From Gemmatimonadaceae bacterium (lineage in GTDB: Bacteria > Gemmatimonadota > Gemmatimonadetes > Gemmatimonadales > Gemmatimonadaceae): a stretch of DNA of 64,000 bases. Positions 1 to 64,000 of the stretch are shown piece after piece; the stretch's first letter is position 1; each line of letters opens with the position of its first letter. The position numbers were made by a program, and so were the translations under genes. Location: assembly GCA_036003045.1 (NCBI GenBank), contig DASYSS010000023.1, forward strand, positions 1-64,000. Reading direction: 5' to 3'. The notes beneath the pieces were generated by a model. The model saw only the letters and a program-made list of their open reading frames with translations. It was not told the origin of the DNA and made no database searches.

Positions 1-1
1 G

Positions 2-718
2 ATGTGGCCCGCCGAGGATGCCATCGGGAAACGCGTGCGATTGCCGGCGGCACGCGAGACCGACATCGTCGGTGGCAATGGCTGGCGCACTGTCATCGGC
101 GTGGCGCGCGACGCGCGCTTGCGCAACGTGCGCAAGACCACACCGATCGTCTACTTCCCGATCGGTCAAGGCTATTGGCAAGGGTCTTTCGCCGTTCGCA
201 GCCCCTTGCCGCTCGCGACGTTGCTTCCGGCGCTGCGCGCCACCACGCGCGATGCCGATCCCGGGCTCACTTTATGGAACGCTCGAACGATGGGCGAGCT
301 GCTCGATCGTCCACTCGCCGAGCCGCGCGTCAGTGCCCTCTTGATGTCGACCTTTGGGCTCGCCGCGCTGCTGCTCGCCTCGATCGGCCTCTATGGCGTG
401 ATGTCATCGCTGGTGCGGGACCAGACGCGCGAGATCGGCATCCGTCTCGCGCTCGGCGCGACCACGTCGGTGGTGCGGCGCGCCGTCCTGGCGCGCGCCG
501 CGATTGTCACCGCGAGCGGCGCGGCGATCGGACTCGTCGTCGCGCTGGCCACGTCGCATCTGCTCGGCGCGCTCCTCTATGGCGTCAGCGCCACGGATCC
601 ACTATCGCTCGGCGTCGCGTGCGCGGTGCTATTGGGCGTCGGTGGCGTCGCCGCGTATCTCCCGGCGCGCCGCGCGACCAAGATCGATCCGGCCCGGGCG
701 CTCCGTGAGGGCGACTGA
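2..718 (+). CDS. ADOP/MacB-type FtsX permease, C-terminal part
   Basis: The reading frame is open at the left edge of the window, so this is the last 238 residues of a longer gene whose start lies outside. It holds the end of the second MacB-type periplasmic domain, then the final FtsX helices. The first of these helices covers roughly residues 115-140 and is followed by a cytoplasmic loop with TREIGIRLALGA. Two more membrane segments follow, and the protein ends in PARRATKIDPARALREGD, the usual ADOP terminal signature. ADOP permeases resemble the membrane half of MacAB or LolCDE transporters, but the ATPase is normally not encoded beside them. No ATPase is seen here either. Substrate unknown. 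Five more complete members occur in this window. Confidence 0.93.
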   Translation: MWPAEDAIGKRVRLPAARETDIVGGNGWRTVIGVARDARLRNVRKTTPIVYFPIGQGYWQGSFAVRSPLPLATLLPALRATTRDADPGLTLWNARTMGELLDRPLAEPRVSALLMSTFGLAALLLASIGLYGVMSSLVRDQTREIGIRLALGATTSVVRRAVLARAAIVTASGAAIGLVVALATSHLLGALLYGVSATDPLSLGVACAVLLGVGGVAAYLPARRATKIDPARALREGD

Positions 719-800
719 CCATTGCTCGACCCAGCGGCAAAGCTGCGAGGTCGGTCTCTAGTGGAGCATGCGACCGCCACGCACAGCCTGCTCCTCGCGA

Positions 801-1076
801 CTAGATCCTAAAGGCCCCGCCGGACAGGAACGGCGCGCTCTCACTGGAGTCCAGCTCCACAGCCAAGTCTGCGTCCTCTGCCCAACCGCGTTCGATGAGC
901 TCGCGGCCCGATGCGCAACCACGGATCATGTCGGGCACCCCCGCGCGCGCGGCTTCGAATGCCGTTCGGGCCGCCACGCTTTCGGGTGAGAGGTCGGTCG
1001 TGTCCAGATGCGAGAGGATTGCGCCTGCACCAAGCCAATCCTCGAGCGACGGTCGCAACGTGCCATCGGGCCATTT
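801..1076 (-). pseudogene. C-terminal remnant of 2-phosphosulfolactate phosphatase (ComB-like)
   Basis: The minus strand encodes about 90 residues matching the C-terminal signature I know from ComB: RPSLEDWLGAGAI, then LSPES, then SGRELIERGWAEDADLAVELD and a P-F-LSGGAF end. In intact ComB (about 240 residues) this segment follows the phosphatase core. Here the frame is closed by TGA and TAG directly upstream, at 1077-1082, and the neighbouring BTAD/TPR gene begins only a few bases further on. About two thirds of the gene is therefore missing. TTG at 1056-1058 could serve as a start, but there is no convincing ribosome site. I treat it as a decayed 3' fragment. The family assignment rests on motif memory; the truncation is directly visible. 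Confidence 0.6.
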
Positions 1077-1093
1077 TCACTACCCGCGTTCCG

Positions 1094-3679
1094 TCAGTCC
1101 CGCGGTGCCAACATGGCCGCAAGATCTTTGCGGGAGCGCAGGCTCATGATCGCCGGCTCCTGGTGGAACCATGCCGGCCACGCGCCTTCGTCGAGCGCGT
1201 CCCGCACACGCGCGACCGCGTCGTCGGGGCGGCCGAGCAGTGCGGCGAGGCGCGCGCGGTAGACGCTGGCGCTCCAATTGACGCGTGACACCGGCTGCGC
1301 GGCGAGCCAGCGGTCGAGCGAGTCCGCGAGCGCGGTGTCGCCGCGTTCGGCTGCCAGCCCGGCGAGCTGCCCGCGAAAATCGACGTTGGCCGAGTCTTCC
1401 GCGGCGAGCCCTCGCACGATCTGCTCGGCTTCGGCATAAGCGCCAACCATTTCGAGCGAGCACGCGGCGGTGAAGCGCTCTTCCACGGTCGCGCGCTCGG
1501 CGGCCGGACGGCTCCGATACCACGCGACGGCGCGCATCGCGGCTTGGCGCGCGGCAACAGTATCGCCGTGCACCGCGAGCTCGCGCGAAATCCACGTCGC
1601 GACCCACGCCGGCGTCGCGGTGTACTGCGGTCGCCCATCGGTGTACGGTGCCAGGCCGATGTCGATCGCCGTCTCGACCGGAAGCGAGAGCGAGCTGTCG
1701 ATCAACGCCAGCGCGGCGGTTGGCTGCGACAGCGCAGCCAGCGCATCCCCGCGCAGCCACACCCGGCCGAGCGGGGCAGCCGTCGTGAGTCGATTGGCCG
1801 CGGCCAATTCCTCGCGATAGCGACCCAGCATGTGGAGCGCTTCGGTGACTGCGCCCCAGTACACAAAGCGCGTGGTATCCGTCATCCAGGCCAGATCGAC
1901 CGTGGGGTCGACGCGGCCAAGCACATCCAGCGCTCGTTTGGGACGGTTGGCCCACGACGCGGCCGCGGCAGCGGAGAGTTGAGCGCCCGCATCGCCCGGT
2001 TGGCGATCCGCCCGCTCCAGCGTCAGCCGAAGCATCTCATCATTGCGTCCGCGGCACCGCGCGTCGGCGATCGCGAGCGTCAGGCGATCGGCATGGTCAA
2101 TTGCCGGCGAGCGCGCACTGAGGGCGCGCGTGAGGGAGTCCACCAGCGGACAGTTGTTGCTGTTCGCCGCGACGATGGCGGCGCCGAGCGCGGCCGGGCC
2201 GAACGCGGAATCGCCGTGCGCCGCGCGTAAAAAGAGCGCTTGGGCTCGAGGCGAGTCGCCATGCCAGTAGGCGTCCCACGCATCCACGTAGTCGCGGTAG
2301 ACGTCGAACGGCGGCAGCTCGCCCGTTGTTTCCAGACCTTGCGTCGCCCGCACGTCGACGGCTGAGGCGAGGGCGGTCATCACGCGGGATCGTAGCTCGT
2401 CGAGCGCGGCAACGGGCGCGCCGACTCGCGATCGGATCGGCCCCACCGCGCGCACGATGCGTCCGGTCTTCACGTCCATCACGTTCGCTTGGAAGAGCAG
2501 CGTGTCGCCGGTGCGGTAGTAGCTCCCAGACACCACCATGCCGGCGCCCGTGCGATGCGCGATCGTGATTGGGTCGACCGTCAGGCCAGAGGCCGCGCGC
2601 CCCTGCACGAACACCGCGCGCTGGTCCACCACCTCCGCGAGATGAGAGCTCAAGATCCCCTGCGTGAGCCAGTCCTGCGTCATTCGACCGAGCGGGAGCA
2701 GCTCGGGGTCGTCGGTGCGATTCTCGAACACGGCGACGAGCACTCGGGCCGGGACGGCGCGTGACTCGGCGCGCGCGGGGCGCATCGATCGAAGGGCTGC
2801 GACGCCGATGATCACCGCGACTACGACCGCGGCCGCCCAGGGCCCGATGCGCCGCACCGGGCGGACGCGCCTCGCCGGCGCTTGACGGGGCTCGACCCTG
2901 TCAGGCTTGGTCGCCGCGATGACAGGATTCTCTTCTCGTGGCGCGCGCGGCGTCAACGCGCCGCTCCGAATCCGTGTCGCCAGCGCCTCGGTCTCCGCGC
3001 TAGGCTTCGCGTCGAATTCCGCGGCCACGTGCTGCGCGAACGACTCGTACAGACGCAGCGCGCCACCGGTGTCGCTGGCTCCAGCGAGGAGTGAGATCGC
3101 CCGCCGCAGCAATCCTTCGTCGTCCGGTGCCAGGGCAGACGCTCGCTGAGCCCAGTACGCCGCGGCGGAGACATTGCCCGCGTGGTCCTCGCGCTCGCTC
3201 AGCGCAAGGAGCGCACGGCGCACGAGCGCTGTGATGCGGCCGCGCTCGAGCGACAGCCACTCCTCGAACGCTTCGCCCGCCGCCGGGACATGCACGCCGG
3301 CGAGGAGCTCGCCGCGGTAGCAGTCGACCGCTTCCTCGTATCGCCCCGCCTCGACCGCGTCGGCGAGCCGCGTGACGTCGCACGTGAGGAGGGCGGGGTC
3401 GATCGACACCGCGTCGTTGCCGCGGGCGATGATCACGCCGTCGCCCAGGGTCTCACGAAGATGATAGAGGGTGTTTCTGAGCGCGCGCCTGGCGGCGAAC
3501 TGATCCATCTCCGGCCAGAACATCGCCGCCAGGCTGTCGCGCCGGTGATAGCCGCCGCCTCCCGAGATGGCCAGATAGGCGAGAAGGGCGAACCGCTTCG
3601 GTTGCGCCGGCAGCGAGTCGAGCTCGCGTCCATCTGCACTGCGCACGGCGTGCAGCCCGAGCAGGGTGAGCTCGATCAT
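1094..3679 (-). CDS. Membrane-anchored BTAD/TPR regulator
   Basis: 861 residues from ATG at 3679, where the text begins MIELTLLGLHAVR. The longer frame reaching 3790 adds 37 unrelated residues and is rejected. Residues 1-100 look like an OmpR-type winged helix (RRDSLAAMFWPE, RRALRNTLYHLRETLG). Residues 100-240 form the BTAD helical region found in SARP/AfsR regulators. A single membrane helix lies at about 280-296. A domain resembling the TolB N-terminus follows (RVLVAVFENRTDDPELLPLG), and the rest is TPR-like helical repeats. DNA binding would occur on the cytoplasmic side while the TPR part lies across the membrane, as in CadC/ToxR-like proteins; that topology is inferred. It is divergent from the multicopper oxidase gene, with 131 bp between the starts. 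Confidence 0.85.
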   Translation of the reverse strand: MIELTLLGLHAVRSADGRELDSLPAQPKRFALLAYLAISGGGGYHRRDSLAAMFWPEMDQFAARRALRNTLYHLRETLGDGVIIARGNDAVSIDPALLTCDVTRLADAVEAGRYEEAVDCYRGELLAGVHVPAAGEAFEEWLSLERGRITALVRRALLALSEREDHAGNVSAAAYWAQRASALAPDDEGLLRRAISLLAGASDTGGALRLYESFAQHVAAEFDAKPSAETEALATRIRSGALTPRAPREENPVIAATKPDRVEPRQAPARRVRPVRRIGPWAAAVVVAVIIGVAALRSMRPARAESRAVPARVLVAVFENRTDDPELLPLGRMTQDWLTQGILSSHLAEVVDQRAVFVQGRAASGLTVDPITIAHRTGAGMVVSGSYYRTGDTLLFQANVMDVKTGRIVRAVGPIRSRVGAPVAALDELRSRVMTALASAVDVRATQGLETTGELPPFDVYRDYVDAWDAYWHGDSPRAQALFLRAAHGDSAFGPAALGAAIVAANSNNCPLVDSLTRALSARSPAIDHADRLTLAIADARCRGRNDEMLRLTLERADRQPGDAGAQLSAAAAASWANRPKRALDVLGRVDPTVDLAWMTDTTRFVYWGAVTEALHMLGRYREELAAANRLTTAAPLGRVWLRGDALAALSQPTAALALIDSSLSLPVETAIDIGLAPYTDGRPQYTATPAWVATWISRELAVHGDTVAARQAAMRAVAWYRSRPAAERATVEERFTAACSLEMVGAYAEAEQIVRGLAAEDSANVDFRGQLAGLAAERGDTALADSLDRWLAAQPVSRVNWSASVYRARLAALLGRPDDAVARVRDALDEGAWPAWFHQEPAIMSLRSRKDLAAMLAPRD

Positions 3680-3739
3680 CGATTCAGACGTTACGCCGCG
3701 TTGCGTCGCTCGGCAACAGACGGCGGTCCAACGGCGAAA

Positions 3740-3787
3740 CGACGCACCACAAAGAAATTGGCGCCTCGTGAAGCCGCTGGTGCGTCG
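3740..3787. promoter_or_regulatory. 10-bp inverted repeat in divergent promoter region
   Basis: CGACGCACCA at 3740-3749 is repeated perfectly inverted as TGGTGCGTCG at 3778-3787, with 28 bases between. It lies between the divergent starts of the BTAD/TPR regulator and the multicopper oxidase. It could be two operator half-sites or a leader hairpin of the oxidase mRNA. The role is inferred. Confidence 0.4.
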
Positions 3788-3810
3788 CACAGCCCATTCA
3801 GGAAAATGAC

Positions 3811-4974
3811 ATGATCCGATTGATTCGAACCGCGCTCCCCGGTGTCCTCGTGCTCACGCTGGCGAACCCGCCGGCCGAGCCGCGCCATGCCGTGGTCCTC
3901 GCGCCCCCGACAACCCCCGTGGTTCCGGCGCGAACACGCACCTACTACATCGCCGCCGACCAGGTGGACTGGAACTATGTGCCCGGCGCGCGGGACGAGG
4001 TCACCGGGCGCCCGTACGCCGACTCCGCCTTCTTGGTCAAGGACAAGCCGCGGCCGGTGAGCACCGTGTACAAGAAGGTGCTGTACCGCGAGTACACCGA
4101 CGGCGCCTTTCGCACTCTCAAGCTCCGCACGCCCGAGTGGGAGCATCTTGGCTTCCTGGGACCGCTGATTCGCGCCGTAGTCGGCGACACGATCCGCGTC
4201 GTGTTCAAGAACAACGGCGACCGCCCGTACAGCGTGCACCCGCACGGCGTCTTATACGACAAGAGTTCCGAAGGCGTGCCGTACAACGACGGTACCAGCG
4301 GCGCCGACAAGGCCGACGACGGCGTGCCGCCCGGCGGCACCCATACCTATGTCTGGGTAGTGCCCGAGCGCGCGGGGCCGGGCCCGATGGACGGCAGCTC
4401 GGTGATGTGGATGTACCACTCGCACGTCGACGAGGTCCGCGACATCAACACGGGATTGTTCGGTCCCATGATCGTCACGGCGCGGGGCAAAGCGCGCGCC
4501 GACGGTTCGCCCGCGGACGTGGACCGCGAGATCATCGCGTCGTTCATGCAGGTGGAGGAGCAGGTCAGTTGGCTGGCGAACGCGAACTTTCATCCGTCGC
4601 TCGACTCGCTGATCAAGCTGGGTCCGAAGCCGAATCCGTCGTTGGTCGAGGATGGATACCCCTGGTTCGTGAAGTTCACGATCAACGGGTTCGTCCACGG
4701 CAGCATGCCACTCGCGGCGCTCACGATGCGGAAGGGCGAACGCGTGCGCTGGTACCTCATGTCGTCGACCAACGACTTCGATTTTCACGCTCCACACTGG
4801 CATGGCAACACGGTCATCCTGAATGGCATGCGCACCGACGTCGCGCAGCTTTCGATGATGCAGATGGCGACGGCCGACATGATCCCCGACGACGTGGGCG
4901 TATGGCTCTTTCACTGCCACGTCTCCTTTCATAACGAGGAGGGAATGGCGGTGCGGTATCGGGTGACGCCGTAA
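3811..4974 (+). CDS. Secreted multicopper oxidase
   Basis: 387 residues with an N-terminal signal-like hydrophobic stretch (7-20). All copper-binding motifs of a multicopper oxidase are present: HPH at 143-145, HSH at 203-205, HAPHWH at 326-331, and HCHVSFHNEEGM with His368-Cys369-His370, His374 and Met379. Two cupredoxin domains are implied, so it is shorter than three-domain laccases, and the spacing resembles ceruloplasmin/hephaestin-like domains. It probably oxidises phenols or metal ions (Cu(I), Fe(II), Mn(II)) in the periplasm or outside the cell; the substrate cannot be read from sequence. AGGAAA lies just before ATG. The stop codon overlaps a micro-ORF. Confidence 0.95.
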   Translation: MIRLIRTALPGVLVLTLANPPAEPRHAVVLAPPTTPVVPARTRTYYIAADQVDWNYVPGARDEVTGRPYADSAFLVKDKPRPVSTVYKKVLYREYTDGAFRTLKLRTPEWEHLGFLGPLIRAVVGDTIRVVFKNNGDRPYSVHPHGVLYDKSSEGVPYNDGTSGADKADDGVPPGGTHTYVWVVPERAGPGPMDGSSVMWMYHSHVDEVRDINTGLFGPMIVTARGKARADGSPADVDREIIASFMQVEEQVSWLANANFHPSLDSLIKLGPKPNPSLVEDGYPWFVKFTINGFVHGSMPLAALTMRKGERVRWYLMSSTNDFDFHAPHWHGNTVILNGMRTDVAQLSMMQMATADMIPDDVGVWLFHCHVSFHNEEGMAVRYRVTP

Positions 4975-5057
4975 TGCGCGCGCTTGTGAACGCGTGCCGA
5001 TTCGTGCTCGTCGCTTCCGCGAGCTCGGCCGTGTTGGCTGCGCTGCGGAGCGAATAG
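4974..5057 (+). CDS. 27-residue micro-ORF overlapping the oxidase stop (TAATG)
   Basis: ATG at 4974 shares a base with the oxidase TAA, an arrangement typical of translational re-initiation. The product reads like a signal peptide (MRALVNACRFVLVASASSAV) and then stops. It may be a truncated secreted-protein gene rather than a functional peptide. No homologue is recognised. Confidence 0.25.
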   Translation: MRALVNACRFVLVASASSAVLAALRSE

Positions 5058-5067
5058 TGAGGCGGCC

Positions 5068-6489
5068 TTACTTGTGACGAGTCGCCGTCAGGTGCTGCTC
5101 ACCGGCGACGATGGCGAGTCGGTCGATCTTCCCGGCGTCGCCTTCGAAGGTGATCGTGATGGTGCTCCCGCGCAGGACGAATCGCGTCGGAGTCTCCGCG
5201 ATCAGTTCGTTCACCGCCGTCTGGTTGCTCTGCTGAAACGCGAGCGCGCGACCGACGCGGGTCACGATGAAGGCGACCGGAGCCAAATCGTACGTGCCGA
5301 CGTAGCTGTCGAGGACCTTCTCGTCCACGGCGATTCCCTTTTTCGTCGGCCGGGGAACGTAGTTCTCTCCGCGCAACAGCTTGAGCGCCGCATACACGAT
5401 CTCCGATTGCGCCGGCGGAGTCGCGTCGGGGAGATAGTCGGAGTTCGTCATGTAATAGACGCCGACGCGGGAGTCGAGATCGCCGATCAGGAACGCGCGC
5501 TGACCGCCGATCGCGCCGCCGTGGTGGATCAGCGTGTGCCCGCTCGAGCTGTCCTTGACTATCCAGAATCCGAACCCGTAGTCGCCGCCAAAGCGAGGCG
5601 TGTGCATCTCGCGCACCGACTCCTCAGATAGGATCCGGTGGCCTTGGAAGACACCGCCGTTGAGTTGCGCGGCGAGGTAGCGGGCCATGTCTTCGGCCGT
5701 GAGATAGATGTCGCCCGCGGGATAGACGTCGAAATGCACCTGCACCTCCGGCGCGGGCTTGCCGAACGACCCGCCGGCCTTGTAGGGCAGCGCCATCCGC
5801 TCGACCATCTCCGGGGACGGATACACTGGATGCGGCGTCGTCACGCCGAGTGGCTTGAGCACGTGCTCGAGCATGTACGCCTCGTACTCCTGGCCCGAGA
5901 TCTTCTGCACGAGAAGGCCGGCCGTCCCGTAGCCGAAGTTGTTGTATTCCCACTTCGTCTCGGGCGGCCGAACGGACGAGAGCGACGAGGTCATCGCCTC
6001 GAGCGTCTTGGGCAGCTTCCGACCCCAGATCGGTTGCGTCTCCGCGCCGTTCTTGAGCCCCGACCAGTGCGACAGGAGGTGCGTGAACGTCACCGGCTTG
6101 TCGGGCTGATCGTGCACCTGGCTCTCGCCGAGGTAGCGATTGATCGGATCGTCCAGCTTGATCTTGCCTTGCTCGACGAGCTGCATCACGGCCGTCGCGG
6201 TCACCGACTTGAACGACGAGCCGGTGCTGTAGAGTGTCTCGGTCGTCGCCGGCGTGCGGGTCCGCATGTTGGTGTACCCGAACGCCGCCGTCCAGACGAT
6301 CGAGTCGCCGCGAACCAGAGCGATCGACATCGACGGCACGCCGTTCTCGGCGAGCGTCTTTTGGATCAGCCCGGAGAGCACGGTTTTCGTCTTCTCGAGA
6401 TCGAATCGTCCGCTCTGGGCGACCGCCGCGGATCCAGGGAGGACGACGAGCACCAGCAGGGCGAGCTGGCGGAGGTATCGACGCGTCAT
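5068..6489 (-). CDS. Secreted serine hydrolase, beta-lactamase class C-like
   Basis: 473 residues with an N-terminal signal peptide ending near AVAQ. The penicillin-binding fold motifs are present: Ser91-Ser-Phe-Lys94 (SxxK, nucleophile and general base), Tyr182-Asn-Asn184 (YxN) and His323-Gly-Gly in a late HxGG-type motif. This is the large serine beta-lactamase/D-aminopeptidase/esterase family, in which true beta-lactamases are a minority, so a peptidase or esterase role is equally possible. About 150 C-terminal residues form a small beta domain (VDSYVGTYDLAPVAF), as in many of these hydrolases. A 16-bp tandem-repeat element lies just upstream of its start. Confidence 0.92.
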   Translation of the reverse strand: MTRRYLRQLALLVLVVLPGSAAVAQSGRFDLEKTKTVLSGLIQKTLAENGVPSMSIALVRGDSIVWTAAFGYTNMRTRTPATTETLYSTGSSFKSVTATAVMQLVEQGKIKLDDPINRYLGESQVHDQPDKPVTFTHLLSHWSGLKNGAETQPIWGRKLPKTLEAMTSSLSSVRPPETKWEYNNFGYGTAGLLVQKISGQEYEAYMLEHVLKPLGVTTPHPVYPSPEMVERMALPYKAGGSFGKPAPEVQVHFDVYPAGDIYLTAEDMARYLAAQLNGGVFQGHRILSEESVREMHTPRFGGDYGFGFWIVKDSSSGHTLIHHGGAIGGQRAFLIGDLDSRVGVYYMTNSDYLPDATPPAQSEIVYAALKLLRGENYVPRPTKKGIAVDEKVLDSYVGTYDLAPVAFIVTRVGRALAFQQSNQTAVNELIAETPTRFVLRGSTITITFEGDAGKIDRLAIVAGEQHLTATRHK

Positions 6490-6571
6490 TGTGTTTCCGC
6501 GAGAGTTGGCGGACGGCAGGTGGGCGAGCCAAGCTACGCCACGGCGCGGCCGTTGGATAGGCGAAAGACTT

Positions 6572-6640
6572 GGTCGGCCTTCGGCAGTTTCGGCGTTCGG
6601 CAGTCTCGGCGTTCGGCAGTCTCGGCGTTCGGCCTTCTCA
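6572..6640. repeat. 16-bp tandem-repeat element, copy A
   Basis: About four units of TTCGGCAGTYTCGGCG, ending in CGGCGTTCGGCCTTCTCAC. The same unit and the same end recur at 9772-9928, 10808-10945 and 13184-13312, always in intergenic DNA and in the same orientation. This copy lies between two minus-strand genes. Confidence 0.85.
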
Positions 6641-6661
6641 CTACGCAGAACCGAATGCCGC

Positions 6662-9508
6662 CTAGAAACCGAGCCCCAGACGAAGCTGAATTTGGTGGCC
6701 CGGTTCCGTCGTTCGAAGCAGCGTGAGTGTCTGCGATCCGTACACCCGGCCGACCCAAATGCCCTCAGCGGTCGCGGAATGCCAGCCGCTCGGCGATTGT
6801 CCGCCGAAGTACACTCGGCCGGCCTCGGCGTCGCCGGCGATACCGGCCTGTGCCGGGATCAAGAACTTGAAGCGGGCCAGGGGAATCAGCAGCTCCGAGG
6901 TTCCGTAGAGCGACGCGTCGCCCGCGTACCGCTGCGTGTCCATGAAGCGCAGGGTCTCCATCCCTCCGAGCGTCGCCGCCTCGAAGAACGGGAAATCACC
7001 CCAGAGTTTCTTGCCACCGGCGCGCACGTTGAGGATCGGATGCGTCGGGATGGGAACGATGAGCGCGGCGCCGAGCGCGAGTGACGCCTCGCCGAACGCC
7101 GAGCGCACGTCCATCGCGGATGGGTAGTACGCCCCCTTCGCTTCGACGAGGACGCGGTTGGTGGGGACAGTCGGCTGCGAGCGGTCGTCGTGCCGGTCGT
7201 AGCGCGCGTCGAGCAACACGCCGGCTTCAGTGAAATTTCCAAACCCATTCGGGTGGTCTTTCGTCAGAAGCGGACTGCGAGTGCTGTCGGTCGTGGTGTG
7301 CTGCAGGACCGGACCGAGCGTGATGTCGGTCCACGAGCCAAACGCGAAGCCGACCGACGGATTCGCCATCCATTGACGCTGGTGCGTCTGGAAGTAGGTG
7401 TCGGGCAGCGTGCTATCGGAGGTTGCGTTGCCGAACCCGTGAAAGTTCACGAATTGCAAATCGGACATGCGCCCGTAGAACATCGTATGGAAGGGCGACG
7501 ACTCGAAGCGCTTGTCCGCCGTGAATACGACACGCGCCCCTTTCCAGAATGCCGCATATTCGGCGTCGAGTCTGAGCATCGACGCGTAGGGTCGGTCCAT
7601 GAATCCGTAGTCGTACCGCGCAACGCCAATGCGCGGGTCGAGCCCGACCGTGCGGTCGTCGCTGAGGCCGACGAATCCCCGGAACGCTCCGCCGTAGTTC
7701 GGCACCGGCTGCGCGAGCCGTCCGTTCCGGCGCTCCAACGGCAAGCGCTCGAAGAGCGTGTCGTCCTCGAAGCCGCTCGTCAGGCCGGCGTCGTAGAATC
7801 GCGTGGGGTGTCGAGCGCCACCAACCGCGGACGAATCGACGAATTTGTTATTGCCGTTTCCGCCGATCACGCGCACGAGGATGCTGCTCGCGGACTGCCC
7901 CACGACGATGGCGGTGTCGTCGCCACCGTGCAGGTAGACCAGGATCTCGTGCGTCTCGGATGGATAGAACGTGCGTGAGAAATACTGCTTTCCGCCCGAC
8001 TCGAGTCGCACGTTCACGGGTCCGTCCGGCGTGCGGCTGATGGTCGCCGCGTCGGCGGCATCGGTGCCGTGCACTTCTACGCGCGCGGCGAGCCGGCTGT
8101 AGTACTCGTCAGCGGCGGCGGGCATCGCGTCGCGTCGCTGCTTGAGCACCGCGATCGTGTGCGGCGCGATCGATCGATACTCCGGAGGCAGCGCCAGAGT
8201 CGCGGCGACGATCACCGAATCGGTCACGCGCCTGGTGAGCTCGCGGGCCACGGAGTCCCACACCGGCTTTTCGAGGCCGGCGAACAGCCGTTCGTCCATG
8301 TAGTTGGGGAACGTGAGCCCCGGGATGTCGATCTTCCCGTCGAATTTGACCTGGCTCACGCGCATCAATCGGCCGATGCTGTTCTCGAACCCCGTGGCTG
8401 ACACGAAGGCGTGATCCCGGTCGCGCGCGATCGGCTCCCACTCATCCTTTGGGCCGGACGCGAGTCGCGCCCACTTCCACTGATCGGCCGTGCCCCGGTC
8501 GTTGTCGTTGACCAGGAAGTCCGAGAGCCGCGCCATCAGGAACGCCCGTTCGTCGACGCGCTCCTTGGCCTCGGTGTTGATCAACTTCAAAAGCTCGGGA
8601 CTGTCGATGATCTTGGTCGCCCCGCCAAAGCCCAGCCGCTCCGCACCGTCGCCTTTCTCTTTTTCTTTTTCCTTCTTGTCGGCGTTCTTCTTGGTGCTGT
8701 CCGCGGCGACCGTATCGGCCTTCGCGTTCAGAGTGTCCGTGACGATTTTGCCCGCCGCCTCTTTGGCCTTCTTCTCATCCTTTCCAGCCTTTTCGGTCTT
8801 CTCACTCTTCTCGCCTTTGACAGCCAACTCGCTCGCGCCCGCGCGCTCGAGCTTGTCCGCGACCTCGCCCCCCGGGGCCTTCGGCACGTTGGGGAACTCC
8901 TCGATCATCCCGAGCTTGTTCGCAAAGTCGCGCCGGAATTCACCCAGGGCGGGATCGTCCGGCATCCACATCAACACGGCGGTTGGGTGCAAGACGCCCG
9001 TCGCCGTGAGAATCGGCGCCGTGAGCTGGGCCGCCCCCGGATTCATTTCGCTCACCCCGTCCTGAAACAGCCAGTTGATCGGCGTGTCTTTCAGCTCGGG
9101 CGGATCGCCGGTCGCCCCCTTGTCGACCAAACGAAATACCCACTCTTCTCCAGTGCTCGTCGCCAGACGCAGGTTCTTGGTCTGCGCGCCGCCCCCTTCC
9201 TTGAGGACGTGGAGGCCGCCGGAGAACGTGTGCAAATCAAGGACGGGTACGCGAACGCTCGTCGCCCAGAGATCGCGATAGCCATCCCCCGCGAACCAGC
9301 GGTGAAACGCCCCCGCCCGATATTTCGTGCTCGCAACCGCGGAGACGCTTTCGGCTCGCGCGGCAGCGGCGCGTTCACTGTCGAGTTGGGCGTTCGGCAC
9401 CAGCCGAGCAGGCGGCTGCTGCGCGATCGTCGCACGTGGGCTGGCGACGCCAATCGTCGATGCGCCAAGTATGGCGCCCGATATGAAACCCCATGTGACT
9501 GTGCGCAT
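6662..9508 (-). CDS. Outer-membrane barrel protein with kinase-like N-terminal half
   Basis: 948 residues from ATG at 9508, preceded by GGTGG and followed by a signal peptide (MRTVTWGFISGAILGAS...IAQQ); upstream in-frame starts at 9544 and 9535 are possible. Residues 95-370 resemble the kinase-like module of some Bacteroidota outer-membrane proteins: GGLHVLKEGGGAQT, FRLVDK, DDPALGEFR, then RAFLMARLSDF followed by NDNDRG (334-339), QWKWARL and ARDRDHAF. A Lys/Glu-rich linker fills about 225-290. Residues 600-948 consist of alternating beta strands and end in LRLGLGF, typical of a BamA/TamA-like barrel with terminal Phe. The catalytic-loop text reads DNDRG where I recall DWDRH in relatives, so activity is uncertain. 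Function unknown. Confidence 0.75.
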   Translation of the reverse strand: MRTVTWGFISGAILGASTIGVASPRATIAQQPPARLVPNAQLDSERAAAARAESVSAVASTKYRAGAFHRWFAGDGYRDLWATSVRVPVLDLHTFSGGLHVLKEGGGAQTKNLRLATSTGEEWVFRLVDKGATGDPPELKDTPINWLFQDGVSEMNPGAAQLTAPILTATGVLHPTAVLMWMPDDPALGEFRRDFANKLGMIEEFPNVPKAPGGEVADKLERAGASELAVKGEKSEKTEKAGKDEKKAKEAAGKIVTDTLNAKADTVAADSTKKNADKKEKEKEKGDGAERLGFGGATKIIDSPELLKLINTEAKERVDERAFLMARLSDFLVNDNDRGTADQWKWARLASGPKDEWEPIARDRDHAFVSATGFENSIGRLMRVSQVKFDGKIDIPGLTFPNYMDERLFAGLEKPVWDSVARELTRRVTDSVIVAATLALPPEYRSIAPHTIAVLKQRRDAMPAAADEYYSRLAARVEVHGTDAADAATISRTPDGPVNVRLESGGKQYFSRTFYPSETHEILVYLHGGDDTAIVVGQSASSILVRVIGGNGNNKFVDSSAVGGARHPTRFYDAGLTSGFEDDTLFERLPLERRNGRLAQPVPNYGGAFRGFVGLSDDRTVGLDPRIGVARYDYGFMDRPYASMLRLDAEYAAFWKGARVVFTADKRFESSPFHTMFYGRMSDLQFVNFHGFGNATSDSTLPDTYFQTHQRQWMANPSVGFAFGSWTDITLGPVLQHTTTDSTRSPLLTKDHPNGFGNFTEAGVLLDARYDRHDDRSQPTVPTNRVLVEAKGAYYPSAMDVRSAFGEASLALGAALIVPIPTHPILNVRAGGKKLWGDFPFFEAATLGGMETLRFMDTQRYAGDASLYGTSELLIPLARFKFLIPAQAGIAGDAEAGRVYFGGQSPSGWHSATAEGIWVGRVYGSQTLTLLRTTEPGHQIQLRLGLGF

Positions 9509-9771
9509 GCTGCCACCGTTGTGACGTGTGACCATCGAGCTCACGGGAACTCGTGAGGCTCATCACCCCTCGCAACGGAGTCAGCAGAGGCGGCTCAGAG
9601 CCGCGGTTGCGGTTGGCGAAACGCACAATCGATACCAGAACGAGCACAGCAAACCGCCGATACGGAACTCTTAACGCCACGCTTTCTCCGTCAGCATGGT
9701 TGAACTCAGATCACAGCGGCGCGATTGTCGGCAAATCGTTGAATTCGCCTGTGGCTCACCACGGTGCAGCA
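9509..9771. other. Intergenic region without a recognisable gene
   Basis: First part of the 511-base gap between the divergent barrel-protein and lipoprotein genes; the rest is repeat copy B and the lipoprotein leader. It contains a 7-bp hairpin, GCGGCTCaGAGCCGC, at 9590-9604. I see no coding frame. Confidence 0.5.
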
Positions 9772-9928
9772 GGTTTCGGTCTTCGCCCGTTTCGGTCTTC
9801 GCCCGTTTCGGTCTTCGGCCGTTTCGGTGTTGGGCAGTTTTCGGAGTTCGGCAGTTTTCGCAGTTTCGGCCTTCGGCAGTCTCGGCATTCGGCAGTTTCG
9901 GCATTCGGCAGTCTCGGCGTTCGGCCCT
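9772..9928. repeat. 16-bp tandem-repeat element, copy B (longest)
   Basis: About ten diverged units. The 5' units read GTTTCGGTCTTCGSCC and the 3' units GTYTCGGCRTTCGGCA, ending in GTCTCGGCGTTCGGCC. It lies between divergent genes. The stretch with period 16 could be translated on the minus strand only as a repetitive Ala-Glu-Thr/Arg-rich peptide, which I do not regard as coding. Confidence 0.85.
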
Positions 9929-10019
9929 CTAGCTCCCCTGTCCTTGCGTCCGCCGCGATGTCGGCCCGGTCTGCCGAATGTCGTTGTCCAATGGGGGAGC
10001 TCACTCGCGAGGAGTGCCA

Positions 10020-10748
10020 ATGCCGACCGTTCGAACAGTCCGGGTTCCATGGTTGCTCGCTCTGGCGAGCCTCGTTGCGGCATGCAGCGGCGACCCCGCC
10101 TCGCCCCCGACGAGCCCAACCTCCAATGCTCCAACCCCACCTCTGACGCCGACACCCAATCCTTCCGCTCCTACTCCCGCGCCCGGCTCGTTCACAATCA
10201 CGGGCGTCGTCCAAGAAGGGGAGCGCGCGGTCCCCGGCATATACGCGAACGCGTGGGTGCAAGAAACGGGTGGGTTCGGGTACTCCTGGTGGTGGGCGCA
10301 CGGCCCGCTCCACGCCGACAGCGCGGGACGGTTCGTGATCTCGCATCTGCCCATGGCGGCGCGCGTGTGGCTGCAGGCGTTCGACGTCGCGCATGACCAG
10401 CCCTGTGCCGTATCCATCGCGGCCATCCGAGGCGACACGACGGTCAACATCACGGTCGTGTCGACAGCCGCCGCGACGCCGACAGCGCAATCATCGGCGG
10501 GCTCGCGGTCGGTGTCCGGCACCGTCGTGACATCAGGTGGCCAGCCGGCCGTGGGCGCGTGGATCGATTTCGAGCCGATCATGGACTTCCCGGCCGCCAC
10601 GACCCACACTGACGCCGCTGGACGATTCGCCTTGTGCGGCCTGCCCGTCGATGAAGCGGTCTGGCTCGGAGCCGTGTTGGGGTCGAGCGTCGGATACCTG
10701 GCCGTGCCCGTCGGTCAGACCGAAGGCCTAAAGATCGTCCTGCCGTGA
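10020..10748 (+). CDS. Lipoprotein with two carboxypeptidase-regulatory-like domains
   Basis: 242 residues from ATG at 10020, preceded by GAGGAG; an upstream in-frame start is rejected because it precedes the signal peptide. The signal ends in a lipobox (LVAAC), so the protein is predicted to be lipid-anchored. A Pro/Ser/Thr-rich spacer follows, then two beta-sandwich repeats: GSFTITGVVQEGERAVPG...DSAGRFVISHLP and SVSGTVVTSGGQPAVGAW...DAAGRFALCGLP. These match the transthyretin-like fold of CarboxypepD_reg domains, used as non-catalytic structural modules. It is bracketed by 16-bp repeat copies B and C. Binding partner unknown. Confidence 0.8.
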   Translation: MPTVRTVRVPWLLALASLVAACSGDPASPPTSPTSNAPTPPLTPTPNPSAPTPAPGSFTITGVVQEGERAVPGIYANAWVQETGGFGYSWWWAHGPLHADSAGRFVISHLPMAARVWLQAFDVAHDQPCAVSIAAIRGDTTVNITVVSTAAATPTAQSSAGSRSVSGTVVTSGGQPAVGAWIDFEPIMDFPAATTHTDAAGRFALCGLPVDEAVWLGAVLGSSVGYLAVPVGQTEGLKIVLP

Positions 10749-10807
10749 CCATGCGCTCGGCCGTCAGTTCGCTCGCGTAAATGTCGCTCACCGCGGCATA
10801 GCAGTTT

Positions 10808-10945
10808 CCGTCGCCGGCCGTTTCGGTCTTCGGTCGTTTCGGTCTTCGGCCGTTTCGGAGTCCGGCAGTTCCCGTAGCTTCGGCTTTCGGCAGTTTCGGC
10901 GTTCGGCAGTCTCGGCGCTCGGCAGTCTCGGCGTTCGGCCTTCTC
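10808..10945. repeat. 16-bp tandem-repeat element, copy C
   Basis: Begins with GTTTCGGTCTTCGGYC-type units and ends in CTCGGCGTTCGGCCTTCTCAC, as in copy A. It lies between the convergent lipoprotein and oxidoreductase genes. Confidence 0.85.
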
Positions 10946-10999
10946 ACCACCCCCGCCGTCTCTCTATCGAGTCCAACGCCCCGAATCGCCGTTGTCGAC

Positions 11000-11947
11000 T
11001 CAGCTCACCGTCAACACGATTCGCCCGAGCGGGTGCTTCCGCTGGCCGCACTCGAGCGCGGACGCCGCTTGGTCCAGCGGAAACTCCGCGGCGATCGGGA
11101 TACGCGCGCGCGTCGCATCCAGGCGCTCGCGCAGCTTGGTGAGGAGGTCGGCACCGGGCAACGTTTGGATGTTGATCGCCTCGATTCCTCGGCTGTGATA
11201 TGCGGCGGGGTCTGCGGCATACAGCGTCGTCGCCAGTCGCCCACGGTCATGAAGAACGGTTGCGACACGCGACAACTCGGTCGACCGATTCACGAGATCG
11301 AGCACACCGTCGATGCCACGTGGATATCGGGCCTTCACGATGCCAACGGTGTCGCCCGCCATGTAGTCGACCGTCTCACCCGCGCCGAGGCCGCGCGCGT
11401 ACTTCTCCTCCTGGGCTCGCGCGGTGGCGATCACGTGCACGCCGGCCGCGGCGGCGAACTGCGTCACGAAGCTGCCTACCGATCCTGTCGCTCCGATGAC
11501 CAAGAGCACTTCGTTCGCCTGCATCCGCATCGCGTCAAGTGCGGTCACAGCGGTTTGCCCGCCCATGGGGACGGCCGCGGCGCTCACGAAATCCAGCGAC
11601 GCGGGTTTTCGCCCGATGAACGACGCCGCCGGACTCACCACGTAGTCCGCGAACGTTCCGTCCAGGAGCACCTGCTTCCAGAGCGTACCGTAGACTTCGT
11701 CGCCAGCCCGGAACCCGTCGGCGCCCTCCGCCGCGGTTTCGACCACGCCGGCCATGTCGAAGCCGAGCGTGATCGGAAACCGGTGTTCCTGCATGTCCTT
11801 GTACGCGCCGTGCCACAGGCGCCAGTCCGCCGCGTTCACACCGGCGGCGCGGACGCGCACCAATGCCTCGCCACGCTTCGGCTCGGGTTTGGGGATCTGA
11901 CGCAGCGTCACCGGTGCATCGAATGCGTCGATCATGATTGCTCGCAC
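11000..11947 (-). CDS. NADPH:quinone oxidoreductase-like MDR protein
   Basis: 315 residues of the medium-chain dehydrogenase/reductase superfamily, zinc-free quinone oxidoreductase type. I place the start at GTG 11945-11947, because AAAGGA lies 6 bases before it and the product then reads MRAIMIDAFDAP, the usual opening of this family; a longer frame to 12190 lacks homologous sequence. The GroES-like substrate domain covers about 1-120 (GVNAADWRLWHGAY, GFDMAGVVE, GDEVYG). The Rossmann domain carries IGATGSVGSFVTQFA for NADPH. The protein ends KHPLGRIVLTVS. It likely reduces quinones or unsaturated carbonyls in the cytoplasm; the exact substrate is unknown. Confidence 0.92.
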   Translation of the reverse strand: MRAIMIDAFDAPVTLRQIPKPEPKRGEALVRVRAAGVNAADWRLWHGAYKDMQEHRFPITLGFDMAGVVETAAEGADGFRAGDEVYGTLWKQVLLDGTFADYVVSPAASFIGRKPASLDFVSAAAVPMGGQTAVTALDAMRMQANEVLLVIGATGSVGSFVTQFAAAAGVHVIATARAQEEKYARGLGAGETVDYMAGDTVGIVKARYPRGIDGVLDLVNRSTELSRVATVLHDRGRLATTLYAADPAAYHSRGIEAINIQTLPGADLLTKLRERLDATRARIPIAAEFPLDQAASALECGQRKHPLGRIVLTVS

Positions 11948-12063
11948 GACAATTCCTTTGAGTCTTCTCGCGGCGTCGCTGCAACGATGCGGCCAACGAC
12001 TCTTACATCTTTCCTTGACTTGTCGCGTTGCGGCTGGCGAGCAGGTGAGTGTTCGACGGACGC

Positions 12064-12078
12064 ATGACGTCGTCATAT
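12064..12078. promoter_or_regulatory. Palindrome ATGACGTCGTCAT with shared motif GACGTCRTCATAT
   Basis: ATGACG-T-CGTCAT is a perfect inverted repeat at 12064-12076, within the divergent region upstream of the DUF4331 gene. The overlapping 13-mer GACGTCGTCATAT recurs with one change at 22544-22556, upstream of the YVTN propeller gene. A common operator is possible. Confidence 0.35.
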
Positions 12079-12188
12079 GATGTCCGCCGCGCGATCGCAA
12101 CATGTGCACCGCCACGCTCACAGCGCAGGGACCACCGTTGTACCTTGGGCCAATTGCGTCGCGCTTGTTGCACGGCACTTTCGTGGCC

Positions 12189-13163
12189 ATGTCACATCAT
12201 TATTCCGGCCCCGAGTTTGGCTCGCCGCATGACGACGCCCGTCTGGATTTCACCGATTTGTTCGCGTTCCCGAAACCTGGAGACAAGAACGCATCGGTTC
12301 TGATCATGGACGTGCACCCGTCCGTCAATGTGAAACCGCCTGGTCCGACGACGACCGACCCGTTCTCGCCCGACGCCGTGTACGAGATCAAGATCGATAC
12401 GAATGGCGACGACGTCGCCGACATCGCGTATCGATTCCGGTTCTCGCCTCTCAAGGACGGCAAGCAGACGGCAACGTGGCGCAGAGCCGATGGTGACGCC
12501 GCTGCCGGCATCGGCGATGAAGGACGGGTGATCGTCGAACACGCGCCGGTGTCGACCGGCCGAGAGGCGCAGATCACGAAGGCCGGCAACTGCCGGTTTT
12601 TTGCGGGATGGCGCAGTGATCCGTTCTTCTTCGACGTCGAAGGTGCGCTCGACAACCTGCGTTTCACGGGCAAGGACTATTTCGCCGACAAGGACATCTG
12701 CAGCATCGTCGTGGAACTGCCCAATTCAGAGCTGGGATCGAGGCCAGTCCGTCTGTGGGCACGCACGGTGGACGGCCGCACCGGCAAATGGGTCCAAGCC
12801 GACCGCGGAGCGCGAGCGCAGCAAACGCCCTTCCTTCCCGGAGACGATCGAGATGCGTACCTCGCCGGCGAGCCCGCGAACGACAGCCGCTTCATCGCTA
12901 CCTTCGCGCACTCGCTCGAGCACAGTGGCGGATACACGCCCGACGACGCGCGGCGCGTGGCCGGGACGATGTTGCCTGACGTTCTGCCATACGATCCAAC
13001 ACGCCCCGCCGTCTATCCGGTGAACGGGCGGCTGCTTACGGACAGCGTCGTCGAGTACTTCATTCCTCTCTTCTCGAACGGAAAGGTAAAGACGGACAAG
13101 ACGCGAGCCCACAGCGACCTGCTCTCTGAATTTCCGTATGTCGGACCGCCGCACAACCGCTGA
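12189..13163 (+). CDS. DUF4331 family protein
   Basis: 324 residues. ATG at 12189 gives MSHHYSGPEFGSPHDDARLD, the characteristic DUF4331 opening; 29 upstream in-frame residues are unrelated. Further family signatures are DFTDLFAFPKPGDKNASVLIMDVHPS, YEIKIDTNGDDVADIAYRFRF, FFAGWRSDPFFFD and IVVELPNSELG, with the closing NGRLLTDSVVEYFIPLFSNGK. No signal peptide is evident on this start. The biochemical function of the family is not established. It is expressed away from the quinone oxidoreductase, with a 241-bp divergent gap that contains a palindrome. Confidence 0.93.
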   Translation: MSHHYSGPEFGSPHDDARLDFTDLFAFPKPGDKNASVLIMDVHPSVNVKPPGPTTTDPFSPDAVYEIKIDTNGDDVADIAYRFRFSPLKDGKQTATWRRADGDAAAGIGDEGRVIVEHAPVSTGREAQITKAGNCRFFAGWRSDPFFFDVEGALDNLRFTGKDYFADKDICSIVVELPNSELGSRPVRLWARTVDGRTGKWVQADRGARAQQTPFLPGDDRDAYLAGEPANDSRFIATFAHSLEHSGGYTPDDARRVAGTMLPDVLPYDPTRPAVYPVNGRLLTDSVVEYFIPLFSNGKVKTDKTRAHSDLLSEFPYVGPPHNR

Positions 13164-13183
13164 TACCCAAGTCCGGCATCAAG

Positions 13184-13312
13184 TCTTCGGCCTTCGGCCG
13201 TCTCGGTTTTGGGCATTTTCGGAGTTCGGAAGTTTCGCACTCTCGGCGTTCGGTAGTTTCGGCGTTCGGCAGTCTCGGCATTCGGTAGTCTCGGCGTTCG
13301 GCCTCTCTCACC
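13184..13312. repeat. 16-bp tandem-repeat element, copy D
   Basis: Units of TTCGGYAGTYTCGGCR after a diverged start, ending in CTCGGCGTTCGGCCTCTCTCAC. It lies between two plus-strand genes. With copies A to C this makes four occurrences within 6.8 kb. Confidence 0.85.
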
Positions 13313-13381
13313 ATGCGCGCCTCGCATCAGCCGAATCGGCCCGCCGTTACCTTCGTCTATCCCGTCACCAGGGGCCGAGTC

Positions 13382-13918
13382 ATGTCGCACACTGTCCTCC
13401 GCTCTACCAGCAACGCGATCGTGGTTTCGACGCTCCTCGCGGTGAGCTCAGCGAGTTACGCGAGCGCGGCAACCACTGACTGCGAGACGATGAGCGCCGC
13501 GTCGGTCGCCACCGTGCTCGGCGTGCCGAAGGCGAGGGCCAATCCATCGTCGGGGCACAGCAAGCAGCCGCCCGACAACATGGACGTGATTGGGTGCAGT
13601 TTTGTCGAGGTCAGCCCCGACCCGCTGGCGAAGACGATGGTGTACTTCGTCTACACGCCCATTCCCAAGGATCTCGCGAGCGTGTTCTCCAGCCTGTCGA
13701 CGCCGAACATTCCGGGCAAACCGCAGAGCTTCTCGCCCGGCATCGGCACCGGGTCGACCGGGTGGGTTCGCGCTAGTGCCAACGGCGAGACGTACGACGG
13801 GAGCATCGTTTTTCACGGAGCAACCAGCATTATCGTTGTGAAAGTTGGCGGCATGCCGAACGCCGACGCGGCGAAAGCTGCGCTCGTCAAAGCGGGCAAC
13901 ATCCTCGCGAAGTCCTAA
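13382..13918 (+). CDS. Small secreted protein, unknown function
   Basis: 178 residues from ATG at 13382 (AGGGGC upstream), beginning with a signal peptide that ends near ASAATTDC. The mature part has two cysteines (DCETMSAASVATVLGVPKA and IGCSFVEV), probably a disulfide, and a beta-rich body with a C-terminal helix (ADAAKAALVKAGNILAKS). The layout resembles DUF3558-type small exported proteins (Cys near the start, a second Cys in a GCxF context), but I cannot claim membership. It is 23 bases upstream of the DUF2911 gene and probably co-transcribed with it. Confidence 0.8.
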   Translation: MSHTVLRSTSNAIVVSTLLAVSSASYASAATTDCETMSAASVATVLGVPKARANPSSGHSKQPPDNMDVIGCSFVEVSPDPLAKTMVYFVYTPIPKDLASVFSSLSTPNIPGKPQSFSPGIGTGSTGWVRASANGETYDGSIVFHGATSIIVVKVGGMPNADAAKAALVKAGNILAKS

Positions 13919-13941
13919 TCGCTCAATCCAACGAAATCGCC

Positions 13942-14481
13942 ATGAACATCCGATTTTCCGCAGCGGCACTCTTAGCTCTGTGCCTCGCCGCGCCGTCGAT
14001 GGCGCAGAAAACCGTCTCGACTGGAACGGGCAGCGGCGGAAGCCCACACGAAAAAACCACCTGGACGGTCAACGGCGCCACCATCTCGGTCGAATACGGT
14101 CGGCCGTACCTCAAGGGAAGGCCGGAGTCGAAGATGATGCCGGCGGGTCAGCCGTGGCGCACAGGCGCCGACGAAGCGACGGTGATTACCACCGACAAGC
14201 CGCTCACCTTCGGCGACGTCAAGCTTGCGCCGGGCAGCTACACGATCAACACGGTGCCCGGCGACAGGGAATGGCACCTTGTCCTCGGCAAGCTCGGATC
14301 GCCGGGGCAGTGGGGCATCCCGTACTTGGCGAACCTCGAGATCGGTCGCGTTCCAATGAAGCTGGACCACGCGTCGACACCAGCCGAGCAGGTAACAATC
14401 TCCATCGACGCGAAATCTCCGACGCTTCGCATCGAATGGGGACGCGTGCGCGCGAGCGTTCCGTTTCACGTAGGCTCGTGA
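13942..14481 (+). CDS. DUF2911 family secreted protein
   Basis: 179 residues with a clear signal peptide (MNIRFSAAALLALCLAAPSMAQ). Family features are VEYGRPYLKGR, the WRTGADEATVITTDKPLTFG segment, LAPGSYTINTVPGDREWHLVLGK and a closing beta region. DUF2911 proteins are exported and of unknown function in Bacteroidota, Gemmatimonadota and relatives. Its 3' side carries the first GGGTGGAC-type repeat. Confidence 0.9.
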   Translation: MNIRFSAAALLALCLAAPSMAQKTVSTGTGSGGSPHEKTTWTVNGATISVEYGRPYLKGRPESKMMPAGQPWRTGADEATVITTDKPLTFGDVKLAPGSYTINTVPGDREWHLVLGKLGSPGQWGIPYLANLEIGRVPMKLDHASTPAEQVTISIDAKSPTLRIEWGRVRASVPFHVGS

Positions 14482-14499
14482 GATAGCGCTCCGGAAACG

Positions 14500-14548
14500 G
14501 TGGACGGGGGGACGGGTGGACGGGTGGACGGGTGGACGGGTGGACCAT
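14500..14548. repeat. GGGTGGAC tandem repeat, copy E
   Basis: About six units of GGGTGGAC (period 8, one unit altered to GGGGGGAC) directly after the DUF2911 gene. Related arrays occur at 15067-15106 (inverted), 20440-20475 and 23755-23780. Confidence 0.85.
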
Positions 14549-14855
14549 CGACGCGATTGATGTTCGGGCGATCCTGCGCGAGGCCGCCGAGGACGGCGTC
14601 GATCGGCCGCGCATCGAGCTCAATACGATGCGCGCCGGCGCGGGCAAGATCCGCGCGACCTGTCGCTGCGAGATGGCGCTTCGACTCCTCTGCGCGTGGA
14701 TCGAGGTGGCGGCCCGTACGCCCACCAATGAACGCGGCGCGCGAACGCTGCACGCCGCACGAACGGCGGCCGCCGAGATCTACGCCGCCTACGACGACGT
14801 GCGAAACCCGCGACAGATGGCTTTGGCCAAGAGCGGATATGTCGGGCCGGGGTAA
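14532..14855 (+). CDS. Hypothetical protein, small helical
   Basis: Up to 107 residues; the first few codons lie in the GGGTGGAC repeat, so a later start is likely. The body is helical (AILREAAEDGVDRPRIELNTMRAG, ARTLHAARTAAAEIYAAYDDVRN) with a CRC pair at about 45-47. No family recognised and no clear ribosome site. Overlapping minus-strand frames are more repetitive, which favours the plus strand. It sits in a 0.5-kb block bounded by inverted GGGTGGAC arrays. Confidence 0.4.
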   Translation: MDGWTIDAIDVRAILREAAEDGVDRPRIELNTMRAGAGKIRATCRCEMALRLLCAWIEVAARTPTNERGARTLHAARTAAAEIYAAYDDVRNPRQMALAKSGYVGPG

Positions 14856-14906
14856 GCGGGGTGGCGTGAGCTAGCGGCGGTTCACGCGGCGAGTAGTTTC
14901 GACCGC

Positions 14907-14990
14907 ATGGGCCGATGGTTTGGAGCACTCATCGTCGCCGCGCTTGTCGTGGCCTTGCTCTACCTCGCGTCGACGTACCGCTGGGCGTAA
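14907..14990 (+). CDS. Possible 27-residue single-pass membrane peptide
   Basis: ATG at 14907 opens a frame reading MGRWFGALIVAALVVALLYL and ending in STYRWA: one hydrophobic helix flanked by Arg/Trp and Tyr/Arg/Trp, the pattern of genuine small membrane peptides. There is no clear ribosome site and no recognised homologue. Confidence 0.35.
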   Translation: MGRWFGALIVAALVVALLYLASTYRWA

Positions 14991-15066
14991 GCGGGGTTCG
15001 AATCGTCGCGGCGTCTCGCCGGCGAGCAGGCATCGTGTGCTCGCAAACGACTGAGCGTTGAGAGGT

Positions 15067-15106
15067 ATCTGTCCACCCGTCCCCCCGTCCCCCCGTCCAC
15101 CCGTCC
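15067..15106. repeat. GGGTGGAC tandem repeat, copy F (inverted)
   Basis: Reads GTCCACCCGTCCCCCCGTCC and onward on the plus strand, so it is opposite in orientation to copy E 0.5 kb away. It ends three bases before the stop of the ADOP permease. Confidence 0.85.
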
Positions 15107-15108
15107 AC

Positions 15109-17607
15109 CTATTCGTATCGCAGAGCCCGAACAGGGTCCAACCGCGACGCCCGGCGAGCAGGAAGGTATCCGGCTCCGAGCGCGACGAAGGCGAGCATCA
15201 GCGTCGAGATCGAAACGACGAGCGGATCGTATCCACTCATGCCGAACAACAGCGACTGTACCGGCCTGCCAAACGCGAATGCGCCGGCAACACCGACTGC
15301 GCCGCCGGTCAGCGTCATGAGTGCTACCTGTCGAAGCACCATGAGCTGCACCTTCAGCGGATCGGCGCCCAACGCCATGCGCACCCCGAGCTCGCGCGTG
15401 CGTTGCATGACGGAGTAGGCCAACACGCCGTACAATCCGATCGCCGCCAGGAGCGTCGCGAGTACGGCGAACCCCGCCGACAGTTCGCCGACGATGCGAT
15501 CCAGATAGACGTTGTCGCTGACCTGCTGCGGCAGCGTCTTCAGATTCTCGACCGGAAGGTTCGGATCGAGGTGCGCGACGAGCGATCGGACGGCGCGCAG
15601 TACCGGCTCCGGATCGCCGGAGGCGCGGACGTAGTAGTACGTGGAGCCAACGGTCGAGTCTTGCGACGCGGGGAGATAGAACACCGGCGGGATCTTTTGT
15701 TTTACTTCGCTGTACGCCGCGTCCTTGGCCAGGCCGACGATCAGAATGTCCGGCGCGCGTCCGGCGCGATTCGCCATGAACTTGCCGATTGGATCGCGGC
15801 CGAGGCCGAACTTCTTCACGAACGTTTCGTTCACGATCGCCACCTTCTGACTCCCGAGCCGATCGCTGCCGGTGAATTCGCGGCCTGAGAGAATCGGAAT
15901 GCCCAGCGTCTTGAAGAAGCTCGGGCTCACCTTGTCATAGCGGGAGTTGTCGTCGGTGTCGGGTCCTTTGTGAAAACCCTGCACTTCGATTCCGCGCCCC
16001 AGGTTCGAGCTTCCCAGCAGCGGCACGACCGATTCGGCGACTCCCGACACGCCCGGCAGAGCCGCGAGTTCGCGGTCCACATCGTCGAACAGCGCGCGCG
16101 TTCGATGCCAGTCGTAGCCGTTTCGCTCCGGTGAAATCGAGAACGTCACGACGTTGTCGGTCTTCACGCCCAAATCCACTCGGCTCACGTTGCGCAGGCT
16201 CTTCGTGAAGAGCCCCGCCGCGATCAGCAGCGCCATCGAGAGGGCGATCTGCGTCGTGACCAACCCGTTGCGAACGCGCGATGCCGTCCGCGCTCCCGAA
16301 TGCGTGCCCGTGCCCTCACGCACGAGGGTCACCAGATCCGGGCGCGTGCTGTGGATGGCAGGGAAGGTCCCGAACAACAAGGCGGTTCCGAGCGACAACG
16401 CGGCCGCGAACCCGAGCGCCGCGCCGCTCAGGGGAACGACCAGCGCGTCGGCCGCGCCGGGGGCCACGAATCCCGTGAACGCACCGAGCGTCAGCTTCGC
16501 GACGAGCAGGCTGAGCGCGCCGCCCATCACGCCCAGCATCAACGACTCGCTCACCAACTGCGCTACGAGCTGCCTGCGGCTGGCGCCGAGTGTCAGCCGC
16601 ACGGCGACCTCGAGCGAGCGACTGGCTCCGCGGGCGAGCAGCAGGTTCGCGATGTTCGCGCAAGCGATGAGGAGGACGATGCCCGCGGTTGCAAAGAGCA
16701 GGATCAGCGGCGTCTTGGCCTTGCCGTGAATGTCGCTTTGACCTCGGCGTCCATCCTCGAGCACCACTTCCTTGGCCTTGAACTTCGCGAGCGTCTGAGC
16801 GCTCATGTCCTTCTGCAGCGGCACTTCGACGTCGGCGATGATCCGATGGTACACGGTGTTCACGGCCTTCGAGGCCGTTTGGATCGTCGTGCCTGGTTTC
16901 AAGCGTGCGAACGCGTAGATCCAATAGTCTCGGCGAAAGGTGTATTCGTCCGGGTCGGCCAAGCCTAACGCCGTCTTCATCGTGAGCGGAACGTAGAGCG
17001 CGGGTACCGTTCCCAACGTCGTTCCGTTGAAACCCTGAGGCGCAACGCCGATGATGGTAAACGGCTTGCCATTCACGACGATTTGCGTGCCCAGCACGCC
17101 CGGGTCGCCGCCAAGCTGGGCCTTCCAATAGCCATAGCCGAGCACCACCGAAAAGTTGGCGCCGACTACCTCGTCGTCTTGTGGCGCGATGAGCCGACCG
17201 ATGGCCGGCCTGAGGTCCAGCACCGAGAAATAGGATCCGGAGACGAGCATCACGTCGCTGCCACGGGTCTGGCCTCGATACGCGATGTTGCCGGCGACCA
17301 GCTCATGGCCCGCGATGCCGGCGAATTCCGTCTGGGCATGCTCCAGATCTCTAAACATCGGATAACTCCAGACGACGTCGCAGGAGCCGGCCTTCGTGCA
17401 GGTCTGGTACAGAGGGTTCGGACCCTCGGCGTTGACGTTGACGAGCTCCTCGGGGTGGGGCACGGGGAGCGGTGCGAGCAGCACGTGGTCGAACAGCGAA
17501 AAGATCGCGGCGTTGGCGCCGATGCCGAGCGCGAGCGTGAGCACGGCGATCGACGTCACGAACGGCGTCTTGAAAAGCGCCCGAAACGCCAGCTTCAGAT
17601 TGACCAT
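15109..17607 (-). CDS. ADOP/MacB-type FtsX permease (no N-terminal extension)
   Basis: 832 residues. It starts directly with the first membrane helix (MVNLKLAFRALFKTPFVTSI, then [22 protein letters not shown]), unlike the other ADOPs here, which carry a cytoplasmic helical extension of about 60-90 residues. A MacB-type periplasmic domain, two FtsX helices and a central helix pair follow (VTTQIALSMALLIAAGLFTKSL). A second periplasmic domain and final helices come next (TRELGVRMALGADPLKVQLMV), with the end PARRASRLDPVRALRYE. No PadR gene is adjacent. Substrate and ATPase partner are unknown. Confidence 0.94.
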   Translation of the reverse strand: MVNLKLAFRALFKTPFVTSIAVLTLALGIGANAAIFSLFDHVLLAPLPVPHPEELVNVNAEGPNPLYQTCTKAGSCDVVWSYPMFRDLEHAQTEFAGIAGHELVAGNIAYRGQTRGSDVMLVSGSYFSVLDLRPAIGRLIAPQDDEVVGANFSVVLGYGYWKAQLGGDPGVLGTQIVVNGKPFTIIGVAPQGFNGTTLGTVPALYVPLTMKTALGLADPDEYTFRRDYWIYAFARLKPGTTIQTASKAVNTVYHRIIADVEVPLQKDMSAQTLAKFKAKEVVLEDGRRGQSDIHGKAKTPLILLFATAGIVLLIACANIANLLLARGASRSLEVAVRLTLGASRRQLVAQLVSESLMLGVMGGALSLLVAKLTLGAFTGFVAPGAADALVVPLSGAALGFAAALSLGTALLFGTFPAIHSTRPDLVTLVREGTGTHSGARTASRVRNGLVTTQIALSMALLIAAGLFTKSLRNVSRVDLGVKTDNVVTFSISPERNGYDWHRTRALFDDVDRELAALPGVSGVAESVVPLLGSSNLGRGIEVQGFHKGPDTDDNSRYDKVSPSFFKTLGIPILSGREFTGSDRLGSQKVAIVNETFVKKFGLGRDPIGKFMANRAGRAPDILIVGLAKDAAYSEVKQKIPPVFYLPASQDSTVGSTYYYVRASGDPEPVLRAVRSLVAHLDPNLPVENLKTLPQQVSDNVYLDRIVGELSAGFAVLATLLAAIGLYGVLAYSVMQRTRELGVRMALGADPLKVQLMVLRQVALMTLTGGAVGVAGAFAFGRPVQSLLFGMSGYDPLVVSISTLMLAFVALGAGYLPARRASRLDPVRALRYE

Positions 17608-17784
17608 CTCTACCTCACGTCTGTGTCGTGGAGTCGGTCGTGGAGCCGAGTACCCGTTCGACCCTCAGACAGCGGCGTTCGCGGCAGGGTTGAAGGCGTG
17701 GGGCTAACATTTCTTAAGACCCGGCCAGGCAAGGAACCAGGGTTCCTCCCCCGCACACCGCGGCCAGGTAGTAGGTTGAAGACG

Positions 17785-18441
17785 ATGGGTCTACCGTCTG
17801 CTCGATTGACGATTGCGCTGCTCTGTGCCTCGGCAGGTGTTGGTTTTGCACAAGGCACGGGGCGCAGTGCCGCTTCGGATTCCGCGGCGAGGGAGCGCGC
17901 CCGCGCCGACAGCGCGCGGCTTCCCTATACCACGGCGGACGTTCAATTCATGACGGGGATGATCTCGCATCATGCCCAGGCCATCGTGATGGCCAAGATG
18001 GCACCCACGCACGGTGCCAGTTCCGCGGTGCAGACGCTGTGCGGCCGCATCATCAACGCGCAGAACGACGAAATCACGTTGATGCAGAACTGGCTGCGGG
18101 ATCGAAACCGGCCGGTGCCCGAGGCGAAACCGGTGCCCATGAAGATGATGATGAACGGTCAGGAGATGGTGATGCTCATGCCGGGCATGCTCTCCGACGA
18201 TCAAATGAAAGCGCTCGACGCCGCGCGCGGCGTCGCGTTTGATACGCTTTTCCTGCGCGGGATGATCCAGCACCATGGTGGCGCGATCACCATGGTCCAG
18301 CAGCTCTTTGGTACGCCGGGCGCCGCGCAGGACGAGTCCGTCTTCAAGTTCGCCAACAACGTGAACGTGGATCAGAACACGGAGATTCATCGCATGCAAC
18401 AGATGTTGTTGCTCGAAGCGATCGAATCTCACAAACCCTAA
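17785..18441 (+). CDS. DUF305 family secreted protein
   Basis: 218 residues from ATG at 17785, opening with a signal peptide (MGLPSARLTIALLCASAGVGFAQ). The much longer frame upstream is antisense to the ADOP gene and rejected. The DUF305 signature occurs twice: FMTGMISHHAQAIVMAKMA and FLRGMIQHHGGAITMVQQL, each with paired histidines on a helix. The middle is Met-rich (PMKMMMNGQEMVMLMPGM), suggesting copper or other soft-metal binding, which is known or suspected for some relatives. It is followed after 21 bases by the LVIVD-repeat lipoprotein and probably co-transcribed with it. Confidence 0.92.
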   Translation: MGLPSARLTIALLCASAGVGFAQGTGRSAASDSAARERARADSARLPYTTADVQFMTGMISHHAQAIVMAKMAPTHGASSAVQTLCGRIINAQNDEITLMQNWLRDRNRPVPEAKPVPMKMMMNGQEMVMLMPGMLSDDQMKALDAARGVAFDTLFLRGMIQHHGGAITMVQQLFGTPGAAQDESVFKFANNVNVDQNTEIHRMQQMLLLEAIESHKP

Positions 18442-18462
18442 GCGATACCTACCGAGTTCCGT

Positions 18463-20439
18463 ATGCGATCACTCCGCCTTGCACTCGTGGTTCCCGCGGC
18501 GCTTCTTGGCGCCTGCACGCACACGTCCAGCGTTACGCTGTCCGGGGGGCCCGTCCGCCAAGACGCGAGCTTCAACATCGAGCCGATGGCCAAGGCGGCG
18601 GCGCCGAATCCTGATACGCGCGTCGGGCTCAAGGCGGGGCTGAACGACGCGGGTCAGGCCAGCTGGAACATGCGGCTGGTCTCGACCACCCCCACGCCCG
18701 AGCAGTTCAAGAGCGTGAACTCGGATCTCGGGTTCTTCGGCAAGTACGCGCTTCAGGGAACGTTCGACGGATGGCTGGTCTGGGACGTTTCGAATCCGAG
18801 CCATCCGACGCTGCGCAAAGGATACTTCTGCCCGGCGTCGCAGAACGACGTCTCGGTCTACAAGAACCTGCTGTTCATGTCTGCAGAATCCGAGTCGTCG
18901 CGCCTCGACTGCAAGCCAGGCGGCATCACGGAGCCGGTCAGCGCCGAGCGAATTCGCGGGCTGCGCATCTTCGACATCAGCGACTTGGACAACCCGAAAT
19001 ACATCACGAGCGTCCAGACGTGCCGCGGATCGCACACGCACACGCTGGTCGTGGATCCCAAGGACGCGAACAACGTCTACGTCTACATATCCGGGTCGTC
19101 AGGCATCCGCCCGGCCGCGGAGCTCGCGGGATGCAGCAACAAGCTCCCCGAAAGTGATCCGAATTCCGCGCTGTTCCGCATCGAAGTGATCAAGGTGCCG
19201 CTGGCGCACCCGGAGCAGGCGTCGGTCGTGAGCAGCCCGAGAATCTTCAACGACCTCACGGCGCCAGCGCATCATGGGTTGGCGCAAGGCGACGTCGAAG
19301 ATGAAAAGGCCATGCTCGCGCAGGGCAAATTCCCGATGAGCGTGCTCGGCATCACGATGGAAGCACCGGCGCAAATGGTCGGGCCGCTTTTGGACAGCGC
19401 GGCCAAGGCAAATCACGGCGGCGGTCCGGCGAACGGCGCCGACTCCGCCGCGGTGCGAGCGGCGCTGCCGCAAATCGTGCTGAAGCAGTTCGGCATGAGC
19501 GCGGGCGCGGACCGCGGCCCGACCCAATGCCACGACATTACCGTGTATCCGGCGATCGGATACGCCGGCGGCGCGTGCGAAGGCTATGGAATGCTGCTCG
19601 ACATTCACGACCCGGCGCATCCGGTTCGCTTGGATGCCGCCTCCGACTCGAACTTCTCGTACTGGCATTCGGCGACGTTCAACAACGACGGCACCAAGCT
19701 GTTGTTCAGCGACGAGTGGGGCGGGGGCAGCGCGCCGAAATGCCGCGCCAGCGATCCGCGCGACTGGGGCGCCGACGCGATCTTCGACATCGTGAACAAC
19801 AAATTGGTCTTTCAGGGTTACTACAAGCTCTCCGCGCCGCAGACGGCGCAGGAAAACTGCGTGGCGCACAACGGCTCGATCATTCCGGTGCCGGGCCGCG
19901 ACGTCATGGTGCAGGCGTGGTACCAGGGCGGTGTATCGGTGTTCGATTTCACCGATCCCAAGCACGCCGCCGAAATCGCGTTCTTCGATCGTGGGCCGAT
20001 CGACCCGAATCGGATGGTGGAAGGCGGCTCGTGGTCCGCGTACTGGTACAACGGCGTGATCGTGAGCTCCGAGATCGCGCGTGGGTTGGACGTGCTCGAG
20101 CTAACGCCCAATCCGTTGCTGACGCAGAACGAGCTCGACGCGGCCAAGACGGCGCACGTGGACTATCTCAACGTCCAGGGGCAGCCGCGATATTCGTGGC
20201 CGGCCAGTTTCGCCGTCGCGCGCGCCTACGTCGACCAGCTCGATCGATCGAAGGGCCTCAGCGACGCGCGCATCTCGGCGGTTCGCCAGGCGCTGTCGAG
20301 CGCCGAGAGCGCATCTGGGTCGGCGCGGAACAGCGCGCTGTCACAGCTCGCGAGTCAGCTGGATGCAGACGCCAGCGGTTCGCGCGATTCCGGGAAAGTG
20401 CGGACGCTGGCGGCGGCCGTTCGGGATCTGGCGCAATGA
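18463..20439 (+). CDS. LVIVD-repeat beta-propeller lipoprotein
   Basis: 658 residues with a lipobox (LLGAC, Cys18). The body has repeated WDVSNPSHP, LRIFDISDLDNPKY, LLDIHDPAHPVRL and VFDFTDPKHAAEI motifs, the LVIVD/propeller pattern (x-v-D-I-s-n-P). HTHTL, SHTH and WHSA patches could bind metal. The last 80 residues are helical (LSDARISAVRQALSSAESASG...). LVIVD proteins are extracytoplasmic and of unknown activity. The tight pairing with a DUF305 gene suggests the two act together at the cell surface; that is inference. Confidence 0.88.
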   Translation: MRSLRLALVVPAALLGACTHTSSVTLSGGPVRQDASFNIEPMAKAAAPNPDTRVGLKAGLNDAGQASWNMRLVSTTPTPEQFKSVNSDLGFFGKYALQGTFDGWLVWDVSNPSHPTLRKGYFCPASQNDVSVYKNLLFMSAESESSRLDCKPGGITEPVSAERIRGLRIFDISDLDNPKYITSVQTCRGSHTHTLVVDPKDANNVYVYISGSSGIRPAAELAGCSNKLPESDPNSALFRIEVIKVPLAHPEQASVVSSPRIFNDLTAPAHHGLAQGDVEDEKAMLAQGKFPMSVLGITMEAPAQMVGPLLDSAAKANHGGGPANGADSAAVRAALPQIVLKQFGMSAGADRGPTQCHDITVYPAIGYAGGACEGYGMLLDIHDPAHPVRLDAASDSNFSYWHSATFNNDGTKLLFSDEWGGGSAPKCRASDPRDWGADAIFDIVNNKLVFQGYYKLSAPQTAQENCVAHNGSIIPVPGRDVMVQAWYQGGVSVFDFTDPKHAAEIAFFDRGPIDPNRMVEGGSWSAYWYNGVIVSSEIARGLDVLELTPNPLLTQNELDAAKTAHVDYLNVQGQPRYSWPASFAVARAYVDQLDRSKGLSDARISAVRQALSSAESASGSARNSALSQLASQLDADASGSRDSGKVRTLAAAVRDLAQ

Positions 20440-20475
20440 GCGGGTGGACGGGTAGACGGTGGACGGGTGGACCGG
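20440..20475. repeat. GGGTGGAC-type repeat, copy G
   Basis: Four imperfect units (GGGTGGAC, GGGTAGAC, GGTGGAC, GGGTGGAC) filling the whole 37-base junction between the convergent LVIVD and serine hydrolase genes. Confidence 0.8.
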
Positions 20476-20476
20476 C

Positions 20477-22426
20477 CTACATCCGCCATCCGAGGAGATT
20501 CCACTGCAACAGAGACCACGTAAATAGGATTGCAACCACAGTGGCGGCGGTGAAGCGAAGGCGCGCGGCGCGCGTGCCTTCGTCGAGCCCCCACTGCCGG
20601 AGCGCATAGAGCGCCGCGCCGAGCACGCAGATCGCCGCCAAGACGGGCAAGACGAGCACGATCTTGAGCGACGTGAGTTTGCCGTTCAGGAGTCCGCCGC
20701 CCGAAGCGCTGGCAATCGCCACGACCGCGATCGCGAACACGATCTGGAAAACCGACGCCGTCACCAGCAGCCAACGTCCCGGCAGCGTGTCCTCGCGCCG
20801 CGGAGTGCCGAGTCGGCGCCGCACCAATCGGGCGATCGCGGCCAGCACCATGCCGACGAAGACCAGCACGCCGAGGCCGAGAATCATCCAGTGGAGCGTC
20901 ACCGAGTGGCTGAACGGCACTCGCTCCATCGTCATCATCGGCGTGGGACCAAAGAACGCACGCACGATGTGACCGCCGCTGTCCGCCTGAAACGCGACGA
21001 GCGCGTCGCCGAGCTCCTCGCGATAGAGCAGCGGCCCGACGGGCAGTAGGCGCGAGTCGCCGAGCGGCGAGTGCATGAGAAGGCGGCCGCTGTCGGCCTT
21101 GATGCGAATGTCGCCGGCGAGGCCGATAGCCTTCTGGAACGTCGTGTACGATCGCCGGTTGAATTCGTACTCGCCCTGGACGCGCCGCGCTTGCGCCGCC
21201 GCGTCTGCCGTGATGGCTACGACGGACGGAGTAGACGGATAGTAGTGATCGAGAAACTGTGTGAGGAACTGCGCGAAACTCAGCTCGCCGCCCGTGCTCG
21301 TATTATAAGACACGAAAACGCCGAGCCTTTCATCCGGGATGAGCGCGAGGTCGGTGTGGAACCACTGCGTGTCGCCGCCGTGTCCGATGATGCGCAGACC
21401 ATGGCTCGTTTTCTCGTAGAACCCGAGCGCGAAGCCGGGAAGCCGCGGGTCGTGTCCGAACGCGCGCGCGTGCATGCGCTTCGCGGTCGAGTCGGCAAGA
21501 ATGCGCTGGCCATTCAGTTCGCCGTCGTTCAGGTGCGCGATCATGAACTTGGCCATGTCCGTCGCGCTGGCGGCAATCGACCCGGCCGGCATGGGCTCGA
21601 CGATCTCGAACTTTTCCGGCCGATACGAGCCGCCGGCCCACGCGTAGCCGTGCGACATGTCGTCTCGCAGGCGAGCGGGAAGCGGTTGGCGCGTCGTCGT
21701 CTGGGTCATCCCCAGCGGCGTGAGCACGTGCTGCTCGATGTAATCGTCCCACGGAATACCGGACACACGCTGTACGACGTATCCGGCGAGCGCCGTGGCA
21801 TAATTGGAATACGACGCGTATGTGCCAGGCGGCCGGACGCGTCCGGGGATATGCGTCGCGAGCCAGTGGCCGAGCGGAACGAGCTGAGTCGAATCGTCGC
21901 TGATGAGGTCTCGTGAGTCTTCCTCGAAGCCCGGCGTGTGGGTCATGATGTGGCGCAGCGTGATCGGCTGCGGGTAAGTCGCCGGAATCTTGAAGTCGAG
22001 GTAGTGATTGACGTCGGTGTCGAGGTCGAGCTTTCCTTGCTCGACGAGCTGCATCACCGCGGTCCAGGTGAAGAGCTTGCTGGTGGATCCGATTCGAAAG
22101 AGCGACCGGCCGGCATCGACCGGCTGACGCCGCGCGACGTCGGAATAGCCGTAGCCCTTCGCGAACAGGAGGGCGCCGTCCTTCACGACGGAGATGGTCG
22201 CGCCGGCGACGTGTTTGTCGCGCAGATTCGCCTCCATGACGCCGTCCACGAATGCCTCGAGCTCGGCACGATCGCGCACGCCGCGCATCGGAGTCGGAGT
22301 CGACGCCGGCGGTGTTTCGCTGGGGCTCTTCGCCGTCAATCGACGAGGGGATGTCGCCTGCGCGTGCAGCGCGTTGGACGAAGCGGCGACGAGGCAGATC
22401 GCGAGCAGAGAGATGCGATGAGTCAT
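20477..22426 (-). CDS. Serine hydrolase (class C beta-lactamase-like) with C-terminal membrane domain
   Basis: 649 residues from ATG at 22426, where the signal peptide begins (MTHRISLLAICLVAASSNAL); an upstream in-frame ATG is rejected. The motifs are Ser114-Thr-Ser-Lys117, Tyr206-Ser-Asn208 and a late HGGDTQWF. After the hydrolase domain and a beta-rich linker come four membrane helices (LHWMILGLGVLVFVGMV, LVTASVFQIVFAIAVVAI, LKIVLVLPVLAAICVLGA, AATVVAILFTWSLLQW). The catalytic domain would face the periplasm, tethered to the inner membrane. Similar tethered hydrolases are annotated as esterases or D-aminopeptidases; actual substrate unknown. Confidence 0.92.
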   Translation of the reverse strand: MTHRISLLAICLVAASSNALHAQATSPRRLTAKSPSETPPASTPTPMRGVRDRAELEAFVDGVMEANLRDKHVAGATISVVKDGALLFAKGYGYSDVARRQPVDAGRSLFRIGSTSKLFTWTAVMQLVEQGKLDLDTDVNHYLDFKIPATYPQPITLRHIMTHTPGFEEDSRDLISDDSTQLVPLGHWLATHIPGRVRPPGTYASYSNYATALAGYVVQRVSGIPWDDYIEQHVLTPLGMTQTTTRQPLPARLRDDMSHGYAWAGGSYRPEKFEIVEPMPAGSIAASATDMAKFMIAHLNDGELNGQRILADSTAKRMHARAFGHDPRLPGFALGFYEKTSHGLRIIGHGGDTQWFHTDLALIPDERLGVFVSYNTSTGGELSFAQFLTQFLDHYYPSTPSVVAITADAAAQARRVQGEYEFNRRSYTTFQKAIGLAGDIRIKADSGRLLMHSPLGDSRLLPVGPLLYREELGDALVAFQADSGGHIVRAFFGPTPMMTMERVPFSHSVTLHWMILGLGVLVFVGMVLAAIARLVRRRLGTPRREDTLPGRWLLVTASVFQIVFAIAVVAIASASGGGLLNGKLTSLKIVLVLPVLAAICVLGAALYALRQWGLDEGTRAARLRFTAATVVAILFTWSLLQWNLLGWRM

Positions 22427-22543
22427 CGTGGGCTCGGGATGAGAGGCGAATCGCGCAGGCGGCAGGGAGGCGCGTTGCATCGCCAATATGTGCCTGGGGC
22501 GGCACGACGGCTACGTGGCCGTCCATTCAATACAGTAAGACGC

Positions 22544-22556
22544 GACGTCATCATAT
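22544..22556. promoter_or_regulatory. Motif GACGTCATCATAT upstream of the YVTN propeller
   Basis: Matches 12066-12078 at 12 of 13 positions. It lies in the divergent region between the serine hydrolase and the propeller gene, 93 bases before the latter's start. A possible shared operator; no protein assigned. Confidence 0.3.
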
Positions 22557-22648
22557 TGCGCGGCGATCAAGCTCCTTGCCGAGCCGTGAAAGCAGATGAA
22601 AACGACTTTCGATGTCGCAGGCATTGGCCGACAGGGGGGGAAGGGTTC

Positions 22649-23719
22649 ATGAGAAATGATAGATGGTGGCTCGCGTTGGGGGCGTGCCTCGCGGTGTGCT
22701 CCTCGGTTCATCCCTTAGTTGGTCAAACGTGCTACGCGACAGCCGAGTCGTTGACCCCGGCCGGGTGGCGAGCCCCCTCTCCGGCTCACCAGACGCGGCC
22801 CGCGTCCGGGCTCAAGTTGGTGCGCGAAATCCCGCTGCCGGGTCCCGCGAACCGGTTCGATTACCAGAGCTTCGATCCGTCCACCGGCCGGATCTACATG
22901 AATCACATGAACGCCGGGCGAACCATCGTGTTCGACGCGGACAGCGATCGAATCATCACCGAGATCACCGATGTTCCACGCGCGACCGGTGTGTGGGCGG
23001 TGCCGGCGCATCACCAGGTGTACATCTCCGCCGCCGGGGCGCACGAAGTTGCAATCGTCGACGACAAAACGCTCAAGGTCGTGAGTCGAGTCGGTGGAGT
23101 GCGCTTCCCGGATGGCATCGCCTACGCTGCAAACGCCGACAAGGTGTTCGTGTCGGATGAATCGGGCGGCGCCGACATGGTCATCGACGCAAAGACGCGA
23201 ACGAAACGCTCGATGATCGAGCTGGGCGGGGAGGCCGGCAACACGCACTACGATTCGGTGTCGCATTGCGTTCTCGTCGCCGTGCAGACGAAGAATCAGA
23301 TGGTCGCCATTGACCCGATCAGCGAGAAAATCGTGCAGCGCTACGACCTTCCGGGCTCCGATCACCCACACGGATTCACGATCGACGAGCCGGACCGCCT
23401 CGCCTTCGTCTCGAACGAGGGGAATGCGGCCCTGATCGTGCTCGATCTCCGCACCATGAAACCGATCCAACGGCTCAAGGTCGCCGACGATCCGGACGTT
23501 CTCGCCTGGGATCCCGCCTGGCGGCGGCTGTATGTTTCGGCGGAGTCGGGGGTAGTATCGGCGTTCTGGCTCGACGGAAACACGCTCGAGCCGATCGGTG
23601 AGGTCCGCGCGCCGCACGCCCACACGGTATCGGTCGATCCGCGCACGCATCGCATCTATCTCCCGCTCGAGAACGTTGGCGGCCGTCCGCTGCTTCGCGT
23701 CTACGAGCCGGCGCGTTGA
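22649..23719 (+). CDS. Secreted YVTN/NHL-type beta-propeller protein
   Basis: 356 residues from ATG at 22649, preceded by a strong GGGGGGAAGGG site; the longer frame upstream is antisense. A signal peptide precedes a seven-blade-like repeat series with xxVDPxTxRIYL/F blades (YQSFDPSTGRIYMNHMNAG, VAIVDDKTLKVVSRVGG, DVLAWDPAWRRLYVSAESG, VSVDPRTHRIYLPLENVGG). Such propellers bind ligands or redox partners; no active-site signature is visible. A terminator stands 63 bases after the stop. Confidence 0.9.
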   Translation: MRNDRWWLALGACLAVCSSVHPLVGQTCYATAESLTPAGWRAPSPAHQTRPASGLKLVREIPLPGPANRFDYQSFDPSTGRIYMNHMNAGRTIVFDADSDRIITEITDVPRATGVWAVPAHHQVYISAAGAHEVAIVDDKTLKVVSRVGGVRFPDGIAYAANADKVFVSDESGGADMVIDAKTRTKRSMIELGGEAGNTHYDSVSHCVLVAVQTKNQMVAIDPISEKIVQRYDLPGSDHPHGFTIDEPDRLAFVSNEGNAALIVLDLRTMKPIQRLKVADDPDVLAWDPAWRRLYVSAESGVVSAFWLDGNTLEPIGEVRAPHAHTVSVDPRTHRIYLPLENVGGRPLLRVYEPAR

Positions 23720-23754
23720 CACTTTGAGTCTTGCGGTGCCGACTTACGAGAAAT

Positions 23755-23780
23755 GGTGGACGGGTGGACCGGTGGACGGC
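23755..23780. repeat. GGGTGGAC-type repeat, copy H
   Basis: Three units (GGTGGAC, GGGTGGAC, CGGTGGAC) immediately upstream of the terminator hairpin, between convergent genes. Confidence 0.75.
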
Positions 23781-23782
23781 AA

Positions 23783-23810
23783 GGGGCGCCCGAAACGGGC
23801 GCCCCTTTTT
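23783..23810 (+). terminator. Intrinsic terminator of the YVTN propeller gene
   Basis: A perfect 10-bp stem GGGGCGCCCG / CGGGCGCCCC with AAA loop, followed by TTTTT on the plus strand. The opposite strand lacks a T tract on its own 3' side, so it is one-directional for the plus-strand gene. Confidence 0.92.
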
Positions 23811-23833
23811 GTTCGCGTGCGGAATGCTCTCAG

Positions 23834-24406
23834 TTACTTCGCCGCTTTGATCGCCGTCGTGAGCTTGTCGTAGCCGTCCTGGGCCAGCGCGTTGAAGCGC
23901 GTATCCTCGTACGCGATCTTGCCGTCCTTGCCGATCACAAACACCGTGCGCTTGAAGTAGGGCCGGGCTGCGCCCTGCGAACCGTACTTGGCCGCCACGT
24001 CGCTCTTGGTGTCGGCGATCATCGCGAAGGGGAAGTGCGCATCCTTGGCCCAGCTCGAGTGCGACTGAAGGCTGTCGACCGACGTCGGAAACACCACGAC
24101 GCCGTCGCCGAACAGCGACGCATATTCGTCGCGGAATTTGTTCAACTCGGCGGTGCAACCCGAGGAGCGATCCGCAGGGTAGAACGCAAGCACGACAACC
24201 TTGCCGCGAAGTGCCTTGAGCGACACCGGGATCGACTTACCGGTCGAGTCGGTCGCCGTCGCCGTGAAGTCCGGGGCGAACTCGCCCGCGGCCGGAAACG
24301 CGGCGGCGGGTTGACCCGACTGGCTCGGCGCGGCCTGCGCGTGCGCCGCGGCGGCGGAAGCGACCGCGGCGAAACCGGCGAAAGACACGCGAAACAATCG
24401 GTTCAT
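23834..24406 (-). CDS. Exported peroxiredoxin (AhpC/TSA, BCP type)
   Basis: 190 residues with a signal peptide ending at AHAQ, so it acts in the periplasm. The thioredoxin-fold core carries GKVVVLAFYPADRSSGCTAEL with peroxidatic Cys84; the usual Thr/Pro before the Cys (T-P-G-C) is replaced by S-S-G-C. It is the only cysteine in the protein, so recycling needs an external thiol. The C-terminal half (FPFAMIADTKSDVAAKYGSQ, RTVFVIGKDGKIAYED) is normal for the family. It probably reduces hydrogen or organic peroxides. It is the gene downstream of the kinase-TPR gene, with 106 bases between. Confidence 0.92.
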   Translation of the reverse strand: MNRLFRVSFAGFAAVASAAAAHAQAAPSQSGQPAAAFPAAGEFAPDFTATATDSTGKSIPVSLKALRGKVVVLAFYPADRSSGCTAELNKFRDEYASLFGDGVVVFPTSVDSLQSHSSWAKDAHFPFAMIADTKSDVAAKYGSQGAARPYFKRTVFVIGKDGKIAYEDTRFNALAQDGYDKLTTAIKAAK

Positions 24407-24512
24407 ACAATCCTCAGTTGGTCGGTCGGTGAAGAACTGCGCCCGGCGTGCGGAGCGCGGTCGAAAAAACCCTGCCGCAATCGCACGACCCCTACAAGCG
24501 GAGCTCTGGCGA

Positions 24513-27500
24513 CTATCCCGCTTTTCTGGATTGGATGGCCGCCAGCCGCTTCTTCGCGCTCTGGACCTTCGGCTGGAGCTCCGGATCCGCGTGCTGCCAC
24601 AGGGTGATGAACGCGGAAAAGTTCGAGGCGGCCTTGTCGAGATTGCCCTTGGCCTCGTACAGCTCGCCGAGCCGCAGCAGCAGCGGCGGCAGGTTCGAGA
24701 TGTCCGAGTTGATGCGACCCGACGACGTCGTCGCGAGATAGTGTTCCCAGTACGTGATCGCCGAGTCGGGCATGTTCGCGAGGTCGTACGCGCGCCCGAT
24801 GTCGACGTACAGACAGGTACCGCATTCGCGGGCGGGGCCGTCGGGCAGCGAATCGGATTTCCAGAATTCCGAGACCGCGACCAGTGGTTTATGCTCAGCC
24901 AACGCTATCTCCGCGAGCGTGGAGTGATAGGTCGGCACCGCCAGGGCGCGGAGCGTCGAATCCCTCATCTCGGCGTCGTACTTGGCGAGCATGGCGCGCG
25001 CTGCGTCGACACGGCCGCCAAGCGCATATGCTTTGGCGAGGGAGAAATAGGGGCGTTGATCCACGGGCCGGGTCGCGAGCGACGTAGCCGCGAGCGCCGC
25101 GTCCATCGCGTGCAAGGCGCGCGTCGTGTCGGCGAAGTACCACAGCCTGATGTACGCCACGCCGAGAGAATCGGACAGTGGATTCGGCGGGGTCGGTCCG
25201 CGCAGAGCCGCGACAGCCGCTTTGACTTGGTTCGACAGGTCGTGCGCCTGTGTCAGCTGGCCTCGGAGGGTGGCGATGCCGCCCAGGTTACTATATGCGC
25301 CGGCCCGAATGAGCGGATTGGGATCGTTGACCTGCGTACGGAACCACGCGTCGGCCGAATCCAACTGCCCGCGCGCGAAAAACGGCAGTGCAGGGAACTG
25401 CCGGGCGGCGCTCGAGTTGGGTGCCCGCGTCCTGATTTGGTCGAACAGCTTGGACGCTTCGTCGATCTTGCCCTCGTCAAATAACGTGGAGGCCAGACTC
25501 TGGACCGCGACAAGTGGCGCACCGGGCGTCGATGCCGCCTTCTTGTACAGCGACTCCGCCTGCGGCAGTTGCCGGCGCGCTTTGAGAATGTTTGCGAGAT
25601 TGATCGACGCTATCTGATCGTTCGGATCGATGGCGATAACGTGTTCGAGCGCATCGGCGGCCCTCGCGCGGTTGGGCTCCGGACCGCTCATATAGTAGCT
25701 CCCGATCGTGAGATAGCGCTCGCGGTCGGGAAGCTTCGCGCTGAAACGGAGCGCGCTCCGGTACGCGCTGTCGCTCTGCGCGCGCGGCATGCCACTATTG
25801 CCCAGCGCGACACCGAGTTTGCGGTAAGCCATCGCGAACGTCGTATCGCGCGCGACCGCTTCGCGAAGCAGCCGTGCCGCCGTCGCGTAATCCGCGTTGA
25901 GGTCCGCCGCGCGAACCCCCTCCGCGTATTTCTTGAGCGCCTCGAGCGACGAGGTCGTCACCTGGTCGAGTGCCGGCGCGTCGCGCACGGCCTTGAGCGA
26001 CTCGCCGATCCGCCCGCGGAGCTTGCGCGTGAGTTTGTCGACCGCGTCGAGCAGCTGGCTCGGGCCGTCGACCGTCTGCTGAAACCCGGCGAGCTCACCG
26101 CCGGAGTCCGCCGAGACGAGTCGCAGCGACAACGCATAGCCGCTGCCGAGTGGCGTCACGCTGCCGTCAACGACGGCTTTGGCGCCTTCGCGCTGTGCGA
26201 CTTCGCGCGCGAGCCCGAGGTCGAGGTTCGTGGACGCCGGCTTCTGCATTCGTTGCAACGCCGCCGCGATCGCGGTCGGCGGCATGATCGAGACGACCTT
26301 CGATTGGCCGAGGTTCGTGCGAACCGCCTCCGTCACGACGTGCGACAGCGACGAATCCTTGCCCGCGTTGAAGTCGACGACGAGCAGCCGCTCGCGCCCG
26401 GTCATCTTGCCCGCCGCGAGCAGAGAGCCAGCCGGCCCGATGCCGAGCGAACGCAGAATCATCACGACGGCGACGAGGACAACGAAGCTCGCCAGCGCGC
26501 CTCCCGTGAAGCGGAACGTGCGCGACCAGTTGAGGCGCGGGCTCACGTTGAGCGCCGTGAGCACCGCCGCGATCCCGCCGATCGCCAGGGCGATGAGCGC
26601 GCCGACGAACACCCAGTCCGGCACGCCGAGCGCGATCACCGCGGCCTTGGCCAGCACGGCGACGGCGACGACAAGCGCCGCGTACACGCCGATGCCACGC
26701 TTGGCCGCCTGCGGTCCCGCGAAGAACGCCGCCGCGGTCATCGATCCGGAGGTTCCGCTCGCGACGCCGTCGAGCGCAGTCGCGATCTCGCTCGCGTTGG
26801 GCCGCCGCGATGGATCCTTCTCGAGACACCGCATCACAAGATCGGCGAGCGCCGCCGGCGTGTCGGGCCGTTTCGTGGCGACTGGCGCTGGCTTCTCGGT
26901 CAGATGCGCGACGAGCGTCTTCTGCGGCGACAGCCCCGGGAAAGGCGGTTGGCCTGTCAGGAGCTCGTACGCGACACAGCCGAGCGAATAGATGTCGGCT
27001 CGCTGATCCACGTCGGGATCGCCGGCCGCCTGTTCCGGAGAGATGTACGTCGGCGTACCGACGGACGTACCGAGCTGCGTGAGCGACGAATCGGCGGGCG
27101 CCGCGGGCGACGGCGCGTCCTTCGCCGCGCTGAGCGCCTTGGCGATGCCGAAGTCGGTGACGACCGCGGTCCCGCCACTCAGCAGCACGTTGTCCGGCTT
27201 GATGTCGCGATGGACGATCCCGCGTTCGTGCGCGTACGCGAGCGCGCGGGTGATGTCGCGCAAGACGCCGACGACGTCATGAATCGACAGGCGCGCGCCG
27301 TTGGCCAACCGGGTGCGCAGCGACTCACCTTCGACGAACGGCATCGTATAGTACGGGACGCCGTTGAGCTCGCCCGCGGAGAGGACAGGAACGATCTGCG
27401 CTTGTTGCAAGCGTGCGGCGACCTGGATCTCTCGCCGGAATCGGTCGACGCTGACTTCAGCGGCGAGCTCGCGCGGAAGGACCTTGACCACCACTTTGCG

Positions 27501-27617
27501 CCCCAGCGCCTTCTCCTCGGCGAGAAACACGCGCGACATGCCGCCACCGCCGAGCTCGCGTTCGAGCACGTACGCTGAGCCGAGTGAGGACTGGAGCTCG
27601 TCGCGAAGGTCTGCCAT
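24513..27617 (-). CDS. Membrane Ser/Thr protein kinase with TolB-like and TPR domains
   Basis: 1034 residues. PknB-type kinase domain at about 14-285: Gly-rich loop GGGGMSRVF (23-31), Lys45, HRDIKPDN (136-143), Asp155-Phe-Gly, and SPEQAAGD plus DIYSLGCVAYELLTG of the C-lobe. Three hydrophobic helices follow at about 309-330, 335-356 and 373-392. The distal part begins with LLVVDFNAGKD, similar to a TolB-type N-terminal domain, and continues as TPR repeats to the end. The kinase would be cytoplasmic and the TPR part beyond the membrane. The distal layout parallels the BTAD regulator at 1-3.7 kb, suggesting a shared sensory module. The ATG is preceded by a C-rich leader without a ribosome site. 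Confidence 0.95.
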   Translation of the reverse strand: MADLRDELQSSLGSAYVLERELGGGGMSRVFLAEEKALGRKVVVKVLPRELAAEVSVDRFRREIQVAARLQQAQIVPVLSAGELNGVPYYTMPFVEGESLRTRLANGARLSIHDVVGVLRDITRALAYAHERGIVHRDIKPDNVLLSGGTAVVTDFGIAKALSAAKDAPSPAAPADSSLTQLGTSVGTPTYISPEQAAGDPDVDQRADIYSLGCVAYELLTGQPPFPGLSPQKTLVAHLTEKPAPVATKRPDTPAALADLVMRCLEKDPSRRPNASEIATALDGVASGTSGSMTAAAFFAGPQAAKRGIGVYAALVVAVAVLAKAAVIALGVPDWVFVGALIALAIGGIAAVLTALNVSPRLNWSRTFRFTGGALASFVVLVAVVMILRSLGIGPAGSLLAAGKMTGRERLLVVDFNAGKDSSLSHVVTEAVRTNLGQSKVVSIMPPTAIAAALQRMQKPASTNLDLGLAREVAQREGAKAVVDGSVTPLGSGYALSLRLVSADSGGELAGFQQTVDGPSQLLDAVDKLTRKLRGRIGESLKAVRDAPALDQVTTSSLEALKKYAEGVRAADLNADYATAARLLREAVARDTTFAMAYRKLGVALGNSGMPRAQSDSAYRSALRFSAKLPDRERYLTIGSYYMSGPEPNRARAADALEHVIAIDPNDQIASINLANILKARRQLPQAESLYKKAASTPGAPLVAVQSLASTLFDEGKIDEASKLFDQIRTRAPNSSAARQFPALPFFARGQLDSADAWFRTQVNDPNPLIRAGAYSNLGGIATLRGQLTQAHDLSNQVKAAVAALRGPTPPNPLSDSLGVAYIRLWYFADTTRALHAMDAALAATSLATRPVDQRPYFSLAKAYALGGRVDAARAMLAKYDAEMRDSTLRALAVPTYHSTLAEIALAEHKPLVAVSEFWKSDSLPDGPARECGTCLYVDIGRAYDLANMPDSAITYWEHYLATTSSGRINSDISNLPPLLLRLGELYEAKGNLDKAASNFSAFITLWQHADPELQPKVQSAKKRLAAIQSRKAG

Positions 27618-27683
27618 CGGGGCCGGGGGGGGCCGAAGGGTTGGGCTAAACTACGCACCTGCCCGCGGGACGTAAACAAGCAC

Positions 27684-27702
27684 GGTCGATTTCAAATCGA
27701 CC
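27684..27702. promoter_or_regulatory. Perfect palindrome GGTCGATTTcAAATCGACC
   Basis: Nine-base arms around one central base, midway in the 99-bp divergent region between the kinase and the following lipoprotein gene. The symmetry and location fit an operator. It is followed by TTCTTT, so a weak terminator is an alternative. Confidence 0.45.
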
Positions 27703-27716
27703 TTCTTTGAACAACC

Positions 27717-28272
27717 ATGAACCGTTCACGGAAAAGTTTCGTTCGTCGATACGAGGGAATCACCCTCGGTGCGGCGGTCCTCGCCCTTGCCGCCTGCGGG
27801 GGCGAGCTTCCTGACGCTCGATAGCATTCCACGCGGTGCCCGCGATGCACTTGCCGCCCAGGCACCGGACTTCGTGCCTTGGTCCCCGGACGGGTATTTG
27901 CCCGCCGCCCGCGACTCGGCTCAGCCGTCGAGCGACGAAGGTCTCAGCATCGTCCGGTCGAGATTCCGGGTGCCCAACGCCGTCGACTATGTCGTCGCCG
28001 GTTATGATCGCCGACTGCACGCGTTGCGAATCGTCGCCATTCTCACTCAGCCGGCAGATAGCTCCTACCGGGTGATCAGCGTCTGTGATGGCCCCGAGCG
28101 CCCTGACTCGATTGGCGGGCGGCCGGACAGATATCTCTCCGTCGACAGCACGTCCGTCGCCGGGAGGATCCACCTGCTGGTTGTGCCCATCGGTGGAGGG
28201 GCACCGGTGAACACTCAGCGCTACGTGTGGGTGCCCGCGCGCGGCGAATTCCTGCTCGTGACGCCGAACTAA
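27717..28272 (+). pseudogene. Lipoprotein gene with one-base frameshift in a G run
   Basis: ATG at 27717 opens a lipoprotein signal (LGAAVLALAACGG, lipobox Cys27) that stops after 35 codons at 27824. The next frame, open from 27769, continues ASFLTLDSIPRGARDAL and then a 150-residue beta-rich body with VPNAVDYVVAGYDRRLHALRIV and RYVWVPARGEFLLVT. Removing one G from GGGGG at 27797-27801 joins the two into one lipoprotein of about 184 residues. Either the gene is broken (or slips in translation), or the sequence has one G too many. The lone second frame would start at GTG inside the signal sequence and lack any export signal. Function unknown. Confidence 0.6.
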
Positions 28273-28331
28273 GTGCACGTTCGGCGACGCGACCACGCCG
28301 ATTGGAATTGCGACGAGGCTGTGCTGAAAGA

Positions 28332-28838
28332 CTAATGCGGCTTTGACCGTCGCTCGATCAGGATCACGCCGTTTCCGCCACGCAGCCCGTACGCGGCCCC
28401 GCTCGATCCGCGCAGGATATCGATCCGCCGAATGTCCCCGGGGTTGATGCCGGAGAGAACGAGCTCGGTCGGCACATTGGGAGACTGCGCCACGCCGTCG
28501 ACCACGATCAGTGGATCGCCTCCGCTCACCATCGCTCCGCGGATGCGCACCGTGTATCCGCCGGTGGCCGTGCGAAGCACCTCGACGCCGGGCGCGCGTC
28601 CAATGAGCAATTCCTCGACGCGCCCGACCGATGCTGCTTCTTCGTGGGTCGGGAAGATCGATGTGATGGCCGACGTGACGCGCGTACGCGGCAGCTCGCC
28701 GTAGCCGATCTGGGCGTCATCGCCCGGCGCCGGCGTTGTCGCGCTCGTGCGCCCCGCACTCACGCAGGCCAGAGCTGCTGAGGCGGCGACTAGCAGGGGA
28801 ACGATCCTGAATGCCGCCGGTCGGATACCAGTGAACAT
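28332..28838 (-). CDS. Stand-alone TonB-receptor plug-domain lipoprotein
   Basis: 168 residues. The N-terminus is a signal peptide with a lipobox-like LACVS. The rest is a single SusC/TonB-receptor plug domain: VEELLIGRAPGVEVLRTATGGYTVRIRGA, PLIVVDGVAQ, INPGDIRRIDILRGSSGAAYGLRGGNGVILI. No barrel follows: the frame ends nine residues later, and 61 bases of non-barrel DNA separate it from the next minus-strand gene region. Plug domains usually occupy the pore of a 22-strand barrel; isolated copies occur in Gemmatimonadota and Bacteroidota with unknown roles. An inverted repeat lies upstream of its start. Confidence 0.85.
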   Translation of the reverse strand: MFTGIRPAAFRIVPLLVAASAALACVSAGRTSATTPAPGDDAQIGYGELPRTRVTSAITSIFPTHEEAASVGRVEELLIGRAPGVEVLRTATGGYTVRIRGAMVSGGDPLIVVDGVAQSPNVPTELVLSGINPGDIRRIDILRGSSGAAYGLRGGNGVILIERRSKPH

Positions 28839-28859
28839 GCCCGCCTCGCCGAAGATGCC

Positions 28860-28893
28860 TAGAACTTCTACCTGTCAATAGGTAGATGTTCTA
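28860..28893. promoter_or_regulatory. 14-bp-arm inverted repeat upstream of the plug gene
   Basis: TAGAACTTCTACCT and AGGTAGATGTTCTA pair with one mismatch around a 6-base loop. The element overlaps the stop of the kinase-like gene and lies 22-55 bases before the plug gene start. The loop and arm include TTGACA on the minus strand, a possible -35. It could be an operator or a terminator without a T tract. Confidence 0.5.
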
Positions 28894-29934
28894 GTGCTCT
28901 GGCGTCAAGCGGCGTGTGACGAGATGGCCTGCCCCGTGGACCGACGCCGTGAGCGTGTCCGTGATCAAATCGCGCAATTCGGTCACGATCACGTCGGGCA
29001 CGTCGTCGCGGGTGAGGAGCTCGCAGAGCGCCGGGAGATCGGCGAGACGCGCACGGAGAGACCAGTCGCCGGCCGGCTCCCAGCCTCCGTCGACGAGTCC
29101 CCGCGAGAAATGGGGCTCGTACCGCGACTGTCCCGGCCGCTCGTAACGCAGCATGTTGCCGATATCGGCAAACATGGAACCGGAAAACGCGAACTCCCAA
29201 TCCAAGATCGCGGCGACGACCCAGCGGCCGCCGTCTTGGCGAACGAAGATGTTCGGCGAGTTGAAATCCCCGTGAACCAGTGATGCTGGTTCACTCGGTG
29301 ACGCGTGCAGCGGCTCGGTCGCGCGGACGAACGATCGAAGCCGCTCTCGCAACCCGGCGTCGAGCCGTCCAGCGACGACAGGCGATTCGACGAAATGGTC
29401 GACGACGCCGACGAGCGACACGCCCGCCAACACGTCGTCCTCCACCGTGAGGCCGGCCGACAATCGACCCGACCTGTCGAACCGGTGGCGTTGCAATCGC
29501 GCCAGCAAGCGACCCGCGTCATACGAAGCATCGGCCAACGCCTTCGCGTCGCCGCGCCGCCGAAGCTCTCGCAGCGAAATGCCTTCGATGAACTCGAGAA
29601 CGCAAAATGGAGGATAGCCGGCCGCGCCTCGCGGCTCGACAAATAACACGCGGGGAACCGGAACGTCGCTCTGCACGAGGTCGAGAATCTTGACCTCTTT
29701 CGCGCAGGACTCGGGATTTCGGTCGTAGAAGCGCAGCACAAACTGCTCGGCGGACCCGCTGAGCCGGATCCGGTAGTTCCAGTTCATGATGCCGCCGGCG
29801 AGCGGTTCTACCGCCGTCACTGCGACGTCGCCACGCCACGCCGTCAGCAGCGCATCTATAGTAGCGGGCGTCAGCGCCGGCGGTGGTGATACGACCTTCC
29901 AAGTCGCTTTGTCGAGATGGTTGGGATTCGTCAC
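28891..29934 (-). CDS. Phosphotransferase family protein (APH/choline-kinase fold)
   Basis: 347 residues when started at GTG 29932-29934; a longer frame to 30012 would run into the divergent sigma gene leader, so the start is uncertain. Motifs are LAGGIMNWNYRI (nucleotide loop), LRFY, CVLEFIEG (hinge), LVHGDFNSPNIFV with His221-Gly-Asp223 and Asn228 (catalytic loop), and ILDWEFAFSGSMFADIGNML with Asp245 (metal binding). It is an aminoglycoside-phosphotransferase-like small-molecule kinase. Many relatives phosphorylate metabolites rather than antibiotics, so resistance should not be assumed. Confidence 0.88.
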   Translation of the reverse strand: MTNPNHLDKATWKVVSPPPALTPATIDALLTAWRGDVAVTAVEPLAGGIMNWNYRIRLSGSAEQFVLRFYDRNPESCAKEVKILDLVQSDVPVPRVLFVEPRGAAGYPPFCVLEFIEGISLRELRRRGDAKALADASYDAGRLLARLQRHRFDRSGRLSAGLTVEDDVLAGVSLVGVVDHFVESPVVAGRLDAGLRERLRSFVRATEPLHASPSEPASLVHGDFNSPNIFVRQDGGRWVVAAILDWEFAFSGSMFADIGNMLRYERPGQSRYEPHFSRGLVDGGWEPAGDWSLRARLADLPALCELLTRDDVPDVIVTELRDLITDTLTASVHGAGHLVTRRLTPEH

Positions 29935-30014
29935 GCAAAAAAGAATACCCCGTTCAGACCTCGCGTGGGTTTTCGCACCCTTGTGCGTCGTATGAACATC
30001 ACGTTTCCTCACGG

Positions 30015-30563
30015 ATGCCTGCCGCCGATCGCATAAGCGAATCCGAGCTCGAACGGATCTACGACGACACGATTGCGGAGCTCTACGGCTTCGTGTCTCG
30101 CCGTTGCGGCGGCCAGCGCGAGCTGGCAGAGGACATCACGCAGGAGGCGTGGTTCCGCGCGCTGCGGCATTGGCGCGAGCACGGCGTTCCGACAAACCCG
30201 GTCGGCTGGCTGACGACCGTCGCGAAGAATCTGCTGACGAGCTATTTCCGCCGGCATCAACCGACCGCGCTGGACGAAGTCTCGCCGGCGGAGGTTCTCG
30301 CCGCGGTGGACGCGAACGCGGTCAGTGAGTCCGCCGAGGTGGCGTCGCTGGTGACGCAGGCGCTCGGGCGCATTCCCGAGGCGGAGGCGAAGCTGCTCGA
30401 GACGTTCCACTACGACCGAATGAAGACGTCCCAGCTCGCGGAGCTCTATGGAATCTCCGAGCGGGCCGTCGAGGGGAGGTTGCGGCGCGCGCGCGAACGA
30501 TTGCGCCGCGAGCTGAAGATCGCCCTCGAGGACTATGAGCAAGGAAACGGGGGTATGGCATGA
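30015..30563 (+). CDS. ECF-type RNA polymerase sigma factor
   Basis: 182 residues from ATG at 30015. Region 2: LYGFVSRRCGGQRELAEDIT followed by QEAWFRALRHW (core binding and -10 recognition). Region 4: LLETFHYDRMKTSQLAELYG followed by ISERAVEGRLRRARERLRREL (helix-turn-helix, -35 recognition). The linker is short and there is no C-terminal extension. The stop TGA overlaps the ATG of the next gene by 4 bases (ATGA), so the two are translationally coupled, as sigma/anti-sigma pairs usually are. With the receptor two genes on, this forms an apparent cell-surface signalling operon. No strong ribosome site is visible before the ATG. Confidence 0.94.
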   Translation: MPAADRISESELERIYDDTIAELYGFVSRRCGGQRELAEDITQEAWFRALRHWREHGVPTNPVGWLTTVAKNLLTSYFRRHQPTALDEVSPAEVLAAVDANAVSESAEVASLVTQALGRIPEAEAKLLETFHYDRMKTSQLAELYGISERAVEGRLRRARERLRRELKIALEDYEQGNGGMA

Positions 30564-32356
30564 ATCAGCCTGACGATCCACACACACCGACACCCGAGTT
30601 TCGGGAATCGCTCAAGCGAGAGCTCAAGCGGGCGTATCGCGCCGAGCTCCAGTTTGGAGTCCGGCCGTCGCGGTCGGCGCCGATTGGAAAGGTCGTCGCG
30701 GTGATCGGCATCGCCGCGGGCGCGGTGTTCGCGCTCACGACAGGGCTCGTGCTCGGCATGAACACCGGACCGGCGGCGGCCGAGGCGCTGGCGACCAATC
30801 AGCGAGAGGTGGCGGCGACGTCGCTGGCGACGACACGGGCGTTCACCTCGTCGCGATTGGCGTTGGCGCGCGTGGTCTACGACTCGATCCGCCGCGCGTA
30901 CGCGGCAGGGCAGGCGACGAAGGCGGATCTCGACAAAGCGAAATCGGAGGTGGACACCATGGAAGCAAACGCCGCGCAGGTCGAGGTTGACGCCCGCAGC
31001 GCTCCGGCGCCGAAGCCGCGAACCTGCCGTTCCATCTTGAAGGAAGCGCCAGTCAAGAATGCGCTCGCGGCACTCGTCTGCGGAGCGGTGGCATCGGCGC
31101 AGACGCCGGCGTCGCGGCAGCAGGGTATTCCAGTCCTCAGCCTGACCGCGCCGGTTGCGCGAACGACGTCGACGTTCGGCGCGATTCTCGGTGTGCGCGA
31201 GCTCTCCGACGGACGAGTCCTCGTCAACGACGCGGGCAGACGCCAGCTCAAGATCTTCGATGCGTCGTTGGCCAATGCGACGATCGCATTCGATTCGACG
31301 CCCGGAGCGTCGAACAGCTACGGGACGCGGGCCGACCAGATCGTCCCGTATCTCGGCGACTCGACGATCTTCAACCAGGGTTACGGCGAGCCGAAATTGA
31401 TGTTGGATGGCACGGGGCGCGCTGTGCACGCGATCGCGCTTCCCGACTACAGCGACGGCGCCACGCCATTTCCGGTCCCGTTCGCGGCCCCGCAGGCCTC
31501 GGATCCAAAGGGGCGATTGTACGCGCGCGGTGGAACGATGGTCCGGGGGGTGAACGGCGTGGGCGTGACCGCCGATTCAGTCCTCATTCTCCGTGCCGAT
31601 CTCGAGGCGCGAACGGTGGACGTCGCCGGGGCGCTGCACATCGCCGTCGGAAAAAACCGGGGCGACCCTCCCGAGAATGGCAATCGCGTCGTAACGACCA
31701 TCATCCAACCGGTGCCGACCGAGGATTCATGGGCGGTGTTGTCCGACGGGACGCTCGCCTTCGTCCGCGGGCGGGATTACCACGTCGATTGGGTGCTGCC
31801 GGACGGCGGCATGAAGTCCACGGACAAGCTGCCGTTCGATTGGAAGCGCCTCACCGACGACGAGAAACAAAAGCTCGCGGATTCGGCGAAGGTGGTTTGG
31901 GATTCTCTCATGGCGATCCGAAATCGGCGCGTGAACACGCCGGTAAATCCGGGTCGTCCTGACGGGGGAGGCGGCGACGGAGCGAATCAGGGTCGTGGTC
32001 GCTCGAGCGGCGGCGTCGACCCGACGGGACAAGCCGGGAGCATTCAGCGAATGATCTCCGTTCCACTCTCCGAGATTCCCGACTACTTCCCGCCAATTCA
32101 CCGCAACGCCGCACTGGCGGATCTCGACGGCAACCTCTGGGTGCTCACGACGACGACCGCGCAATCGCTTCACGGAGAGTTGGTGTACGACGTGCTGAGT
32201 CCAGCACGTGGGCTGTACGAACGCGTGCGCATGCCGGTCGGCCGATCGATCGCCGGGTTCGGCAAAGGCGGCGTCGTATACCTCCAGTCCGGCGACCGTG
32301 CGGCTGGGTTCACGCTCGAGCGCGTGAAGCTCGAAACCTCGAAGCCGTCGAAGTAG
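30560..32356 (+). CDS. Membrane protein (possible anti-sigma) fused to a beta-propeller
   Basis: 598 residues. Residues 1-43 are cytoplasmic and charged; a membrane helix lies at about 44-67. A helical region with ALARVVYDSIRRAYAAGQAT, then KADLDKAKSEVDTMEANAAQ, follows. Residues 160-181 then read like a second, internal signal peptide (LKEAPVKNALAALVCGAVAS, then AQT). From about 190 on it is a six-blade-like propeller (GVRELSDGRVLVNDAGRRQLKIFD, DSWAVLSDGTLAFVRGRDYHVDW, ALADLDGNLWVLTTTT). Coupling to the sigma gene suggests the first 160 residues are an anti-sigma factor, though no zinc-type motif (HxxxCxxC) is present. TTG at 31037 could be an independent start for the propeller. Function is inferred from context. 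Confidence 0.8.
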   Translation: MNQPDDPHTPTPEFRESLKRELKRAYRAELQFGVRPSRSAPIGKVVAVIGIAAGAVFALTTGLVLGMNTGPAAAEALATNQREVAATSLATTRAFTSSRLALARVVYDSIRRAYAAGQATKADLDKAKSEVDTMEANAAQVEVDARSAPAPKPRTCRSILKEAPVKNALAALVCGAVASAQTPASRQQGIPVLSLTAPVARTTSTFGAILGVRELSDGRVLVNDAGRRQLKIFDASLANATIAFDSTPGASNSYGTRADQIVPYLGDSTIFNQGYGEPKLMLDGTGRAVHAIALPDYSDGATPFPVPFAAPQASDPKGRLYARGGTMVRGVNGVGVTADSVLILRADLEARTVDVAGALHIAVGKNRGDPPENGNRVVTTIIQPVPTEDSWAVLSDGTLAFVRGRDYHVDWVLPDGGMKSTDKLPFDWKRLTDDEKQKLADSAKVVWDSLMAIRNRRVNTPVNPGRPDGGGGDGANQGRGRSSGGVDPTGQAGSIQRMISVPLSEIPDYFPPIHRNAALADLDGNLWVLTTTTAQSLHGELVYDVLSPARGLYERVRMPVGRSIAGFGKGGVVYLQSGDRAAGFTLERVKLETSKPSK

Positions 32357-32386
32357 ACACTTCGCCACTCACACAAGCATTCGGCC

Positions 32387-35300
32387 ATGCTGCTCTCGCG
32401 CATGGGCGCGGCCGTAGGCGCGCTCTTGATTGCCGCTCACGCCGCGCTGACACCAGTCGCTGCGCGCGCTCAGGTGTCGACCGACATCGTTCGCGGCCGG
32501 GTCACCGATACCGATCAAAAGCCCGTGCAGGGCGCCGAGGTGAAAGCGACGTCCTACATGGGACAGGTCTCGAAGACCGCCACCACGGACAAGGGCGGCC
32601 GCTTCACGATCATCTTCATAAACGGCGAAGGCGACTACTGGATCGACGTGCGCAAGCTCGGCCTCCAGCCGAAGCGATTCGAGGTCAAGAAGGTCGGCGA
32701 CGAGGAAGTCATGCTCGCCGACGCGCGGCTGTCGTCGGCCATCGTTTCTCTCGACGCCGTGGACATTCGCGCGCAGCGAACGCGCGCGCTGCCCGACCGG
32801 AGCTCGAAGGAGCCCGACGTCGGCGGTGGCGCGCGTCCGCTCACGAACAACCCCGTGTCACCCGACCAAGAGGGCAACCTCGCCGCCATGGCCGCCGCGG
32901 CCGGCTTTCAGTTGGTGCCTGGTCTCAATGGCGCGCCCGACATGTACTCGGTCCTCGGTCTCTCGGGCGATCAGAACAACGTGACGTTCAACGGTCTCGG
33001 CTCGGGGATCAGCGCGCTGCCGCCCGACGTCCTCGCGACGACGTCGATCAACCCATACCCGTTCGACGTGTCGCGCGGCGGATTCAGCGGAGCGCAGATC
33101 TCGATCCTGACGATACCGGGGTCGAACTTTTCGCGCCGCGTGGTCACGAACTCCAGCCTGGCGCCGCAGCTCGAGTGGGCCGACCAGCCGTCGGTTGCGC
33201 AGGGAGACCGATATACGAGCGTGCGCGTGGGCGGAAACGCCGCGGGCCCGTTCAAGGTCGATGAGATCTTCTACAACGGCGCGTACAACGTCGGACGGAG
33301 ACTCAAGGACGTGTCTTCGTTGGTGGACGCGAACGAAGCGGGTCTCATCGCCGCCGGTGTAGCGCCCGATTCAGCTGCGCGGTTGCTGAACGTACTCAGG
33401 GCGGACGGTATTTCCGTGAACCGCGGCGGAATTCCTGGGCGGCAGGCGCAGGACGTCGCGCAAGGCCTGTTCAACATGGATCTCATGCCGAGCGCGTCGG
33501 GGGCCGGCCACTCGTTCACGTTGGGACTGGCCGGCGACTTTCGGCGAACGAGTCCTGTGGACGTCGTCAGTCCGCTGCTCGCGACGCCGGGCCATGCGGA
33601 TGCAACGACGTTCTGGGGCGCGAACGCGTCGCTCGTGCACACCAACTACTTCTGGTTCGGCGTGCTCAGCAAGACCACGATCGGTCTCGCCGGACAGAGC
33701 ACGACCTCGGATCCATACCAGCGGCTGCCCGAAGGCATCGTGTCGGTCGCGTCGGCGTTGCCGCCCCCCGATGGCGGATCGTCCGTGCGGTCGTTGTCCT
33801 TCGGGGGCAACGCGCTCACCACGGCGACAGGGAATCGCACGGTTCAAATCACGAACCAGCTGAGTTGGTTCAGCCTCGACAACACCCACACGCTTCGTCT
33901 CACGTCGAGCCTCGGTCACGACACGTTCAAGAGCGACGTGGGGCGAGACCTGCTTGGGACCTTCCGCTTCAACTCGTTGAGCGACGTCGCGGCCGGCGTA
34001 CCCGCGAGCTTCACGCGCACGCTCACGAGCGCCACGCAGTCCGGCGGACAAGTCGTCGGCGCTTTGGCGCTCGGCGACTACTGGCGGCCGAAGCCCGGAT
34101 TGCAGGTCCAGTACGGCGTGCGCGTGGATGGAGCGCGATTCACCGACGTGCCGGCGGCGAATCCGGCGGTGCAAACGACGTTCGGTATCCCGAACGATCG
34201 CTTGCCGAGCGACGCGTACTTCAGCCCGCGCGTCGGCGTGCAGTGGGCGTATGGAACGTCGTCGCAGGTTGCATACGCGCCCGGCGCGGCTCGCCCGCCG
34301 CAAGCGGTGATTCATGCCGGAGTCGGCGTCTTTCAGAACGTTGCACCGTCACCGTTCGTCGCCGGGGCGATGAACGCGACCGGGCTCCGGTCGTCGTCGC
34401 AATCGATCACGTGCGTCGGATCGGCGGTGCCGTTCCCCGCGTGGGCCTCATTTCTTGGCGATCCGTCGTCGGTTCCGACCCGCTGCGCCCCCGATGGCTC
34501 CGCCGGAACTGTCTACGCCACGGGTGCGCCGAACGTCGTGCTGTTCGACCCGGCGTTTCGTGAGCCCCGCGCGTTGCGCGGCGCCGCCGATTGGTCAGGT
34601 CCGGTGTTCGACAACCGGTTCGTGCTCGGCGTGCAGGCAATCGTTTCGAACGGTCTCGACCAGGCGAGCGGGTTGGATTTGAATCTCCACCGTTCGCCGG
34701 AGTTCTCGCTGCCGGGGGAAGGAAACAGACCCGTGTTCGCCGAGGCAGCGGCGATCGTGCCGTCGACAGGGAGTATCGCCGCGGGCGCTGGGCGTGTGTC
34801 TGCCGACTTTGCTCGCGTCTGGATGCAACGATCGGATCTGGCCGTTCACTCTCGACAAGTGAAGGTAGATCTCAAGCCGATCACGGCGAACCTTCGCTTC
34901 AAGTGGGATCTCACCTACACATTCCTCGGCGTGCGAGAGCAGTACCGCGGGTTCTCGAGCACGGCGGGCGATCCATTCGCGGTGAGCTGGGGGACGCAGC
35001 CGCAGACGCCCCGCCATACGATAGATCTGCGCTGGACGGATCTTCCGATTTTTAACTTCCTCTTCCTGACGACCGTCCTGCATGCGACGTCCGGTGAGCG
35101 ATTCACGCCGCTCGTCGCGTCGGACGTCAACGGCGACGGGATGGTCAACGATCGCGCGTTCATCTTCGACCCGACGAAGTCGTCGGACTCGCTCGCTTCC
35201 GCGATGCGAACACTTCTCGCGACGGGCGCGCCCGCGGCGCGTGCATGTCTCTCGAAGCAGATCGGGCAGTTGGCGTCACGCGCGAGCTGCCAGGCGCCGT

Positions 35301-36064
35301 GGACGATTGCCAACGCCGTGCAGCTCAAATTCAACCCGGCGAAAGTCGGACTGCCGAAACGCGCGACGATCGCGCTCACGGTAGCCAACCCGCTCGGCAT
35401 TCTCGACCTGGCGCTGCATGGCGGCGCCGACACGCGCGGGTGGGGACAACAGATTCCCCCGGATGACAACCTGCTCTATGTACGCGGCTACGACCCGACA
35501 ACCCGCGCGTTCAAGTACGACGTCAACCAGCGCTTCGGTTCGACGCGCCCGCGGGAGTCCGTGACGCACACGCTGCCCTTCGTGAGTCTTCAAGTGAGCG
35601 TCGACGTCGGAGTTCCGCGCGAGCGGCAGTTACTCACGCAGCGGCTCGAGGTCGGTCGCACGAGAGAGGGAAGCCGTGCGACCCCCGAGTCGATGAAGAA
35701 CTTCGCGACGAGCGTGATTCCCAACCCGATGGCGATGGTGCTCACCCAGCAGGAGGAACTGAAGTTGACGCGGGCGCAGGCCGACAGCCTGGCGACGCTC
35801 AGCTACAGGTTCTCCCTGTTCGCCGACTCGGTGTGGACGCCGGTCTCCGACTATTTCGTCACGTTGCCGGAGGTGTACAGCCACGGCGAGGCGTACTCGC
35901 GATACGTGTCGGCACGCGAACGAACGATCGACTACCTGATGACGCTCGTGCCCGCGGCGAACGGTGTGTTGACCGGAACGCAACGGCGGCAGCTGCCGTT
36001 GCAGATAGCCAATTATCTCGACCTGCGAGTCTTGCGGTATCTCCGGTCGTCGTCGGCACCGTGA
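32387..36064 (+). CDS. TonB-dependent outer-membrane receptor with CarboxypepD_reg domain
   Basis: 1225 residues. The signal peptide ends near AARAQ. Residues 33-110 form a carboxypeptidase-regulatory-like domain (VRGRVTDTDQKPVQGAEVKA, TDKGGRFTIIF). A plug-like region follows (MYSVLGLSGDQNNVTFNGLG, PYPFDVSRGGFSGAQISILT), then a long beta-strand-rich barrel. Some 120 C-terminal residues are helical (LTQQEELKLTRAQADSLATLSYRFSLFADS), an extra module after the barrel that I associate with Gemmatimonadota receptors. No TonB box is certain. It is the third gene of the sigma operon, 30 bases after the propeller gene, and presumably imports or senses a large substrate across the outer membrane. Confidence 0.9.
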   Translation: MLLSRMGAAVGALLIAAHAALTPVAARAQVSTDIVRGRVTDTDQKPVQGAEVKATSYMGQVSKTATTDKGGRFTIIFINGEGDYWIDVRKLGLQPKRFEVKKVGDEEVMLADARLSSAIVSLDAVDIRAQRTRALPDRSSKEPDVGGGARPLTNNPVSPDQEGNLAAMAAAAGFQLVPGLNGAPDMYSVLGLSGDQNNVTFNGLGSGISALPPDVLATTSINPYPFDVSRGGFSGAQISILTIPGSNFSRRVVTNSSLAPQLEWADQPSVAQGDRYTSVRVGGNAAGPFKVDEIFYNGAYNVGRRLKDVSSLVDANEAGLIAAGVAPDSAARLLNVLRADGISVNRGGIPGRQAQDVAQGLFNMDLMPSASGAGHSFTLGLAGDFRRTSPVDVVSPLLATPGHADATTFWGANASLVHTNYFWFGVLSKTTIGLAGQSTTSDPYQRLPEGIVSVASALPPPDGGSSVRSLSFGGNALTTATGNRTVQITNQLSWFSLDNTHTLRLTSSLGHDTFKSDVGRDLLGTFRFNSLSDVAAGVPASFTRTLTSATQSGGQVVGALALGDYWRPKPGLQVQYGVRVDGARFTDVPAANPAVQTTFGIPNDRLPSDAYFSPRVGVQWAYGTSSQVAYAPGAARPPQAVIHAGVGVFQNVAPSPFVAGAMNATGLRSSSQSITCVGSAVPFPAWASFLGDPSSVPTRCAPDGSAGTVYATGAPNVVLFDPAFREPRALRGAADWSGPVFDNRFVLGVQAIVSNGLDQASGLDLNLHRSPEFSLPGEGNRPVFAEAAAIVPSTGSIAAGAGRVSADFARVWMQRSDLAVHSRQVKVDLKPITANLRFKWDLTYTFLGVREQYRGFSSTAGDPFAVSWGTQPQTPRHTIDLRWTDLPIFNFLFLTTVLHATSGERFTPLVASDVNGDGMVNDRAFIFDPTKSSDSLASAMRTLLATGAPAARACLSKQIGQLASRASCQAPWTIANAVQLKFNPAKVGLPKRATIALTVANPLGILDLALHGGADTRGWGQQIPPDDNLLYVRGYDPTTRAFKYDVNQRFGSTRPRESVTHTLPFVSLQVSVDVGVPRERQLLTQRLEVGRTREGSRATPESMKNFATSVIPNPMAMVLTQQEELKLTRAQADSLATLSYRFSLFADSVWTPVSDYFVTLPEVYSHGEAYSRYVSARERTIDYLMTLVPAANGVLTGTQRRQLPLQIANYLDLRVLRYLRSSSAP

Positions 36065-36070
36065 CGGTGA

Positions 36071-36149
36071 CTACAACTGACGGAACAGAGTGCGGATTTC
36101 GCGGATAAAGGGCCGGAGTTGGCGGGTACTGCAAAGACTTTTTTGGAAC
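36071..36149. repeat. Third repeat family, copy 1
   Basis: Contains AACTGACGGAAC (36075-36086), GCGGATTTCGCGGATAAA and ACTTTTTTGGAAC (36137-36149). The same blocks, in the same order and orientation, recur at 37163-37247, so the two copies bracket the M50-like gene. Confidence 0.75.
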
Positions 36150-36170
36150 GGCAACTGCAACTGCGACGGC

Positions 36171-36212
36171 AAGTGCAAGTGCAAGTGCAAGTGCAAGTGC
36201 AAGTGCAAGTGC
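36171..36212. repeat. Seven tandem copies of AAGTGC
   Basis: A perfect 6-bp tandem array following imperfect AACTGC units from 36151, at the 3' side of the M50-like gene. On the minus strand it would read as a Leu-Ala repeat, not considered coding. Confidence 0.92.
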
Positions 36213-36257
36213 AACTACGTACACCCGCACGCCCGTCCACCAAGTCGTGTAGCGACG

Positions 36258-37121
36258 TCAGAGCGAGATGCCCCGGCCGAACACGGCGACGAAGAGGAGT
36301 CCTACCGCGATCGCGGCGCCAATTGTGATCTTGCTGCGGGGAATCGTGAGCGGGGGGGCGTCGTTGACAGCTGTCGCGCCGCGCATGGTTTGGGCGCCCC
36401 ACGCGAGTCCGGAGGTGCCTCCCAATGACGCGGCGGTCGAAGAGATGAGGAGTATGAGGACGCCACCGGGATTGAACAGGCCGGCGGCGCATGCGATTAG
36501 GACGCCTGTCACGTAGGCGATGAGCGAAAGCTTGTTTGCCAGTTTGTAACGCTCGTCGGCGTCGCCGCGCACGATCGTGGCGAGCAGACGGTAGAGCTGC
36601 ACGGTGGCCCAGCAGTACGCCGCGAAGCCGCCGGCGGCGATGAGGGTTCGCCAAAGCCACGTCGGATTCTCATCATGGATCACGTCCGCCCAATCGCCGA
36701 TGTTGGAGACGCCTGAGTAGAAGAAGTAGCCGAGCCCCACCATGATGTTGGTCGCCGCGAAAAGCCAGAGCGCGAATCGTCGCGTGCCGTGATCCGACGA
36801 GCGTCTGAAGAGCCACAGCGCGATCGCGCCGGTGATGAGGTTGATGATGGTTCCGCCGGCGGCGACGATCTTGCCCGCGGCCACGCGCGTTGGAGCGACG
36901 TTGCAATCGAAGCTGGCCGACGTGAGCCGGAGCGGTGTGCCGCCGACCAACAGGCACGCGCCGCCATGGCCGAGTCCTTCGTGCAACAGCGCGGTGGCCG
37001 CGTGGACGATGATCCCCACGGCGATGACGGTCAGCACGTCGACGACGGGCGCAGACGAACCGGTCGTCATCGTGCGGTCGAGGGGATTGGCGGGTGCTGC
37101 GGTGGACGAGTGGCTGGCCAT
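36258..37121 (-). CDS. Multi-pass membrane protein, M50-like with HEGLGH motif
   Basis: 287 residues with about seven membrane helices. The first helix region holds HEGLGH (His47-Glu48 ... His52). Site-2-type (M50) zinc peptidases have HExxH; here one extra residue separates Glu and the second His, so catalytic zinc binding is doubtful. Other helices are IVAAGGTIINLITGAIALWLF (cut by an NLITGA motif reminiscent of the NPxxG of M50), LWLFAATNIMVGLGYFFYSG, LIAAGGFAAYCWATVQLYRL, LIAYVTGVLIACAAGLF and the C-terminal IGAAIAVGLLFVAVFG. It may be a degenerate or atypical M50 protein. The gene is isolated between two copies of the third repeat family. Confidence 0.75.
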   Translation of the reverse strand: MASHSSTAAPANPLDRTMTTGSSAPVVDVLTVIAVGIIVHAATALLHEGLGHGGACLLVGGTPLRLTSASFDCNVAPTRVAAGKIVAAGGTIINLITGAIALWLFRRSSDHGTRRFALWLFAATNIMVGLGYFFYSGVSNIGDWADVIHDENPTWLWRTLIAAGGFAAYCWATVQLYRLLATIVRGDADERYKLANKLSLIAYVTGVLIACAAGLFNPGGVLILLISSTAASLGGTSGLAWGAQTMRGATAVNDAPPLTIPRSKITIGAAIAVGLLFVAVFGRGISL

Positions 37122-37162
37122 GAAGAGCTTCGCTGGTTCTGGCGGGGCGGTTGACCGACAAA

Positions 37163-37247
37163 CTACAGCTGCAACTGACGGAACTGAACGCGGATGTCGC
37201 GGATAGAAAAGCGGATATCGCGGATAGCAACAACTTTTTTGTGGAAC
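37163..37247. repeat. Third repeat family, copy 2
   Basis: AACTGACGGAAC (37173-37184), GCGGATGTCGCGGATAGA, a further GCGGATATCGCGGATAGC unit, and ACTTTTTTGTGGAAC at the end. It lies upstream of the M50-like gene start, in the same orientation as copy 1. Confidence 0.75.
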
Positions 37248-37320
37248 AACCTCGGGAAGGTCGTGCTGAGGCTCTCGGGCGTCGGTGAGGTGACCTCCAG
37301 AACCGCGGGGGGCGCGGGGT

Positions 37321-37566
37321 TTAGAACGAGAGCCGAACGATCACGTTCATCAAAGGGATCATTCCGAATCGCGTGCGCTCGAGCCGTTTCTGTTCGACGC
37401 CTACATCCAGCCGGCCATCCCGCGATCCGATTTCCAACGCGACGAGGCCGCCGCGTTCAGCCGCTGATTGCCCCACGGATGCGTCCACGTCGCTGCCCCA
37501 CAAGGGACCGGCGCCCGCGCGGGCGTAATATTTCCATTCGCCGCGAACAAAGCCCGCCTCATGCAA
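37321..37566 (-). pseudogene. Possible C-terminal remnant of an outer-membrane barrel gene
   Basis: The minus-strand frame ends FVRGEWKYYARAGAGPLW...VALEIGSRDGRLDVGVEQKRLERTRFGMIPLMNVIVRLSF: alternating amphipathic strands with a terminal Phe, as in a barrel end. No start with a ribosome site is seen, and upstream sequence loses this character near the PadR promoter, so the 5' part is absent. Weakly supported. Confidence 0.3.
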
Positions 37567-37613
37567 CGCTGGCGACGCACAGCATTGACCAATTCCGACT
37601 GGTTCTATACGTT

Positions 37614-37632
37614 CCTTCAGGGCATCTGAAGG
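37614..37632 (+). promoter_or_regulatory. Hairpin overlapping the PadR ribosome site
   Basis: CCTTCAG / CTGAAGG around GGCAT; the right arm overlaps the AAGGAG site (37629-37634) of the PadR gene, whose GTG is at 37641. It could limit translation of the repressor. A TTGACC near 37586 may belong to its promoter. Confidence 0.4.
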
Positions 37633-37640
37633 AGTCGGGC

Positions 37641-38000
37641 GTGACGGTGGACGAGGATCGCGGCGGGGAACTCGTGCAGGGCACCCTGGAGATGCTGGTC
37701 CTCAAGACCCTCGCGCTCGAGCCGATGCACGGCTGGGGAATCGCCCACCGCATCGAGGCCATGTCGGGGCGAGTGTTTCTCGTCACGCAGGGCTCGCTCT
37801 ACCCGGCGCTCGTCCGCATGAAACGACGCGGATGGATCTCGTCGTCGTGGCAGACCACGGCGAACAATCGCCGCGCGCGCTACTACGCGCTCACGGCGGC
37901 GGGTGAACGGCAGTTGTCCGAGCAACGCGCCGCATGGCAGCGCGCCACGTCGGCGGTCAACGCAATCCTCGGCGCGCGTACGGTGCCGGTGAACGCATGA
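37641..38000 (+). CDS. PadR family transcriptional regulator
   Basis: 119 residues from GTG at 37641, chosen because AAGGAG lies 6 bases before it; the longer frame upstream has no family similarity. Winged helix: [52 protein letters not shown], then [18 protein letters not shown] (wing) and a C-terminal dimerisation helix. It presumably represses its own operon with the ADOP permease. The stop overlaps the permease ATG (ATGA), so the two genes are coupled. Confidence 0.95.
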
Positions 38001-40654
38001 GTCTCTTTTCCGATGTCGTCGAGCGCCTGCGGGCGCTGGCCTTCCGCCGACAAGACGAGCGTGACCTCGACAACGAGCTGCGCTTCCATCTCGAGATGGA
38101 AGCCGAGGAGATGCGGCGAAAGGGAATTGCGCCGCAGGAGATTCGACGGCGCACGGTTCTCGCGCTCGGCGGCGTCGACCGCACCAAAGAAGAGGTGCGC
38201 GACGCGACCGGTGTTCGATGGCTGAGCGACGCATGGGACGACGCCCGCTTTGCGCTCCGAGTGTTGAGGCAGCGCCCGACCTTCACTGTCACCGCCGTGC
38301 TCACGTTGGCCCTCGGCATCGGCGGCACCACGGCGGTGTTCAGCGCCGTGGACGCGGTGCTCATCAAGCCGCTGCCGTACGGTCAGCCGGGGCGGCTCGT
38401 CCGGCTGTACTACGTGGATACGCGCCGCAAGATCGACGGTTCGTTCGTCACTCCGGTTCACTATCTGGCCTACCGCGACGGACTGAAATCCTTCGAGAGC
38501 CTTGCCGCGCTCAACACGTACGGCGAAAGCGGCGGCGACATCACCGGAGACGAGGGGCGCGGGGCACGCCGCATTCACGTGCTTTACGTCAGCCGCGACT
38601 ATTTCGACGTCTTACGTTCGCCTCTCGCGGCAGGGCGCCCCTTCGATGCGCAGGATGAGGTCAGCGGCCGAGCGATCGTTCTGAGTGACGCGCTCTGGCG
38701 CGACCGGTTCCATCGCGATGCGTCGGCGATGGGACGAACGTTGACGATGAACGGCGTGCCGTACGTCATCACCGGCGTCATGCAGCCGGGATTCACGGAT
38801 CCCGTCGTGATCGGGGGAGCCGTCGACGCGTGGATCCCGATCGACTTGGCGCCCGGGCGCATTCCGAGCAACGTGGACAACCACTACATGACGGTGATCG
38901 GCCGGCTGCGGCCCGGCGTGACGATCACCGCCGCGCAAGCCGAACTCGACGCGCTCGGCGTGCGGCTCTCAGCCGAATATCCCCACACCAAAACCGTGGG
39001 GGCGGTGCTCAAGCCGCTGAAAGAGGACGTCGTCGGCGAATCGAGTCGCGCGTTGCAGCTGATGCTCGCCGCCGCCTTCGCGGTGCTGCTGCTCGTCTGC
39101 GTGAACGTCGCGAACCTGCTGCTCGTGCGCGGATCCGAGCGTGGACGCGAGTTCGCCCTGCGCGGCGCCCTCGGCGCCGGCGAAACGCGCATTGTGCGGC
39201 AACTGCTCATGGAGAGTTTGGTGCTCGCGCTGGCGGGCGACGTCGCGGGTCTTGTCGTCGCGCAGCTCGCGATGCGCGGAATCGTCGCGCTCGGCGGCGG
39301 CTCGATTCCGCGGTTGACCGCGCTCTCGCTCGACCCGCGGATCCTCGGCTTTTCAATTCTCATATCATCGGTGTGCGCCATTGCGTGCGGACTCGTCCCG
39401 GCGATGCGCGCGGGGCGTTCCGACCCGAACGAGACGCTTCGAGGCGGAGGAGGCGAGTCACGTTCGTCGACCGACGGACGCTCGCACGCCCGTCTGCGCT
39501 CGCTGCTCGTGGTCGCGCAGGTCGCGCTCGCCTTCGTGCTCGTCGCCGGCGCCGGGCTGCTCATTGCCAGCGTTCGCCGCCTGCGCGAGCTCGACCTCGG
39601 CATTCGCGCCGAGAACGTGCTGACGTTCGAGTTGCATCTGCCGGAGGCTCGCTACGACTCGACGGCGCGCGCCCGTACATATGAAGAGGTCGCGCACCGG
39701 TTGGAGGCCATCCCTGGGGTGAGCGCCGCGGGCGGCGTGTCGAAGCTGCCGGCGACGGGCCAGTACAACATTTGGGGTGCCGAAGCCTTGTCGGGACCGC
39801 TCGCCGGGACCAAGAGCGCCGACGTCCCGGCGGAGAACCGCGTCGTGTCGGGCGATTACTTCAAGGCGGTTGGAATTCAGATCGTCTCCGGTCGAGCGTT
39901 CAACGCCGGCGACGTGCCTTCAGCCCCGCGGCGAGTGATCGTGAGCCAATCGCTCGCGAAGCGGATTTACCCGGGCGTCGATCCGATCGGTCAGACGATC
40001 AGCGCCGGCGACGCTACGTGCCTCATCGTCGGTGTCGCGAATGACGTGTCGGTCGATGCCGAGGGTCGCGCGGAGGATTTCGTCTACCACCCGCACGCGC
40101 AGTTCGCGGGAGATCGCAATTGGGCGCTGGCTCAGGTGGTGGCCGCGACGACATCGCCGGAAGCGATCGAAGCCGACGTCCGCCGAGTGGTGACGGCGAC
40201 GGATCCGGAGCTCGTGATGCACCATCCGATGTCGCTCGCCGAGGCGATCGGCCGCGGTGAGGGGCAGCGAACATTCACGCTGCGCCTGCTCGCGAGCTTC
40301 GCCGCGATGTCACTCGGGCTTGCGGCACTCGGTCTGTTCGGCGTTCTGTCGTATGGTGTGAAGCTGCGCCGCCGAGAGATCGCCATTCGGGTGGCGCTCG
40401 GCGCGGAAGCTCGCGCGATTCGCCGAATGGTGCTGCGGCAGGGGATGTCGATGACGGGGATTGGAATGGTCATTGGGCTGGTTGGCGCGTTGGCAGCGTC
40501 GCGATTGATGGCATCGCTGTTGTTTCGAGTGAGCCCCGTCGATCCGCGGATTCTCGCGAGCGCCGCCTGCTGCCTCTTTGTCGTGGGCGGGCTTGCGGCG
40601 TATCTGCCGGCAAGCCGCGCGAGCAGCGTCGATCCGAGAACGGCGCTCCAGTAG
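37997..40654 (+). CDS. ADOP/MacB-type FtsX permease, PadR-coupled
   Basis: 885 residues from ATG at 37997, overlapping the PadR stop. The N-terminal cytoplasmic helical extension ([33 protein letters not shown]) is typical of PadR-linked ADOPs. Then come helix 1 ([20 protein letters not shown]), a MacB-type periplasmic domain, FtsX helices, a central helix and a second periplasmic domain. The end is [20 protein letters not shown] plus two helices and [15 protein letters not shown]. It lacks the usual final acidic residue after ALR. No ATPase gene nearby; the substrate cannot be inferred. Confidence 0.95.
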
Positions 40655-40724
40655 CCTCCCCCGGTCGTGGCGAAACCACGACCGGCTCCCAGCGTAGGGC
40701 TCTGGGCCACCCATCGGCCCGCTC

Positions 40725-42296
40725 ATGCCCCGTTCGCTTCGCGTCGCCCCAGTCGTGTTCGTGTCGCTGGTCGCGACGCCGCTGAACGCGCAAGTCGTTA
40801 CGGCTCAATACGACAACGCGCGCACCGGGTCGTATACCGCCGAATCGACGCTCACGCCGCGCACCGTATCGCCCGTGACCTTCGGAAAGACCGGCGTCCT
40901 CAAAGTGGACGGCGACGTCTACGCGCAAGTGCTGCACCTGCCGTCGGTGGCGATCCCCGGAAAGGGAACGCACGCGGCGATCTTCGTCGCGACGGAGCAC
41001 AATTCGGTCTACGCGTTCGACGCCGCGAGTGGCGATCCGCTTTGGCGCGCCAACCTTTCCGGTGGTGCGTCGGGCGCGACGCCGCTCTCGATGCGGAACG
41101 TACAGTGTCCGTTCATTCGACCGGAGGTTGGAATCACGCCGACCCCCGTGATCGACACGACGACGAGGACGATGTTCGTTCTTGTTCGAACGAAGGAGGG
41201 TGGGCGCTACGTTCAGCGGTTGCACGCGCTCGACGTCGCGACTGGGGGGCCGCGGCACGCCGCGGTGGAAATCTCGGCGTTCGTGCCCGGCACCGGTGCC
41301 GGCAGCGACCATGGTGTGGTGGCGTTCGACGCGTTGCGCGAGAATCCTCGCGCCGCGCTGCTCCTGGTCGGCGGCCGAGTCGTTTTGAGCTGGGCGTCGT
41401 CGTGCGACGTGGGGCCATATCACGGATGGATCATGGCGTACGATGCCAAGACGCTCTCACAGGTCGCCGTTTTCAACACCACGCCCGACGGCAGCGACGG
41501 CGGCGTGTGGCAGGGCGACGCCGGTCTCGCGGCTGATGAACGCGGCCGCATCTACGCCATCACGGGGAACGGAACGTTCTCGGCGGGGCGTGCCGGCGGT
41601 CGCGACTACGGCGACACCATGCTTCAGTTGACGCTCGGCCCCAAGTCGTTCACCGTGAGCGACTACTTCACGCCCTTCGACCAGAAGCGCCTCGACGAAC
41701 AGGATGGTGACCTGGGCGCCGGGGGGCCGCTGCTGTTGCCCGACCAGCGGGGCGCGCGCCGGCGTCTCGTGTTCTTCGGAGGAAAGGGCGGCGGCGTCTA
41801 TCTACTCGACCGTGACCATCTCGGCAAATTCGATTCGACGGGGAATCACGCCGCCGTTCAAACGATGAAGGCGCCGGGTATGGTGATGGGAGCGTCGGCG
41901 TATTGGAACGGGCGTGTGTTCAGCCTGTGGAGCAAGGACGTGATCAAAGCGTTTTCGCTCTCGAACGGTCGTCTGAGCGACGCGCCGACGTCGAAGGGGT
42001 CGCACGTCTTCACCGATCCCGGTGCGACGCCGACGGTGTCGGCGAACGGAACGAGAGATGGAATCGTGTGGGTCGTCGAGACGAAGACGTGGAACGGTTC
42101 CGACCGTCCGGCGATTCTCCGCGCGTACGACGCGCTGGATGTGTCTCGTGAGATCTACACGAGCGAAGCAAATCCGTCGCGTGACCGCGCCGGCACGGCC
42201 GTTCGCTTTGCGATGCCGACAGTCGCCGGTGGACGCGTGTATGTAGGAAGCAAGGGCGAGGTGGACGTCTACGGCATCTTGCCTCAGCGCCGCTGA
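40725..42296 (+). CDS. Secreted PQQ-like beta-propeller protein
   Basis: 523 residues with a signal peptide ending near LNAQ. The opening VVTAQYDNARTGSYTAESTL and the blades IFVATEHNSVYAFDAASGDPLW, DGIVWVVETKTWNGS and GGRVYVGSKGEVDVYGIL match the quinoprotein-dehydrogenase-like propeller fold (periodic hydrophobic-V-Y-A-x-D-A-x-x-G-x-x-L-W). A cysteine pair (VQCPFIRP, SSCDVGPYHGW) may form a disulfide. I see no clear PQQ/metal ligand set, so it may be a structural or binding propeller rather than a dehydrogenase. It lies 70 bases after the ADOP gene; it might share the transcript. Confidence 0.88.
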   Translation: MPRSLRVAPVVFVSLVATPLNAQVVTAQYDNARTGSYTAESTLTPRTVSPVTFGKTGVLKVDGDVYAQVLHLPSVAIPGKGTHAAIFVATEHNSVYAFDAASGDPLWRANLSGGASGATPLSMRNVQCPFIRPEVGITPTPVIDTTTRTMFVLVRTKEGGRYVQRLHALDVATGGPRHAAVEISAFVPGTGAGSDHGVVAFDALRENPRAALLLVGGRVVLSWASSCDVGPYHGWIMAYDAKTLSQVAVFNTTPDGSDGGVWQGDAGLAADERGRIYAITGNGTFSAGRAGGRDYGDTMLQLTLGPKSFTVSDYFTPFDQKRLDEQDGDLGAGGPLLLPDQRGARRRLVFFGGKGGGVYLLDRDHLGKFDSTGNHAAVQTMKAPGMVMGASAYWNGRVFSLWSKDVIKAFSLSNGRLSDAPTSKGSHVFTDPGATPTVSANGTRDGIVWVVETKTWNGSDRPAILRAYDALDVSREIYTSEANPSRDRAGTAVRFAMPTVAGGRVYVGSKGEVDVYGILPQRR

Positions 42297-42320
42297 TCGG
42301 ATGGTAGAAAACGGGTGCGA

Positions 42321-43763
42321 CTACGGTGACCGCTGCAATCGTCGCGCATCCTCCCAGCTCGACAACTTCAAGTGCTCGGCGGCGACGCGCAGCGGAGACA
42401 AGTGCATCCGATCGACTGCGGCCCAAGTTTCATCCAGATACTGGGTCGGCACGCTGAGCGTCTGGACGTAGTCGCTCGCCCATAGCAAGCGATCCGGCGC
42501 GAGGAAAGCGGCGAGCGCACCTTCACTGGCCACGCCGTCGATCGCGAAAACCGTGATGTCGCCGCCGGCAAGCCGGACTGAATCGTTCACGACCCGAACG
42601 TGCGGCTTTACCATGGCGCGACGGCGCTCGAGCAGATCGGGGTTCGCGGTCCAGCGGCGATCGATGACGCGTTGGAGAAACTCGCGGTTCGTGCGGTGGG
42701 TGAGAATCGTCGCGCCGTTCGCGGCCCAGAATCGGAGGCCCGCGATGTGCGGCCAGGCGATGTCGGTGACGACGAGCGCGACCGGATGCTTGCCGGGAAA
42801 GAGCCGGGCGATCCACGCCGAGTCCTCGCGCCCTCGAGTCTCGCCCTGCGTGGCGTCGAAGACATAGACCGTGTCACGAACGAGCGTCACCGTCTCGTTG
42901 AACCCGATGTTGTGCAGGATGAACGTCTTCGGTCCGACACGAATGGTGTCGGGATTCGTCGGAGCGAGCCACGACGGCGGGGCGATCGGCATGGCCTCGG
43001 CGCGCGACGGGAGAGAGAGTGGCGGCGCGCTGTCGAGCGGAACCAGCCGGATCGCTCCGTACGTGCGCGTCACGTCAGTCGATCCGTCCACGACGCGGAA
43101 GCTGCTTGCCGGCCACCGCAGCGCGCCGTCGCGCTGCCACGTGGAGTACAAGTACTCGACGTGGACGGTGCCCCACAAATAGTGAGGCTCGAAGCGGTCC
43201 AATTTTACGGGATACCCGGACTTCGGATCGATGAAGAGACGTTCTTCGCCCAGTGGCCCGCGTCTCGAAAGCACGAGGCGCGGATAGTTGCGATACGAGC
43301 ACGTGGCGGCCGTGTGCACATCAGCCGCGCTGTTCCAATCGGCGAGCGTCGCCCAGACGTCGAGCGGCCGCGCGACGTAGCGGTCTCCGTGCGCGGAGGG
43401 AGTCGGCGTCATCACCGTATCGCCCACGACGTACGATGCAGCCGCGCCGCCGAGCGTCGTCATTCCCGGCTGGACGCCGCCGAGCGTGGTGCTCGACGTC
43501 GTTCGGTCGACGCCGGTGCGCGGATCGAGCCACGATTCGACCGTGGACACGGCCGCAAGGAACGGCGGTGCGTCGGGGCGATCCGATTCGAATGCGTGGT
43601 TGGTGACGTCGAAGCCAGTCATATGCAGGACGCGGCCCGCGGCCGCGTCGAGGCCGATCGCCGAGGCGGCGCTCTGAAGCACGGCGCGAGCGGTGGGAGT
43701 CGTCGTCGTGCGGCACTGATCGCCGTGAGAGACCGCGAGGAGTGCGAAGATTGCGCGGAGCAT
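42321..43763 (-). CDS. Secreted metallo-beta-lactamase-fold protein lacking the metal motif
   Basis: 480 residues with a short signal-like start. The first 260 residues resemble a lipoprotein-like beta domain (WLDPRTGVDRTTSSTTLGGV, PKSGYPVKLDRFEPHYLWG). From about residue 275 an MBL-like fold is suggested: FILHNIGFNETVTLVRDTVYVFDAT, VALVVTDIAWPHIAGLRFWA, ATILTHRTNREFLQRVI, ITVFAIDG and LLWASDYVQTL. The canonical THxHxDHxGG is replaced by TDIAWPHIAG, which keeps only the last His, so zinc hydrolysis in the usual way is unlikely. Function unknown. It is convergent with the PQQ-like gene. Confidence 0.75.
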   Translation of the reverse strand: MLRAIFALLAVSHGDQCRTTTTPTARAVLQSAASAIGLDAAAGRVLHMTGFDVTNHAFESDRPDAPPFLAAVSTVESWLDPRTGVDRTTSSTTLGGVQPGMTTLGGAAASYVVGDTVMTPTPSAHGDRYVARPLDVWATLADWNSAADVHTAATCSYRNYPRLVLSRRGPLGEERLFIDPKSGYPVKLDRFEPHYLWGTVHVEYLYSTWQRDGALRWPASSFRVVDGSTDVTRTYGAIRLVPLDSAPPLSLPSRAEAMPIAPPSWLAPTNPDTIRVGPKTFILHNIGFNETVTLVRDTVYVFDATQGETRGREDSAWIARLFPGKHPVALVVTDIAWPHIAGLRFWAANGATILTHRTNREFLQRVIDRRWTANPDLLERRRAMVKPHVRVVNDSVRLAGGDITVFAIDGVASEGALAAFLAPDRLLWASDYVQTLSVPTQYLDETWAAVDRMHLSPLRVAAEHLKLSSWEDARRLQRSP

Positions 43764-43899
43764 TCGTGAGAATCCGGTTGCCAGGACGCCTTGAATGTCG
43801 TGGCTTCGGATGCCTGCCGCGCCGCATTTACAAGATTCTGACTACTTTGCTTTCACTTTTCGAACGTCGCGTGCGGCGCTCACGTACGGTCGACCCGTC

Positions 43900-44202
43900 C
43901 TACCACTGGCCTTGTCGTTGGTCGATCCGCCCGGCCACGATGCGCAGCGGAGCCGTGGCGGCGAGGTACAACGGAGGCGCGAGCAGCGCCCAGACGAGGA
44001 GCCAGACCAGCAGGCCAAGCCCACCGATGCCTAGAAGCTCGAGGACGACATGGGTGAGCGCCCATCCGCCCGCCATGGGCAAGCCGATCGTGAGAATGCT
44101 CGCCCAGCCCTCGTGCCATCGCACGAACGTCCGTGATCCGCGGAGCCACTGTTGATAGTGGCGGAGCCAGGCAAGCCCCGGGATCGCCAGTCCGTCGACC
44201 AT
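43900..44202 (-). CDS. Small two-helix membrane protein, unknown function
   Basis: 100 residues: an N-terminal amphipathic part (LAWLRHYQQWLRGSRTFVRW), two long hydrophobic stretches (ILTIGLPMAGGWALTHVVLEL and LGLLVWLLVWALLAPPLYLAA) and a short basic tail. No family recognised. Codon use fits the neighbourhood, and the competing plus-strand frames look less protein-like. Confidence 0.65.
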   Translation of the reverse strand: MVDGLAIPGLAWLRHYQQWLRGSRTFVRWHEGWASILTIGLPMAGGWALTHVVLELLGIGGLGLLVWLLVWALLAPPLYLAATAPLRIVAGRIDQRQGQW

Positions 44203-44549
44203 GAATTAGAATCGCGCCGCATGCGCGAGTTCGCAACGCCAAGGTCCCGATGCGTGAACGAGACGTCAGCGGCACGACTGGCTTTGCGCGTCCTCCCCGG
44301 TCTCTCCCTACCGAGTTCACTAAACTCACGCTAGCGCTCGGTGCGTCCGTAGCTCGACGATGGAGCGAGGTTCCAGTCGAGACTGATGAGAAGTTTCCCT
44401 CATCTGGTGGGATCGACCGGGGTCGTCGGGGATGACCGATGCCCCCGTGAGCGATTTTATCGAGGTTTTCACGGGCACCGGGCTCGACAGCCGACGAGAC
44501 TTGATGGTTCGATGGGTGCGCGGCACGCTCACTGCTTGGATGCCGTAGC
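44203..44549. other. Intergenic region, nothing recognised
   Basis: A 347-base gap between divergent small genes. I see no protein-like frame, tRNA or strong hairpin. It presumably holds the promoters of both neighbours. Confidence 0.5.
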
Positions 44550-44855
44550 ATGCGGCCCCCCATCGACTTGGTCGCCATTGCTCGACGCATTCGAGGCCTC
44601 ATCGCCGGCGCAGATCGCGGAGATTTGGCGGCGACAGCGAGGCGCCTCGGCGTGGATTTGTCGGCGCTCAAGCGGTCGATCGACCTTCGATTTCCGCGGC
44701 CGAGCGCTCCGGTCCTAGCGTCGGTCATGCGGGCGTATGCGATTCATCCATTGTGGCTGCTTTACGGGACGCCGGGTCACGCAATCGCCGCCGGGAAAAA
44801 CACTGAGCGTCAATCCCGCTTGCTGCTCGCGCTGGCCAAGTTCCCGAGAGACTAA
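44550..44855 (+). CDS. Small helix-turn-helix-like protein
   Basis: 101 residues, all helical: PIDLVAIARRIRGLIAGADR, GDLAATARRLGVDLSALKRS, then PVLASVMRAYAIHPLWLLYG. The AARRLGV-x-LSALKRS part is helix-turn-helix-like, and the AYAIHPLWLLYG ending resembles the helix after the HTH in phage-type repressors. It may be a small DNA-binding protein; no operator or target is apparent. It is not part of an operon with its neighbours. Confidence 0.6.
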   Translation: MRPPIDLVAIARRIRGLIAGADRGDLAATARRLGVDLSALKRSIDLRFPRPSAPVLASVMRAYAIHPLWLLYGTPGHAIAAGKNTERQSRLLLALAKFPRD

Positions 44856-45064
44856 CCGTCGTCTTTGAAACACGGCGCTTCGAGGATCTGCTGTAGCGTG
44901 TCCTCGATTACAGTCTCCTGGTGAGCGTGCGTCGAGCGCTATCACGATCATCGGGAAACAGATGGCTCGCTGTAGCAGGGCGGATTCGCGGGGCGAACGC
45001 GCCAGCGCACAGAGGCGTATCTTCAGTTGATACCACCTCTCGACCCCCCCCCACGACCTCCCCC

Positions 45065-47113
45065 ATGTTGCGTCTACGTCTCTTCCCGACCCCACTCGGC
45101 GCCGTCGCGGCGATTCCTCTGTTCATGCTCGCCGCTACCCCCGCCAGCGCGCAGGGGCCTCAGCCCGCGGCCAAGGCCGCGCCGGTCTTCGCGAACGGCA
45201 TGGCACAAGTCGTCCCGGCGTTTGCGGACTCGGCCCAATGGATTCGGCAGGAGCTCTGGGTCGAGACCAACTTGGACAGCGACCACGACGGCAAACCCGA
45301 CCGCGTTCACGTCGACGTGACCCGGCCGCGTCAGACCGAGACGGAAGGTCTCAAGGTCTCGATTCTCTACGGATCGAGCCCGTACTACGCCGGAACGGCG
45401 CGCGGGCAGGTGAATTGGAACGTCCAGCAGGAGTTGAACGACCAGCCGCAGCCGCGCGGCAACATGACGGAGCCTGCCTACGAGCCGAATCGTTCACGGA
45501 TCTCTAACGCGCTCGTCAACGAGTGGGTGCCGCGCGGCTTTGCCGTCGTGCACTCGGAAGCGCCGGGCACCGGACGATCGCAAGGTTGCCCCACGGTCGG
45601 CGACGATCCGGAGCGCCTTCCGATGAAGTTCGTCGTCGATTGGCTCAACGGTCGCGCGAAGGGCTTTACGACCGAGACCGGCAGCGAAGAAGTGAAGGCG
45701 ACCAGCTGGTCGACGGGCAAGGTCGGCATGATCGGCACTTCATATGAAGGGACGCTTCCGCTCGCGGCGGCGACGACCGGCGTGAAAGGGCTCGAGGTCG
45801 TCGTGCCCGTGTCGCCCAACACCTCCTACTACCACTACTACCGCTCGAACGGGCTGGTTCGCTCGCCGGGCGGCTACCTCGGCGAAGACGTCGACGTGTT
45901 GTACGACTTCATCGCGAGCGGCGACAGCGCGGGCCGAGCGAATTGCGACGCACTCTATAAGAACGGAATATTCGCGGCGCCAAAGGGCCAAGACCGCGCC
46001 ACGGGAGACTACAACGACTTCTGGGCGAAGCGCGACCTTTTGCCACACGTGAAGGACATCAAGGCCGCGGTCCTGCTCGCCCATGGGTTCAACGATTACA
46101 ACGTCGTTCCCGAGCACAGCGTGCGCATCTACAATGAGATGAAGGCGCATGGACTGCCGGTGTCGATGTATCTCCATCAAGGCGGTCATGGCGGCAACCC
46201 GCCGGCCGACATGCTGAACCGGTGGTTCAGCCACTATTTGTACGGCGTCGACAACGGCGTCGAGAAGGATCCGCCGGTGTGGATCGTTCAGGACGCGGCG
46301 GCGCAGGAGCCGCGCGCGGTGGCGGCTGCCGCGGCAGCCGCGGCAGCGGCTCAGGCGGCGATGCAAGCGGGGGGCGGAGCTGGTCGTGGCGCTGATTCGG
46401 CGGCAGCCGGTGCGGGGCGTGGTCGAGGGCGGGGAAGAGGCGGCGTCGTCACGCCGCCGACACCATTCGCGTCGTTCCCTGTTCCAGGTTCGGTGCCGGT
46501 GGTGTTTCATCCAAGCACGGGCGGGACGAACATCGCGAACCTCTCGCTCACCAGCGCGCGCAGCGGGGGGACCGACAAGGTGGTCGACGACGTCGGCAAG
46601 AGCGGCAGCATGTACGCGATGATGGATCAGTCGCAGAACCGGCTGCTGTACGCGACGCCGACCTTCTCCGATACGGTGCACATCTCCGGAACGCCGAGGG
46701 TGACGCTTCGCATCGCGTCGAGTGCGCCGGCGGCGAATCTGAGCGTGTGGCTGGTCATGCTGCCGTACGATTCGGCGCGCGTGGGATCGCAGAGCCACGC
46801 GGGATTGATCACGCGCGGCTGGGCGGATCCACAGAACTACAAGGCCCTCACGAAGGGCGGCAACTACGACTCGAAGGCAGCGGGAGAGAAGCTCGCGCCG
46901 GGGAAGTTCTACGACCTCACATTCGACCTACAGCCGGACGACGAGTTCGTGCCCGCGGGGAAGCGATTGGCGGTGATGGTCATGTCGAGCGACCGCGAGT
47001 TCACGTTGTGGCCGAAGGCGGGCACGGAGCTGACCGTCGATCTCGCGCACTCGTCGTTCTCGGTGCCGATCGTGGGCGGGACGACCGCACTCGAGAAGGC
47101 AGGCATGCGTTGA
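45065..47113 (+). CDS. Secreted X-Pro dipeptidyl-peptidase/CocE-like hydrolase (S15)
   Basis: 682 residues from ATG at 45065, where a signal peptide starts (MLRLRLFPTPLGAVAAIPLF...ASAQ); an upstream in-frame extension is rejected. Alpha/beta-hydrolase triad: Ser226 in GTSYEG, Asp344 in AHGFNDYNV, His375 in HQGGHGG. Family text is VDVTRPRQTE and FAVVHSEAPGTGRSQGCPTV. A low-complexity insert of about 45 residues (Ala-rich then Gly/Arg-rich, 46315-46445) sits between the catalytic domain and the C-terminal jelly-roll (SGTPRVTLRIASSAPAANLS, FDLQPDDEFVPAGKRLAVMV). It likely releases X-Pro dipeptides from peptides or cleaves acyl esters outside the cytoplasm. Confidence 0.93.
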   Translation: MLRLRLFPTPLGAVAAIPLFMLAATPASAQGPQPAAKAAPVFANGMAQVVPAFADSAQWIRQELWVETNLDSDHDGKPDRVHVDVTRPRQTETEGLKVSILYGSSPYYAGTARGQVNWNVQQELNDQPQPRGNMTEPAYEPNRSRISNALVNEWVPRGFAVVHSEAPGTGRSQGCPTVGDDPERLPMKFVVDWLNGRAKGFTTETGSEEVKATSWSTGKVGMIGTSYEGTLPLAAATTGVKGLEVVVPVSPNTSYYHYYRSNGLVRSPGGYLGEDVDVLYDFIASGDSAGRANCDALYKNGIFAAPKGQDRATGDYNDFWAKRDLLPHVKDIKAAVLLAHGFNDYNVVPEHSVRIYNEMKAHGLPVSMYLHQGGHGGNPPADMLNRWFSHYLYGVDNGVEKDPPVWIVQDAAAQEPRAVAAAAAAAAAAQAAMQAGGGAGRGADSAAAGAGRGRGRGRGGVVTPPTPFASFPVPGSVPVVFHPSTGGTNIANLSLTSARSGGTDKVVDDVGKSGSMYAMMDQSQNRLLYATPTFSDTVHISGTPRVTLRIASSAPAANLSVWLVMLPYDSARVGSQSHAGLITRGWADPQNYKALTKGGNYDSKAAGEKLAPGKFYDLTFDLQPDDEFVPAGKRLAVMVMSSDREFTLWPKAGTELTVDLAHSSFSVPIVGGTTALEKAGMR

Positions 47114-47144
47114 GGAAGTGATGAAAGAGCGCGAAGGCGCGCGC

Positions 47145-47189
47145 TTGACAGGGCTCGGTCCGATTTACACCTTACCGGAGGTTCTCCGG
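47145..47189 (+). promoter_or_regulatory. Candidate promoter and hairpin of the second PadR gene
   Basis: TTGACA at 47145-47150 with a loose TACACC/CACCTT -10 about 15-17 bases later, followed by the hairpin CCGGAG-GTT-CTCCGG (47175-47189) just before the GAAGGGG ribosome site of PadR. It lies 31 bases after the S15 stop. Confidence 0.4.
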
Positions 47190-47200
47190 GGAAGGGGTTC

Positions 47201-47554
47201 GTGGCCAAAGAGCCGGAAGAGTTGCTGCGCGGCACACTCGACGCGCTGATTCTCAAGACCCTGTCGTGGGGGCCGCGTCACGGCTATGCCGTCGCCGGTT
47301 GGATTCGCGAGACGTCCAATGAAGCGCTGGCCGTGGAGGACCGCGCGCTCTACCTCGCGCTCCACCGCCTCGAGGATCGTGGGCTCGTCGAGAGCGAGTG
47401 GGGACTGTCCGACAACAACCGCCGCGCGAAGTTCTATCAGCTCACGCCGCGAGGACGAGCGGAGTTGCGCGCCGAGTCGAATCGGCTGACGCGTTACGCG
47501 GACGGTCTCTTTCGCGTGCTGAACGCGACGCGCTGGGGTGGAGAGCCCAAATGA
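47201..47554 (+). CDS. PadR family transcriptional regulator
   Basis: 117 residues from GTG at 47201 after GAAGGGG. Winged helix: LLRGTLDALILKTLSWGPRH, GYAVAGWIRETS, VEDRALYLALHRLEDRGLVE, then DNNRRAKFYQLTPRGRAEL. The family's usual GSLYPAL reads RALYLAL here, so the recognition helix differs from the other PadRs in the window. The stop overlaps the permease ATG. Likely autoregulator of the PadR-ADOP pair. Confidence 0.94.
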   Translation: MAKEPEELLRGTLDALILKTLSWGPRHGYAVAGWIRETSNEALAVEDRALYLALHRLEDRGLVESEWGLSDNNRRAKFYQLTPRGRAELRAESNRLTRYADGLFRVLNATRWGGEPK

Positions 47555-50280
47555 GCCGCTTGGAACCACGGTTTCCGGGACTGCGGCGCTTTCTGCGTCT
47601 GCGCGACCGGTCGGTACAGGCGGAGGTGGACGACGAAATCGCCTTCCATATGGAGAGTCGCGTGCGTGACCTCGTGGCTCGCGGCGAGCCGGAATCCAAT
47701 GCGCGCCGAATGGCTGCCGCGCAGTTCGGCGACGTCTACGAGGCTCGCCTGGAGCTTGCCGCGGTCGATCGGCGTCGGCGACGACGGCGGCGGTTGGCCG
47801 GCGCGTTCGACGCGGTGGGTCAGGACTTACGCCATGCCGCGCGGTCGCTACGGCGATCGCCGGCGTTCACCGGCGCGGCGATCGCGACGCTTACGGTCGG
47901 AATCGGGGCCGCGACGGCGGTCTTCGCCGTCGTCGACGGCGTGTTGCTCCGGCCCCTGCCGTATCGGGACCCGAGCCGGCTGGTGGCCGCGTGGTACGAC
48001 ATGCCCAAGATCAACTTGGCGCATGTTCCGCAGGCGGCGGCGACCTATCTCACGTATCGTGACCTCGCGCGCACACTCGACGGCATCGGGATTTACGTCG
48101 AGCAAGAGACGAATGTCGCCGACCGCACCTCGCCGAACGACTCCCAGCGCATGCGGACGACGGTTTGCACCTCGACTCTCCTCAGCGTGTTGGGAGCGTC
48201 TCCGCTGCGCGGCCGCGTGTTCACGGAGGTCGACGATCGTCCACAAGCCGCGCCGGTCGTGCTCATCAGCGAATCGGTATGGCGATCTCAGTTCGGCGGG
48301 GATCCTTCCATCGTCGGACGCCGCCTCGACGTCGACGGCGTCGCGCGCGAAGTCGTCGGCATCATGCCGCGGAGCTTTCGCTTCCCGAGTGGTGAAACGC
48401 AGGTGTGGGTGCCGCTGGGGCTGGACCCGAACAAGCTGCCCGCGAACGCGTTCAACTACAACGCCGTCGCCCGCCTCGCACCCGGCGCGAGCGTTGCCGC
48501 CGCGGAGCGGGAGCTCGCGCGACTATTGCCGCGCGTCGCGGAGCGCTTTCCGGATTTCGTTCCAGGCATCACGACGCGCGCGATCATGGACCAGGCGCGG
48601 CCTCAGCCGCGCGTCATTCCGTTGTTGGAGGACACGACGGGCGCCGTCGCCGGAACGCTCGGCCTCGTCGCGGCAGCGGCGGTACTGCTGCTACTCGTGA
48701 CCTGCGTCAACGTCGCCAATCTCTCGCTTGTCCGCTTCGACGCGCGACAGCGCGAGCTCGCCGTGCGTGAGGCGATCGGCGCGGGTACGGCGAGAGTGGT
48801 CCGGTATCTTGCGTCGGAGTCGTTGGAGCTGGCGGGGTTCGCCGGACTGCTCGGGCTGTTACTCGGGTGGTGCCTGGTGCGGGCGCTTGTCACGTTCGGA
48901 CCGACCGACGTACCACGCTTGGCCGAGATCGCGCTCGACTGGCAAGCCGCGGCGTTTGCCGCCGCGGCGGCTCTGCTGAGCGCGATAGGGTGCTGCCTCA
49001 TTCCCGCGTTTCGTGTCGGCCGCCGTCGCGTGTCATTCCGAGAGACGACGCGTGGCGGAACGGCATCGCGGTGGCAGCACCGTGTGCGCGGGGGTCTCGT
49101 GGCGGCGCAAGTCGCGTTCAGTGTGGCGGTGCTCGCGGGCTCGGGACTCCTGTTCCGATCCTTCCAGCGACTTCACGCGGTGCGCCTCGGTTTCGATCCG
49201 GATCACGTCGCTACCTATTGGGTCTCGCTGCCGCCGGCGCGGTACGCCGAGCGCGCGGACGTGGCGCGCTATTTCGCGACGCTTGCGAGGCGCGTGGCGC
49301 AGGTGCCGGGCGTTCAAAGCGTCGGCGTCACCTCTCGGCTGCCGCTCGAACAGCGGGGCATCAATCAGAATCCGTTCTATCCCGACGGCACGGAGAAGAA
49401 CGACAAGAAGCTTCCGCCGCTTCAGCTATTCACCACGATCGGGGGAGACTACTTCCGCACGTTGCGCATCCCCCTGCTGACCGGGCGGACGTTCGAGCCG
49501 ATGGAGACACAGCGGTTCGGCGAGGCCATCATCTCACGCCGAACGGCGGAGCTCTTCTGGAAGGATTCGTCGGGCGCCGCCGCGGTGGGACAACACTTCC
49601 GCGCGCTGCCCAACGGGCCGCCTTACACGGTGATCGGCGTGGTGGCTGATGTTCAGGACACGAGCCTCGCGATCGCGTCTTCGCCGACCGTCTATTTCCC
49701 CGAGGTCGTGCGACAGGATTCGCTCACACGACAAATCGCGCGCACAATGGCAGTCGTCGCGCGAACGACGTCCGATCCGGCGAAGATCGCGCCCCTCATC
49801 GAGCGAGCAGCGCGGGAGATCGATCCGACGCTGCCCACGTACGGCGGGCAAACAATGAGCGAGGCGCTCCGCGCGTCGACGGCCAGGCTGGCGTTCGTGG
49901 CGCTCCTTCTCGCTTCTGCCGCACTGATCACCCTCGTCCTGGGCGGCGTCGGCTTATACGGTGTCATGGCGTACGCGGTCGCATTGCGCCAGCGCGAGAT
50001 CGGCATTCGCATCGCACTCGGCGCGTCGCCGCAGGGTGTGGCGGCGGCGACGACGCGCGGAGGGATGGCGCTGACCGCCATCGGCGTTGCGGCCGGCGTC
50101 GTGCTGTTCGGCTTCTCCGCGCGGCTCGTTCGGACGCTGCTGTTCGGCGTCGCGCCGTGGGATCCGGTCGCGATCGGCGGCGCGGCGGCGGTGCTCATGG
50201 CGATCGCTCTGCTCGCGAGCTGGGGCCCGGCCCGTCGCGCCGCTCGTGTGAACCCGGTAGATGCGCTGCGGGCCGACTGA
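47551..50280 (+). CDS. ADOP/MacB-type FtsX permease, PadR-coupled
   Basis: 909 residues from ATG at 47551. The N-terminal extension (VDDEIAFHMESRVRDLVARG, ARRMAAAQFGDVYEARLEL) ends with a striking run of eight arginines (RRRRRRRR, near 47780) before helix 1 (AIATLTVGIGAATAVFAVVD). The rest follows the ADOP plan: two MacB-type periplasmic domains, two FtsX helix sets, REIGIRIALGASPQGVAAAT near the end, and PARRAARVNPVDALRAD. A terminator-like hairpin lies 151 bases downstream. Substrate unknown. Confidence 0.95.
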   Translation: MSRLEPRFPGLRRFLRLRDRSVQAEVDDEIAFHMESRVRDLVARGEPESNARRMAAAQFGDVYEARLELAAVDRRRRRRRRLAGAFDAVGQDLRHAARSLRRSPAFTGAAIATLTVGIGAATAVFAVVDGVLLRPLPYRDPSRLVAAWYDMPKINLAHVPQAAATYLTYRDLARTLDGIGIYVEQETNVADRTSPNDSQRMRTTVCTSTLLSVLGASPLRGRVFTEVDDRPQAAPVVLISESVWRSQFGGDPSIVGRRLDVDGVAREVVGIMPRSFRFPSGETQVWVPLGLDPNKLPANAFNYNAVARLAPGASVAAAERELARLLPRVAERFPDFVPGITTRAIMDQARPQPRVIPLLEDTTGAVAGTLGLVAAAAVLLLLVTCVNVANLSLVRFDARQRELAVREAIGAGTARVVRYLASESLELAGFAGLLGLLLGWCLVRALVTFGPTDVPRLAEIALDWQAAAFAAAAALLSAIGCCLIPAFRVGRRRVSFRETTRGGTASRWQHRVRGGLVAAQVAFSVAVLAGSGLLFRSFQRLHAVRLGFDPDHVATYWVSLPPARYAERADVARYFATLARRVAQVPGVQSVGVTSRLPLEQRGINQNPFYPDGTEKNDKKLPPLQLFTTIGGDYFRTLRIPLLTGRTFEPMETQRFGEAIISRRTAELFWKDSSGAAAVGQHFRALPNGPPYTVIGVVADVQDTSLAIASSPTVYFPEVVRQDSLTRQIARTMAVVARTTSDPAKIAPLIERAAREIDPTLPTYGGQTMSEALRASTARLAFVALLLASAALITLVLGGVGLYGVMAYAVALRQREIGIRIALGASPQGVAAATTRGGMALTAIGVAAGVVLFGFSARLVRTLLFGVAPWDPVAIGGAAAVLMAIALLASWGPARRAARVNPVDALRAD

Positions 50281-50430
50281 TCAACCCACGCAACTGGCCG
50301 CGGCAGTAAAAGGCTTTCGTCAAGTTCGCGCGCGCACGGGCTTGAGCGACTGTCGCGCTCGCTGAGCGCACTGAGCAGTATCTTTTTCGGGGATCCACGT
50401 CACACCCCACGTGTATCACTTGGAAGTCGT

Positions 50431-50467
50431 CGCCCGACGCGACTCAAACCGTCGGGCGTTTCTTTTT
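50431..50467 (+). terminator. Terminator-like hairpin just before the L,D-transpeptidase gene
   Basis: Stem CGCCCGACG / CGTCGGGCG with a 10-base loop, followed by TTTCTTTTT. It can end the PadR-ADOP transcript. However, only about 20 bases separate the T run from the next ATG, and the ribosome site is inside that space, so the next gene's mRNA must start upstream or within it. An attenuator role is possible. Confidence 0.8.
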
Positions 50468-50486
50468 GTCGAGGAGATCGCGAGCG

Positions 50487-51278
50487 ATGAAGCTCTACCA
50501 CGGCACTGCGAAATTCTTGTTTGGATCGACAGCTCTTCTGATCGGTACGGCGGGCTTTCAGGGCAAGACCAACGCTCCCGCCGCTGCCCCGCAAGCCCTT
50601 ACCGCTCCGGCGCACGGCGTCGTCGCGGCGAGCACGGCTGCGCCCACCGCGAGCACCGCGTCTTCGCGCGCCAAGACCGCGCTCTCCGCGCTTTCGTCGG
50701 CCGTTCGCCGGCTGAGCGATCCGCGGGCGCTCAAGGACGCCTTCAATAGCTATTTCGCGTTCAAGGCGGCCCACCCGAGTCAGGTCAAGAAGCCGTACCT
50801 CTACTTCGTTGACTACGGTCTGCCGAACACCACGCCTCGTGGCTACGTGTTCGACATGACGGCGCTGAAGATCATCGACGGTCCGTTCACGGTCGCGCAC
50901 GGCCGCGGGTCGGGCGCTTCGATTCCGACGCGGTTCTCGAATGCGATCGGAAGCGCGTCGACCTCCTTGGGTCTCTACATCGCCAAAGCGACGTACGCGT
51001 TTCACGGCCACGCGAGCGGCCGCCCGTATCAATCGCTCGGCCTCAAGCTGGATGGAGTGTCGACGGGCTTCAACGACAGGGCATTCACTCGTGGCGTCGT
51101 CGCTCACGGCGCGCCGTACGTGACGCCGAACAGAGCGGGAATGAGCAAGGGTTGCCCAGCGATGGAGCCCGCCCGCGCGCAGCAACTGCTGCCGAAGCTC
51201 GCTGACGGTGGAATGGTGTTCCTGTTCGCGCCCAACGCGAACTGGATGGCGAACGATCCCTGGATCGTCGGCGACTGA
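50487..51278 (+). CDS. Murein L,D-transpeptidase catalytic domain protein
   Basis: 263 residues from ATG at 50487 after GAGGAG. A signal-like N-terminus (FLFGSTALLIGTAGF) is followed by an Ala/Pro/Thr-rich linker to about residue 70. The catalytic part resembles the YkuD-like murein L,D-transpeptidase family: YLYFVDYGLPNTTPRGYVFD, TVAHGRGSG, FHGHASGRPYQSLGLKLDGV, then VVAHGAPYV with His207 and MSKGCPAME with the presumed nucleophile Cys223. It would cross-link or trim peptidoglycan in the periplasm. A terminator-like hairpin precedes the start and another follows the stop, so the gene forms its own unit. Confidence 0.92.
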   Translation: MKLYHGTAKFLFGSTALLIGTAGFQGKTNAPAAAPQALTAPAHGVVAASTAAPTASTASSRAKTALSALSSAVRRLSDPRALKDAFNSYFAFKAAHPSQVKKPYLYFVDYGLPNTTPRGYVFDMTALKIIDGPFTVAHGRGSGASIPTRFSNAIGSASTSLGLYIAKATYAFHGHASGRPYQSLGLKLDGVSTGFNDRAFTRGVVAHGAPYVTPNRAGMSKGCPAMEPARAQQLLPKLADGGMVFLFAPNANWMANDPWIVGD

Positions 51279-51287
51279 CGCACTGCC

Positions 51288-51314
51288 AACGGCGGGACCA
51301 TTGGTCCCGCCGTT
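51288..51314. terminator. Bidirectional terminator between convergent genes
   Basis: AACGGCGGGACC-ATT-GGTCCCGCCGTT: 12-bp perfect arms, 3-base loop, between the transpeptidase (plus) and ADOP (minus) stops. The stem's outer A/T pairs give short T runs on both strands. Confidence 0.85.
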
Positions 51315-51321
51315 TGTCATT

Positions 51322-54012
51322 CTAGTCCACGCGTAACGCCGTATTCGGGTCGATCCTCGCCGCCCGAATCGCCGGCGCGAGACTCGCCAACACCGCGACA
51401 CATCCCGTCACCGCCACAACGGCAACGAACGTGAGCGGATCACTCGGTGTCACGCCCTGAAGCAGTGTGCGAAGCACGCGGGTCAGGAGCAAGGCCGCCA
51501 CGACGCCGACGCCTAGTCCGGTCATCGCCTGGCGAAGGCCGGACCGAAGCCCGATCGCCATGAGGTCGTTCGGCGTCGCGCCAAGGGCCGCGCGAATTCC
51601 AAATTCGTGAAAGCGCGATGCCACCACCTGCGACACGATGCCGAAGATCCCGATCGCCGACAGCAAAAGCGCCACGACGCCGAACATGCCGAGCGTCTGC
51701 ATCGCGAATCGCTGACCGCCGATCGCGGCGTCGACGATGTCGCGCATCGTCCGAACCTCGGACACCGCGAGCCGCGGATCGGCCGCGTGAACGGCGCCGC
51801 GCACGGGAGCGATCAGTGCCTTCGGATCGCCGTCGGTCTGGACGACGAGACTCATCGACCGTCGCGTGCTGCCGGGCGCGACCGCGAACTGCGCCAACGT
51901 CGCGTAGAACTGCGGCTTGACCGCGCCAACCAGTGCGTTGTGGTGCACGTCGTCGACGACGCCGACCACGGTGTACCAGCGTGTGGTGTCGCGTCCGCCG
52001 ATTTGCACGCGTCTGCCGATTGCGCGGCGTCCCGCGAAGTACTGTTGCTCGAACGCACGATTGACGATCATCGCAAGCGGGGCACCCATATCGTCGCCCG
52101 CCGTGAACGCGCGCCCCTCTCGCAGCGTCAGTCCCATCGTCTCGAAGTATCCCGGTGTGACGACCTGCCAATCGCCCGGCGCTCCCTGATTCGGCGGGGG
52201 CGTGTACCCGTCGATCCTCAGCCCCCAATCGCCCATCTCGGTGGCGAGCGGCAGAAGTCGTACGGCGGCCGCGTGCTTCACTCCGGGCAGCGCCGAGACG
52301 CGCCGCTGAACGTCGTTCCAGAACGAAACCACTCGAATCGAATCGGCATACCAGAGCGACGGAGTCGACACGCGCATCGTGAGCACGCCGTCGGCGCGGA
52401 ATCCGGGATCGATCGACAACAGGTTGCGCACCGTGCGAACCATGAGTCCCGCGCCGGCGACGAGAACGACCGCCAGCGCGATCTCCGCGGCGACGAGCGT
52501 CTGCCGCCAACGCAGGCGCGCGCGCCCGCTCGTCGCGCCTCGCCCGCCTTCGCGAAGCTCGCCGGCCGGGGCCAGACGGCGAGCGTGAATCAGTGGAAGA
52601 ATGCCCGTGATGAGAGCCGTGAAGCCCGCCACCGCCAGCGCGAACGCGAGCACGCTCCAGTCGACCGACGTCTCCGACAGGCGCGGTAGTCCGGCCGGCG
52701 CGTTGGCGCGAAGCAGGCGGACGGTGATCGCGGCCAGCGCGATACCCGCCGCCGCGCCGAACGTCGCCAGCACCGCGCTCTCGGTGATGAGTAATCGCGC
52801 AAGCCGCTTGTCTCCCGCGCCGAGCGCGACGCGCACCGCGAGCTCGCGGCGGCGTGTTTCGCCGCGAACGAGCAGCAAGCCGGCGACGTTCGCGCAGGCG
52901 ATCAGCAGCACCAACACCACCGCGCCGAAAACGATCAGGAGAACCGGCTTCACGCGCCCCGTGATCTGCTCGTCCATCGGAATGGCGAACGCGTGGAATC
53001 CCACCTTTGCCATGTAGCCGAACTGCTCGAGCTCGGCGACGATTCCGCGCAGCTGCGTGTTCGCCGACGCGGCGGTCGCGCTCGGCGCCAAACGCGCCAC
53101 GCCGTAGAATCCGTGGCTCGACCCGCCTTTCGGAAACGCGGGCCCCGGAACCGCGCCTTCGTTCGCGGCGTCGGTCGCGAGCGGAAACCACACGTCGGTG
53201 CGCTCGCCCGCGGCGTAGTCGAGCGGCATGCGGAATTCAGCCGGCATGACGCCGACGACCGTGGTCGCGTTCCCCTGAATTTGAATCTGACGGCCGACGA
53301 CCGATGGATCAGCGCCGAAGCGTCGATCCCAAAGCTCATGGCTCAGAATGGCGACGCGCGCGCCTCCCGGACGATCCTCGTCAGCCGAAAAATTCCGGCC
53401 GCGCTCGGGGGCGACGCCGAGAATCGGAAGGACGTTCGCCTGGACGCTCGCCGACCTGACGCGTTCGGGCGAATCGCCGTCGATCGACGCCGCGCCGTCG
53501 GTATAGATGCCGATGTCCGAGAAGGCCGAGACGCGCGCCTTCCACCCCTCCCACTCGTCATATGAAAGCCACGTGCGATCGAATCCCTTCCACGCGCTCC
53601 ACACGGCGACGACGCGGTCGGGCTGAGTGTAGGGGAGCGGCTTGAGCAGCACGTGTTTGACGACGCCGAATACCGCGCTCGTCGCGCCGATGCCAATCGC
53701 GAGAGTGAGTGTCGCCGCCGACGTGAGGCCGGGCCGATGGCTGAGCGAACGAAGCGCGAACCGCACGTCGCTCCAGGCATCGAAGAACCCGCTCGTGCCA
53801 CGCTCGTCTCGCGTGTCGTCCTTGTGCCGTTCCACGCCGCCGAAATCCCGTCGGGCCAGACGCCTCGCGTCCCGCTCCGTCATGCCCGTGTCTACACGAC
53901 GCCGCGTCTCCATCTCGAGATGGAAGCGCATCTCTTCGTCCAGCTCGGCGTCTCGGTGCCGCCGTCGGATCAGCGACGCGAGCGACGAGCCGATCTCGTG
54001 GTACCAAGCCAT
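51322..54012 (-). CDS. ADOP/MacB-type FtsX permease, PadR-coupled
   Basis: 896 residues. The N-terminal extension (DAELDEEMRFHLEMETRRRV, MTERDARRLARRDFGG) is followed by helix 1 (AATLTLAIGIGATSAVFGVV) and the usual two MacB-type domains and FtsX helix groups. The central helix pair carries [20 protein letters not shown]. It ends HEFGIRAALGATPNDLMAIG, helices, and PAIRAARIDPNTALRVD. The gene follows its PadR partner by a single base (TGA-C-ATG), so translation is coupled. Convergent with the transpeptidase gene. Confidence 0.95.
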   Translation of the reverse strand: MAWYHEIGSSLASLIRRRHRDAELDEEMRFHLEMETRRRVDTGMTERDARRLARRDFGGVERHKDDTRDERGTSGFFDAWSDVRFALRSLSHRPGLTSAATLTLAIGIGATSAVFGVVKHVLLKPLPYTQPDRVVAVWSAWKGFDRTWLSYDEWEGWKARVSAFSDIGIYTDGAASIDGDSPERVRSASVQANVLPILGVAPERGRNFSADEDRPGGARVAILSHELWDRRFGADPSVVGRQIQIQGNATTVVGVMPAEFRMPLDYAAGERTDVWFPLATDAANEGAVPGPAFPKGGSSHGFYGVARLAPSATAASANTQLRGIVAELEQFGYMAKVGFHAFAIPMDEQITGRVKPVLLIVFGAVVLVLLIACANVAGLLLVRGETRRRELAVRVALGAGDKRLARLLITESAVLATFGAAAGIALAAITVRLLRANAPAGLPRLSETSVDWSVLAFALAVAGFTALITGILPLIHARRLAPAGELREGGRGATSGRARLRWRQTLVAAEIALAVVLVAGAGLMVRTVRNLLSIDPGFRADGVLTMRVSTPSLWYADSIRVVSFWNDVQRRVSALPGVKHAAAVRLLPLATEMGDWGLRIDGYTPPPNQGAPGDWQVVTPGYFETMGLTLREGRAFTAGDDMGAPLAMIVNRAFEQQYFAGRRAIGRRVQIGGRDTTRWYTVVGVVDDVHHNALVGAVKPQFYATLAQFAVAPGSTRRSMSLVVQTDGDPKALIAPVRGAVHAADPRLAVSEVRTMRDIVDAAIGGQRFAMQTLGMFGVVALLLSAIGIFGIVSQVVASRFHEFGIRAALGATPNDLMAIGLRSGLRQAMTGLGVGVVAALLLTRVLRTLLQGVTPSDPLTFVAVVAVTGCVAVLASLAPAIRAARIDPNTALRVD

Positions 54013-54013
54013 G

Positions 54014-54370
54014 TCAGGCTCCCTGCAGTGCGTGTTGGAGCACGCGGTTGACGGCCGCCGACGTGCGGTTCCATTCCGCGACTTCAGCGTCGAGCTGCTT
54101 TCGCCCTTCGGCGGTGACGCGGTAGTAGCGAGCCCGTCGGTTGTTCTCGCTCGCGCGCCATTCGGCCCGGATCCACCCGCGGCGCAGCATTGCTTGCAGC
54201 GCCGGATAGAGCGAGCCCTGGTTCACGTCGAATACGTCGCGCGAGATCTCGCGCAGTCGGAGCGAAAGCCCCCATCCGTGCATCGGTTCCTGGCTCAGGA
54301 GCTTGAGGGCGAGCATCTCGAGAGTGCCCCGGACGACCTCCGCCCGCGGCCCGAGTCGGTCATTTGCCAT
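54014..54370 (-). CDS. PadR family transcriptional regulator
   Basis: 118 residues. Winged helix: [71 protein letters not shown], then a dimerisation helix. It is closest in text to the PadR at 37.6 kb. The leader reads TTATCTAAAGGGC directly before ATG; the AAAGGG may be the ribosome site. Upstream, CCTTTTG is repeated directly (minus strand), possibly part of an operator. Likely repressor of its own PadR-ADOP pair. Confidence 0.95.
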   Translation of the reverse strand: MANDRLGPRAEVVRGTLEMLALKLLSQEPMHGWGLSLRLREISRDVFDVNQGSLYPALQAMLRRGWIRAEWRASENNRRARYYRVTAEGRKQLDAEVAEWNRTSAAVNRVLQHALQGA

Positions 54371-54716
54371 GCCCTTTAGATAACCAAAAGGAGCAAAAGG
54401 TTCGAGGGGAACGTGGCGGAACGGTGGCCGCGGGGGGTGGAGAGGCGTGGGCGCCCCACAGGATTCTGTCTCACGCCGCCAGCTCGATGTCCAAGCCGAG
54501 CCGAGACCGTGCGCGCACGATGCTCAGCCGGCCCCGGTGATGTGATCGCGGAGCAGCCGCCTTGGTCGAGTCACGACGACCATCGGGCACCGCTCGACGA
54601 TGACGACGAATCCGCGCTGACGCCGTCTGCGTACATCGAAGACCATGCGCTTACGCTCTGTTTACGTCGGGGGGTAGGCTGTTGCGCGCGAAATCGAGCT
54701 GTGTTTGCATCCTGGG
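54371..54716. other. Intergenic region, no convincing gene
   Basis: 346 bases between divergent genes. It holds the PadR leader with two direct AAAAGG units (54385-54400). A few short frames on both strands have no recognisable content. Confidence 0.4.
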
Positions 54717-55778
54717 ATGCGGGAATATCCCTGCGTGTTCTCCAGACGTACGTGGCGAGTCGTCGCGATCGCCGCCGGCGGCATGGCCTGCGCGGCGCCG
54801 TCCCAACGCATCGACCCGATGCGCTCGGTGCCCGTCGCGGCGTGTCCGCCAATGGTCGAGCCCCGGTTGCAATTCGAAAGCAGCTTCTGGCTCAACCTTC
54901 ACAACTTCCTCGTCAAAGAAGCCAAGCGTCGTCAAGGCATCGATGACGCGGGGCCCGGTGCGCGTGGAAACATTCAGGCCGACACGGCCGGGCTACGCGC
55001 CCTGACTCAGCCCGAACGCCGGCTGTGGAACGACGCCTTGAGCTACTATGCGGCTCAAGTCCTCACGGACAGCCTGATGGGCGGCGACAGTCTCGTCGCA
55101 CGAGTGAACGACCGTCTCGCCGCATCGCCCGAGGAGTCGCTCATCGCTTCCGGCCTCGACTCGACGCTTGCCGTCGAGCTGGCGGAAGTGGCGCCGATCT
55201 ACCGTGCAGTCTGGTGGCCCGTGCACGACGCGCACAACCAGGCGTGGATCAGGGCGTCGCGCGGGCTCGTCGATCGCTACGGTGGCTGTGTGTTCACGCA
55301 GTTGGAGCGGGACCTGAAGCGCCCGTGGCCCAAGGCTCCGATCACCATCTACGCCACGACGTACGCGTCGTGGTTCGGCGCGTACACAACCACGGTCGCC
55401 GGCCCTCGCGTCACGATCTCGACGAACGCGATCGGGAATCAGGAGACGTACGCGCTCGAGAACATTTTGCACGAGAGCGCGCATGCCGGCGAGTTGCTCG
55501 GGCCAGGGGAAGCCGTGATGGCCGCCGACGCCGCGAAGCGCGGGATCCCGCTGGAACGCGAGCTGAGCCACGTCATTCTTTTCTATACGACCGGCGAGAT
55601 CATCGCGAGCGTGATTCCGGCGCACGTCCCGTACGCGGAGCGGTTCGGCATCTGGTCGCGGAACAGCGAAACGAAGCGACTCGAGGGGATCCTCACCGAC
55701 AACTGGAAACCGTATCTCGCGGGAACGACCTCCTTCCAGGCCGCGTTGGACGCGGTGGTGCAGCGCTCGCGACGCTAG
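54717..55778 (+). CDS. Exported protein with HESAH zinc-peptidase-like motif
   Basis: 353 residues from ATG at 54717 (an in-frame TTG 12 bases upstream is possible). The N-terminus is a lipoprotein-like signal (VVAIAAGGMAC, Cys25). Residues 55-200 are helical. The second half is more mixed, and ENILHESAHAGELLG puts His252-Glu253 ... His256 in an HExxH arrangement, as in gluzincin peptidases. Thirty residues later ELSHVILFYTTGEIIA could supply the third ligand. It might be an extracytoplasmic metallopeptidase of an unassigned family; the motif alone is modest evidence. It is upstream of the S9 peptidase gene with 158 bases between. Confidence 0.75.
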   Translation: MREYPCVFSRRTWRVVAIAAGGMACAAPSQRIDPMRSVPVAACPPMVEPRLQFESSFWLNLHNFLVKEAKRRQGIDDAGPGARGNIQADTAGLRALTQPERRLWNDALSYYAAQVLTDSLMGGDSLVARVNDRLAASPEESLIASGLDSTLAVELAEVAPIYRAVWWPVHDAHNQAWIRASRGLVDRYGGCVFTQLERDLKRPWPKAPITIYATTYASWFGAYTTTVAGPRVTISTNAIGNQETYALENILHESAHAGELLGPGEAVMAADAAKRGIPLERELSHVILFYTTGEIIASVIPAHVPYAERFGIWSRNSETKRLEGILTDNWKPYLAGTTSFQAALDAVVQRSRR

Positions 55779-55936
55779 GTCTCTTGACGCCAGCTCTTTC
55801 AAGCAAAGCAGCCGGATGCGCGTGGGAATCCTGGGTTCCGTCTGCGGGTCGCCGCTCGTGCATCTGGTGGGGAAGCCCGGCCGGAGACAGAGTATGTGCG
55901 AGGAGCGGTCAACCGAATCACTTCGGGGGAGGGGCG

Positions 55937-58078
55937 ATGTCAGCGATCAGCGTCGTGCGCCGCGGAATGCTTCCATTTGTTCTGTCGCTGGCCAGCGTCG
56001 GTCTATCCGGGCAGACGCCCAACGGGCGGCCGTTGGCGATCGAGGACTACTATAAAGTCAAAACGGTTGGCAATCCCGACCTCTCGCCGGACGGTAGGTG
56101 GGTCGCGTTCACGGTCAGCACCCGTGTCGAGGCGACGAACGACAACACGAGCGAAGTGTGGCTCGTGGCGTCCGATGCGTCCGGGCCGGCACGACGCGTG
56201 AGCGCTGACGGCGCAAACGCCGTGGGCCCTGCGTGGCTCGACGACGGCCGGCTACGCTTCTCCGCCGGCGGACGCGCCTTCGTTCTCCATCCCGCAACGC
56301 CGAGTGATGTCACCGAGGACGCCGATGCGCGACAGGCCGGCGCGATCGCGGGGGGCGGGGGTGGGCGTGGCGGAGGCCGAGGTGGGCGCGGAGGTGCCGC
56401 GGGGCGGTCGATGCCCAACGCCGCGGGCACCATGAGCGCGATCGTGCGCGATACGCCGCCGCCGAAACGCGAAGCGGTCTACGAATCGGAGTTCGCGAAG
56501 CGACACGAAGAGCGCTTCAAGGGCGTCGAGTTCGACTGGATGGATTTTCAGCGCGACGCGGCGCCGTTCCCACTCCCGAACCGCGCCGATCCGCAGGTGA
56601 ATCCGCCTCAGGAGATCTTCGTCACTCCGACCGGCGGCGCCGAGCGACAACTCACGCACCTCGGCTTGCGGCCGGCGGGGGTGAACTGGAATTCCGCCGG
56701 CACCGCGCTCGCGTTCACGGCAGACTCCACGTATCGCAACGAGATGGTGTACGGCCGCAGCGACGTCTGGACGGTGACGGCGGACGGCGCGCTCAAGAAG
56801 CTCACGTCGAACCCCGCGTACTCGTACGCAGGCGCGCAGTATTCGCCGGACGGCGCATGGATTCTCACGACGCGGTCGACGCCGACCGACTGGGTGATCG
56901 CCAAGGAGATGGACAATGGCGGTCCGGTGGACGTCGTGCTCCTTCCCGCGGGTGGCGGCCGTGAGATCGATCTCACCGAGACGTGGGACTACCTGCCATC
57001 GGGGCCGTTCTGGAGCCGAGACGGGAAGTACGTGTACTTCACCGGCGGGGTTGGTGGCACGACGCATCTCTTCCGCGTCCCCGCGCTCGGCGGAAAGGTC
57101 GAACAGGTGACGACGGGCCAGCGCCGGTTGAGTGGATTCAGCTTCGACCGCGCGCAGACGCGCATCGCGTACCAGGTCGGAACGTTCGAGGCACCGTCGG
57201 AGATCTTCGCCTCTCGGATGGACGGGAGCGGTGAGGTTCAACTCACGCACGTCCAGGACGCTTTTATCCACGAGGTCGCACTGAGCAAGTCGGATCGCCT
57301 GAGCTTCGCGAGCGCGGACGGCATGCCGGTCGAGGGGTTCCTGTTGTATCCGTACGGCTATCGCGCGAACGCCGGTCCATACCCGCTCATCGTCAGCAAC
57401 CACGGCGGCCCTCACTCGGCCAACGAGTACGGCTTCGATTTCAAGAATCAGTATTTCGCGGCGAACGGATACTTCGTGCTCGAGGTGAACTTCCGGAGCT
57501 CGACGGGTTACGGCGAGAAGTTCCTATGGGGCACGTGGGGCGCCTGGGGAACGAAGGACGGGCAGGACGTCATGGCCGGCGTCGATTACGCGATCGCGCA
57601 CTATCCGATCGACCATAAGAAGGTCGCGTCGATCGGGCACTCGTACGGCGGTTTCATGACGAACTGGCTGATCACGCAGTACCCCGACCGATTCGCCGCG
57701 GCCGCGTCGGGCGCCGGGATCGCGAATTGGACCAGCGACTACGCCAACTCCGACATCCCGCGAACCAAAGAGACCGAGTTCTACGGTCCGCCGTCGGATC
57801 CCAAAGCGCGCGAAATCATGATTCGGCAGTCGCCGATCACGTACGCCAACCGCGTCAGGACACCCACGCTGTTCATCAACGGCGAGATCGACCACCGGGT
57901 GCCGTTCTCGGAAAACGAGCAGCTCTATGTGGCGATCAAGAAACAGGGCGTTCCCGCCAAGATGATTCAGTACGCGGGCCAGCCGCACGGCATCGCCGGA
58001 TCATGGAACAATGTTCATCGAATGCTCAACGAGCGCGCCTGGTTCGACCGGTACGTGAAGGGAGCGACCGTACCCTAG
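55937..58078 (+). CDS. Secreted S9 prolyl-oligopeptidase family peptidase
   Basis: 713 residues from ATG at 55937 after GGGGGAGGGG; a long antisense-type extension upstream is rejected. A signal peptide is followed by a beta-propeller (DLSPDGRWVAFTVS, YSPDGAWILTT, WSRDGKYVYFTGG) and a C-terminal alpha/beta-hydrolase domain. The triad is Ser569 in GHSYGG, Asp652 in NGEIDHRVP and His684 in QPHGIAG. A Gly/Arg-rich insert (GGGGGRGGGRGGRGG) sits in the propeller near residues 137-155. It cleaves oligopeptides, probably dipeptidyl- or acylaminoacyl-peptidase-like, outside the cytoplasm. It has the same style of Gly-Arg insert as the S15 enzyme at 45 kb. Confidence 0.95.
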   Translation: MSAISVVRRGMLPFVLSLASVGLSGQTPNGRPLAIEDYYKVKTVGNPDLSPDGRWVAFTVSTRVEATNDNTSEVWLVASDASGPARRVSADGANAVGPAWLDDGRLRFSAGGRAFVLHPATPSDVTEDADARQAGAIAGGGGGRGGGRGGRGGAAGRSMPNAAGTMSAIVRDTPPPKREAVYESEFAKRHEERFKGVEFDWMDFQRDAAPFPLPNRADPQVNPPQEIFVTPTGGAERQLTHLGLRPAGVNWNSAGTALAFTADSTYRNEMVYGRSDVWTVTADGALKKLTSNPAYSYAGAQYSPDGAWILTTRSTPTDWVIAKEMDNGGPVDVVLLPAGGGREIDLTETWDYLPSGPFWSRDGKYVYFTGGVGGTTHLFRVPALGGKVEQVTTGQRRLSGFSFDRAQTRIAYQVGTFEAPSEIFASRMDGSGEVQLTHVQDAFIHEVALSKSDRLSFASADGMPVEGFLLYPYGYRANAGPYPLIVSNHGGPHSANEYGFDFKNQYFAANGYFVLEVNFRSSTGYGEKFLWGTWGAWGTKDGQDVMAGVDYAIAHYPIDHKKVASIGHSYGGFMTNWLITQYPDRFAAAASGAGIANWTSDYANSDIPRTKETEFYGPPSDPKAREIMIRQSPITYANRVRTPTLFINGEIDHRVPFSENEQLYVAIKKQGVPAKMIQYAGQPHGIAGSWNNVHRMLNERAWFDRYVKGATVP

Positions 58079-58228
58079 CGAGCGGCGTCGAGGAATCGTC
58101 GTCAAACGGATTCACGGCGAACCGAGCCGGTGCGCTCAGTGTGTCGGGATCGGACCGATGGCCAATCGTCCAATTCAGACCGACCAACCGCCGAGGTATG
58201 CTGGGGCACTATTCGAGGAGTCGAACGC

Positions 58229-58960
58229 ATGAGTCCCAGCGAAAAACCGGGGCGACCGTCAACGCTGGAGCTCGGCTCACAACCGCCCGTCACACGGCGC
58301 GGATTTCTGACGAGTACGCTCGCGTGCGCGGTGCTCGGCGGTCCGACCATCGCCCGGCACCTGCGACAAACTCCTCGCGCGGAGTCGCAGACCGGACTGA
58401 CGCCGGATGCCGCGCTGCGCGAGCTGGTTGCGGGGAACGCGCGATTCGTCGCCGAGCATCTGACCTCGACCGATCACGATTTGCAGATCCTGCGATCGCA
58501 CACCGCCGACAAGCAGGAGCCGTTCGCGGGCGTGCTGGCGTGCGCCGACTCTCGCGTGCCGGTCGAGTTGATCTTCGATCAATCGATTGGCCGTGTATTC
58601 GTCACGCGAGTCGCGGGCAACATCGTGACTCCGGAAATCATCGCGAGCCTGGAATATGCCGTCGCGGTGCTCGGCATTCGCGCGCTGCTGGTCCTGGGAC
58701 ACTCGGGATGTGGCGCGATCAAAGCGGCGATGAAAGCGGAGACGGTGCCGGGGCAAATCAGCTCGCTGTATCCCTACCTTCGAGGCGCGGTGCAACAATC
58801 CGGCGGCAACATCTCCAAGGCGATCGACGCGAATGCGCGGGCGCAGGCCGAGTTGCTTCGGACGTCTTCGACGGTAATTCGTGACGCCGCGAGCAAGGGC
58901 GGCATCAAGGTCACGGCCGGCATCTACGACCTCGGCACGGGGAAGGTGACGCTGGCCTGA
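58229..58960 (+). CDS. Tat-exported beta-carbonic anhydrase
   Basis: 243 residues from ATG at 58229, with GAGGAG 8 bases upstream. The N-terminus has a twin-arginine signal (VTRRGFLTSTLACAVLGG). The beta-class motifs are complete: CADSR (Cys105, Asp107, Arg109) and GHSGCG (His158, Cys161), giving the Cys2His zinc site, plus VFVTRVAGN. It interconverts CO2 and bicarbonate, probably in the periplasm. The last residues (GIYDLGTGKVTLA) match the family end. It stands alone between the S9 peptidase and a convergent ADOP gene. Confidence 0.95.
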   Translation: MSPSEKPGRPSTLELGSQPPVTRRGFLTSTLACAVLGGPTIARHLRQTPRAESQTGLTPDAALRELVAGNARFVAEHLTSTDHDLQILRSHTADKQEPFAGVLACADSRVPVELIFDQSIGRVFVTRVAGNIVTPEIIASLEYAVAVLGIRALLVLGHSGCGAIKAAMKAETVPGQISSLYPYLRGAVQQSGGNISKAIDANARAQAELLRTSSTVIRDAASKGGIKVTAGIYDLGTGKVTLA

Positions 58961-58981
58961 GACACTCCCCCTCCTTCGTCA

Positions 58982-61663
58982 TCACGAGGCCCTGAGGGCC
59001 GCGAGCGGATCGATGCGCACCGCGCGGCGGGCAGGAACGAGGCATGCCGCCAACGCGACGCCAAACAGCGCGATAGTCGCGACGCCGAGCGCCGAAAGAC
59101 TGTACGGTTGAATTCCGTACAGTTGTGAGCTGACCGCTCGCCCGGCGAGAAGGGCCAGCGGCACTCCGGCCGCGAGACCGATCGCGACGATCGCGAGAGA
59201 CTGCCGCAGCACGAGGCCGACGACGGCGCTGGGACTTGCCCCCAACGCCACGCGGATCCCGATCTCTGTCGTCCGCGCCGCCACTTGATAGAGCATGACG
59301 CCGTACAACCCCACCGCTACGAGACTCAACGCAATAATGCCGAACAGCGTGGCGAGCGTCGCGGCGATTCGCTCGCGTGTGAGTGCGGCATCGATCGACG
59401 CGGCGAGGGAAGTCGGTTCCCCTCTGCCGATCCCCGGCGCGATCGCCGAGATGGTTCGCCCCGCCGACGCGGCGATTGTCGCGTCCACGCTCGAACGCAT
59501 CACGAGCACGAGAAAAGGCCAATCGCCATCGTTGATTGGCACGAAATACATGGGGCGGGCCGGAGACCGTGCATCGGCGAATTTGGCGGCGGCCACAACG
59601 CCGACGATTCGGTCTTCGGTGAACGTCGTATCTCCGTCGTCTGCGTCGCGGAATACTTGACCCACCGGATTGCGATCGCCAAAGAACTTCTTGACGAACA
59701 AATCGTTGACGACGACATCGCGAATCGCGCCGCGGGGCAGCGTGGCGACCGGGGGACCGATGTCGTGCCCCGTGAGCAGCGGCATGCCGAGGGACTCGAA
59801 GTAGTCCGGCGTCACGCCGACGAAGAGCGTGGACGCGCCGTCCGACGGCGCCTGAGCGCCCGGGACCGTGACATTGTCCGTCATAGTCCGCCCGCCGTAC
59901 ACCGGAACGAGCGATGCAAACGCCGCCGTCCGAACCCCCGGGATACCGCGAATGCGTCGGAGCATTTCATTGGCCATCTGCGCCGTCATGGCTTGACGCG
60001 CATATGACGTAGCTCGTGTCTCCACGGTGATGGCCAATCGCTGGGCGGGTTCGAACCCGAGCTTCGTATCCTGCAGATTGCGGAGAGTCTGGACGAGCAG
60101 CGTCGCTCCGCTCACCAAAAGGACGGCCAGCGCCACCTGGAGCGCGACGAGTCCGCGATCGAGAACGCCGCGGCGGCCTGGTACGGCGCGACGCCCCGCT
60201 TGACTGAGCGGCGACAACAAGTCACCGCGCACGAGGTGCGCCGCCGGTGCGACGCCGAACGCAAGCGCTGACGCAACACTCACGACGGTCGTGAATAGGA
60301 AGACCGCCGGTCCCACGCTCGGCTGCACGACCATCGCCAGGTCGCCGACATGCTCGGCCGTCAGATACTTCGTGCCCCACCACGCGAGGAGGCCGCCGGC
60401 GGCGGCGCCAAGCAGAGAGAGCTGAAGGCTTTCGATCACGAGCTGGCCGGCGAGTCTCGCACGCGACGCGCCGAGCGCGAGTCGCATCGCCAACTCGCCG
60501 GTGCGCGCGCTCCCGCGTGCGAGCAGCAGATTCGCGACGTTGGCGCACGCGGCGAGAAGCAACAACCCAACCCCCGCCATCAGCGCCCAGAGGACGCGCC
60601 CGAACATTCCGCGCAGGTCCATCTTCGGATGCGGGATGCCGCGACTCACGTCATCGAGCACGAGCCGCGCGGCGACCACGGTTTGTCCTTTGGCCGGCGT
60701 GAAAAGCTGGCCCATCGCGCAACAGTGATCCCAGAGCGCGCGAAGCTGTCCCTGCGCGCCCTCGAGCGATTGTGATGCGCCGAGTCGCCCGAATACGGTG
60801 AGGCCTTGGCGACGGTCGTTCGCTCCGGCCAGCACGCCGAGTGTCGCCGCGGAGCGGTAAGGAATGAAGAGGGCCGCGAATGCCGGGAATCGCAGCCCGG
60901 CGAATCCGGATGGCGTCACGCCGATGACGGAGAAGCGTTGACCCGAGATCGTGATCGTCTTCCCGATCACGTTCGGATCGCCGTTCATGCGGCCGCGCCA
61001 AAACCTGTCCGTGAGGACGACGACCGGTGCCGCCGCCTCGTCGTCGGCGGGAGAGATCAGGCGCCCTCGCTCGGCACGCAGGCCCGTGACGCCGAAGTAG
61101 CGGCCATCGATGACGTCAGTCGACGCGTTCGCGCCGACGCCGTCGATCTCGACCGGCGCGAACGTCGAACCAAACATGGCCAGCGAAACCGGTCCCGCCG
61201 CCAAGGCGTTGAACTCGGACCGCGAGAAGCGGTCGTCGACCCCGTCGGGGCCGAGGTCGCGCTTGAGGTGGATGAGTTGACTCGCCGACGGGACGGGAAC
61301 TCGAGCGAGTAGAAGACCGTCGAGGAGGCCGAACACGGCCGCGTTCGCGCCGATCCCCACGGCCAGCGACGTCACCGCGACGAGGGTGAAGGCAGGCGAG
61401 TGTCGCAGTCCGCGCCACGAGTATCGCCAGTCTTGGAGGAACGCGTCGAGCCGGGGGGCGAGCCAAACGCCCCGCGCTTGCTCGCGCATCGAGGTCTCGT
61501 TTCCCATTGCGCGGCGGGCGGCGTCGCGCGCCGCGTCGGCGGTCAGGCCACGCCGTTCGAACTCGGCGGCCACCAAGGCGCGATGCTGCGCGATCTCCTC
61601 GCGGAGGTCGTCCTGCTCGGCGCGGAATCGCAGCCAGTAGAGAACGCGGCGGAAAAAACGCAT
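58982..61663 (-). CDS. ADOP/MacB-type FtsX permease, PadR-associated
   Basis: 893 residues from ATG at 61663 (MRFFRRVLYWLRF); GTG a few codons upstream is an alternative. The N-terminal extension (EQDDLREEIAQHRALVAAEF, LTADAARDAARRAMGNE) and helix 1 (VTSLAVGIGANAAVFGLLDG) are typical. The central helices include GLVALQVALAVLLVSGATLLV. It ends TEIGIRVALGASPSAVVGLV, helices, and PARRAVRIDPLAALRAS. Thirteen bases separate it from the PadR stop, so it is probably expressed from the operator-flanked promoter upstream of that PadR. Confidence 0.95.
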   Translation of the reverse strand: MRFFRRVLYWLRFRAEQDDLREEIAQHRALVAAEFERRGLTADAARDAARRAMGNETSMREQARGVWLAPRLDAFLQDWRYSWRGLRHSPAFTLVAVTSLAVGIGANAAVFGLLDGLLLARVPVPSASQLIHLKRDLGPDGVDDRFSRSEFNALAAGPVSLAMFGSTFAPVEIDGVGANASTDVIDGRYFGVTGLRAERGRLISPADDEAAAPVVVLTDRFWRGRMNGDPNVIGKTITISGQRFSVIGVTPSGFAGLRFPAFAALFIPYRSAATLGVLAGANDRRQGLTVFGRLGASQSLEGAQGQLRALWDHCCAMGQLFTPAKGQTVVAARLVLDDVSRGIPHPKMDLRGMFGRVLWALMAGVGLLLLAACANVANLLLARGSARTGELAMRLALGASRARLAGQLVIESLQLSLLGAAAGGLLAWWGTKYLTAEHVGDLAMVVQPSVGPAVFLFTTVVSVASALAFGVAPAAHLVRGDLLSPLSQAGRRAVPGRRGVLDRGLVALQVALAVLLVSGATLLVQTLRNLQDTKLGFEPAQRLAITVETRATSYARQAMTAQMANEMLRRIRGIPGVRTAAFASLVPVYGGRTMTDNVTVPGAQAPSDGASTLFVGVTPDYFESLGMPLLTGHDIGPPVATLPRGAIRDVVVNDLFVKKFFGDRNPVGQVFRDADDGDTTFTEDRIVGVVAAAKFADARSPARPMYFVPINDGDWPFLVLVMRSSVDATIAASAGRTISAIAPGIGRGEPTSLAASIDAALTRERIAATLATLFGIIALSLVAVGLYGVMLYQVAARTTEIGIRVALGASPSAVVGLVLRQSLAIVAIGLAAGVPLALLAGRAVSSQLYGIQPYSLSALGVATIALFGVALAACLVPARRAVRIDPLAALRAS

Positions 61664-61676
61664 CGGCGTGACCACG

Positions 61677-62015
61677 CTAAGCGAAGCGGAGGACGGCGCG
61701 GATGGCGCCGACCATGCGCTCGAATTCATCCTGTTCGGCGACGAGCTGCTTCCGGCCGATGGCCGTCAGCGTATAGAAGCGCGCCCGGCGGTTGTTCTCC
61801 GACGCGCCCCATTCGGCGCGCACGTATCCGTCGAGAAGCAGTCGCTGCAGGGCAGGGTAGAGCGAGCTCTCGCCGACTTGGAGGACGTCGTCGGAGACGG
61901 CCCGGAGCCGCTCGGCGATCCCGTATCCATGGAGGCTTCCGCCGCGCAGCGCGCGGAGAATGAGCAGGTCGAGCGTGCCGGGGAGCAACTCGGAGTTCTT
62001 GTCGCCGCGGGCCAT
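61677..62015 (-). CDS. PadR family transcriptional regulator
   Basis: 112 residues. Winged helix: LLPGTLDLLILRALRGGSLH, GYGIAERLRAVS, VGESSLYPALQRLLLDGYVR, ENNRRARFYTLTAIGRKQL and a dimerisation helix. This gene has the clearest control region in the window: a sigma-70-like promoter between two 19-bp palindromes, both directly upstream. This strongly suggests the protein represses its own promoter and hence the ADOP gene behind it. The ligand that would relieve repression is unknown. Confidence 0.95.
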   Translation of the reverse strand: MARGDKNSELLPGTLDLLILRALRGGSLHGYGIAERLRAVSDDVLQVGESSLYPALQRLLLDGYVRAEWGASENNRRARFYTLTAIGRKQLVAEQDEFERMVGAIRAVLRFA

Positions 62016-62027
62016 GTCGCGTCCTCT

Positions 62028-62046
62028 CCCATCGATAGACGATGGG
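62028..62046. promoter_or_regulatory. Operator palindrome O2, CCCATCGATAGACGATGGG
   Basis: A 19-bp palindrome with 7-base arms, 13 bases before the PadR ATG and just after the -10. It differs from the copy at 62079-62097 by one central base. Confidence 0.75.
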
Positions 62047-62047
62047 A

Positions 62048-62076
62048 AGAATGTGGGGCGACCCGCGGCGCGTCAA
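62048..62076 (-). promoter_or_regulatory. Sigma-70-like promoter of PadR-ADOP
   Basis: Minus-strand TTGACG (62071-62076) and CATTCT (62048-62053) with a 17-base spacer. The -35 is close to consensus; the -10 is weak. Both operators touch or abut its ends. Confidence 0.55.
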
Positions 62077-62078
62077 GC

Positions 62079-62097
62079 CCCATCGATAAACGATGGG
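62079..62097. promoter_or_regulatory. Operator palindrome O1, CCCATCGATAAACGATGGG
   Basis: Second copy of the palindrome, two bases upstream of the -35 and 51 bp from the first copy, about five helical turns, so both sites face the same side of the DNA. Confidence 0.75.
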
Positions 62098-62154
62098 AAG
62101 GGCGGAGGAGATTTTCGGCTCCCCGGCGGCCCCATCCTTGCTTAGGAGGCGACC

Positions 62155-63084
62155 ATGGCCCCAGAGCCGCTGATTACCTGGTCCGAGCCGGTCCAGCAGC
62201 TGGTGGCGTTCGTGGGATCGTTCCTCGCCGCGGGCGCGGTTGGGTTTCGGTACACGGCCGCGCGCGCGTTGCGCCTCGCGCCGGGCGAAAAGGAATTCTT
62301 CGACTCGTCGCTGCGACGCGCCGGCGCCATCGGAATCGTTGGGGCGGCGGTCGGCCTGACCTTCGCGCTGATGGGACTTCCCGGACTGGCCGCTCGAGCG
62401 CACCGGAGCGTCGGTGAGTTGCTGACGTCCGACGCGAGCGCATTGCTCTCCGTGGTCTGCCCCGCGCTCATCCTCGCGGGGGTGGCGCTCGCGTCAGCGA
62501 GGGTTCGCCTGGGCTGGCCGCTCGCGGCGTTCGGACTGGTGGCGACCGCGCTGGCGCCGCTCGTCGCGGGACGATGGGCGTCCGTAATCAACCCGATCCA
62601 TCGTCTCGCCGCAGGTCTCTGGCTCGGGACGTTGTTCATCGTACTCACATGCGCACTGACCCCGCTTCTGCGTCGCGCGGAGCTCAGTGACCGACGCGGG
62701 GCGCTCGCCGCCGACATGGTCAATCGCTTTTCGCCGGTGGCGCTCTCGATGGGCGGGATCGTCGTTCTCTTCGGCGTCATCGCGGCGTGGCGCCACCTCC
62801 CCACGGTTCCCAGCCTCTGGGAAACCCCTTACGGCAGGACGCTGATCATCAAGTTGGTGTTCGTCGGGAGTGTCTTCCTGCTCGGCGCCTTCAATTGGCG
62901 ACGCCAACGGCCGTCTCTCGGAACGGAGCCGGCGGCGTTCTCGATTCGCCGTTCGGCGGCGCTCGAGCTGTCCGTCGCCGCGATCGTTCTCATCGTCACG
63001 TCGATTTTGGTCAGCCTCCCGTCGCCCAAGCGAGCGCCACCGTCCCGACCGCCCTCGACCGCGGCACAGGCGCCCGGTTCATAG
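62155..63084 (+). CDS. CopD-family membrane protein
   Basis: 309 residues with eight or nine membrane helices. The second half matches the CopD domain: NPIHRLAAGLWLGTLFIVLT, a loop with RFSPVALSMGGIVVLFGVIA, then WETPYGRTLIIKLVFVGSVFLLGAFNW. The first half adds four helices. CopD/YcnJ-type proteins are implicated in copper uptake; here the assignment is to the domain, not to copper by itself. It is the first of three plus-strand genes leading to a cytochrome-like protein and a Rieske-type protein, 57 bases before the next. The leader has AGGAGG six bases before the ATG, an excellent ribosome site. Confidence 0.88.
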   Translation: MAPEPLITWSEPVQQLVAFVGSFLAAGAVGFRYTAARALRLAPGEKEFFDSSLRRAGAIGIVGAAVGLTFALMGLPGLAARAHRSVGELLTSDASALLSVVCPALILAGVALASARVRLGWPLAAFGLVATALAPLVAGRWASVINPIHRLAAGLWLGTLFIVLTCALTPLLRRAELSDRRGALAADMVNRFSPVALSMGGIVVLFGVIAAWRHLPTVPSLWETPYGRTLIIKLVFVGSVFLLGAFNWRRQRPSLGTEPAAFSIRRSAALELSVAAIVLIVTSILVSLPSPKRAPPSRPPSTAAQAPGS

Positions 63085-63141
63085 AAAGCGCGGATCAGGG
63101 TTTGCTAGTGCACCAGTGTCCGTCTCACGGGTGGATTGATC

Positions 63142-63723
63142 ATGATTGCGATTCACGCGATGTTGCTGTGCGCCACGGCGGCCGGCTGGCCCTGTCACGG
63201 GCGCGCGATCCACATAGACACGGAGCCGCGCGCGCTGCTTCCGATCGACACGCCCACAGTGTCGCTGGACACGCCGATCACGCGACGACCGAAGGCGATT
63301 CAATACAGCGATTGGTACGCGCGGAGGCTGCTGGTGCATCGCATCGGGAGCTACACGATGCTTCCGCTTTTCGCCGCGGAGTGGTCGCTTGGGCAAAACC
63401 TTCTCCAGGATCAGGACCCGCCAAGTTGGATGCGGGGTACGCATCAGGGAGTGGCGGTGGCGATTGGCGCGCTGTTCACGGTGAACACGGTGACCGGCGC
63501 TTGGAATTTGTGGGATTCGCGGCACGATCCCGCGGGGAGAACGCGTCGATATCTCCACACGGCCGCGATGCTGGCATCGGACGCCGGGTTCATCTGGGCG
63601 GGGGCGGTTGGAGGAGACGCGAACCGATCGCGTGCCAACGCCGATCACCATCGCGCGATCGCGCTGACGTCGATCGGTGTGAGCACGCTCGGCACCGTGA
63701 TGATGTGGCTGTGGAAGGATTGA
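63142..63723 (+). CDS. Four-helix membrane protein, cytochrome b561-like
   Basis: 193 residues from ATG at 63142. After a signal-like start and a Pro-rich stretch come four hydrophobic helices, each with a histidine near its end: His66 (VHRIGSYTMLPLFAAEW), His101 (GTHQGVAVAIGALFTVNTV), His139 (RYLHTAAMLASDAGFIWAG) and His169/170 (HHRAIALTSIGVSTLGTVMM). This even spacing is what two heme-b ligations would require. I cannot name a family. The gene downstream encodes a Rieske-type protein, supporting a redox role. It may take electrons from or pass them to that protein in the membrane. Confidence 0.75.
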   Translation: MIAIHAMLLCATAAGWPCHGRAIHIDTEPRALLPIDTPTVSLDTPITRRPKAIQYSDWYARRLLVHRIGSYTMLPLFAAEWSLGQNLLQDQDPPSWMRGTHQGVAVAIGALFTVNTVTGAWNLWDSRHDPAGRTRRYLHTAAMLASDAGFIWAGAVGGDANRSRANADHHRAIALTSIGVSTLGTVMMWLWKD

Positions 63724-63754
63724 GAACTCTCACCTGGCAGCGTGGAGCAGTGTG

Positions 63755-64000
63755 ATGGATAGGCAGCGTGAGGGCCGGGCGGGTTGCCCGTGCATGGCGC
63801 GCCGGGCCGACGACATCGATCGGCGCGTGTTCCTCGCCCGAAGCGGAATGACGGCCATCGCGGCCGCTCTCGCGGCGTGCGGTCTCTCGAATACTCCGAC
63901 GGCGCCCGGAAGCTTGTCGCAGCCGATCACGATCACGCTGTCGCAGCATCCGACGCTGGCCAACGTCGACGGCGTCGCATACGTCGATGCGAACGGAAAC
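63755..64000 (+). CDS. Rieske-type iron-sulfur protein, N-terminal part
   Basis: The gene runs off the window; 82 codons are visible from ATG at 63755 (GGAG 7 bases upstream). The N-terminus has DRRVFLARSGMTAIAAALAACGL, a twin-arginine signal that ends in a lipobox-like AAC, then ITITLSQHPTLANVDGVAYVD, which fits the first beta strands of a Rieske domain. The 2Fe-2S ligands (CTH and CPCHGS) should follow outside the window, so identification is tentative. It is 31 bases downstream of the b561-like gene, suggesting one operon. Confidence 0.6.
   Translation, partial: MDRQREGRAGCPCMARRADDIDRRVFLARSGMTAIAAALAACGLSNTPTAPGSLSQPITITLSQHPTLANVDGVAYVDANGN

Follow-up and report, generated by a model that had tools for sequence, protein, structure and literature searches.

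The three-gene operon

The window, a stretch of 64,000 nucleotides from a Gemmatimonadaceae draft assembly of 5.37 Mb, carries on its forward strand an ECF sigma factor gene, a gene for a membrane protein with a large beta-propeller and a TonB-dependent receptor gene, which follow one another closely behind an inferred promoter:

29964..29989, + strand: inferred operon promoter, CGTGGGTTT (-35 type), 12-base spacer, GCGTC (-10 type)
30015..30563, + strand: ECF sigma factor gene, 182 aa, with Pfam and NCBIfam matches; close homologues adjoin the same partner gene only
30560..32356, + strand: gene of a putative membrane regulator fused to a propeller, 598 aa, common to three species
32387..36064, + strand: TonB-dependent (Oar-like) receptor gene, 1225 aa, without STN

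The second gene starts inside the stop codon of the sigma gene (ATGA, 30560-30563), giving an overlap of 4 bases, and the receptor gene starts 30 bases 3' of the stop of the second gene. The open reading frames, coordinates, gene order, overlap and gap of the preliminary description, which had been made from the letters alone, were all borne out, and the conservation of gene order that it had called for was found in two further species of the same genus (G001 and G002), which have the identical three genes in the identical order at 53-79% identity (sigma factor, 76-79%; N-terminal part of the second protein, 53-63%; propeller, 63-68%; receptor, 67-68%). Spacing between the genes is tight in all three fused operons, with the same 4-base overlap of sigma stop and regulator start and with the receptor gene 2 to 30 bases further on. 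Neither a sigma-70-type promoter inside the operon nor an RNA family in the region was found.

The three-gene operon is under purifying selection, dN being below dS in every domain in the three-species comparison, with the linker and a weakly hydrophobic segment of the second protein (segment 2, described below) as the least constrained regions overall. Since the gene order is kept in two other species and dN is below dS domain by domain, the operon is more than a chance arrangement, and the fused form was found in three genomes, at least one of which is a metagenome assembly. The domain content of the sigma factor is that of an ordinary member of the ECF group (Sigma70_r2, E 2.5e-12; Sigma70_r4_2, E 1.1e-7). 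When it was used for a reverse search of 148 relatives, all seven matches at E < 1e-15 adjoined a partner gene of the kind found here, and a scan of genome contigs with the sigma factor alone found close relatives at the G001 loci only.

The putative membrane regulator

The second protein can be divided into five parts:

30560..30685, + strand: cytoplasmic segment, residues 1-42, with the motif HxPxxxFxxxL...R; putative sigma-binding helix
30686..30757, + strand: transmembrane helix, residues 43-66, hydropathy 2.4; helix 43-65 in the model, at low confidence
30767..31000, + strand: helical hairpin, residues 70-147, probably periplasmic; a truncated form of the coiled coil, which is longer in stand-alone homologues
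31040..31108, + strand: segment 2, weakly hydrophobic, residues about 161-183, at the position of the signal peptide of stand-alone propellers
31127..32341, + strand: NHL/SMP-30-like beta-propeller, residues about 190-594, from the model and Foldseek

The AlphaFold model has a cytoplasmic helix at residues 12-32, the transmembrane helix at 43-65 and the hairpin at 70-147, followed by a disordered linker and the beta-propeller from about residue 190. In the cytoplasmic segment, H8, F14 and L18 are invariant across 15 homologues. Because there is a single membrane helix with positive charge on its N-terminal side, the hairpin is expected to be periplasmic. The hydropathy of segment 2 is 1.2-1.4 as against 2.4-2.6 for the first helix, which looks too low for a confident second membrane helix, and the segment is probably what is left of a signal peptide that once belonged to the propeller. 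A periplasmic location is most likely for the propeller as well, since segment 2 is weakly hydrophobic and coincides in position with the signal peptide of stand-alone propellers, yet this location is uncertain because segment 2 carries positive charges on its supposedly periplasmic side.

No known anti-sigma family was recognised in the regulator by Pfam, NCBIfam or profile searches, and neither the second protein nor its homologues matched FecR in Pfam or NCBIfam. Class I anti-sigma domains (ASDI) comprise at least 50 residues, often with Hx3Cx2C, while the cytoplasmic part here has about 42 residues, no Cys motif and no Pfam match. For a CnrY-type regulator, with a short segment whose two helices wrap the sigma factor, the length fits; one helix is predicted, and a CnrY match was sought by profile search and not found. 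The brevity of the cytoplasmic part and its one predicted helix count against an anti-sigma model; an anti-sigma class below 50 residues has been discussed (PMC7406223). Considering the constant linkage, the likely co-transcription and the conserved cytoplasmic helix, the second protein would be the membrane regulator of the sigma factor, most likely an anti-sigma factor. As judged from its homologues, the regulator belongs to a family separate from FecR that normally has a longer periplasmic coiled coil and no propeller.

Propeller and receptor

The propeller has no Pfam or NCBIfam match, and its best PDB matches are NHL/SMP-30-type propellers (E about 1e-8). Of 148 related genomes, 88 carry relatives, and in nearly every case the similarity starts only at about residue 140. 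These stand-alone forms are secreted, with their own signal peptide and without a lipobox. The propeller is normally such a free protein, whose gene comes directly after that of a receptor. As 29 residues are invariant in the fused and 30 stand-alone forms, the fused propeller probably keeps the role of the free form beside the receptor.

Two further features were located in the receptor:

32489..32689, + strand: carboxypeptidase regulatory-like domain, receptor residues 35-101, PF13620 (CarboxypepD_reg), E 2.6e-13
35618..36049, + strand: helical tail following the barrel, receptor residues about 1078-1221, kept in every homologous receptor aligned, those without a sigma gene included; helices in the model

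The barrel has the fold of TonB-dependent receptors (best match YddB, E 3.9e-15), in a moderately good model whose plug is poorly defined. A Plug domain is present in 13 of 18 members of the receptor family, the window copy being without a Pfam Plug match, and PF25183 is matched by 12 of the 18 aligned members, the window receptor lying below the curated cut-off. STN, which the preliminary description had not seen in the window receptor, is absent from all 18 receptors examined. Its proposal that the carboxypeptidase-regulatory domain and the tail stand in place of STN has to be given up, as both are general to the family. The tail is present in 18/18 aligned homologous receptors that have no sigma gene nearby, which led to the rejection of the view that it is a signalling extension specific to the sigma factor. 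In the PDB, no relative of the tail turned up in a profile search.

Origin of the operon

Sequence comparison resolves the fused operon into two older modules that appear to have been joined once. Module A consists of an ECF sigma factor and a membrane coiled-coil partner of ~310 residues. Class-wide searches, first with the N-terminal 168 residues and then with an alignment, gave three fused and 12 stand-alone genes, and the partner lies directly 3' of the sigma gene at all 15 loci, with the 4-base overlap at 12 of them. The stand-alone partners (about 300-340 residues) share the motif HxPxxxFxxxL in their cytoplasmic part, have a single membrane helix and contain a long coiled coil, and no receptor or propeller was found beside the module at these 12 loci. 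Divergence of sigma factor and partner is correlated (r = 0.89), which speaks for the pairing, but shared history alone predicts such a correlation. The preliminary description had thus rightly treated the N-terminal part of the fusion as the partner that goes with the sigma factor, while this partner is not a relative of FecR, which it had named for comparison.

Module B is a receptor gene followed by the gene of a secreted propeller, and is widespread in the family Gemmatimonadaceae. The receptor gene lies directly upstream of the propeller gene on the same strand at 29/29 unfused loci with enough flank, and downstream of it at the three fused loci. A profile that detected sigma genes at control loci found no ECF sigma gene in the 18 unfused neighbourhoods that were read from end to end, and on these grounds the idea that receptor-propeller pairs are linked to a sigma factor throughout the family was rejected. 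Homologous gene orders without the sigma gene, which had been named beforehand as an outcome that would speak against a signalling unit, thus exist for the receptor-propeller pair, but the fused protein or its N-terminal part was never found without a sigma gene.

In both the propeller tree and the receptor tree, the three fused loci group together (support 100/99), and both trees give them L046, an unfused locus, as sister. The simplest history is that one event cut the partner of module A after its first hairpin, joined it to the propeller gene via the remains of the signal peptide and placed the product before the receptor gene. In the fused form, the propeller stands in place of roughly half of what was the coiled coil.

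Inferred promoter and probable target of the sigma factor

Upstream of the sigma gene, a gapless motif CGTGGGTTT-N12-GNGTC is found in exact or near-exact form at 14 of the 15 loci, the remaining one having a mismatch in the first block; one further locus (L113) deviates in the last part of the second block. Outside the motif these upstream regions can hardly be aligned. The form of the motif fits an ECF promoter, the first block corresponding to -35 and the second, of the GTC type, to -10. A sample of 395 genomes from the phylum included 11 that bear the sigma factor; exact sites occur in 10 of these, 11 sites in total and every one directly upstream of the sigma gene, while the remaining 384 genomes hold 20 exact sites in 19 genomes, none near such a sigma gene and about as many as the background of the reversed control (Fisher p about 1e-11 for the enrichment in sigma-bearing genomes). 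The window genome has one exact site (29964-29989), the other receptor-propeller pairs of this genome are without a site, and sites with one mismatch number 6 against 4 in the control. A wider regulon is therefore unsupported. With one exact site and sites at the sigma gene only, the sigma factor is most likely autoregulated and drives only its own operon, which in the window clade includes the receptor gene, located behind this sole promoter motif.

Proposed circuit and alternatives

We consider it rather probable that the three genes form an ECF sigma circuit which autoregulates the operon encoding it, with the regulator as anti-sigma factor, the propeller as periplasmic partner of the receptor and uptake as the event that releases the sigma factor. 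The short cytoplasmic helix of the regulator would hold the sigma factor, while the regulator would cross the inner membrane once and, by means of its helical hairpin, set the beta-propeller in the periplasm. Uptake of a ligand via the receptor, or material reaching the propeller, would alter or release the regulator, and the freed sigma factor would then transcribe from its one promoter to give more sigma factor, regulator and receptor. Receptor activity would in this way be reported to the sigma factor through the propeller, in place of the contact between STN and FecR. Sequence establishes the anatomy, its conservation, the two source modules, one clade of fusions and a promoter motif that is shared and present in single copy; the contact with the receptor and the mode of release, like the negative sign of regulation and the place of the propeller, we infer.

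The regulator could also be a pro-sigma factor, that is, an activator that is cleaved and whose cytoplasmic segment the sigma factor then requires in order to be active, like the N-terminal fragment of FecR. The 59 N-terminal residues of FecR are required for sigma activity (PMC7406223), pro-sigma fragments of about 50 residues have been described (PMC9249621), and the cytoplasmic part here is of similar size with an invariant H/F/L motif; however, FecR homology is missing and genetic linkage is compatible with either sign of regulation, so that we regard an activator as unlikely. Slightly more doubtful is a fusion that serves as a structural tether only, anchoring the propeller to the inner membrane as a help to the receptor, while the sigma factor senses another signal via the hairpin, as the stand-alone partners presumably do. 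Such a division of labour is suggested by the existence of sigma-partner modules without propeller or receptor and by the retention of the hairpin in the fused form, but the propeller took the place of much of the coiled coil and the same clade brought the receptor gene under the promoter of the sigma factor.

That the propeller is cytoplasmic, with segment 2 as the second transmembrane helix of a two-pass protein unrelated to receptor sensing, is improbable: segment 2 is somewhat hydrophobic, but far less so than the first helix, its positive charge is on the wrong side, it coincides with the signal peptide of the homologues, and propeller homologues are secreted. An accidental neighbourhood in the operon or an assembly artefact would be in keeping with the restriction of the fused form to three genomes, but is scarcely credible for three species at 53-79% identity with order and spacing kept, purifying selection across the junction domains and a single clade in two trees. 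The preferred reading is the anti-sigma circuit with a periplasmic propeller, in which the fusion probably lets the cell sense via the receptor whether to make more receptor, in a few soil Gemmatimonadaceae.

The operon is a real and newly recognised form of surface signalling. Both parent modules, an unfused sister and the fused clade all survive, which makes the assembly of a surface-signalling circuit traceable stepwise and suggests that signalling from receptor to sigma factor can be built without FecR and STN. The regulator offers a new candidate anti-sigma family with a sharply defined promoter, and the fusion gives the abundant receptor-propeller pairs of Gemmatimonadaceae a first functional lead, namely that of a periplasmic partner and possible ligand sensor.

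Comparison with known systems

In agreement with the preliminary description, which knew of no system with such an arrangement, no operon of anti-sigma factor, propeller and receptor was found described in the open-licence literature. Nearly evenly balanced, and put forward tentatively, is the further proposal of a separate class of signalling from the outer membrane to a sigma factor outside the FecR/STN lineage, in which a propeller partner is fused to a minimal anti-sigma family not recognised before and the sigma factor, with its single promoter, has come to have the receptor as its only target.

Several known systems share part of this architecture. The CnrH-CnrY-CnrX system (class II anti-sigma) has a very short cytoplasmic anti-sigma segment, comparable in length to the putative one here, and CnrX is a helical periplasmic sensor part, as is predicted for the window regulator; in contrast, sequence similarity is not detectable, CnrY and CnrX are separate proteins, and neither a receptor nor a propeller is involved. 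The Oar-like / OMP_b-brl_4 receptors share the combination of CarboxypepD_reg, plug and barrel with the window receptor, which differs from them in falling below the curated cut-off and in its helical C-terminal tail. A beta-propeller protein and a TonB-dependent receptor are also encoded in one operon in BtuG-BtuB of Bacteroides, a precedent for joint action of the two, where BtuG is a seven-bladed lipoprotein on the cell surface without a link to a sigma factor (PMC10404256), while the stand-alone homologues of the window propeller have no lipobox, the window form lies behind an inner-membrane helix and the fold matches are of the NHL/SMP-30 type.

The nearest of the unusual systems described is PUMA3 (VreA-VreI-VreR) of Pseudomonas aeruginosa, a form of cell-surface signalling with an altered receptor side, whose sigma gene has a 4-base overlap with the receptor gene (PMC2729926); VreA has kept an STN-type domain and lost the barrel, whereas the window receptor has the barrel and no STN. 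With FecI-FecR-FecA, FpvA and FoxA signalling, the operon shares an ECF sigma factor, a single-pass inner-membrane regulator with a periplasmic sensor part, as predicted here, a TonB-dependent receptor and a likely positive feedback on the receptor gene. Classical surface signalling proceeds by contact of STN with FecR (PMC9249621, PMC11637429). The window operon has neither domain, and a relation to FecR or STN was rejected, given no FecR match and no STN in 18 receptors. Judged by its domains, the circuit hence resembles cell-surface signalling and departs from it in lacking both a FecR-family regulator and STN, which are defining features; it also differs from Fec-type systems in that the regulator bears a propeller, the receptor is of the Oar-like kind and includes a carboxypeptidase-regulatory domain, and regulator and receptor are encoded inside the sigma factor's own, apparently autoregulated operon.

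Stand-alone modules and propeller genes

In Gemmatimonadota, the sigma factor and a membrane coiled-coil partner of ~310 residues also form a stand-alone module, with neither propeller nor receptor (loci L091-L097 and L112-L116), whose predicted promoter is the same as that of the fused operon; no target beyond the own module was recognised for these sigma circuits. Away from the fused operon, the window's own genome carries one receptor gene followed by two propeller genes in tandem (L060, 5620-8304), and several propeller genes lie in one run on contig 26 of another genome, G004.

In the fused gene of G002, another species of the genus, an ATG stands where the relic signal peptide begins (L045, near 9554, minus strand; MRTAIAALTCGAAS), and hence translation of this gene could conceivably also begin internally and yield a free propeller; the corresponding position in the window's fused gene is GTC.

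Features flanking the fused operon

36151-36214: repeat of the hexamer GCAAGT, about 10.7 copies, a short distance past the receptor stop
28332-28838, minus strand: TonB plug-domain protein, 168 residues (PF07715, E 3.7e-13)

The plug domain makes up nearly the whole length of the latter protein and is preceded by a lipobox-like AALAC; judged from its sequence, the protein is an orphan plug lipoprotein.
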